A stretch of 31,815 nt of DNA from a virus: IMG/VR virus record IMGVR_UViG_3300032084_002774, positions 1 through 31,815 of that record; one strand, given 5' to 3'. Shown here one piece after another: positions 1 through 31,815 of the stretch. The position numbers and the translations under genes were made by a program. Each line of letters opens with the position of its first letter. Position 1 is the stretch's first letter. The notes under the pieces are model-generated. The model saw only the letters and a list, made by a program, of their open reading frames with translations. It had not been told where the DNA came from and ran no database searches.

Positions 1-1
1 C

Positions 2-292
2 TATTCTATTGAAAAATATGAATTTGGATCATCGAACCCGATTCAAACATTCTGGATTCCTGCAGTATATATCTATCTGGGTCTAGATTACATAGACTCA
101 CAGGTTAAATATGGAAAGAAATATACATACAAGGTATTCGCTTATAAGATCACACTAGACACCAGACTTGAATACACATTTACGATAGTTGGGGATGAAG
201 AAAGGATTGATGAGCCACCAGATGATGAGCCACCAGAAACAAAAAGTGGTGCAGACATAGACAAAGGTACTTTACCGCAAGAGGTTTTTTGA
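2..292 (+). CDS. Virion/tail structural protein, 3' part only (5' cut by window edge)
   Basis: The gene enters from the left edge in the frame whose first full codon is at base 2 and reaches TGA at 290-292. About 96 residues are visible: an aromatic beta-rich stretch (KYTYKVFAYKI, fibronectin-III-like in feel), then an acidic proline-rich linker (DEPPDDEPPETKSG). I do not recognise a named family; the neighbourhood of virion genes and the beta-rich composition suggest a tail or baseplate-associated protein. The frame stops 94 nt before the next gene, an unusually large gap for this genome, and the +1 frame continues with compatible acidic sequence to a TAA at 369-371, so the real product probably extends to there (see the frameshift entry). 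Function is inferred from context only. Confidence 0.6.
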   Translation, partial: YSIEKYEFGSSNPIQTFWIPAVYIYLGLDYIDSQVKYGKKYTYKVFAYKITLDTRLEYTFTIVGDEERIDEPPDDEPPETKSGADIDKGTLPQEVF

Positions 293-371
293 GACAATAG
301 CAGGTTTTGAAGATGAATTTGGCAATTCATCAGGCTTCGGTGCTGGCTTTGAACCAGATCCGGATGCATAA
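279..371 (+). other. Candidate +1 programmed frameshift site and in-frame extension
   Basis: The upstream gene ends GAG GTT TTT TGA G. An SD-like AAGAGG (279-284) lies 2 nt before the TTT codon (287-289), and TGA follows directly. A P-site tRNA-Phe can slip +1 and re-pair perfectly because bases 285-290 are all T. The +1 frame then reads ETIAGFEDEF and onward, ending GFEPDPDA-TAA at 369-371, 14 nt before the next ATG. This is the arrangement of the bacterial prfB (RF2) site (SD-like, 3 nt, CTT TGA). The alternative is one extra T in a homopolymer from sequencing or assembly; removing one T also gives a continuous frame. The extension is acidic and Gly/Phe-rich like the preceding linker. Confidence 0.5.
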
Positions 372-385
372 ACAAGGGATTAACA

Positions 386-1183
386 ATGGCAGAAAAAAAG
401 ATATTAGTAAAAGCTACAAATTATTTAAAGATAGTTAAAATACCGTTCTATGAAGACTCTGGGGCAGTTGTGGATAATCCGCCAAACTTTCCAGATACAG
501 AGTTTGTGACATACAAGGGGAAAAAAGACAAAATAAATGTTTTGCTTCGCTCTGGACAAGGAACAACAGAGGCCACTCCAATTGTATTTTCGGATTCGGA
601 AGCAGAATTTTACGAACTGTTTAGAGAATCAAGAAAAATGAATGATTTTGAAAAAATAGATTTTATTTCTGATGATTTTGCCAATATCCCAACCAGATTT
701 GAGATAAGAAGACTTGCGACACCTCCTTCTTCCTATCAGGATTTTAAAAATGCTAGAGTCTCCTTAGTCGAAACGCCGTATGGCAAAGACTCATTTGCTT
801 CGTCGTCAAGCTTTTTGGATAATGTGGAGTCAAACAAAAAATATTATTATATCTTTAGGTCAGTGGACAGAAGAGGTGTCTTTTCTAACCCGACAGCTAT
901 ATTTCAAATAGAAATAGTTGAAAATTCGGGAGCTGTCTACCCCCTAATAGAAGTGTATGAAATAAAAGAAGGTGACAAAACTCCTTCAAAAACATTAAAA
1001 AGACTATTTAATATAGTTCCGAGATTAAAGCAAGTCTTGCCAGACTACTCGGATGCTCTTAATCTGGGTACAGAAAATATTTCCATTTTTGGAAAAACTT
1101 TCAAACTCAGAATGACTTCTAAAACAACTGGCAAGGTTGTAGATTTTAATGTAGAATTCACAAAAGAGGAAGTGAGTAAATAA
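386..1183 (+). CDS. Putative virion structural protein (tail-associated), 265 aa
   Basis: Starts at ATG 386 behind a modest purine-rich site (AAGGGA). No catalytic motifs are visible. The middle contains KKYYYIFRSVDRRG followed by FSNPTAIFQIEI, the kind of beta-strand and turn pattern seen in fibronectin-like domains of large-phage tail proteins. The C-terminus (GKTFKLRMTSKTTGKVVDFN) is a second beta-rich segment. It sits between the partial gene at the left edge and the next structural gene, in what looks like a late tail module. The precise role (baseplate rim, fibre connector) cannot be read from the sequence; the structural assignment is inference from context and composition. Confidence 0.55.
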   Translation: MAEKKILVKATNYLKIVKIPFYEDSGAVVDNPPNFPDTEFVTYKGKKDKINVLLRSGQGTTEATPIVFSDSEAEFYELFRESRKMNDFEKIDFISDDFANIPTRFEIRRLATPPSSYQDFKNARVSLVETPYGKDSFASSSSFLDNVESNKKYYYIFRSVDRRGVFSNPTAIFQIEIVENSGAVYPLIEVYEIKEGDKTPSKTLKRLFNIVPRLKQVLPDYSDALNLGTENISIFGKTFKLRMTSKTTGKVVDFNVEFTKEEVSK

Positions 1184-1192
1184 ATAGAAAAA

Positions 1193-1240
1193 TGTTTTTG
1201 CAAAATCGATAAAAACAAACTATTTATTATATAAAAAACC
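1193..1240 (+). promoter_or_regulatory. AT-rich intergenic control region with ACTATTTAT motif (late promoter candidate)
   Basis: The 81-nt gap before the 1265 gene holds a 7-bp inverted repeat (TGTTTTT 1193-1199, AAAAACA 1211-1217), then ACTATTTAT (1219-1227) and TATAAAAA (1230-1237). ACTATTTAT recurs in the two other long gaps before virion genes (18566, 19007). TATAAAAA resembles the T4 late -10 element TATAAATA. Which of the two is the actual promoter core cannot be decided here; AT-rich background makes chance matches likely. Confidence 0.35.
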
Positions 1241-1264
1241 GTTTTTTTAAAAGGAAAATTTTCT

Positions 1265-2194
1265 ATGGCGTTTTTAGACAACAGTGGTGACATCATACTT
1301 GATGCAGTTTTAACAGATGCGGGTCGTCAAAGACTTGCAAGGGGCGATGGCTCCTTCAAAATTACCAAGTTTGCACTTGGCGATGATGAAATTAATTATG
1401 AATTATATGACAAGGTTGATTCACGAGGTTCGGCATTTTATGATTTGGAAATTCTACAATCTCCAGTCTTCGAAGCTTTTACAAACAATACCGCTACCAT
1501 GAAATCAAAACTGGTAACAATCGCTAGAAATGATATTCTTTATCTGCCGGTTCTTCTCTTAAACACGAAGTCTAGTACTGGTGCATTTTCTTTATCCACA
1601 GTACACAACTTAGAGGGCACTATTCCCCTTTCGTCCGACGCGGCAACCACAGATGCTCTGGCTAAAGCTGCCACTGGTCCCGGATCGAACACCTTTTATC
1701 CGGCGGAAAGCGGCATCAATTCTGCTGTCGTGATAGATCAGGGGTTAAACACAGATGCAATACCACCATCAAATACCATCTCTGGTGATCTTTACGAAGA
1801 CAGCTACTCCATTCAGTTGGATAACCGGCTACTGATATTACGAGATGCCAGCCCAGCAGGTGCAAAGGTCGATGAATCTTTTATTGATGACGACAATATT
1901 GCCCTATATAACGTTAGTTCCCCATCAGGTATGATAGAAGATATCTCCAAGGATATCGGAGATGAAGATTCAGAAATTCAAGGACCAAGAGGTTCTAGAC
2001 TCTCATTGGGTTTTAAATCCTCTACAGACGTTATGACAAGTACTTACCTTTTCACTCGTCTCGGAGGCGAAATTACCTTGGGGGCAACCCCCCAAACTTA
2101 TTATTATATTGATACAAATGTGAGAATAACCGGACTTACAACGGGTTATAGAATTGACTTGCCTTTGAGAATATTAAAAATTAAAAATACATAG
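1265..2194 (+). CDS. Virion structural protein with conserved 'FLDNSGDIILDAVLTDAGRQRL' type N-terminus, 309 aa
   Basis: ATG 1265 follows AAGGA with 9 nt spacing. The first 45 residues (FLDNSGDIILDAVLTDAGR, then GDGSFKITKFALGDDEINY) form a motif I associate with an uncharacterised structural protein of large marine and freshwater myoviruses. The rest is Ser/Thr/Gly-rich and beta-like, ending in a short basic segment (LRILKIKNT). There is no enzymatic motif. It follows a larger AT-rich gap that may hold a promoter and begins a run of three related-looking structural genes. Likely a tail or baseplate-surface protein; exact position in the particle is unknown. The family memory is established only loosely and should be treated as inference. 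Confidence 0.6.
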   Translation: MAFLDNSGDIILDAVLTDAGRQRLARGDGSFKITKFALGDDEINYELYDKVDSRGSAFYDLEILQSPVFEAFTNNTATMKSKLVTIARNDILYLPVLLLNTKSSTGAFSLSTVHNLEGTIPLSSDAATTDALAKAATGPGSNTFYPAESGINSAVVIDQGLNTDAIPPSNTISGDLYEDSYSIQLDNRLLILRDASPAGAKVDESFIDDDNIALYNVSSPSGMIEDISKDIGDEDSEIQGPRGSRLSLGFKSSTDVMTSTYLFTRLGGEITLGATPQTYYYIDTNVRITGLTTGYRIDLPLRILKIKNT

Positions 2195-2206
2195 GATTAC
2201 AACAAC

Positions 2207-3247
2207 ATGGCTACGACTTTTAAAAATTTGATACCCAACAAGGATATAGCAGTAACTAGAACACTGCTAAATGAGGCTATTCCGATTACCGGATCAATTG
2301 TATCTGGAACCTACGAGGATAACAATGTAAAGAATTATGCTCACGGCATGTTCCAATCAGTATATGACTATCCTTATTTGAGTTCTTCAGCAAACCATAT
2401 TTTTGACCTCACTGTAGGTTATTCAGCAACATCTACTCTATCCAGCTCAGCAAGTGTCCAGAATGCAAAGAAAATAAATGTCTATAATCAAATGGCACAA
2501 GTCTTGGTAGGACACGACACAGTAGGTAACATTAGAGAATTTGATAGAGATGGGAGCTTTTCCTCAGACGGCGATAAAATGAGGGAGTGTGTTTTTATTA
2601 ATTTTGCCCGATTACTTGGCAAAGATGAAATCAAAAAACAATCATTCACCATTCAGTTCGCTACTGGTGGTACGCCAGTATCTCCAGATTGGGCAGGCTT
2701 GATAACAATTCAAGATCTAAATGCACAAACGGATTACAGAACAAACTCCCCTGTCGGAGACTATGGATTCTTATACACCAGTTCCGCAACGGTTAACCCC
2801 TCATCTTCTGTTGGGTTGCTATATTATCAAGCGGGTGTGGCGGTTCTTACTGCCTCTGTATTCAGTGGGCAATTTGGCAAGCCAGAAGCGGGATATGATA
2901 CCGGCTCTATTGATGCTGTTTTGACGGGCTCGGAAATTTCTTCATCTTGTGACGGAATTAGAAACAGGTGGTATGATAATGACTTCAACAATACAACGGA
3001 GCTTAATTCATCTATTTTCTTCTGCCGCGCATCGACCACCGAATTTAATTATAGTTCAAATCCCACTTATTTGAGTGAAAGTCAGATTAGAGTAAAGACA
3101 ATATCCTCTGATTCGCCAACTGCATATATCACGACTGTGGGGCTATATTCTGCAGACAACGAGCTTCTTGCAGTGGCAAAATTATCAGAACCACTAAAGA
3201 AAGATCCAACCAATGAGATTACTTTGCGTGTTCGTTTAGATTATTAA
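2207..3247 (+). CDS. Virion structural protein, 346 aa, C-terminal domain shared with next gene
   Basis: ATG 2207 follows AGGA (about 2193-2196), which overlaps the stop of the previous gene. The protein is rich in Ser, Thr, Asn and Tyr with repeated SSS turns, as in phage tail-surface proteins. Its last roughly 75 residues contain NPTYLSESQIRV, TTVGLYSADNELLAVAKLSE and PLKKDPTNEITLRVRLDY. The following gene ends with a diverged version (SKVGIYDENKNLIGIATVAN, PVKKEENQNFTFKLKMDI), so the two are paralogues over this domain. I infer two related tail or baseplate subunits that arose by duplication. No enzymatic motif is seen, and the specific role is unknown. Confidence 0.6.
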   Translation: MATTFKNLIPNKDIAVTRTLLNEAIPITGSIVSGTYEDNNVKNYAHGMFQSVYDYPYLSSSANHIFDLTVGYSATSTLSSSASVQNAKKINVYNQMAQVLVGHDTVGNIREFDRDGSFSSDGDKMRECVFINFARLLGKDEIKKQSFTIQFATGGTPVSPDWAGLITIQDLNAQTDYRTNSPVGDYGFLYTSSATVNPSSSVGLLYYQAGVAVLTASVFSGQFGKPEAGYDTGSIDAVLTGSEISSSCDGIRNRWYDNDFNNTTELNSSIFFCRASTTEFNYSSNPTYLSESQIRVKTISSDSPTAYITTVGLYSADNELLAVAKLSEPLKKDPTNEITLRVRLDY

Positions 3248-3273
3248 TTCTTTTCAGACTAATTATTAATACC

Positions 3274-4440
3274 ATGTCATTGAAAAAATTCGAAAGCAAG
3301 GATATACTGTATAATGTTTTGGAGACAAATCCAAAGCAGAAGATACAGATATATAATTCAAAAATGTATTTAAATGATCAGAGAGAGATCTCTGGCTCAT
3401 TTGCCGATCCTGTTCCGGCTGTCCCAACGGGGTTTGTTTCCTTGTTCGAAATAAATGTAGACAGAAACGAATCTCAAACAGGGCTTGTTTATCCTTTTGT
3501 CACAAAGGACGGAAATCTCATAGGCACTAAGACAATTTCAACAACGACATTTAATAGTGATTTTTCATATGGAGACATGATAACTGGTAGTTATCCTCTA
3601 TCCTCTAGTATAAAAAGGGATTTTTATCAAACGGGTCAGGCAAGACCAGAACTCCAATCGCTAAAGAATACTTTAAATTATTATATCCCGTTGAGCAACC
3701 ATTACGAATTTAATTCTTCTCTAGGGAACAAGGGAACTCAAGATTTAAATTTAATATCAATACCATCCATAATGTACGGGAGTTCTATAAACAAGGGATC
3801 TTTAAAGCTGGATTTTTATATCTCTGGCACACTTTTTGGCACCTTGGAAGATATAAATAAGAATGGCGAGCTGATCCAGACCGGCCCCGCCGGATCTCCG
3901 GGTTCTGGCTCTGTGGCTGGTGTCGCACTATATAATGAGGGCTTTTTGGTATTAACCGGTTCGTGGGCATTGGATTCCACAACCAGAAACTATATTGCTG
4001 ACCCCGGCAGTCTAAAAAACCCGGCTTGGCTCTATTTTGGAGTAGGCGCACAAGACTCCATTTCTCCGGGAACGGTACCATCTTCTAGCTATGAGATGGT
4101 CTTTGAGGGCATAAACAAGATACCCACCTTGACACTTTTTGCCCATGCTGATAAGGGCGAGATGAATAACTCCAACAATCCGACATTTATTCAGAAGGGT
4201 CAGGCTATTACTCCATACACTTCATCTTATTTATATAAACAGAACGACAACTTACAAATAAAAAACATTGTTAGCTCATCGTATACAGACTACTCTGCAT
4301 CATTCTCGAAAATTACTTATATATCAAAAGTTGGTATTTACGATGAAAATAAAAACCTAATCGGAATCGCAACGGTTGCAAATCCGGTTAAAAAAGAAGA
4401 AAATCAAAATTTTACCTTTAAACTAAAAATGGATATTTAA
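3274..4440 (+). CDS. Virion structural protein, 388 aa, paralogue of upstream gene
   Basis: ATG 3274 has no clear Shine-Dalgarno, only an AT-rich 26-nt spacer, so expression may depend on coupling to the previous gene. The central region is Gly/Ser/Pro-rich (TGPAGSPGSGSVAGVALYNE), and the C-terminus repeats the domain of the 2207-3247 gene with many conservative changes (VGIYDENKNLIGIA versus VGLYSADNELLAVA). The stop TAA shares its last A with the ATG of the RuvC-like gene (TAATG). Inferred to be a second tail/baseplate paralogue, possibly forming a hetero-oligomer with its neighbour. Confidence 0.6.
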   Translation: MSLKKFESKDILYNVLETNPKQKIQIYNSKMYLNDQREISGSFADPVPAVPTGFVSLFEINVDRNESQTGLVYPFVTKDGNLIGTKTISTTTFNSDFSYGDMITGSYPLSSSIKRDFYQTGQARPELQSLKNTLNYYIPLSNHYEFNSSLGNKGTQDLNLISIPSIMYGSSINKGSLKLDFYISGTLFGTLEDINKNGELIQTGPAGSPGSGSVAGVALYNEGFLVLTGSWALDSTTRNYIADPGSLKNPAWLYFGVGAQDSISPGTVPSSSYEMVFEGINKIPTLTLFAHADKGEMNNSNNPTFIQKGQAITPYTSSYLYKQNDNLQIKNIVSSSYTDYSASFSKITYISKVGIYDENKNLIGIATVANPVKKEENQNFTFKLKMDI

Positions 4441-4952
4441 TGATATTAGGATTAGATGTGAGCACAAGCATTATTGGTGTTTGTTTGTTGAAAGACAACA
4501 AGATTGTCAAGGCAGATTATATTGATTTAAGAAAAGTCTCCGGACTGCTACATAAAGCGCAAGCAGTAGAAAACTATATAAACAATAATTTAAAAGAAGT
4601 TAAGATAGAGCACATATTTATCGAGCAAGCTTTGATGTTTTTCCGACGTGGAGGATCAACGGCCAAAACAATGGCAATATTACAAAATTTCAACGGAGTA
4701 GTATCGTGGCTTTGTTTTAAATTGTTGGGATTAGAGCCTCAATACATTACACCAATCTCCGCGAGATCTAAATGTGGCATAAAAGTACCGAGAGGGAAAA
4801 AAGCAAAGGAAGTGGTAATGGAGCATTTCTTGGAAACCAAAGAGTTCCCAATCGATTATACCAGATATGGTAACGTGCAGAAATATTGCTACGATATCGC
4901 AGATGCAGTAGTAGTCGCAAAAGCAGGATCAAAAATAATCCTTGACACGTAG
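4440..4952 (+). CDS. RuvC-like Holliday-junction resolvase / RNase H-fold nuclease, 170 aa
   Basis: The N-terminus ILGLDVSTSIIGVCLL is the RNase H-fold beta hairpin with catalytic Asp6; IFIEQAL supplies the second acidic residue (Glu62), and YDIADAVVVA (Asp152 and Asp155) is the C-terminal acidic motif. The layout and length match RuvC/phage resolvases (about 160-180 aa). Such enzymes cut four-way junctions and branched DNA so that concatemers can be packaged or recombination finished. It overlaps the upstream structural gene by 1 nt (TAATG) yet is functionally grouped with the primase and SbcCD genes that follow. A strong promoter begins inside its last codons, so downstream genes need not be expressed with it. 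Confidence 0.85.
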   Translation: MILGLDVSTSIIGVCLLKDNKIVKADYIDLRKVSGLLHKAQAVENYINNNLKEVKIEHIFIEQALMFFRRGGSTAKTMAILQNFNGVVSWLCFKLLGLEPQYITPISARSKCGIKVPRGKKAKEVVMEHFLETKEFPIDYTRYGNVQKYCYDIADAVVVAKAGSKIILDT

Positions 4953-4977
4953 AAAATAGTGTGTTATATTAAGAGTA
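4942..4977 (+). promoter_or_regulatory. Strong sigma70-type promoter (TTGACA-17-TATATT, extended -10) before the primase
   Basis: TTGACA at 4942-4947 is a perfect -35. The spacer is exactly 17 nt (4948-4964). TATATT at 4965-4970 matches five of six bases of the -10 consensus and is preceded by TGT, the extended -10 element. Expected transcription start, about 7 nt after the -10, falls at about 4977, which is the A of the best primase ATG. The promoter overlaps the 3' end of the RuvC-like gene. It is the clearest host-RNA-polymerase promoter I noticed in the window and would suit early expression of primase and SbcCD from within late structural genes. Confidence 0.75.
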
Positions 4978-5912
4978 TGAATGAGAAACTTTCCATACTT
5001 CACAATATTCTAGGTAGGAGTTATAAATCAAACGGGGAACACCTTTTTGCATGCCCATACTGTGGTCATCCCAAAAATAAATTCTCTATCAATATTGAGA
5101 AGAATGTTTATAAATGTTGGATTTGTGATGCAAGAGGAAAAAACCTATTTCGAGTTATTAAAAAGTTCGGCAATCGTAGTCAACTAGAACACTGGAAACA
5201 AATAACTGGAAATGTAGAAGATCTAAATAAGATTAATTTTCTTTTTCAAAAAGAAGAAAAGGAAGAAAAAAGAGAAACTATCTTAAATATGCCAGAGGGC
5301 TTTAAAACACTTACAAGACCATCCAACTCTAGATCTTACAGGACCGCTTTGGGATATTTATCAAATCGAGGAATAGAAAAACTAGATATATTAAGATGGA
5401 AAATGGGGTATTGTGATTCTGGAAAATTTAAGGATCGAATAATCATCCCTTCTTTTAACTTAGACGGCAATTTAAATTATTATATTGCTAGAACATATGC
5501 TGATAATTATAAGAGATATTTAAACCCTTCTGTTAGCCGAGACATAGTGTTTAATGAACTGAACGTTGATTTTGACCGAGAAATTACAATCGTGGAAGGT
5601 GTCTTCGACGCTATAAAGGCATCTAACGCAGTGCCAATTTTAGGCTCTACCGTTCGCGAAAGCTCAAAGCTTTTCAAGAAAATTCTACAAAATGATACCC
5701 CGGTGCTTTTAGCACTTGACCCAGACGCATCAAAAAAGACAAATTCGATTAGGAAGTTAATTCTAAAATACGGAATCGAAGTAAGACAAGTAAAATACCA
5801 AGATCGACGAGACCTTGGAGAGATGACAAAACAGGAAGTTAGATTACTGTCAAATAACGCCCCTTACATGGACTCTTTTGACGGGCTGATTGAAGCCATA
5901 AATTCTTTATAG
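4977..5912 (+). CDS. DNA primase, zinc-finger plus Toprim, 311 aa
   Basis: An in-frame GTG exists at 4959, but it lies inside the predicted promoter; ATG 4977 is the better start. The N-terminal zinc ribbon has CPYC (Cys26, Cys29) and CWIC (Cys47, Cys50), the CHC2-type DNA-binding finger of DnaG/T7-like primases. A catalytic Toprim core follows: IVEGVFDA with Glu207 and LALDPDA with Asp248/Asp250. The enzyme makes RNA primers at a replication fork. No helicase domain is fused, so a separate replicative helicase must lie elsewhere. The C-terminus ends 10 nt before the SbcCD start, indicating co-transcription. Recognised from motifs; high confidence for primase, lower for the exact T4 gp61 versus DnaG subfamily. 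Confidence 0.88.
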   Translation: MNEKLSILHNILGRSYKSNGEHLFACPYCGHPKNKFSINIEKNVYKCWICDARGKNLFRVIKKFGNRSQLEHWKQITGNVEDLNKINFLFQKEEKEEKRETILNMPEGFKTLTRPSNSRSYRTALGYLSNRGIEKLDILRWKMGYCDSGKFKDRIIIPSFNLDGNLNYYIARTYADNYKRYLNPSVSRDIVFNELNVDFDREITIVEGVFDAIKASNAVPILGSTVRESSKLFKKILQNDTPVLLALDPDASKKTNSIRKLILKYGIEVRQVKYQDRRDLGEMTKQEVRLLSNNAPYMDSFDGLIEAINSL

Positions 5913-5922
5913 GAGAACAAAT

Positions 5923-8900
5923 TTGAAGTTTGCTCATATTGCCGATACCCATATCAGAAATCTAAAGTTTCATTACGAATATAAAATCGTTTTCGAAAAA
6001 CTTTATAAGTCTCTAAAGAAAGAGAAAGTGGATTATATAATTCACTGTGGCGACATTGCCCATACAAAGACCCAAATCTCACCAGAGTTTGTGGAAATGT
6101 GTACTAACTTCTTTCGTTCATTAGCTGATATTGCCCCAACATACATTATTTTGGGAAATCACGATGGGAACTTAAAGAATTCCAGCCGACAAGACGCTCT
6201 AACACCCATTGCTGAAGCTTTGGAGCACCCAAGGTTACATTTGCTTAAGAATTCCGGAGAAACGATTCTGAGCGATTCTGTGGCAATAAATGTGTTATCA
6301 GTTTTTGACGAAGAAAATTGGGTTAAACCTGCCGATGATAATAAAATAAATATTGCTCTATATCACGGATCCGTCAGTGGAGTAAAAACTGACACTGGCT
6401 GGGTAATGGACCACGGCGAGCATCCGATTGAGATCTTTGAGGGGCACGATTACGCTTTCCTTGGAGATATTCATAAAACCAACCAGTGTCTTGATGAGGA
6501 AGGTCGCATCCGATACTGCGGATCTACTGTTCAACAGAATCATGGCGAAACTAATGATAAGGGCTTTTTAGTTTGGGACATCAAAGATAAAGAAAGTTTT
6601 GAATGCAGGCACATTGAACTTAAAAATCCCAGACCCTTTGTAACTATTAGCTTGACACCAAAAGGGAAGATGCCCAAGAACACAAGTGTTCCAGAAAAAG
6701 CAAGACTTCGCCTAATCTCGGAAAATAATTTGCCTCTCCATACTATGAGAAAAGCAATTGATGTCGCCAAGAGGCGTTTTAAGCCGGAAAGTATTTCTTT
6801 TTTCAATAGGGCTGCTGGAAAAAAGGGCAATGTTACCGACGAAAATGGTAATTTACTGGTTGAGAACCTTCGGGATATTGATGTTCAAGAGAGGCTAATA
6901 AAAGAATATTTAAAAGATTATGAATTGGACGAAGATGTAGAAAATCAAGTTTTAGACTTAAATTTGAAATACAATAAAATCGCAGAAGAAAATGAGCAGA
7001 TAGCCAGAAACGTAAATTGGAGACTCAAATCTTTAGAGTTTGATAACCTTTTTAATTATGGAGAGTCAAATTCTGTAAATTTTGAAAACCTCGAAGGGAT
7101 TATTGGAATTTTCGGAAAAAATTACTCTGGAAAATCTAGCATCATAGATTCTCTTCTGTTTACGGTTTTTAACTCTACATCTAAAAATGATAGAAAGAAT
7201 CTAAATGTAATTAACCAAAACAAGGAATATTGTTCTGGCAAAGCTGTACTTTCAATTGGAGATCTAGATTACACGATCGAAAGGAAGGCAGAAAAATATA
7301 TCAAAAATTTGAAAGGAAAGCAAACAACCGAAGCTAAAACAGATTTAGAATTTTCAGTTTATTCCGAAATAGAACAGGGCTCTGAAAGCCTAAACGGATT
7401 ATCTAGACCCGACACAGACAGAAACATAAGAAAAGTTTTTGGAACTTTAGACGACTTTTTGTATTCTTCCATGGCCAGTCAAATGGATTCTCTCTCTTTC
7501 ATCAAAGAGGGGTCTACAAAAAGAAAAGAAATTTTAGCCAACTTTCTAGACCTTAAATTTTTCGAAACAAAATATAAATTAGCAAAAGAGGACTCCACAG
7601 ACACTAGGGGTGCATTAAAAAAGATGAGCGGCAAAGATTTCAACAAAGAAATTTCAGACGCAAAAAATAACTTAATTGAATCCGAACGTGAATTAAGAGA
7701 CAAGAAAAGAGTGTGTCAAGAATATAAAAAACAAATCGAGACATATTTTGTAGATATTAAAAATATTGAAGAAAAAATTAACTCAATCCCTGCTGAAGTA
7801 ATTGACGTAGTAAAAGTTAAAACGCTTCTGGGCGATAAAAAGAAGAAACTCTTGGGTGCGAATGAAGAAATTGACGAATTAAAGAAAAATAAGCAAAAGT
7901 CAGAAAAAGATTATGACACAATTAAGAGCTTTCTCGGTACCTATGATAAAGAGCAATTATTTGACAAAAAGTTGAAAATAGACAATTTATCTAAAGACAT
8001 CGGCGGCTTAAATCTGAAGTTAAAAGAGGAAAATAAAGATTTAGCATACAATCGGAAAAAAATAAAAATGCTAGAAGACCATGAATACGATCCCGATTGT
8101 GAATATTGTTGTGAAAATCCATTTGTTAAAGATGCACACAAATCCAAGGATCATCTTCCAGTGAATGAGGAGAGGATCTTAGATTTTGAGACTTCTATCT
8201 CATCCTTAAAAGAAGAAATAGTTGAATTAAACCCGGATCTGATTGAGAAAAAGATTTCTGTCTACAATGAAATTTTAGGAGAAAGAAACAGACTCTCGAA
8301 TGAAATCATTAATCATGGTTTGAAAATCGACAAAAATAAATCTTGTATCACCAACTTGCTAAATGAAGTAGAAAAACTAGAAGGCGAGCTTTCTGAATAC
8401 GAGCAAAATAAAAAAGCTATTGAAAATTTGGAAAGTCTAAATTCAGAATTAAAAGATTTAAAATTTCAAGAGCAATCCGCAAAAAACAAAAGCGAGATCT
8501 GTAATAGTGATATTATGAAATTATATAAAGCCGTGGGATCCTTAGAGCAAAAAGTCTCTAACTTGCAAGAACAAAAAGATTCTTTCGAATCACTACAGTC
8601 AGAAATATCTGCATATGATTTATATATGACATGTATGAAATCGAATGGAATTGCCTTTGAGGTTATTCGTAAAAAATTACCTATAATCAATGAGGAAATA
8701 GCAAAGATTTTGGCAAATATTGTTGATTTTGAGATATTTTTTGAAGATGATGAAAATAGGTTGGATATTTTTATTCGTCATCCTTTATATGAGCCTCGTC
8801 CGTTAGAGATGGGCTCTGGGGCGGAAAAAACAATTGCAGCGATGGCAATTAGATTAGCCTTGCTGAGTGTTTCTAGCTTGCCAAAGGGGGACATCTTCAT

Positions 8901-9084
8901 CTTAGATGAGCCGGGTACCTCTCTTGACGAAGAAAATATGCAAGGATTCGTAGATATTCTTGCAATTATTAAAAATTATTTCAAAAAAGTATTGCTTATC
9001 TCGCATCTTGACACATTGAAAGACTGTGTTGATATGCAAATAACAATTGACAAAAAAGACGGATATGCATCCGTTATTGCATAA
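5923..9084 (+). CDS. Fused SbcD-SbcC (gp47-gp46 / Mre11-Rad50) recombination nuclease, 1053 aa
   Basis: TTG start at 5923 behind AGGAGAA (5911-5917). The first ~340 residues form a calcineurin-like phosphoesterase: IADTH (Asp8, His10), HCGD (Asp44), LGNHD (Asn79-His80-Asp81), YHGS (His148) and GH..LGDIH (His175, His184). The rest is an SMC-type ATPase: Walker A GKNYSGKS (398-405), long coiled coils, a zinc-hook CEYC (Cys726, Cys729) at the apex, signature GSGAEK (964-969), and Walker B DIFILDEP (990-997). Mre11-Rad50, SbcCD and T4 gp47/gp46 process DNA ends for recombination and host DNA degradation, normally as two proteins. Here one uninterrupted frame encodes both. It belongs to the primase transcript. 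Confidence 0.92.
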   Translation: MKFAHIADTHIRNLKFHYEYKIVFEKLYKSLKKEKVDYIIHCGDIAHTKTQISPEFVEMCTNFFRSLADIAPTYIILGNHDGNLKNSSRQDALTPIAEALEHPRLHLLKNSGETILSDSVAINVLSVFDEENWVKPADDNKINIALYHGSVSGVKTDTGWVMDHGEHPIEIFEGHDYAFLGDIHKTNQCLDEEGRIRYCGSTVQQNHGETNDKGFLVWDIKDKESFECRHIELKNPRPFVTISLTPKGKMPKNTSVPEKARLRLISENNLPLHTMRKAIDVAKRRFKPESISFFNRAAGKKGNVTDENGNLLVENLRDIDVQERLIKEYLKDYELDEDVENQVLDLNLKYNKIAEENEQIARNVNWRLKSLEFDNLFNYGESNSVNFENLEGIIGIFGKNYSGKSSIIDSLLFTVFNSTSKNDRKNLNVINQNKEYCSGKAVLSIGDLDYTIERKAEKYIKNLKGKQTTEAKTDLEFSVYSEIEQGSESLNGLSRPDTDRNIRKVFGTLDDFLYSSMASQMDSLSFIKEGSTKRKEILANFLDLKFFETKYKLAKEDSTDTRGALKKMSGKDFNKEISDAKNNLIESERELRDKKRVCQEYKKQIETYFVDIKNIEEKINSIPAEVIDVVKVKTLLGDKKKKLLGANEEIDELKKNKQKSEKDYDTIKSFLGTYDKEQLFDKKLKIDNLSKDIGGLNLKLKEENKDLAYNRKKIKMLEDHEYDPDCEYCCENPFVKDAHKSKDHLPVNEERILDFETSISSLKEEIVELNPDLIEKKISVYNEILGERNRLSNEIINHGLKIDKNKSCITNLLNEVEKLEGELSEYEQNKKAIENLESLNSELKDLKFQEQSAKNKSEICNSDIMKLYKAVGSLEQKVSNLQEQKDSFESLQSEISAYDLYMTCMKSNGIAFEVIRKKLPIINEEIAKILANIVDFEIFFEDDENRLDIFIRHPLYEPRPLEMGSGAEKTIAAMAIRLALLSVSSLPKGDIFILDEPGTSLDEENMQGFVDILAIIKNYFKKVLLISHLDTLKDCVDMQITIDKKDGYASVIA

Positions 9085-9096
9085 AGGAGAAAGAAA

Positions 9097-10101
9097 ATGT
9101 CATTATTAACAGAAGATACTATATTTACCAATGGGGTGGACACACACCAGATCGGAGGGCTCGACCCATCAGGGACAACTCAAGGGTTTGAAAAAGTACC
9201 ATCTCAAACTGGATTCTTTATTTATTCTAATCATCCATATTCGTTGTGGCTGAAGGACACTAATGGCTGGACTCTTTATCAAACATTTTCAGCGGCAAAT
9301 TTAGTTAAGGCAACAACCTATGCTTGGGGAGATTATACAGCCGCCTACGTGAAGACAGCAACCACAAACCACACCGTACACTTGAAGCCTCGAACTGGAG
9401 CCATCCTTGTTGACGGAGATATCGGAGATGGTGTAAATCAACACGATACACTAATTCTTTCCGCCAATTCAGCTGCAGTAAATATCGCACCATCATCCCT
9501 TGATCTAAGTGCTAAGAGCATCAACGACCTAGATACCAAGCTGTATACAAGACCAGTGACAGCACCGGGCGGATATGATGATCCAGTGCAAGATAGTGTA
9601 ATGTTTTACGACGAAGATGTAACCGACGGTAATCATTGGAAATATAGAACAGGAAAAAGTTTGGTCAAGGATGCAGTTGATATCAATAATAATTCTGATG
9701 GGAAATTTCTAAAGTGGCACAATGCATCAGACTCATTCGTGTGGGAAACCCCACCTAGCAACGGCTCATCAACTATGGGTGGTACGATGACAAGCCATAT
9801 TATTCCAGATACAAATGCGGCATATGATTTGGGAAATGCAGAATATAAAATTCGACACCTCTTTTTGTCTGATAATTCAATGTATATTGGAGATACTTGG
9901 ATTAAGGCAGAAGGCGATTCTGTCAAAATGCCAAATCTTTTAGTTGGTGACTTGAACCTTAACAACACAGGTCGTCAAAATGAAGTTGACGGTACAAGCG
10001 GCCATTGGTCCATCCAAGAAGGTTCTGAAGACCTCTTCTTGATCAATCGGACAACGGGGAAGAAATATCGCTTTAACATTACAGAAGTAGAGGAGAATTA
10101 A
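9097..10101 (+). CDS. Tail fibre / virion surface protein, 334 aa
   Basis: ATG 9097 lies behind AAAGGAGAAAG, the strongest ribosome site in this region. The protein is beta-rich with many short Gly/Asp/Thr turns. Near residues 232-265 it carries HIIPDTNAAYDLGNAEYKIR followed by HLFLSDNSMYIGD, a recurrent motif of phage fibre and short tail-fibre proteins. No transmembrane or enzymatic feature is seen. It begins 12 nt after the SbcCD stop with no terminator between, so early transcripts could run through; late expression would need its own promoter, which I cannot locate. Role inferred: fibre shaft or receptor-facing subunit. Confidence 0.7.
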   Translation: MSLLTEDTIFTNGVDTHQIGGLDPSGTTQGFEKVPSQTGFFIYSNHPYSLWLKDTNGWTLYQTFSAANLVKATTYAWGDYTAAYVKTATTNHTVHLKPRTGAILVDGDIGDGVNQHDTLILSANSAAVNIAPSSLDLSAKSINDLDTKLYTRPVTAPGGYDDPVQDSVMFYDEDVTDGNHWKYRTGKSLVKDAVDINNNSDGKFLKWHNASDSFVWETPPSNGSSTMGGTMTSHIIPDTNAAYDLGNAEYKIRHLFLSDNSMYIGDTWIKAEGDSVKMPNLLVGDLNLNNTGRQNEVDGTSGHWSIQEGSEDLFLINRTTGKKYRFNITEVEEN

Positions 10102-10103
10102 AA

Positions 10104-10298
10104 ATGACTGAAATGGCAAGAGGCGCAGTTGATAAAGCTCTAGAAAAGGTAGTTTCTCGTAAGCTGCTTGTCTGGGCTACTGCAACGGCATTAATGTTCA
10201 ATGCAACAATTGATAGTGGAGACTGGCTTATTTTAAGTGCGCTTTATATTGGCGGTCAATCTGTTATTGATGCAATTGTAAAGTTGAAAGGTCTCTAA
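10104..10298 (+). CDS. Small inner-membrane protein, holin candidate, 64 aa
   Basis: Begins 2 nt after the fibre gene (AGAGGAGAATTAAAAATG gives a good ribosome site). After a charged N-terminus (VDKALEKVVSRK) there are two hydrophobic stretches, KLLVWATATALMF (about 20-32) and DWLILSALYIGGQSVIDAIV (about 40-59), with a short basic C-terminus (KLKG). This size and two-helix pattern fits small phage holins, which make lethal holes in the cytoplasmic membrane. The next two genes resemble spanin components, which strengthens the lysis reading, but no endolysin is visible in the window. Assignment is inference from topology and neighbours. Confidence 0.5.
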   Translation: MTEMARGAVDKALEKVVSRKLLVWATATALMFNATIDSGDWLILSALYIGGQSVIDAIVKLKGL

Positions 10299-10299
10299 G

Positions 10300-10701
10300 T
10301 TGATCAACGTCGACTTAGGCGAAGCATTTAAGGCCATCGGAGCTTTTGTAGCCAAAAACTGGCAAACATTAGCTCTGATAGCCTTTATTGTTTTCTTTTT
10401 TCTTTCCAAAAATGATTATGGCGCACTTAAAAAATCAATGGAAGTAATGACGGTTAGTTATCAAGAGCAGTTGGAAACCATGGAGAGGCTTCATAAAAAA
10501 GAATTAAAGCTTCGAGAAGAGTCAATCGCAAAGTACGAAAAGGAAGTTGCAGATTTGACTAAGAAATATGGTGAAGCACTATCCAATCTTAAAAAAACAA
10601 AAGAAGAAGATATTGAGAGAATAGAAAAAGACTTTAAGGAAAAGCCAGAAAAACTGGCTGAAGAAATAGAAAACCAATTTGGATTTAGCCATGTTAAGTA
10701 G
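10300..10701 (+). CDS. i-spanin-like membrane-anchored coiled-coil protein, 133 aa
   Basis: Starts at TTG 10300, 1 nt after the previous stop. An N-terminal transmembrane helix (about residues 19-37, WQTLALIAFIVFFFL) is followed by a long, highly charged coiled coil (about 45-125: EQLETMERLHKKELKLREES and onward). This is the topology of Rz-type inner-membrane spanins, which link to an outer-membrane partner and fuse the membranes at lysis of Gram-negative cells. It is co-oriented with the holin candidate and overlaps the next gene. A scaffolding or tail role for a membrane coiled-coil protein cannot be excluded. Confidence 0.5.
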   Translation: MINVDLGEAFKAIGAFVAKNWQTLALIAFIVFFFLSKNDYGALKKSMEVMTVSYQEQLETMERLHKKELKLREESIAKYEKEVADLTKKYGEALSNLKKTKEEDIERIEKDFKEKPEKLAEEIENQFGFSHVK

Positions 10702-11125
10702 ACTATATTTGTTAGTGTTTATATTAATTTGTTGTGAAAACGCCGAAGCTTCTGGTGGTAAGTTCACTTTCATCCAGCAGGGCAGACAAGCACCCTTCAC
10801 AGGCACCCTGTTTGACCCGACAGCGACTGCAAAAATCATGGCTAATAGGAAGTTCTTAAAAGAAGAGTACGAGCTTAAGCTAGGCTTTGAGATACAAAAA
10901 CAACAAAAACAATTTGATTTAGATATTTCACAACTTAGAATCACTCTCGATACCGAAAGAGAGGGTTTTCAAAAAACACTTGAAGTCAAAAATAAAGAGA
11001 TTGAACAACTAAATAGAATTATAGCGAAGAAGCCCGGTACCAACGCTTTGTTGTGGGGAATCATCGGGGGCTTCGCTGTCGGAGTTGGCACAACTGTCGG
11101 CATAACTTATGCGGTGAACAAATGA
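10691..11125 (+). CDS. Exported coiled-coil protein with signal peptide and C-terminal membrane helix, 144 aa
   Basis: I prefer ATG 10691 (GGAT six bases upstream) over the in-frame TTG at 10679, because it makes the protein start directly with a signal peptide: MLSRLYLLVFILICCENAEA then SGG, with an AEA signal-peptidase-I site. A good lipobox is absent although two cysteines sit at the right place. A coiled coil covers about residues 60-110, and a Gly-rich hydrophobic helix (LLWGIIGGFAVGVGTTVGIT) ends the protein. It overlaps the i-spanin candidate by 11 nt and the next gene by 4 nt (ATGA). Possibly a periplasmic partner in lysis; not a standard o-spanin because of the C-terminal helix. Function unknown. 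Confidence 0.5.
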   Translation: MLSRLYLLVFILICCENAEASGGKFTFIQQGRQAPFTGTLFDPTATAKIMANRKFLKEEYELKLGFEIQKQQKQFDLDISQLRITLDTEREGFQKTLEVKNKEIEQLNRIIAKKPGTNALLWGIIGGFAVGVGTTVGITYAVNK

Positions 11126-11505
11126 AAAAAGATTTAAATGATATAGCAAGATATGAAGTAGCCATCCAGAAAAAATATGGCAAGGAAGCCATCAGACACC
11201 CTAAAGCCGACTGGGATGATGAAAAAGAAAAAGATTATCAGCAGCAAATCAAAGATCTATACCAAAAAGAAAAAAAGCAAGAAGAAAAAAACGAAAAAAT
11301 CGAAATGGATGGTTTTTTAATTTCTAAAAAACTATTTAATAAAGATGACAATAGAAATTGTCCTGTTTGTCAGACTTATTCTTTTGAATTAAGAGATGAC
11401 GTATACATGGCAAAGTTTGATTGTTGCTTTAAATGCTACATACAATGGGTCGATGGCCGCGAGGCACGGTGGAAAACCGGATGGCGACCCCAAGAGGAAA
11501 AATAA
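11122..11505 (+). CDS. Conserved phage zinc-binding protein, 127 aa
   Basis: The frame is open from 11053, but ATG 11122 overlapping the previous stop as ATGA is the plausible start. The first half is charged and probably helical (KKEKKQEEKNEKIEM). The second half has two cysteine pairs, NCPVC and CCFKC, about 27 residues apart, forming a likely zinc ribbon, followed by a basic/aromatic tail (GREARWKTGWRP). I associate this C-terminal pattern with an uncharacterised protein found near the terminase in large marine phages. A DNA- or protein-binding role in packaging is conceivable but unproven. It ends 0 nt before the next start, consistent with translational coupling. Confidence 0.6.
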   Translation: MKKDLNDIARYEVAIQKKYGKEAIRHPKADWDDEKEKDYQQQIKDLYQKEKKQEEKNEKIEMDGFLISKKLFNKDDNRNCPVCQTYSFELRDDVYMAKFDCCFKCYIQWVDGREARWKTGWRPQEEK

Positions 11506-12015
11506 ATGGCTACAACATTAGAAATTATTCAAGGTATTAATCAGGCAGCGGCAAATGCTTATGACGGTGCTCATGATCAAAGATTCGTATCAGGCGATAC
11601 TAAAGAAATCGGTCTAAGCAGGGAAGAGGGCTGCCCGATTATTGATAGTCGCGTCTCAGATGGTTTCGGCATTAAATTCATTGGCAACATGCTGCAAATA
11701 AATTATGAGGCGAACATTAGATTAAAGGACGTTTATTCTGGTGGCTTCGAGGAAGAATGCGACAGAAAACTTGTTGCCATTGCTGATTTTTTGAAAAAAG
11801 AATTCAAAGTAATCACAGGAAAATCCCTTTCACTTTCGGCACAGGGCGAGTGTAAGTGCATTGTACAACACACTTCCAGAGTTAGAACTTTCGTAATGGC
11901 TCATCGTCTATTTAAAATCGGCGGAATGCAGGATGTTGAAACTTTGGGAGAGGCGATTACTGACCCGATGGATATCAAATATCAAAAATTTCTCAAAGAA
12001 GGTTCCTTTAAGTAG
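11506..12015 (+). CDS. Conserved hypothetical protein upstream of terminase, 169 aa
   Basis: Starts at ATG directly after the previous stop (TAAATG), with AAGAGGAAAAATAA as ribosome site. It is a soluble mixed alpha/beta sequence with a helix-rich N-terminus (EIIQGINQAAANAYDGAH), a region GFGIKFIGNMLQINYEANIR, and three cysteines (one at GCPI, two in ECKC). I do not recognise a family. Its position immediately before the large terminase subunit, and 5 nt from it, is where a small terminase subunit or head-completion factor could sit, but no helix-turn-helix is evident, so no function is assigned. Confidence 0.5.
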   Translation: MATTLEIIQGINQAAANAYDGAHDQRFVSGDTKEIGLSREEGCPIIDSRVSDGFGIKFIGNMLQINYEANIRLKDVYSGGFEEECDRKLVAIADFLKKEFKVITGKSLSLSAQGECKCIVQHTSRVRTFVMAHRLFKIGGMQDVETLGEAITDPMDIKYQKFLKEGSFK

Positions 12016-12020
12016 AAAAT

Positions 12021-13610
12021 ATGTCTCACACACTATCTAAAAAAGAGATAGTAGCCGAAATATTAAAATGTGGTAAAGACCCTGTTTATTTTATTGACAA
12101 CTACGCTAGAATATCTCATCCCATCGAAGGTTTAATCCCCTTCAAAACTTATCCATATCAAGCGGATTTGCTACAAGATTTTAACGATTATCGTTTTAAT
12201 GTGATCTTGAAGGCACGCCAGCTTGGTATTTCTACTATCGCCGCTGCTTATATAGTGTGGTTGATGCTCTTTCATAGAGACAAAAATATTTTGGTCATGG
12301 CTACCAAATTTAAAACAGCGTCGAATCTCGTTAAAAAAGTTAAGGCAATTATGAAAAATTTGCCAGACTGGATCACCCTAGCAGACATTTCTATAGACAA
12401 CCGGTCTTCTTTCGAACTAACTAACGGTTCGCAAATTCAAGCAGCTTCAACATCAGGCGATGCCGGTCGATCCGAGGCTCTTTCTCTTTTGGTAATAGAT
12501 GAGGCCGCACACGTTGAAAACTTGACAGAATTGTGGGCTGGCTTATACCCAACAATTTCTACAGGTGGTCGCGTGATTGCTCTATCTACACCAAATGGTG
12601 TTGGTAATTGGTTTCACAAGACATATGTCGAAGCCATAGAAGGAAATAATGACTTTCATCCAATAAATCTCCCATGGGACGCACATCCCGATAGGGATCA
12701 GCAGTGGTTTGAGAAAGAAACAAGAAACATGTCTAGGCGAGAAATCGCTCAAGAGCTTGAGTGCAATTTCAATACTTCCGGAGAGTCTGTTATCCATCCT
12801 GATGACATAGCCTCCATTGAGGAAGCAGTTCGTGATCCAAAATACAGAACTGGTTTTGATAGAAATATGTGGATTTGGGAACAATATAACCCAGAATGTT
12901 CTTATCTTTTAGTAGCTGACGTTGCCAGAGGCGACGGTGCTGATTGCTCCGTTTTTCATATTTTAAATTTGGACACCATGGAGGTTGTCGCTGAATATCA
13001 AGGAAAACCCAGCTTGGATATGTATGCAAATGTCTTGCTTCAAGCCGGAAAGGAATACGGAAATTGTTTATTGGTAGTTGAAAATGTTGGTATTGGAATA
13101 TCCGTTTTAGAAAAATTAATAGACCTTCAATACCCAAACATATACTATTCTGTAAAAGGAACTCACGATTTTGTAGAGAGCCATCAAGGAGAAGTTAACA
13201 GCTCTGCTGTGCCCGGATTCACCACGTCTTCAAGGACTCGACCGCTAATCGTCGCAAAATTAGAAGAATTCATTAGAAACAAACTAATTAAGGTATATTC
13301 GGTTCGTCTTTCTAATGAATTACGAACTTTTATTTGGCTAAATGGCAAACCTCAAGCCATGAGGGGATATAATGACGATTTAACAATGGCACTTGCAATC
13401 GCTTGCTGGGTAAGAGACACAGCACTTACTGTTAATAAGCGAGAAGTGGAGTTTAAAAAGGCATGTCTAGGCTCTATAATAAAAGTAGATACAAAAGTTA
13501 ATACAACAATCCCCGGTATGCAAGGTTATAACAAAAAACAAACTTTAGATGAAAAAATGTTTCAAGCAAAAGAAGATTACGAAAAGTATTCATGGTTAAT
13601 TAAAGGATAG
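12021..13610 (+). CDS. Terminase large subunit (T4 gp17 type), 529 aa
   Basis: The packaging motor ATPase-nuclease. N-terminal ATPase: a deviant Walker A, LKARQLGIST (Lys64, Arg66), in which the usual GK is replaced by GI and Lys64 stands at the front, as in other phage terminases; Walker B LLVIDEAAH (Asp160-Glu161); coupling motif ALSTPNG (about 187-193). C-terminal RNase H-like nuclease: VADVARGDGADCSV (Asp300), VVENVG (Glu354) and YNDDLTMA (Asp452/Asp453). Length and motif order agree with gp17. It translocates DNA into proheads through the portal encoded 5 nt downstream and cuts the concatemer. The ribosome site is weak (AAGTAGAAAAT), suggesting moderate expression. Confidence 0.92.
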   Translation: MSHTLSKKEIVAEILKCGKDPVYFIDNYARISHPIEGLIPFKTYPYQADLLQDFNDYRFNVILKARQLGISTIAAAYIVWLMLFHRDKNILVMATKFKTASNLVKKVKAIMKNLPDWITLADISIDNRSSFELTNGSQIQAASTSGDAGRSEALSLLVIDEAAHVENLTELWAGLYPTISTGGRVIALSTPNGVGNWFHKTYVEAIEGNNDFHPINLPWDAHPDRDQQWFEKETRNMSRREIAQELECNFNTSGESVIHPDDIASIEEAVRDPKYRTGFDRNMWIWEQYNPECSYLLVADVARGDGADCSVFHILNLDTMEVVAEYQGKPSLDMYANVLLQAGKEYGNCLLVVENVGIGISVLEKLIDLQYPNIYYSVKGTHDFVESHQGEVNSSAVPGFTTSSRTRPLIVAKLEEFIRNKLIKVYSVRLSNELRTFIWLNGKPQAMRGYNDDLTMALAIACWVRDTALTVNKREVEFKKACLGSIIKVDTKVNTTIPGMQGYNKKQTLDEKMFQAKEDYEKYSWLIKG

Positions 13611-13615
13611 TTTAA

Positions 13616-15580
13616 ATGGCAGATCAAAAGAAAAACCCAAATAACCCCCAATCAGAATTATTTAGAAGACTTACTAGACTATTCTCTGGTCCAATTGTAA
13701 ATTGGCGAACACAGATGAACCGCAAAATCCGACGAACAGCGTTAGACAAGTATGCTACGCAATTCACATCGGCATCTGGTCAACAATTCAGAAAAGCAGA
13801 ATACTCCCCTTTTGATGTTATGCATTCTAAAATAATGGCACAACAAAACAGAGCAGAGCGGTATGTTGACTATGAACAGATGGAATATATGCCAGAAATA
13901 GCATCAGCCCTAGATATTTATGCAGACGAAATGACTACACATTCTGCTTTATCTCCTATGATGCATATTGAGTGCCCAAATGAAGAAATAAAAGCCGTTT
14001 TGCAATCTTTATACGAAAATGTTTTAAATATTGATCACAATCTGTTTGGCTGGTGTCGATCCATGTGCAAGTTTGGAGATTTTGTCCTTTATTTAGATAT
14101 CGATGACAGAATCGGCATTAAAAATGTAGTTCCAGTACCCCTTCGGGAAGTGGAGAGATTAGAGGGCGAAGATCCTACAAACCCCAACTACGTTCAATAT
14201 CAGTGGAACTCTGCTGGCATGACTTTCGAAAATTGGCAAGTAGCCCATTTCAGAATCTTGGGTAATGACAAATATACACCATATGGGACTTCCGTATTAG
14301 ACCCCGGCCGCCGGATTTGGAGACAACTCGTACTGATGGAAGATGCTATGATGGCATACAGGATTGTAAGATCCTCCGAAAGAAGAGTATTTTATATCGA
14401 TGTGGGAAATATTGCCCCGACAGACGTTGAGCAATTTGTACAAAAAACAATTACTTCAATGAAGAGAAATCAGGTCGTTGATGCCAACACTGGTCGCGTC
14501 GATCTTAGATATAACCCTCTTTCAGTTGAGGAGGATTATTTTATTCCTGTCCGTGGTGGTGAATCTTCAAAAATTGAGACCCTTTCCGGTGGACAATTCA
14601 CGGGCGATATCGACGATGTAAAGTATTTAAGAGATAAGATGTTCGCTGCATTAAAAATTCCCGCAGCATATCTTTCCAGTGGCGAAGAGGGTGGATCCGA
14701 AGACAAAACCACTTTGGCTCAAAAGGATGTGAGATTTGCAAGAACTATCCAGCGTCTACAAAGAGCTGTAATTTCTGAATTAGAAAAAATTGGAATTGTC
14801 CACTTGTATACTTTAGGATTTAGAGGAGACGATCTTGTTAGTTTTAGATTGAGATTGAATAATCCATCCAAAATTGCCGAACTTCAAGAATTAGAGCATT
14901 GGAAACAAAAATTTGATATTGCCGGTGGAGCAACGGAGAACTTCTTTTCACGTAGATGGATTTCACAGAATATTTTTAATCTCTCGGAGGAAGAGTTTGT
15001 TAGAAACCAGAGAGAGATGTTTCATGATAGAAAATATGAAGCAGAACTTAATGCTGCAGCTGAAGCCGCTGGGGAGGAAGCCGCTGGAAGTTTTGGAGGA
15101 GAAGCAGACGATGGAATTGATTTGGATGCCCCCGATGACGGCGGAAGTGATATTGATTTAGGCGATGGCGAAGATGAGGGAGGTATTGACCTCGGCAGCG
15201 GTGAGCCGGACGAAGATGTAGCCGATGACGAGCCGCTATTGGCAGCACCCTCTAAGCGTCGTGATGACAGAGGAAGAAGTACGACAACAACAGCAAAATC
15301 AAAGAGCCATTACACTCCCAAGGCATCTAGAGGCGGAGACAATAGAAGCGGTCGCCAACAAAGTTACTTAGCCACAGCTATTCCAAAACCTAAAGACATA
15401 ATTCCGGGCTCTTCTGACCTAAAATCTTTGTCTCGCGGTATTACCGAAGGCACACAATCTATTTACCTCAAGGAAGAAAAAATGATTTTTGACACATCTG
15501 CAGAAGTTAAAAAATTAATTTCAGAATTAGAAAAAACGGAGACTCATTCAAATGAAGATGAAACACAACAAGAAGCGTAA
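13616..15580 (+). CDS. Portal vertex protein (T4 gp20 type), 654 aa
   Basis: Directly follows the terminase. Central sequence matches gp20-type portals: EYMPEIASALDIYADEM, a WQVAHFRI segment, RRIWRQLVLMEDAMMAYRI, VRSSERRVFYIDVG and SSGEEGGSEDKTTLAQKDVR. Twelve copies form the ring at one capsid vertex, through which DNA enters and leaves. Unlike T4 gp20 (about 520 aa) this protein has a C-terminal extension of some 130 residues: an acidic low-complexity stretch (about 485-545, rich in Asp/Gly/Glu), then a basic Ser/Thr/Arg stretch and a short helix. The tail end overlaps the next gene by 29 nt. The extension might contact the scaffold or terminase; that is inference. Confidence 0.9.
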   Translation: MADQKKNPNNPQSELFRRLTRLFSGPIVNWRTQMNRKIRRTALDKYATQFTSASGQQFRKAEYSPFDVMHSKIMAQQNRAERYVDYEQMEYMPEIASALDIYADEMTTHSALSPMMHIECPNEEIKAVLQSLYENVLNIDHNLFGWCRSMCKFGDFVLYLDIDDRIGIKNVVPVPLREVERLEGEDPTNPNYVQYQWNSAGMTFENWQVAHFRILGNDKYTPYGTSVLDPGRRIWRQLVLMEDAMMAYRIVRSSERRVFYIDVGNIAPTDVEQFVQKTITSMKRNQVVDANTGRVDLRYNPLSVEEDYFIPVRGGESSKIETLSGGQFTGDIDDVKYLRDKMFAALKIPAAYLSSGEEGGSEDKTTLAQKDVRFARTIQRLQRAVISELEKIGIVHLYTLGFRGDDLVSFRLRLNNPSKIAELQELEHWKQKFDIAGGATENFFSRRWISQNIFNLSEEEFVRNQREMFHDRKYEAELNAAAEAAGEEAAGSFGGEADDGIDLDAPDDGGSDIDLGDGEDEGGIDLGSGEPDEDVADDEPLLAAPSKRRDDRGRSTTTTAKSKSHYTPKASRGGDNRSGRQQSYLATAIPKPKDIIPGSSDLKSLSRGITEGTQSIYLKEEKMIFDTSAEVKKLISELEKTETHSNEDETQQEA

Positions 15581-16370
15581 CACCGCTTTTATCTACGAAG
15601 CAATCATTCGTGAACTTGCCAAGGCTATTCACGAAGGTAATGTGAGAAATAAATCTAAAATTATTAAAATTATTAGACAAAATTTTAAAGGAAGCACTTT
15701 ACTTGAGAAAGATCTGGATCTCTATAAGTCAATCCTTGAAACGAGGGGGGTCGATAAGTATACGGCTGAAAAAATTGTTTTTCAATCCAGAATACAAAAA
15801 AACACGATCAACCACAAGGAGCTTTTTCAACAACAGAGCCGCCTAATCGAAGAAATTAACAAAGAAATTTCTCCGGATGTGTTTTCTAATTTTGTGCCAA
15901 ACTATAAAGACTTGGCGACCATTTTTCAAATTTTTCATCCAAAAACAACAACAAAAAATAGAGTATTGTTGGAGAATCAAATCATCAGTAAGATGCTAGT
16001 GTCAGAACAAGACGAAAACCCCGCGATGAAATCTGTTGATAACTTAACATATAAGACATTTGTTAAAAAGTTCAATGAAAAATACACAAGTTCTCTGATA
16101 GAAGAACAGAAAGAACTCTTATCTAAGTTTATCGCCTCTTTCTCTGATAATGGCATTGATTTAAAAGTGTATTTGAACGAAGAGATCCCAAGATTGTTCA
16201 AAATTGTGGCAGAATCAAAAAACTTACCAGAAATAAAATCTGATAAAGATATGCTCGCAAAGACAAATCAGGTTATTTCTATGTTAAAAGAGACATCAGA
16301 GAGAAAAATAGATAAGGATTTTGTGCATGATATACTAAAAATTCAAAATCTCGCTAAGGAGATGAAGTAA
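15552..16370 (+). CDS. Conserved hypothetical protein in head module, 272 aa
   Basis: ATG 15552 (MKMKHNKKRNTAFIYEAIIR) or ATG 15558 two codons later; both lie inside the last codons of the portal gene, so translation is coupled. The protein is highly charged and almost entirely helical, with clusters such as IIRQNF, RLIEEINKEISPDVFSNFVP and LLSKFIASFSDNGIDLKVYL. No membrane segment, zinc site or catalytic motif is visible. Because it lies between portal and prohead protease, and prohead core proteins are often helical, an internal head or assembly role is reasonable, but I cannot name a family. Confidence 0.55.
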   Translation: MKMKHNKKRNTAFIYEAIIRELAKAIHEGNVRNKSKIIKIIRQNFKGSTLLEKDLDLYKSILETRGVDKYTAEKIVFQSRIQKNTINHKELFQQQSRLIEEINKEISPDVFSNFVPNYKDLATIFQIFHPKTTTKNRVLLENQIISKMLVSEQDENPAMKSVDNLTYKTFVKKFNEKYTSSLIEEQKELLSKFIASFSDNGIDLKVYLNEEIPRLFKIVAESKNLPEIKSDKDMLAKTNQVISMLKETSERKIDKDFVHDILKIQNLAKEMK

Positions 16371-16921
16371 TGCCCATATCTTTAAAAATAATTGAAGGTG
16401 ATAAGCCTAGAATAATAAATTTGGAACTTAAAGCCAGAAAGACTTTAGATGGGAATATCATGATCTTTGATCACCAGCAGATGGATATCGTTTTGATGCC
16501 AGCAAAGAGCAAGATAGTTACTTTTGCTAAAGATGATTTTTCCGAAACCGTCTATTCAGCACAAAGTCGCCTTTTTGAATTTTTAAAGAAAAAGGGTGTG
16601 GTTGATTATGAGTCTGTCCAAGGCGGCAGTGTTTACGGCTCCCTAGAAGGAAAAATACCATCTGCCAAAGACGAAAACATGAATTCAATTGATTATGCAA
16701 TATATGGGGTTTATAAATTTTTAAAAGAAGAAAAACCATATTATAATTATCTTGATCAATATGAAGAATTATTGGATGATTATTTTGTCTCCCCAACAGA
16801 TGAGGACTCAACAGAACTCGGTGAGGTGCCACAGGCAGCTGAAAAAGGGTCTATTAGGCCCGGATATAATCACGAGCCATATTGGATGAGTTATATGCTT
16901 GAGAATAAAGAGAGGGAATAG
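16370..16921 (+). CDS. Conserved hypothetical protein in head module, 183 aa
   Basis: ATG 16370 shares its A with the stop of the previous gene (TAATG) and has AAGGAG upstream. The N-terminal half is beta-rich (LKIIEGDKPRIINLELKAR, MDIVLMPAKSKIVTF); the C-terminal half has YAIYGVYKFLKEEKPYYNYL and a tyrosine-rich acidic tail ending RPGYNHEPYWMSYMLENKE. I do not recognise the fold. Position between portal and protease suggests a head-assembly role only by association. Confidence 0.5.
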   Translation: MPISLKIIEGDKPRIINLELKARKTLDGNIMIFDHQQMDIVLMPAKSKIVTFAKDDFSETVYSAQSRLFEFLKKKGVVDYESVQGGSVYGSLEGKIPSAKDENMNSIDYAIYGVYKFLKEEKPYYNYLDQYEELLDDYFVSPTDEDSTELGEVPQAAEKGSIRPGYNHEPYWMSYMLENKERE

Positions 16922-17220
16922 TGTCTCTGCTTTATTTTATTTTAGCGTCATACGGAATGACGCAGCTCCTTTGTTATGGAAGAATATTCAATAGAATCCG
17001 CCCACGAGGATACTTTTGGTCTTGCCCTATGTGCATCGGCTTCTGGGTTGGAATATTTTTATGTGGCGTTAATCCGTGGACAGAACTATTTATATTTGAA
17101 CTTACGGTTATAAACTTTTTGATTTGTGGCTGTGTAAGCTCTGGAACGTCATATGTATTGAATATGATTTTTGCTGATTCGGGTATCAAGCTCGATGTAA
17201 AAGGGGACCGATATGTTTAG
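16921..17220 (+). CDS. DUF1360-like small membrane protein, 99 aa
   Basis: GTG start overlapping the previous stop (TAGTG) behind GAGAGGGAA. Three hydrophobic stretches are visible: LLYFILASYGMTQLL (about 2-18), IGFWVGIFLCG (about 39-50) and LFIFELTVINFLICGCVSSG (about 56-75). The motif SCPMCIGFWVG and the later SSGTSYVL resemble DUF1360-type membrane proteins found in bacteria and phages. Function is unknown; possibilities include membrane attachment of the assembling prohead or superinfection exclusion. No partner motif supports a choice. Confidence 0.55.
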   Translation: MSLLYFILASYGMTQLLCYGRIFNRIRPRGYFWSCPMCIGFWVGIFLCGVNPWTELFIFELTVINFLICGCVSSGTSYVLNMIFADSGIKLDVKGDRYV

Positions 17221-17266
17221 AAGATGGATGCTAAGAGGCGTAAGACGCTGCAAAAGCGGTTGTTGA
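17213..17266 (+). CDS. Mini-ORF encoding 17-aa basic peptide
   Basis: ATG 17213 lies inside the last codons of the membrane-protein gene, 4-8 nt after AAAGGGGA, a strong ribosome site. It encodes MFRRWMLRGVRRCKSGC and stops at TGA 17264-17266, 21 nt before the protease gene. The peptide is strongly basic (six Arg/Lys) with two cysteines. It could be a genuine small protein or a coupling/leader ORF keeping ribosomes on the message up to the protease. Too short to identify by homology. Confidence 0.4.
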   Translation: MFRRWMLRGVRRCKSGC

Positions 17267-17287
17267 CTACTTTAAGAGGAATAAAAA

Positions 17288-17905
17288 ATGTCGAAAGTTT
17301 TACTAAGAGAATATTATGCTCTATGCGAAGGGGGAGTCTGTAAAGATCTTCTAACCGAGGCAGAGAAGAAAGATATAACACAAAATGGTGCTATGTACCT
17401 CACTGGCTTGATGCAGGAAGCCGGCATTAGGAATGGTAATGGTAGAGAATACCCCGACCACGTATTAATGAGAGAGGTGGATACCTACAAAAAGTTAGTA
17501 AAAGAGAATAGAGCTTTGGGAGAGCTGGATCATCCTGATGATTCTATAATTAATCTCAAAAATGCCTCGCACATGGTTACAAACATTTGGATGGAAGGTC
17601 CAAAAGTTATGGGAACAGTTAAGGTTCTGGGCACGCCATCGGGTCAAATTTTGAGATCCTTGGTCGAAAGCGGGTGCCAACTCGGAATTTCTTCGAGAGG
17701 ACTTGGATCTGTCAGAGAAAATATGAACGGATCTGTTACAGTGGAAGATGATTTTCAATTAATTTGTTTTGACTTTGTTTCGGATCCATCCACACCAAAT
17801 GCTTTTATGAATCTAAAAGAAGGTAAATCCTACGGGGAACCAAACATTTTTACAAAAGCGGATAAAATTAATCGCGCTTTGAATGACATTCTGAGGAAAA
17901 AATGA
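17288..17905 (+). CDS. Prohead maturation protease (T4 gp21 type), 205 aa
   Basis: Serine protease of the herpes/gp21 assemblin fold that cleaves scaffold and capsid proteins in the prohead. The conserved GELDHP motif gives His82, and LGISSRGLGS gives the nucleophile Ser (135 or 136) with the following RGLG. Downstream, DFVSDPSTPNAF is also typical of gp21. ATG 17288 has AAGAGGA about ten bases upstream. Its gene lies before the core/scaffold and capsid genes as in T4. It overlaps the next gene by 4 nt (ATGA). Expected cleavage consensus in T4 is (Leu/Ile)-X-Glu; the capsid N-terminus here offers such sites. Confidence 0.9.
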   Translation: MSKVLLREYYALCEGGVCKDLLTEAEKKDITQNGAMYLTGLMQEAGIRNGNGREYPDHVLMREVDTYKKLVKENRALGELDHPDDSIINLKNASHMVTNIWMEGPKVMGTVKVLGTPSGQILRSLVESGCQLGISSRGLGSVRENMNGSVTVEDDFQLICFDFVSDPSTPNAFMNLKEGKSYGEPNIFTKADKINRALNDILRKK

Positions 17906-18324
17906 AAAAACAAGAGATTAAGAAACTTTTAAAGCCCCTAGTGGAAGAGTGCATCAAAGAGGCAATCTTCGAAGAAGGGGTACTATCTGGGTTGATAAAA
18001 GAAGTGATGTCGGGCTTGACAGACCGTCAGCCAATAGTAGAAAATAACCAAACGCAACAAGACTTCTCCAGACAAAGGTCCATGGAGCTTCAGCAAGAAT
18101 CTCAACAGAAGCTGGAAGAAAGAAAAAGAAAATTAGAAGAAACATTGGGCGGCAAATTTAAAGGGGTTTTTGAAAATGTGGATCCAATTTCAAAACCGGG
18201 TAATACATCTTCAGAGGGTGGACCCAGATCCCCTATTTCTGGCTATGCGCCAAATGATGCCGGGGTGGATATCTCTGGCATCATGGCTATAGCCGGTGGC
18301 AGTAATTGGAAAAATATGATTTAG
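17902..18324 (+). CDS. Putative prohead core / head-assembly protein, 140 aa
   Basis: Starts as ATGA overlap with the protease stop. N-terminus KKQEIKKLLKPLVEECIKEA and LSGLIKEVMSGL are amphipathic helices, followed by a Gln/Glu/Arg-rich coiled segment (about 52-85) and a flexible Gly/Pro/Ser-rich C-terminus with GVDISGIMAIAGGSNWKNMI. The size and location next to the protease match the small internal core proteins of T4-type heads (gp67/gp68 positions), but sequence identity to them cannot be claimed. It is coupled to the protease, so it is probably an assembly factor or protease substrate. Confidence 0.5.
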   Translation: MKKQEIKKLLKPLVEECIKEAIFEEGVLSGLIKEVMSGLTDRQPIVENNQTQQDFSRQRSMELQQESQQKLEERKRKLEETLGGKFKGVFENVDPISKPGNTSSEGGPRSPISGYAPNDAGVDISGIMAIAGGSNWKNMI

Positions 18325-18336
18325 AGAGGTTTTATC

Positions 18337-18558
18337 ATGGCTAAGAGACCAGTTAATATATCAGTTAGGCCAAGAGGCAGAAAAGATACACAAGAAAGAA
18401 TGATTAGAAGATTTTTGCGAAAATGCAAAAAAGAAAGAATTATTGAAAGAGTTCGTGAATTGCAATATTATGAAAAGCCTTCGACTGTTCGTCGCAAGAA
18501 GGCAAAGAGAAGGCGTAAGGTTTTAGACAAACTTAAAATAAAAGAGCAGAATTCATAA
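18337..18558 (+). CDS. rpsU: Phage-encoded ribosomal protein bS21 homologue, 73 aa
   Basis: ATG 18337 behind AGAGAGG. The body MIRRFLRKCKKERIIERVRE followed by LQYYEKPSTVRRKKAKRRR aligns well with bacterial bS21 (E. coli ALRRFKRSCEKAGVL... then EFYEKPTTERKRAKA): one conserved cysteine, the YEKPS/T motif and the Arg/Lys-rich tail. Length (71 aa in E. coli) agrees. bS21 is a late-assembled small-subunit protein near the anti-Shine-Dalgarno end of 16S rRNA, involved in initiation. bS21 genes are known in other large phages and are thought to replace the host copy and favour viral messages. Unusually, it sits inside the head gene cluster. Confidence 0.88.
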   Translation: MAKRPVNISVRPRGRKDTQERMIRRFLRKCKKERIIERVRELQYYEKPSTVRRKKAKRRRKVLDKLKIKEQNS

Positions 18559-18590
18559 AATTATAACTATTTATAATTAAAAATGGAGCA
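18559..18590 (+). promoter_or_regulatory. AT-rich perfect palindrome carrying ACTATTTAT, before the 18599 gene
   Basis: AATTATAA (18559-18566) and TTATAATT (18571-18578) are a perfect 8-bp inverted repeat around CTAT. The motif ACTATTTAT spans 18566-18574, and its complement contains TATAAATA, the T4 late -10 word, on the opposite strand. The Shine-Dalgarno GGAG (18585-18588) begins 11 nt after the motif. The same motif precedes genes at 1265 and 19049. Candidate late promoter or operator, unproven. Confidence 0.4.
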
Positions 18591-18598
18591 TTTTAAAA

Positions 18599-18955
18599 AT
18601 GTCAATTTATCAATATAAAGCCGGTCTCCAAAATGCCGCATCATATCAATCATCGGGTACCCCATTTGTGACGGGATCAGATTCACTGACTGGAGTAATG
18701 GAGATTAGTTTCCCAAACGTTACTAAAGAGATCACTCTATCCACTACTGCAAGCAGTGGGCACTTTTATTTTCACTCTGACGCACCTGATTTAAATAAAA
18801 TGCCTTTTAGCACAACACCGGTCACTGTTGATGTTAAGTGTCGAAAGCTGTTTGTTTCCGGATCAAGTGCTTTAAACTTCCGTGTTTATGCCTCGTTGAC
18901 CGGAATAGAATCAAAGCAAATGTTTGATTTAACCGGCTCTGGAATCACAGAATAG
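18599..18955 (+). CDS. Small virion protein candidate, 118 aa
   Basis: ATG 18599 with GGAG about 10 nt upstream and a possible promoter in front. The sequence begins SIYQYKAGLQNAASYQSSGT, then SLTGVMEISFPNVTKEITLS, and is almost entirely beta with no charged helices; it ends LTGIESKQMFDLTGSG. This pattern (N-terminal YKAGLxN, central FPxVTK) recurs in small proteins of marine myoviruses near the capsid genes. I infer a head-decoration or neck-associated structural protein. No enzymatic or membrane features. It forms a monocistronic-looking unit with gaps on both sides. Confidence 0.5.
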   Translation: MSIYQYKAGLQNAASYQSSGTPFVTGSDSLTGVMEISFPNVTKEITLSTTASSGHFYFHSDAPDLNKMPFSTTPVTVDVKCRKLFVSGSSALNFRVYASLTGIESKQMFDLTGSGITE

Positions 18956-18973
18956 TATTAACCAATAATTGCC

Positions 18974-19015
18974 TTTATAAAAATTTGTCTTTTTATAAAA
19001 TAATAAACTATTTAT
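18974..19015 (+). promoter_or_regulatory. Inverted repeat plus ACTATTTAT motif before scaffold gene
   Basis: TTTATAAAAA (18974-18983) and TTTTTATAAA (18990-18999) form a perfect 10-bp inverted repeat separated by 6 nt (TTTGTC). Both arms contain TATAAAA-type words. ACTATTTAT follows at 19007-19015, and AAAGGGAG (19034-19041) is the ribosome site of the scaffold gene. The arrangement (palindrome, then ACTATTTAT, then a virion gene) mirrors the two other gaps. Since scaffold and capsid must be made at high level, a late promoter here is plausible. Confidence 0.45.
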
Positions 19016-19048
19016 TTTTGAGATATTTTTTTTAAAGGGAGTACTTTT

Positions 19049-20026
19049 ATGTCCTCATTATTAGAACAAGCCATTATTGATGCCGCCGCTTTGAAAGAAG
19101 CCGCAATCAAAAATGCAGAAGCAGCAATTTTGAACAAATATTCTGCAGACATTAAAGAGGTTGTAGAAAACCTTTTTGAACAAGAAGGTGAAGAATCACC
19201 AGAGGCACCGCCAGAAAGCGAAGAATCAGAGAGTTTGGAGGATACTATCCCAAATGCTTTTGACGACGAGATCACCGACGAAGAGTCAGAAATTGTTTTA
19301 AACATGGAAGATCTCAAAAGTATGGCGAACGCTTTATCTTCCGCCGAAGAGGATCTGGTTGGAGAACCATCATCGCATGAGTCGCTGATGGACACACTTC
19401 CTTCTGAGCCGCCTTCTTTGGGTTCTGAAACAGAAATCCCGACAGCTGAAATACAAGCTACACTAGAAGAGGAAGTGGAAATTTCTGACGTAGAAGAACT
19501 TCTAGAAGAACTGGTTGTAGACATTGACCCCCAGAAGAGTGGGTGGGCAGGTACCCCAGACAGCATTATGAATTATAAAGAAGAACTTAAACTTGCACAA
19601 CTCTCGGCAACCGCAGCCGAAGAGAGCAACAAAGAATTAGTTGCAGCAAGAGATCGATTATCAGAGCAAAATAAAAAAATGAAAAACATTATTTCTGTTT
19701 TGAAAGAAAAAGTCGAGAAAATAAGTTTATCTAACGCACGACTTTTATACACGAACGAGGTTTTGTTAGACAACTCCTTGAATGAGCGACAAAAAAATAA
19801 TATTGTCGAAGCTCTATCAAACTCCGATTCGATTGATGAAGCAAAGGTTATTTTTGAAACTCTTAAAAACGCAGTGGGCAGTGTGAAGGGTAAAGCACAG
19901 CCAAAATCGCTCCGTGAGACCATCGAAAGACCGACTAATACATTACCCCGAAGAGAAGCTAGGACACCCATTCAGCCATTTTCAAGCAGAATGCAAATCC
20001 TAGCCGGCATTAAAGAAAACAAATAA
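19049..20026 (+). CDS. Prohead core scaffold protein (T4 gp22 type), 325 aa
   Basis: Very acidic N-terminal two thirds (many Glu/Asp/Ser blocks, e.g. EGEESPEAPPESEESESLED) followed by a helical, more basic C-terminus. The region NARLLYTNEVLLDNSLNERQ and the following KNNIVEALSNSDSIDEAKVI resembles gp22-type scaffolds of T4-like phages. Scaffold fills the prohead, guides capsid assembly, and is then cut to peptides by the gp21-type protease. Position directly before the capsid gene with a strong ribosome site and probable promoter agrees. The acidic composition explains the long open frame on the opposite strand, which I consider non-coding. Confidence 0.8.
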   Translation: MSSLLEQAIIDAAALKEAAIKNAEAAILNKYSADIKEVVENLFEQEGEESPEAPPESEESESLEDTIPNAFDDEITDEESEIVLNMEDLKSMANALSSAEEDLVGEPSSHESLMDTLPSEPPSLGSETEIPTAEIQATLEEEVEISDVEELLEELVVDIDPQKSGWAGTPDSIMNYKEELKLAQLSATAAEESNKELVAARDRLSEQNKKMKNIISVLKEKVEKISLSNARLLYTNEVLLDNSLNERQKNNIVEALSNSDSIDEAKVIFETLKNAVGSVKGKAQPKSLRETIERPTNTLPRREARTPIQPFSSRMQILAGIKENK

Positions 20027-20043
20027 AAAGGAGATTTTTAAAA

Positions 20044-21753
20044 ATGTCAATTATTAATAAATTAACCGAAGGTATTGTTAGGCGTGATCTATCTAAAGAA
20101 GGAGCTGCACTTCTCTCCAAGTGGGAAAAGACAGGTCTCTTAGAAGGACTTACTAACGAGCGTACCAAACAAGGCATGGCAAGCCTTCTCGAAAACCAAG
20201 CAAAGGAACTTCTCCGTGAAGCCTCCTCTATGCAGGGCGGAGATGTCGAAGGATTCTCTGCAGTTGCATTTCCAATCGTTCGCCGCGTTTTTGGCGGATT
20301 GATCGCTAACGATCTTGTTTCAGTTCAACCAATGAGTTTGCCATCTGGCCTCATTTTCTTCATGGACTTTACATATTCTGGAGACACAACAACTCGTCTG
20401 GACTACCAAGCTGGTGAATCAGTATACGGTGGCGGAAAAGTTGCATCGCAAATTACTGGCGGTGTTTCTCTTGCAGGTCGTAACGCAGAATTGAGTGCAT
20501 ATGCTCTAAACAACGGCTACTCTAGCCCAACTGGGTCATCAGCTGCTGCAACCACAATGATTGCATCAGGTACTGTCGGCGACCCCGGCACTACTTTCTG
20601 GCTTGATACTGCATACAGCTCTTCAGCTGGTGTAGACAAGCTTGTTCGCTTCGATCCGGATCTTGAAGGTCTGAACGTAGCAGTCGCTAGAATCGCCCTT
20701 TCGGACCTTACTAGTGATCAATTCAACGTCAAAGATTATGTAACCATTATCAATGAAGTTGCATCTGGTTCTCTCGGTGCAGGTCGCATCACCCGCCGCT
20801 TGACTCGTGATGACGAAACAAACGCTGGTAACCTTTTGGTTGTCTTAGCAGCTACTGGTTCTGAAGACCTTGCAGCTCTGAGTACTTCACTAAACGGCAT
20901 CGGAAGCTGGGATTATGTCATTGATGACAACATCGGCGCATCAACAACTGTTGGCGCAGTCGTAGGCGCGACCTCATGGGGTCTCGAAGCCGAAGCAGCA
21001 ATTCCAGAAATCGACATCAAAGTTGACTCTGTTGCTGTTACAGCGAAGACCAAGAAGCTTAAAGCTAAGTGGACACCAGAATTGGCTCAAGACTTGAACG
21101 CATACCATAACTTGGATGCAGAAGTCGAGTTAACTTCTATCCTTTCAGAGCACATCGCTCTTGAAATCGACCAAGAGATCTTGGAAGACCTTGTTAAAGG
21201 TGCAACAGCATCTACTCTATACTGGTCACGTTTGCCGGGTAAGTTTGTTAACAGAACAACCGGTGCTGCAATCACTGGAGCATCATTCCCAGACTTCACT
21301 GGTAATGTTTCAGAGTGGTACGAGACCCTTGTTGAAACCATCAACGACGTTTCGGCACAAATTCACCGCAAGACACTAAGAGGCGGCGCAAACTTCATCG
21401 TGGTTTCACCAGAAGTTGCTAACCTCCTTGAGTTTACCGCTGGATTCCGTGGTGCTGTTACTCACGACGATGATCGTGGACAAGTTGGAGCAGTCAAGGT
21501 TGGTTCTTTGAGTAAGAAGTTCGACGTTTACGTTGATCCTTATTTCCCAAGAAACGTTGTACTGGCTGGTCGCAAAGGCTCTTCTTTCCTTGAAAGTGGA
21601 TACGTCTATGCACCATATGTACCTCTCCAGATGACTCCTACAATCTTCGGAACAGAGGATTTCGTCCCACGTAAGGGCGTTATGACTCGTTATGCGAAGA
21701 AGATGGTTCGTCCAGATATGTACGGATTGGTTATTATTGCTGACCTAGTATAG
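20044..21753 (+). CDS. Major capsid protein (T4 gp23 type), 569 aa
   Basis: ATG 20044 behind AAAAGGAGATTTTTAAAA. The N-terminus includes SLLENQAKELLREASSM and then AVAFPIVRRVFGGLIANDLV and SVQPMSLPSGLIFFMDFTY, near-diagnostic of gp23. C-terminus PDMYGLVIIADLV is also typical. The first about 60 residues probably form the prohead delta peptide; LRE-A (Glu59/Ala60) and LLE-N (Glu50/Asn51) fit the gp21 cleavage rule (Leu/Ile-X-Glu). Codon use is visibly more C-ended and uniform than in neighbours (frequent CTT, GTT, GAC, AAC, GGC), as expected of the most highly expressed gene. A strong terminator follows 29 nt after the stop. Confidence 0.95.
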   Translation: MSIINKLTEGIVRRDLSKEGAALLSKWEKTGLLEGLTNERTKQGMASLLENQAKELLREASSMQGGDVEGFSAVAFPIVRRVFGGLIANDLVSVQPMSLPSGLIFFMDFTYSGDTTTRLDYQAGESVYGGGKVASQITGGVSLAGRNAELSAYALNNGYSSPTGSSAAATTMIASGTVGDPGTTFWLDTAYSSSAGVDKLVRFDPDLEGLNVAVARIALSDLTSDQFNVKDYVTIINEVASGSLGAGRITRRLTRDDETNAGNLLVVLAATGSEDLAALSTSLNGIGSWDYVIDDNIGASTTVGAVVGATSWGLEAEAAIPEIDIKVDSVAVTAKTKKLKAKWTPELAQDLNAYHNLDAEVELTSILSEHIALEIDQEILEDLVKGATASTLYWSRLPGKFVNRTTGAAITGASFPDFTGNVSEWYETLVETINDVSAQIHRKTLRGGANFIVVSPEVANLLEFTAGFRGAVTHDDDRGQVGAVKVGSLSKKFDVYVDPYFPRNVVLAGRKGSSFLESGYVYAPYVPLQMTPTIFGTEDFVPRKGVMTRYAKKMVRPDMYGLVIIADLV

Positions 21754-21782
21754 TTCTAGATAATAAGTCACTAATTTACATG

Positions 21783-21815
21783 CCCCTCTACAATTTTGTA
21801 GAGGGGTTTTGTGTT
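21783..21815 (+). terminator. Rho-independent terminator after major capsid gene
   Basis: CCCCTCTAC (21783-21791) pairs with GTAGAGGGG (21798-21806) around the loop AATTTT; the stem can extend by AA/TT. A T-rich tail (TTTTGTGTTT) follows immediately. Strong 9-11 bp GC-containing stem in an AT-rich genome; it separates capsid from neck transcripts. Confidence 0.88.
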
Positions 21816-21849
21816 TCTGGAAACTACTTAAAGCTAGGGAGGAATTTAT

Positions 21850-23118
21850 ATGGCTTTTCCAACACTAACACCAGCAAGTCAGATGAGTAAGTCGATTTTG
21901 CCAGCGTCAGGTAATGTATCTGCCGTCGCCTCAACTTTGCCACTTAGCGTATATTCCGACTCTTCACAGTTTTTATCAGGAGCCTCTGACCAAGTGGCTT
22001 ATACTTATAGAAAAATAGGCGGAGATGTATTAGACATTGAGTTAAAGGCAGAAAATGTATATGCAAACTATCAAGAAGCAGTATTGGAATATAGTTATCT
22101 TGTAAATCTGCATCAATCTAAAAATATTTTATCAGATGTATTAGGTCAGACAACGGGCACATTCGACCACAGTGGTCAAAGATTAACTGGCCCAGAAAAC
22201 GTTAATTTAAAATTTCCAAGAGTGATGTTCGAGTATGCCAGAAGGGTGTCTGACAGTTATTCTTACTCGGCAGATATAGGAGGAACGATTCCTATTTATT
22301 CTGCCTCATTTGATCTTAAGCGTGGACAACAAGATTACGATCTGCAGGCAATTATCTCTGGGTCATCCGCATCCGGAAACGACCAATCTGGCGGTGCCGC
22401 ACCATATGCTGGCATAGTTGGAGATAAAAGAGTGATTGTAAAAAAAGTTTATTACAAAACTCCGAACGCGATGTGGCGATTTTTTGGATATTTCGGTGGT
22501 CTGAATGTTGTTGGCAATTTAAGCCAATATGGTCAGTATACTGACGACTCTACATTTGAGATTGTACCCGCATGGCAGAATAAATTACAAGCCATGGCAT
22601 ATGAAGATAATATTTATACCAGACTTTCCCACTATTCTTACGAATTAAAAAATAACAAACTTAGAATTTTCCCAGCACCTCAAACACTTTCAAACTATAA
22701 TCATATGTGGGTGGAGTTTTCTGTAATTCCGGCAGCTTGGGAAAATAATGAAGAATATGACAACGGCGCAGATGGTATTAACAATTTAAATACGTTGCCG
22801 TTTGATAATATACCATATGACAATATCAATGCCATTGGGAAACAGTGGATCAGACGCTTCGCACTTGCCTTGTCTAAAGAGACCTTGGCACAAATTAGAG
22901 GAAAATTTCAAACAATCCCGATTCCCGGAGAGTCTGTAAATCTAAATTCAGACACGTTATTGAGTCAAGCAAAAGAAGAGCAAGAAAAGCTTAGAGAGGA
23001 ACTTAAAGAGATCATGGATCAGCTAACATACGCTGAAATGGCCAAAACTGATGCCGAAAAGGTAGATGCAGTAGAAAATATTCAGAAAAGAGTTCCAATG
23101 ATAATTTTTCAAGGGTAA
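21850..23118 (+). CDS. Neck / head-completion protein (gp13-like), 422 aa
   Basis: ATG 21850 behind AGGGAGGAATTTAT. The C-terminal region (IGKQWIRRFALALSKETLAQ, then IRGKFQTIPIPGESVNLNSD and a coiled REELKEIMDQLTYAEMAK) resembles gp13-type neck proteins, which close the filled head before tail joining. An N-terminal roughly 170-residue stretch is beta-rich. Longer than T4 gp13 (about 310 aa), so domain additions are likely. It is the first gene after the capsid terminator and leads the neck cluster. Identification depends on C-terminal pattern and gene order; a related neck or connector role is more certain than the exact T4 number. Confidence 0.6.
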   Translation: MAFPTLTPASQMSKSILPASGNVSAVASTLPLSVYSDSSQFLSGASDQVAYTYRKIGGDVLDIELKAENVYANYQEAVLEYSYLVNLHQSKNILSDVLGQTTGTFDHSGQRLTGPENVNLKFPRVMFEYARRVSDSYSYSADIGGTIPIYSASFDLKRGQQDYDLQAIISGSSASGNDQSGGAAPYAGIVGDKRVIVKKVYYKTPNAMWRFFGYFGGLNVVGNLSQYGQYTDDSTFEIVPAWQNKLQAMAYEDNIYTRLSHYSYELKNNKLRIFPAPQTLSNYNHMWVEFSVIPAAWENNEEYDNGADGINNLNTLPFDNIPYDNINAIGKQWIRRFALALSKETLAQIRGKFQTIPIPGESVNLNSDTLLSQAKEEQEKLREELKEIMDQLTYAEMAKTDAEKVDAVENIQKRVPMIIFQG

Positions 23119-23121
23119 AAC

Positions 23122-23991
23122 ATGAGCAGTAGAAAAAAACAATATGATGGCTTCAGACCTTATTTTCAAGATAGAAAACCCGGTGATTCTACGCCGGGAG
23201 AAAAAGAGATCACCTTCATGCCATCAACCATAGAGACTGTTGATTTTGCCCTATATGAGTTTCTCGATGAAAAATTAAATATTTTTTGCACAACAAACGA
23301 AGGGTTCCAGAAGGTACCCTTGATTTGGTCAATGCCCGAAAGGTCTTTCCAGACGAAAGGAAATAAGGATTTGAGAAGCAAAGATATTTTTGTATTGCCA
23401 GCTATGAGTATAGAGCGAACCAGTATGGAAAAAGACCCGAACATGAAGGGGGTCGCTTGGTCTCACGTACCAAGACAAAATGATGCCAAGGGCGGTGCAA
23501 TTACAGTAGCTAGAAGAATTCAACAAGAAAAAACTTCTAATTTTGCAAATGCTGATGCAAAAAGGCTCTTTAAACAAAAGACCTATCCATTTAAAAATGA
23601 AAAGGTTGTGTATGAGACTATAACGATGCCAATACCAACCTATGTAGTAATAAACTACAAGATAACTATAAATACGGAATATCAGCAACAGATGAATGAA
23701 ATAGTTACCCCCTTTATGGCTTATACCGGGCAAATTAATAATTTTTTTATAAATAAAGACGGTCATCGATTTGAAGGCTTCGTCCAAGGCGACTTCGGCT
23801 TAGAGAATAATATTTCAAATCTCGCAGAAGAAGAAAGAAACTTCAAAACTACAGTAAATTTAAAAGTTTTGGGCTACTTGATGGGCTCTGACAAAAATGA
23901 TAATCAGCCAAAGGTTACAATTAGGGAATCTGCCGCCGAAATCAGATTTGGCAGAGAAAGAGTCATCCTCGGCGATAAAAAGGAATATTAA
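23122..23991 (+). CDS. Tail sheath stabiliser / tail completion candidate (gp15-like), 289 aa
   Basis: Starts 3 nt after the previous stop. Contains FALYEFLDEKLNIFCT followed by KVPLIWSMPERSFQTKG, and a conserved-looking core VYETITMPIPTYVVINYKIT with NTEYQQQMNEIVTPFMAYTG. The VPLIW-near-N-terminus plus membrane-free beta-rich core is what I expect of gp15-type terminator proteins that cap the contracted tail and bind the neck. The evidence is pattern-level; it could also be another neck subunit. The gene sits between gp13- and gp14-type genes. Confidence 0.45.
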   Translation: MSSRKKQYDGFRPYFQDRKPGDSTPGEKEITFMPSTIETVDFALYEFLDEKLNIFCTTNEGFQKVPLIWSMPERSFQTKGNKDLRSKDIFVLPAMSIERTSMEKDPNMKGVAWSHVPRQNDAKGGAITVARRIQQEKTSNFANADAKRLFKQKTYPFKNEKVVYETITMPIPTYVVINYKITINTEYQQQMNEIVTPFMAYTGQINNFFINKDGHRFEGFVQGDFGLENNISNLAEEERNFKTTVNLKVLGYLMGSDKNDNQPKVTIRESAAEIRFGRERVILGDKKEY

Positions 23992-23993
23992 TT

Positions 23994-24827
23994 ATGTCTG
24001 ATAACAAGTGGACGAAACCAAGTAACCCTCCTCCTCCGTTATTTCTCGGAGAAAAGGAGAGAAACTTAGTAAAACAGGTTAATGACGAGCTTCTGGAAAG
24101 GGTAGTTGGGCAGCAAATACTATATTTGCCCGTCTCCACAGAATATACAAATTTTCACCCCATATACGGAGAGGCAATAGAGAAATCTTTCTTGCCCCCT
24201 GTTAGAGTTTATGCCCTTGTAGAGTTTGATGGTATAAAAACTACTACTGAAAATTATGGTTTAGACAAAGAGAAGTCCATAACTGTAAAATTTCACGAAA
24301 GAAGACTGCAAGAAGATCAAGATTTGATGCTAAGGGAAGGTGATTATGTTCAATATGGAGATTCGTTTTACGAGATAGTTTCCTTAAACGAAGATAGACA
24401 ACTCTTTGGTCAAATAGATCATCTTTTTCAAATTTCTGCCAAATGCATTAGAACAAGGCGGGGAATTATGGATATGTCCGTCATGTCTGATGAGATCCAA
24501 GCGTCACTTTCGGAAGATGATGCTTCTTCTCAACAAGGCGGCGATTCTGGACCATATCACTCACACGAACAGAGTATCGTCCGAGTTGTGTATTTTCACG
24601 ATATCACTGGCAGCTCAATCGCCGCAGATACTAATTTAAATTCCATCTTGGGTGTTACTGGAGCCCTTCCGCTTCCGGCCTCATCAGTTTATCTGAATGG
24701 CGCAAGACAGACGGTCGGGTCTGACCCCGCAACGGGTGAGTATTATATACAAGAGGGGTTTATTTACAATTCTTATGTAGTTTCTTCGGGAAACAGAATT
24801 CTTTTAGAGGTTTTAACAATAGTATGA
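23994..24827 (+). CDS. Neck protein (gp14-like head-tail connector), 277 aa
   Basis: ATG 23994 follows AAGGAATATTAATT. The region LLERVVGQQILYLPVSTEYT, HPIYGEAIEKSFLPPVRVYA, and EGDYVQYGDSFYEIVSLNED followed by FGQIDHLFQISAKCIRTRRG has the spacing of gp14-type neck proteins. The C-terminus contains a His-rich DSGPYHSHEQ and a Gly/Ser-rich domain that is not part of the T4 protein, perhaps a surface addition. Its last 4 nt (ATGA) overlap the start of the YeaH-like gene, tying virion connector expression to the PrkA-type block. Confidence 0.6.
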   Translation: MSDNKWTKPSNPPPPLFLGEKERNLVKQVNDELLERVVGQQILYLPVSTEYTNFHPIYGEAIEKSFLPPVRVYALVEFDGIKTTTENYGLDKEKSITVKFHERRLQEDQDLMLREGDYVQYGDSFYEIVSLNEDRQLFGQIDHLFQISAKCIRTRRGIMDMSVMSDEIQASLSEDDASSQQGGDSGPYHSHEQSIVRVVYFHDITGSSIAADTNLNSILGVTGALPLPASSVYLNGARQTVGSDPATGEYYIQEGFIYNSYVVSSGNRILLEVLTIV

Positions 24828-26032
24828 GTATTTTTAGAGAACACAAAACATCAGCTGATAGATCAGCAGCAGATAGAAAAAGACACAAACAGAAAATAGA
24901 TAAAGCTCTTCGAGAGGGGATCAAAGATGTGGTCGCCGACGAATCTATTATCGGACAAGACGGAAAAAAGAAGGTAAAAATTCCCGTCAAAGGCATCAAA
25001 GAGTACCACTTCATCTATGGAGAGAATGGCGAGAACCAGAAGGCTGGCTCCGCCGGAGATAAAAAGATAAAAAGAGGTCAAGTATTAAGAAAGGGTGGAA
25101 AACAAAAACAACAAGCGCAGGGTAAGAAAGGCTCAAAAGATGCTGGTGATGAATATTACGAAGTAGAAATAACCCTAGATGAACTGGCAGAATACCTCTT
25201 TCAAGATTTAGAGTTACCAGACTTGGAGAAGAAGAGGTTTAGACTTATTAAAGATCACAAGATGAAAAGAAGTGGCTTTAGAAAAAAGGGCTTGAGATCT
25301 AAGCTTTCCAAGAAGGAAACAATAAAAAGAAAAATTAGACGCAAAAAAATGGCTATAGCGTCTGGGGCGTTTGACCCGGAGTCTGGAGAAAGATTTCCTT
25401 TTCACGAAGATGATTTAAAATATAAACACATGAAGCCAAAGCCACAGCAGAATAACTCTGCCGTAGTATTTTTTCTAATGGATGTTTCTGGTTCAATGAC
25501 TAAAGATAAGAAATATATTGCTAGAAGCTTTTACTTTTTGCTCTATCAATTCTTGAGATATAAATATGACAATATTGAAGTCGTTTTCATATCTCACTGT
25601 ACCGAGGCACGCGAAGTAAACGAAGATGATTTTTTTAAGAGAGGGACAACCGGCGGCACCATTATGTCATCTGCCTTGGAGATGACAAAAGATATAGTAA
25701 ACAAGAGATATCACCCTTCTAGCTGGAATATTTATACTTTTTATTCCGGTGATGGTGAAAACTGGTCCTTTGATGACCCCAAGACGGTCGCTCTTTTTAC
25801 TGAATTAAAGCAACTCAATCAAATGATCTGCTATGCAGAAATCGACCCAATGGCACATCCTGAGTCTGAATTATCAATATTGACAAAGAGCTTTAAATAT
25901 AACCAAAGCGAAGCAACAAATTTATGGAAAAAATTAACCCCCATAACAGATGATTCATTTAAAAAAGTTAAATTATCAAAGCCAACACACATTTGGCAAT
26001 CATTTAAACATATATTTGGAGGAAAAAGCTAA
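24824..26032 (+). CDS. yeaH: YeaH/DUF444-family protein with VWA domain, 402 aa
   Basis: Reads like E. coli YeaH along its length: a basic N-terminus, LDELAEYLFQDLELPDLEKK, KRSGFRKKGLRSKLS, then a C-terminal VWA domain. The metal-ion-dependent adhesion site is VVFFLMDVSGSMTKDKK (Asp220, Ser222, Ser224), followed by EVVFISHCTEAREVNEDDFF, RGTTGGTIMSSALEM (Thr275-Thr279) and WNIYTFYSGDGENW. Bacterial YeaH is made with the kinase PrkA/YeaG in starvation and stationary phase; the two interact genetically. This copy is intact, about 25 residues shorter than E. coli's. It overlaps the gp14-like gene by 4 nt and the SpoVR gene by 1 nt. Confidence 0.9.
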   Translation: MSIFREHKTSADRSAADRKRHKQKIDKALREGIKDVVADESIIGQDGKKKVKIPVKGIKEYHFIYGENGENQKAGSAGDKKIKRGQVLRKGGKQKQQAQGKKGSKDAGDEYYEVEITLDELAEYLFQDLELPDLEKKRFRLIKDHKMKRSGFRKKGLRSKLSKKETIKRKIRRKKMAIASGAFDPESGERFPFHEDDLKYKHMKPKPQQNNSAVVFFLMDVSGSMTKDKKYIARSFYFLLYQFLRYKYDNIEVVFISHCTEAREVNEDDFFKRGTTGGTIMSSALEMTKDIVNKRYHPSSWNIYTFYSGDGENWSFDDPKTVALFTELKQLNQMICYAEIDPMAHPESELSILTKSFKYNQSEATNLWKKLTPITDDSFKKVKLSKPTHIWQSFKHIFGGKS

Positions 26033-27333
26033 TGAAAGACTGGACGGTAAAAGAATTACAAAACTGGGATGAAAAAATTTGTAAAATAGCCAAAGAAAAA
26101 TATAATTTAGATTGGTTTCCAATAGAATATGAAATTTTAAATTATCACGAGATGATCGGTGCCATGGCATATACAGGATTGCCTACTCATTATCGCCACT
26201 GGTCATTCGGAAAATCTTTTGAAAGAACCATTACCAGATATAATTTGGGAATGGAGGGTTTACCATATGAAATGATCATTAACTCAAACCCATCCATTGC
26301 ATACTTGATGCTTGAGAATCCAACGAGTACGCACCTCCTAACGATGTCTCATTGCGTTGGGCACTCTGATTTTTTTAAAAACAATAGAATGTTTACACAT
26401 ACAGATCCAGATAACGTAATATCGAGATTCAAATCAGCGGCTAAAAGGGTGCAGCAATATATAGAAGATCCAGATATTGGGATTGAAAAAGTCGAAAGAG
26501 TCTTGGACGCTTGTCACTCTATTCAATACCAGATACCTAGAACTCCGGGAATCAACAGAATAAGCCAAGATGAGGCAAAGAAGGATTTATTTAAAAAAAC
26601 AAAGGGCAAAATCAATTTGGATGTTGGTCTTGTTAGGAAAGAATATAACTTATTAGAATTTATTAGAAAAAATGCAAGAGACCTCGAAGACTGGCAACAG
26701 GATTTGATGGAAATGGTAGAGAGAAGATCTAAATATTTTGTCCCGCAAGGTCAGACCAAAATTATGAACGAGGGCTGGGCAGTTTTAATTCATGAAAAAA
26801 TTATGTATGACCTTGAATTGCCAGACAAATATCATCTTGCATTTTTGAAAACACACAATCAGGTTGTTCGCCCGATCGTGGGAAGGGTCAATCCTTACCA
26901 CTTGGGATACTCTTTATTTAAAAAAATAGAAAGAGACCACGGCTTTGAGGAGTGTATGCTGGTTAGACAAACACACGATGACGAATCTTTTATTCGCAAA
27001 TATTTAGACGAAGAAATGTGTAACGAGCTAAACTTATTTTCATACTCTTATCAGAAAAACACAGGAAATTATGCAATAAATGAAATTTCTGATGAAGAAG
27101 GTTGGAAAAGCGTTAGGAACGCTCTAATTAGTAGTGTGGGTCTTAATGGAGTCCCGATTGTCTATGTTGAAGATTTCGAAAAGAAAACAAACACTCTTTT
27201 CATAAAACACGAACATGACGGACGAGATTTAGATTTATCATACGCAAATAAGGTATACGACAATATATGTTATTTGTGGAATGACAATGTGGAATTTATA
27301 ACGATCATCGAAGATGAAATATGGGAATTTTAA
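26032..27333 (+). CDS. SpoVR/YcgB-family protein, 433 aa
   Basis: ATG 26032 shares its A with the previous TAA. Motifs typical of SpoVR/YcgB: NYHEMIGAMAYTGLPTHYRH (38-57), HWSFGKSFERT, MIINSNPSIAYLMLEN, SHCVGHSDFFKNN (106-118), DWQQDLMEMVERRSKYFVPQ, and C-terminal HLGYSLFKKIERDHGFEECM. Somewhat shorter than the bacterial proteins (about 470-510 aa). Molecular function is unsettled; in Bacillus it affects spore cortex formation, and in enterobacteria it travels with PrkA and YeaH in the stationary-phase regulon. Here it lies between the two partner genes, giving a complete set. The histidines and cysteines in motifs might bind metal; that is speculation. Confidence 0.9.
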   Translation: MKDWTVKELQNWDEKICKIAKEKYNLDWFPIEYEILNYHEMIGAMAYTGLPTHYRHWSFGKSFERTITRYNLGMEGLPYEMIINSNPSIAYLMLENPTSTHLLTMSHCVGHSDFFKNNRMFTHTDPDNVISRFKSAAKRVQQYIEDPDIGIEKVERVLDACHSIQYQIPRTPGINRISQDEAKKDLFKKTKGKINLDVGLVRKEYNLLEFIRKNARDLEDWQQDLMEMVERRSKYFVPQGQTKIMNEGWAVLIHEKIMYDLELPDKYHLAFLKTHNQVVRPIVGRVNPYHLGYSLFKKIERDHGFEECMLVRQTHDDESFIRKYLDEEMCNELNLFSYSYQKNTGNYAINEISDEEGWKSVRNALISSVGLNGVPIVYVEDFEKKTNTLFIKHEHDGRDLDLSYANKVYDNICYLWNDNVEFITIIEDEIWEF

Positions 27334-27334
27334 A

Positions 27335-29278
27335 ATGACAAAAAAATCAAAAACTAATAAATTTTTAGAACTGGCTGAAAAGCACAAAAACAACAGCAAG
27401 AGAGAGAAGTTTAAGGGTACGTTTTCTGATTACCTTGAACTTCTAGAGAAAGACAAAACTATTTCTCAACTTGCTCACAAGAGACTTTATAAGACGATTG
27501 TGAACAAGGGTATTACTAGGATGACAGAAGATGATTCTCGATGTAATACTCTTTTTGACGGTGAATCCTTAAAAACTTATGATTATTTTCAAACAAGGTT
27601 TTTTGGGATGGAAAGACCCCTAGCGAAAGTCATGAGGTATCTCCACTCAGCCGCCATGAAAGGAGAAGAGAGTCGCCAAGTACTCTTATTACTCGGACCT
27701 GTCGGCGCGGGTAAATCAGCCCTCGTTGAACATATTAAAAGAGCCCTTGAGCAAAGTGGAATACTATATTCTCTTGACGGTTGCCCAATCAATGAAGAGC
27801 CCATACATCTTATCCCCAGAAGCCTAAGAGATCAGTTCCAAGATTTATATGGTGTTAGAGTAGAAGGTGATCTCTGCCCAGTTTGTCGCCACAGACTATT
27901 GGAAGAATACGACGGAGATTATATGAAATTTCCCGTAAAGGAAACCAGCTTTTCAATTCGCGGAAGGCGTGGGGTGGGTGTTGTTCCTCCTATGGATGCC
28001 AACACACAGGATACAAGCATCCTAATAGGGTCAGAGGACATTTCAAAATTAGACCTCTATCCGGAAGACGACCCCCGTGCTCTAAGCCTAAATGGAGCCT
28101 TCAACGTAGGAAATCGTGGAATTGTTGAGTTTGTTGAGGTTTTCAAGAACGAGATTGAATTCTTGCATACAATGATTACTGCAACACAAGAAAAAGCAGT
28201 CCCATCCCCCGGTAAAGGTGCCATGATTTACTTTGATGGTGTTATCCTTGCACACTGTAACGAAGCTGAGTGGATTAAATTTAAATCAGAGAACACTAAC
28301 GAAGCAATTCTTGACAGAATTGTAAGAGTTAACATACCTTATTGTTTGGAAGTAAATGAAGAACAGAAGATTTATAAAAAACTACTAGACGAGTCGGACT
28401 TTGATGCACACATCGCACCACACACTTTAGAGCTGGCAGCAATGTTTTCTGTTCTTACGAGACTTAAGCCATCCAATAAAGTTGACCCGGTAACAAAAAT
28501 GAAAATCTATAACGGTCAAGAAGTAGTTGAAAAGGGCTATATCAAGAAAATTGATATTAATGATCTTAGGGATGAAGTTCGTGATGAGGGCATGACGGGA
28601 ATTTCGACAAGATTTATTATGAAATCCATCGACGCGGCCGTCGCCGACTCTGAAAATAATATGGTTACCCCCATTTCAATTAGAGATGCCCTAATCAAAC
28701 AAGTTAAGGAACAGGTTGTTGTCGAAGACCTAAGAGAGAAATACCTCTCATTCCTTCAAAAAGAGCTACATGACGAATATCTAAAAATACTAGAGACGGA
28801 AATTACTAAGGCTTTTGTTTCGGCATATCAGGAGCAGGCAGAATCCTTATTCAACAATTATTTAGATCACGCAGAAGCCTATGTTAATGGCTCCAAGGTG
28901 AAAGATAAAGTAACGAATGAGGAAATGCATGCTGATGAGGAATTTCTACAATCAATCGAAGAACAAATTGGTATCATCGGCTCTGCAAGAGAAAATTTCA
29001 GAGCTGACATTACGGCTTACATGTTTGCAAAATTGAGAAAAGGCGAGTTAATTGATTGGACCTCTTATGGACCACTCAAAGAAGCAATCGAAAATAAACT
29101 CCTCGCTTCAGTTCGTGATATTTCCAGAATTGTTACAAAGTCTAAATCAAGAGACAAAAAACAGCAAGGTAAATACAACGAGATGATTAAAACATTGATG
29201 GATGAATATGGATATAGCGAGAGGTCAGCAAACGAAGTTATTAAATATGCTTCCAATAACCTCTGGAGAGACAGCTAG
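27335..29278 (+). CDS. prkA: PrkA-family AAA+ serine protein kinase, 647 aa
   Basis: The frame is open from 27314, but ATG 27335, 1 nt after the SpoVR stop with GGGA 8 nt upstream, is the likely start and gives 647 aa (E. coli PrkA/YeaG about 644). Motifs: GMERPLAKVMRYLHSAAMKG, Walker A GPVGAGKS (121-128), DLCPVCRHRL (Cys181, Cys184), VVPPMDANTQDTSILIGSED, GAMIYFDGVILAHCNEAEW, EAILDRIVRV (Arg328, candidate arginine finger) and LDHAEAYVNGSKVKDKVTNE, then SIEEQIGI in the C-terminal kinase/regulatory part. Known homologues are starvation-induced kinases with AAA+ ATPase cores; the Bacillus one has reported protease activity. The gene is complete and followed 33 nt later by a terminator, so it ends the unit. 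Confidence 0.94.
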   Translation: MTKKSKTNKFLELAEKHKNNSKREKFKGTFSDYLELLEKDKTISQLAHKRLYKTIVNKGITRMTEDDSRCNTLFDGESLKTYDYFQTRFFGMERPLAKVMRYLHSAAMKGEESRQVLLLLGPVGAGKSALVEHIKRALEQSGILYSLDGCPINEEPIHLIPRSLRDQFQDLYGVRVEGDLCPVCRHRLLEEYDGDYMKFPVKETSFSIRGRRGVGVVPPMDANTQDTSILIGSEDISKLDLYPEDDPRALSLNGAFNVGNRGIVEFVEVFKNEIEFLHTMITATQEKAVPSPGKGAMIYFDGVILAHCNEAEWIKFKSENTNEAILDRIVRVNIPYCLEVNEEQKIYKKLLDESDFDAHIAPHTLELAAMFSVLTRLKPSNKVDPVTKMKIYNGQEVVEKGYIKKIDINDLRDEVRDEGMTGISTRFIMKSIDAAVADSENNMVTPISIRDALIKQVKEQVVVEDLREKYLSFLQKELHDEYLKILETEITKAFVSAYQEQAESLFNNYLDHAEAYVNGSKVKDKVTNEEMHADEEFLQSIEEQIGIIGSARENFRADITAYMFAKLRKGELIDWTSYGPLKEAIENKLLASVRDISRIVTKSKSRDKKQQGKYNEMIKTLMDEYGYSERSANEVIKYASNNLWRDS

Positions 29279-29310
29279 AAAATTTAAAAATAATATTTTT
29301 AAAATAAAAA

Positions 29311-29340
29311 GCCTCGCAAGAATTGCGAGGCTTATTTTTT
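29311..29340 (+). terminator. Rho-independent terminator after PrkA gene
   Basis: GCCTCGCAA (29311-29319) and TTGCGAGGC (29323-29331) form a perfect 9-bp stem with a GAA loop, followed by TTATTTTTTT. The upstream A-rich flank would also make it work in reverse. Ends the neck/PrkA unit. Confidence 0.92.
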
Positions 29341-29564
29341 TGGTATGTTTTTCACTTTTTTTTGCTTTTCGACAAAGTTGTGAATATCTATGGCGAACAA
29401 GTCTACCCGTAGACTATGTTCTCGTTTTTTTGTAAAAAGACGATTATAAAAAAGGCTCTTTTTTGAATGAATTTTCACCTAACGGTAGGCAATCGAAAAC
29501 TAGACAAAAAGAGCAAAATATTTTCTATTATTTCAATAATAATAATTTTAAAGGAGAAATTAAT
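29341..29564 (+). promoter_or_regulatory. Non-coding spacer between PrkA terminator and leader ORF
   Basis: About 220 nt with no gene I can support. It holds a small hairpin at 29400-29415 (AGTCTAC/GTAGACT, tight CC loop) followed, 5 nt later, by CTCG and seven T, a T4-late-like word TATAAAAA at 29445-29452, a nested stem-loop at 29455-29514, and the ribosome site AAAGGAGAA (29550-29558) for the 11-codon ORF. The promoter of the LamG gene must lie in this stretch or the gene relies on read-through. Confidence 0.5.
29455..29514 (+). ncRNA. Candidate structured RNA / 5' leader element (nested stem-loop)
   Basis: Outer stem: GCTCTTTTTTG (29455-29465) with CAAAAAGAGC (29505-29514), one bulged T. 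Middle stem: TTTTC (29472-29476) with GAAAA (29495-29499). Inner stem: CCTA (29478-29481) with TAGG (29486-29489) and loop ACGG. The three stems nest in order with small internal loops. TATAAAAA ends 2 nt upstream of the outer stem, so a transcript starting about 29458 would begin in this structure. Could be a 5'-protective hairpin, a regulatory leader or chance AT pairing; not a tRNA. Confidence 0.35.
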
Positions 29565-29600
29565 ATGAAAAATAAAAATAAAATGGAGGGTCATAAATAA
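29565..29600 (+). CDS. 11-codon leader ORF coupled to the LamG gene
   Basis: ATG 29565 lies 6 nt after AAAGGAGAA, one of the best ribosome sites in the window. It encodes MKNKNKMEGHK and stops at TAA 29598-29600, whose last A is the A of the next ATG (TAATG). The codons ATG GAG GGT inside it double as the Shine-Dalgarno GGAGGG of the downstream gene. This is the classic form of a translational-coupling leader: ribosomes finishing the peptide reinitiate at 29600. The peptide itself probably has no separate role. Confidence 0.5.
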   Translation: MKNKNKMEGHK

Positions 29601-31815
29601 TGATTTTATATTTAATTAATAACGATTATATCGTTGAAATTACTGGTTTCAATGGTACCTCCATAACAAATATGAGATATGCACAGTCCGGCGATCTTAG
29701 CACTTGGAACTCTTTTGGCTCTTTTGCCCTAGAAACACCTAGTGTAACTGACGTTAATAACGGCTATGGCTGGGCAACTCACAAATTTGTCGGATTCAAC
29801 GAATCTGGCACAGGAAATAACATGATCTTCTTCTCTGGGGACTTTGGACCCGGTAGTGGAAATCCTATCGGATCTAGTATAGATTTTCACGGTCTAGCTT
29901 TGTCTAATGACTGGGGATCACTATATTATGATACAACTCTATCAACAGCAGAAGTTGCTGTTAATTTACTCGGTGTTGGTCTCGCCAATAACTATATCAT
30001 GGATACTGACATGGGTGACTCGGTTTCATTCCACAATGGCACATACAACGGTGCCTCGTTCTCTTCGGACGCTGGAAGAAATCACATATCTTTTGATGGT
30101 GTTGATGACTTTGCGACCATTACAGACACTGCAAACTTGGCAGGCGATCAATGGACGATCTCCGCGTGGATTAAGACATCCGTCACCTCCGGGAGACAGG
30201 AGTTCTTCAGCCAGTGGTATGACCCCTCAAATAATCCATCAATTGGCATTGGTACAATGGATGGTGTTCTCAAAGCTTATTATCGTGGCCACAACACAGG
30301 AGCCGTTGGGCAACTGACTGGCTCAAACATCGCAAATGGAGAGTGGAGACATATCTCGTATGTGAAAGATGGAACAGCCGTGAAATTATATGTTGACGGA
30401 TCTCTGGTAGCATCTTCTGCGTTTAGCGGCACAATCGACTCAACTTCTGATATTTTCTTGGGAGTGTGGGACGGTTCTATCCGTGGCTACGCGAAAGATC
30501 ACTATTTTGATGGTGGAATGGACAATTTAATGATACACACTCGTGGCTTATCAGCTGACGAAGTAGCGGAATTGCACACATCTACAATAGTTACAGTCCC
30601 TGCGAGTGTAACCGTAGATCAAGACCCATCATCAGTTTCTATTGGTGACGTAATGACAGCTACTGTAGACCTTCAGGGTGGCACATTGGGCTACTTTGCA
30701 TGGGAGCAGTATGATGCTGTAAACAACAGCTGGACTGTTGTGGCAGGTGGCTCTAATTCAGTTGTCGATATGACTGTTTCAGAATCAATGTCCGAAGCTA
30801 CAATGAAAGTCTCAATGGAAGTAGATAGTCAATGGTACTTTTCTGCTGACATGTCAATGCCTGTTCTTCAAACACTTGTTGGTCACTGGTCATTTGACAA
30901 TGGCGATGCGGTAGCAGATGTTGGAACCAATGGTGTTGCTACTGGCGTTGATTTCATAACAGATTCTGGAAGAACTGTTGCCTCATTCGACGCATCTTCT
31001 GGTGAGATTATAAATTTTGGAAATGTCAGCGATTTAGAGTTCGGAACAGGCGACTTCTCACTTGCTTGTTGGGTTAATTTCAACTCAATCAGCAGCGGTA
31101 CCTACGTTTCTCCAATTATGGCGAAAGGTTTTACAAGCCAAACAAGTCCACAATATAACGGATTTATATTGGATGCTTATCAAGGAAACTTGCAATTCAA
31201 AGTCGGCGGCGGCGGAGGATACTCCCTTCTCCAGCATGCAATCTCCACAGGCGAATGGTATCATGTGGTTGCAACCCGATCTGGAACTTCCACAAAGCTT
31301 TATGTAAATGCGGCGTTGGCACAATCAACTACTGACTCCGCTATCAGAGATGTTAATCCTAGCACTGCTCTGCCTTTTGTTGTAGGCGGTATGAAAAATG
31401 TGACTGCTTGGTACACTGGATTATTAAACGGGAAGATTGATGATGTTCGTGCCTACTCAAAAGCACTTGATCTAGGTGAAGTTCAGCAGCTGCACGACAG
31501 CACACTTCCTCCAGCAACACCAATTATGGTAAATGGATATTATCCACTTTATCCCGCTGAATCAGACGCTAACGGACATGCTGGCGGTGATGGCTCATCT
31601 CACTCTCACGAGTTTGATGGTGTAACTTATTACATGCCAGATGGCTTGAACATGGACCCTAACAATGGTGAAGTTACTCAATGGCATGGAACTTATGGTC
31701 TCGTTCTTGAGCATGACTGCGATGACGCTTCTGCTGATGTAGGTTCTTCTGATGCTACACTAACAAATGTAACATCGACATCAATAGAAAGAAGAAGTGC
31801 TTGGTCGTTTGATTC
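29600..31815 (+). CDS. Large LamG/concanavalin-domain adhesin or tail-fibre protein (3' end beyond window)
   Basis: A single open frame of at least 738 residues, beginning MILYLINNDYIVEITGFNGT and running off the right edge. After a beta-rich N-terminal domain (1-145), a first LamG/ConA-like domain covers about 150-330 (FDGVDDFATI at 165, WTISAWIK, GEWRHISYVKDGTAVKLYVD from 247, then GGMDNLMIHTRGLS). An Ig-like linker follows (about 333-425), and a second LamG domain at 426-635 (LVGHWSFDNGD, FSLACWVNF, GEWYHVVATRSGTSTKLYV from 551, GKIDDVRAYSKALD). Then HSHEFDGVTYYMPDG (from 668) and perhaps a third repeat. LamG domains bind glycans; as the first gene of a new unit, a receptor-binding fibre is likely. 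No signal peptide. Confidence 0.85.
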   Translation, partial: MILYLINNDYIVEITGFNGTSITNMRYAQSGDLSTWNSFGSFALETPSVTDVNNGYGWATHKFVGFNESGTGNNMIFFSGDFGPGSGNPIGSSIDFHGLALSNDWGSLYYDTTLSTAEVAVNLLGVGLANNYIMDTDMGDSVSFHNGTYNGASFSSDAGRNHISFDGVDDFATITDTANLAGDQWTISAWIKTSVTSGRQEFFSQWYDPSNNPSIGIGTMDGVLKAYYRGHNTGAVGQLTGSNIANGEWRHISYVKDGTAVKLYVDGSLVASSAFSGTIDSTSDIFLGVWDGSIRGYAKDHYFDGGMDNLMIHTRGLSADEVAELHTSTIVTVPASVTVDQDPSSVSIGDVMTATVDLQGGTLGYFAWEQYDAVNNSWTVVAGGSNSVVDMTVSESMSEATMKVSMEVDSQWYFSADMSMPVLQTLVGHWSFDNGDAVADVGTNGVATGVDFITDSGRTVASFDASSGEIINFGNVSDLEFGTGDFSLACWVNFNSISSGTYVSPIMAKGFTSQTSPQYNGFILDAYQGNLQFKVGGGGGYSLLQHAISTGEWYHVVATRSGTSTKLYVNAALAQSTTDSAIRDVNPSTALPFVVGGMKNVTAWYTGLLNGKIDDVRAYSKALDLGEVQQLHDSTLPPATPIMVNGYYPLYPAESDANGHAGGDGSSHSHEFDGVTYYMPDGLNMDPNNGEVTQWHGTYGLVLEHDCDDASADVGSSDATLTNVTSTSIERRSAWSFD

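Follow-up and report, generated by a model that had tools for sequence, protein, structure and literature searches.

Phage-borne copies of the PrkA-YeaH-SpoVR gene trio: a conserved cassette of T4-like phages with a possible role in host quiescence

Background

What does a T4-like phage do with a complete set of genes for the bacterial PrkA-YeaH-SpoVR module, and does the set belong to the phage? The bacterial module (yeaGH plus ycgB in E. coli; prkA, yhbH and spoVR in Bacillus) is old and widespread, without an agreed biochemical activity. In E. coli starved of nitrogen, YeaG and YeaH jointly act as a 'metabolic brake', and a YeaG K426 alanine mutant has been termed catalytically defective (PMC10954441). 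PrkA of B. anthracis is a clade III AAA+ protein that is required for sporulation and osmotic stress; its kinase and protease activities are negligible and autophosphorylation is not detectable (PMC13001217). In viromes of the Eastern Tropical North Pacific OMZ, phage-borne spoVR is reported to be the most abundant sporulation AMG; the text of that paper mentions neither prkA nor the DUF444 partner (PMC8940887).

The locus analysed here is in a 31.8-kb linear IMG/VR record (the window, i.e., the whole stretch of DNA analysed), which is recognisable as a T4-like phage by gp23, portal, TerL and a gp21-like protease. The original prediction placed three intact genes of the module within a virion operon, where they would supply an AAA+ kinase with a VWA partner.

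Results and Discussion

The three genes and their conserved residues

Positions 24824–29278 of the window consist of three intact ORFs that encode a DUF444/YeaH protein with a VWA domain, SpoVR and a full-length PrkA (Table 1). Profile searches place all three in the predicted families (PF04285, PF04293, and PF08298 with PF06798). The PrkA scores are 486.5 bits for PF08298 and 267.9 bits for the C-terminal PF06798, with cut-offs of 25. The NCBIfam equivalog scores are lower than required: the VWA protein reaches 375.9 bits with spore_yhbH TIGR02877 (cut-off 467.95) and PrkA 412.7 bits with the YeaG-type NF011999 (cut-off 576). Such values fit divergent relatives and not recent copies of bacterial genes.

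The residues expected of these families are present. The MIDAS site of the VWA protein is complete (D220-x-S222-x-S224, T279 and D310) and is invariant among 13 diverse homologues. A comparison of this protein with PDB sequences gave only weak mannanase matches, which were discarded. SpoVR has an H107-x-x-G-H111 motif, and H107, H111, N246-E247-G248 and H254 are invariant in 110 of 110 homologues. The Walker A motif of PrkA is GPVGAGKS (K134). Positions K134, S135, D308, N316, R335 and R433 are kept in all 74 phage-clade rows; they include the Walker A lysine, Walker B aspartate, sensor-1 asparagine, arginine finger and sensor-2 arginine, with roles assigned by alignment position. The key ATPase residues are intact. 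PrkA also has a C157/H165/C188/C191 cluster, each position of which is kept in at least 72 of the 74 rows.

Table 1. Features of the neck-gene and cassette region of the window
Feature	Position	Strand	Evidence and remarks
Major capsid protein gp23	20044..21753	+	PF07068 4.6e-77; context gene
Terminator-like hairpin, gp23/neck-gene boundary	21782..21807	+	11-pair stem; upstream edge of the neck-plus-trio unit
Head-tail adaptor (Ad2-like)	21850..23118	+	phrog_211 6e-12; first gene of the unit
Two genes between adaptor and cassette	23122..23991, 23994..24827	+	Conserved in 23 loci
VWA/DUF444 protein (YeaH/YhbH-like), 402 aa	24824..26032	+	PF04285 1.7e-106, 357 bits
SpoVR, 433 aa	26032..27333	+	PF04293 5.6e-116, 388.1 bits, profile positions 1–405 of 407
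PrkA AAA+ protein, 654 aa (ATG 27314) or 647 aa (ATG 27335)	27314..29278	+	PF08298 5.9e-146, PF06798 1.3e-79
Bidirectional terminator-like hairpin closing the unit	29309..29333	.	11 pairs, 6 G-C; T-rich tails on both strands

Gene joints and the neck-gene unit

The genes are closely joined. The ATGA overlap at 24824–24827 and the TAATG at 26030–26034 are found as predicted. The third joint depends on the start codon: the PrkA ORF opens at ATG 27314 and overlaps SpoVR by 20 nt, and the predicted 1-nt gap holds only if translation starts at the internal ATG 27335, which is near the start position in many relatives. The gene directly 5' of the cassette (23994–24827), whose end forms the 4-nt ATGA overlap, is not upheld as gp14-like. 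It has neither a Pfam nor a PHROG match, and for both this gene and its upstream neighbour there are zero PHROG matches at E values up to 5; the adaptor assignment falls to the first gene of the unit.

The cassette extends the neck-gene unit, which is flanked by a terminator-like hairpin at each end; the downstream hairpin is the strong terminator that had been predicted after the trio. The hairpin after gp23 is likewise strong, and about 20 relatives have one at this place with a different sequence. No known RNA families or tRNAs were found in a scan of the window. The T4 late promoter TATAAATA occurs nine times in the window (2.0 expected) but is absent from the intergenic gap that precedes the neck-trio unit, and for this reason the counts were set aside. 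In the window's lineage the trio is probably made late, together with the head-tail genes, and the virion-operon placement may set this late expression.

Occurrence in other viruses

The survey of other phage genomes shows that the cassette is common in a large group of environmental phages of T4-like type. PrkA-seeded scans of IMG/VR gave 110 loci with the same cassette, of which 79, the window included, are non-identical after removal of identical PrkA genes. The VWA-SpoVR-PrkA order is intact in 105 of the 110; in four of the remaining five the VWA gene is split into two overlapping ORFs (two contigs, each fetched twice), and the fifth locus is truncated by the end of its contig. A SpoVR-seeded scan gave a similar result, with complete trios at 71 of 76 loci, the others showing the same VWA split or contig ends. 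PrkA relatives of some kind are encoded on at least 549 viral stretches.

Phylogeny, origin and selection

As the original prediction suggested might be seen, the phage copies form a clade of their own, and do so in each of three separate trees (SH-aLRT 100 for PrkA, 100 for SpoVR and 97 for VWA). Besides nine annotated phage records, the trees include as many as 78 bacterial loci; yeaG and yeaH of Enterobacter phage LAU1 were used as sequence comparators only. Among the best 80 matches, the nearest bacteria carry clostridial-type trios, with moderate support (88) and PrkA identities of 58–60%. This sister group is tentative because the bacterial rows are the best 80 matches of one scan. Clostridial-type trios may differ in action from E. 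coli YeaGH, a point against the functional reading given below. The sole 'bacterial' row in the phage clade, filed as a Methylococcaceae MAG (L051), was rejected as bacterial; it is a misbinned phage, since gp23 is present on the same contig.

The dN/dS values are 0.015–0.036 in the closest pairs for all three genes, most of the more distant pairs being saturated. This indicates strong purifying selection on the trio among close relatives. The simplest history would be a single capture of the whole trio followed by long evolution as a unit in phages.

A structural lead for SpoVR

Modelled from 16 sequences, SpoVR gave a poor result (pLDDT 67.5); the model used instead, from 110 sequences, is confident, with a pLDDT of 91.6 and a pTM of 0.89. 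A search by sequence found no PDB relative of SpoVR. Foldseek searches with the model gave no significant match in the PDB (best E value 0.07) and a single match, to an unnamed protein, in viral libraries. When the Foldseek candidates, all with E values of 0.07 or worse, were aligned in a second look, almost all of those listed were zincin metallopeptidases. The best has a Z score of 11.8 and superimposes at 3.4 Å over 180 residues; others have Z scores of 9.9, 8.9 and 8.9.

The catalytic glutamate of an HExxH site is absent, as position 108 is C, V, A or G in the 110 rows. The NEG-W/F-A motif recalls NEGFA of the M1 aminopeptidases. Together with the invariant H-x-x-G-H helix it would supply the elements that the zinc site of a gluzincin requires, which in the modelled fold is suggestive only. 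The zincin likeness without the catalytic glutamate, with no sequence relative in the PDB and a Foldseek E value of 0.07 at best, is a second point against the functional reading.

A proposed function

The phage trio has firm family membership, a fixed order, co-retention, intact residues, purifying selection and a clade of its own. The favoured reading, to which we give slightly less than an even chance, is that this phage-owned copy is an AAA+/VWA/SpoVR protein-remodelling machine by which the host is brought into a quiescence resembling starvation. The trio would have been acquired once by a T4-like ancestor of the group (or there was an early transfer between its members) and kept as one cassette. 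PrkA would assemble into an AAA+ ring and use ATP to remodel proteins; it is read as a remodeller and not as a kinase because of the negligible kinase and protease activity of B. anthracis PrkA. The VWA protein may dock through its metal-ion (MIDAS) site as an adaptor or activator, and SpoVR may be a metal-binding subunit of zincin fold with a part in target binding or processing. If the analogy with YeaG/YeaH holds, the machine would act on host proteins, and the infected cell would become starvation-like, quiescent but productive.

Alternative explanations

An unlikely alternative is that the machine serves in counter-defence or host-protein clearance, with defence or regulatory proteins of the host as its targets for unfolding or degradation. 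The intact AAA+ motifs of PrkA and the zincin-like SpoVR would allow a split ATP-dependent remodeller or protease. Against this, a search of a defence-system library gave no match above noise, and SpoVR lacks the HExxH glutamate.

Slightly less probable again is a role in virion assembly or quality control, with the AAA+/VWA pair as a MoxR-VWA-like chaperone on neck or tail parts. The genomic position of the cassette bears directly on this. In 23 of the 79 non-identical viral loci, neck homologues lie no more than about 5.7 kb upstream of PrkA, and 12 loci have a tail sheath gene near the cassette, with 29 loci in one or the other set. In the window, neck genes and trio form one unit between terminators, and in Thermus phage Lalka8 the trio sits between portal/minor head and TerL genes. 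Cotranscription with neck genes, which the window's lineage allows, is also predicted by a virion role and is a third point against the favoured reading. However, 42 of the 79 loci have a conserved non-virion gene close to the cassette, such as PhoH, a PLP-dependent enzyme or a GroEL-like gene, with zero overlap with the virion-linked set. In nine long T4-like relatives the cassette is 70–112 kb from gp23, in the company of PhoH and metabolic genes. The virion-operon setting that had been predicted is therefore a trait of one lineage and not the general purpose of the cassette, and a virion role is weakened because most relatives keep the cassette away from the head and neck genes. Bacterial relatives, moreover, have no virion, and no MoxR/AAA_3/AAA_5 domain was found by Pfam.

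The original prediction offered, as one option, a PrkA protein kinase with host or virion proteins as its substrates late in infection; this is now doubtful and has a low probability. The C-terminal Pfam domain carries the name serine protein kinase, and K437 aligns with E. coli YeaG K426. Yet a Pfam search of PrkA found no Hanks-type protein kinase domain, only AAA_PrkA, PrkA and a weak AAA_16; the residue aligned with K437 is D in the Thermus phage PrkAs; and the B. anthracis protein does not detectably autophosphorylate (PMC13001217). That the trio is bacterial DNA, neutral or of recent acquisition, or that the assembly is chimeric at 24.8–29.3 kb, is hardly credible despite the bacterial families and the PrkA identity of about 60% to clostridial proteins. 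Against it stand the 79 non-identical loci, the separate phage clade, dN/dS near 0.02 among close relatives and the presence of gp23 in 12 of the 13 long viral records with the trio. A chimera or contamination was rejected on the gp23 records and on the neck-plus-trio arrangement common to 23 loci.

Relation to known systems

The bacterial module has the same three families in close linkage with intact motifs. Its order is mostly PrkA-VWA-SpoVR, in contrast to VWA-SpoVR-PrkA in the phages, an order shared by a few thermophilic Bacillota; the phage proteins also differ in forming their own clade and in scoring below the NCBIfam equivalog cut-offs. The MoxR AAA+/VWA pairs (RavA-ViaA and NorQ-NorD) likewise combine an AAA+ ATPase with a VWA/MIDAS protein. 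This is a likeness of plan only, as the phage trio has no MoxR-type AAA domain and has a third partner in SpoVR.

Whether the trio had been described in phages, which the original prediction left as a question, can be answered in part. Thermus phages phiYS40, MN1, phiLo and Lalka8 have VWA, SpoVR and PrkA genes in the order of the window. In phiYS40 these are annotated as a conserved bacterial protein, SpoVR and a serine kinase, and unlike the window there is an additional gene between SpoVR and PrkA. The Thermus phages differ in a PrkA identity of about 33% and are on a separate branch in all trees. Ralstonia jumbo phage RsoM2USA has SpoVR and PrkA, a likeness known from annotation. The huge uncultured phages LR745206, LR756511, LR756504 and LR756502 have all three genes on other PrkA branches, and in LR745206, LR756504 and LR756511 the order is PrkA-VWA-SpoVR, unlike the window. 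What is already known, besides spoVR in the OMZ viromes, is thus the gene-by-gene annotation of the trio in Thermus phages and of SpoVR and PrkA in RsoM2USA. Among the literature searched, no paper treats the three genes together as a system of phages. What the present analysis adds is the scale of occurrence, the one phage clade recovered by three trees, the obligate linkage with its order, the movement of the cassette between genome regions and a structural lead for SpoVR.

Conclusion

A trio that is kept together in a fixed order under strong purifying selection implies that the three proteins work as one machine, worth its cost during infection. A more specific and somewhat unlikely form of the host-quiescence reading is that this widespread T4-like lineage owns a dedicated controller of host state, an ATP-driven protein remodeller composed of PrkA, a MIDAS adaptor and an atypical zincin-fold SpoVR, and encoded by an obligate, phage-evolved cassette that has been re-placed among genome regions. 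If true, it would also explain the bacterial SpoVR. The phage trio offers a compact system for probing how the module acts. The findings suggest that these phages may actively control the physiology of the cells they infect. They also suggest that the viral spoVR of oxygen-minimum waters, so far tallied under 'sporulation', may instead be part of a host-state system of three genes.

SpoVR fold and predicted active site

Gluzincin peptidases make up almost all second-look structural matches of the predicted SpoVR model. The HxxGH and NEG motifs are invariant and the catalytic glutamate is absent. Judged from the model, SpoVR may be an atypical zincin, with the NEG motif as its predicted active site. 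In the SpoVR homologue of the huge phage LR756504, an intein-like insertion immediately follows the invariant NEG motif.

VWA, SpoVR and PrkA genes in other records

The VWA gene consists of two overlapping ORFs in two contigs, L011 and L012, reflecting either a frameshift or a sequencing error. A 305-kb contig of a Methylococcaceae MAG (NHDW01000006.1) carries gp23, the major capsid protein gene, together with the phage-type trio, and therefore appears to be misbinned phage. Enterobacter phage LAU1 (MN688132) has yeaG and yeaH, which open the record and adjoin lambda-like tail genes; they are possibly flanking host DNA within the deposited phage record.

Other features of the window

The T4 late promoter core, TATAAATA, occurs 9 times versus 2.0 expected (window 1–31815), on both strands and mostly intragenically. 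A conserved stretch resembling GGAAACTACTTAATGCTAGGGAGGAATT, between the gp23 terminator and the neck gene in the window and many relatives, is a possible late promoter or leader. Residues 1–513 of a single 1053-aa ORF with a TTG start match an SbcD-like phage family and residues 185–1051 an SbcC-like one; by these matches it is possibly a fusion of the T4 gp47 and gp46 equivalents.

Coordinates of the features described
Feature	Sequence	Positions
SbcD/SbcC-like ORF	window	5923–9084
gp23 terminator and GGAAACTACTTAATGCTAGGGAGGAATT-like stretch	window	21782–21850
SpoVR gene	window	26032–27333
Split VWA gene	L011, L012	7459–8710
SpoVR homologue	LR756504 (L048)	14453–16357
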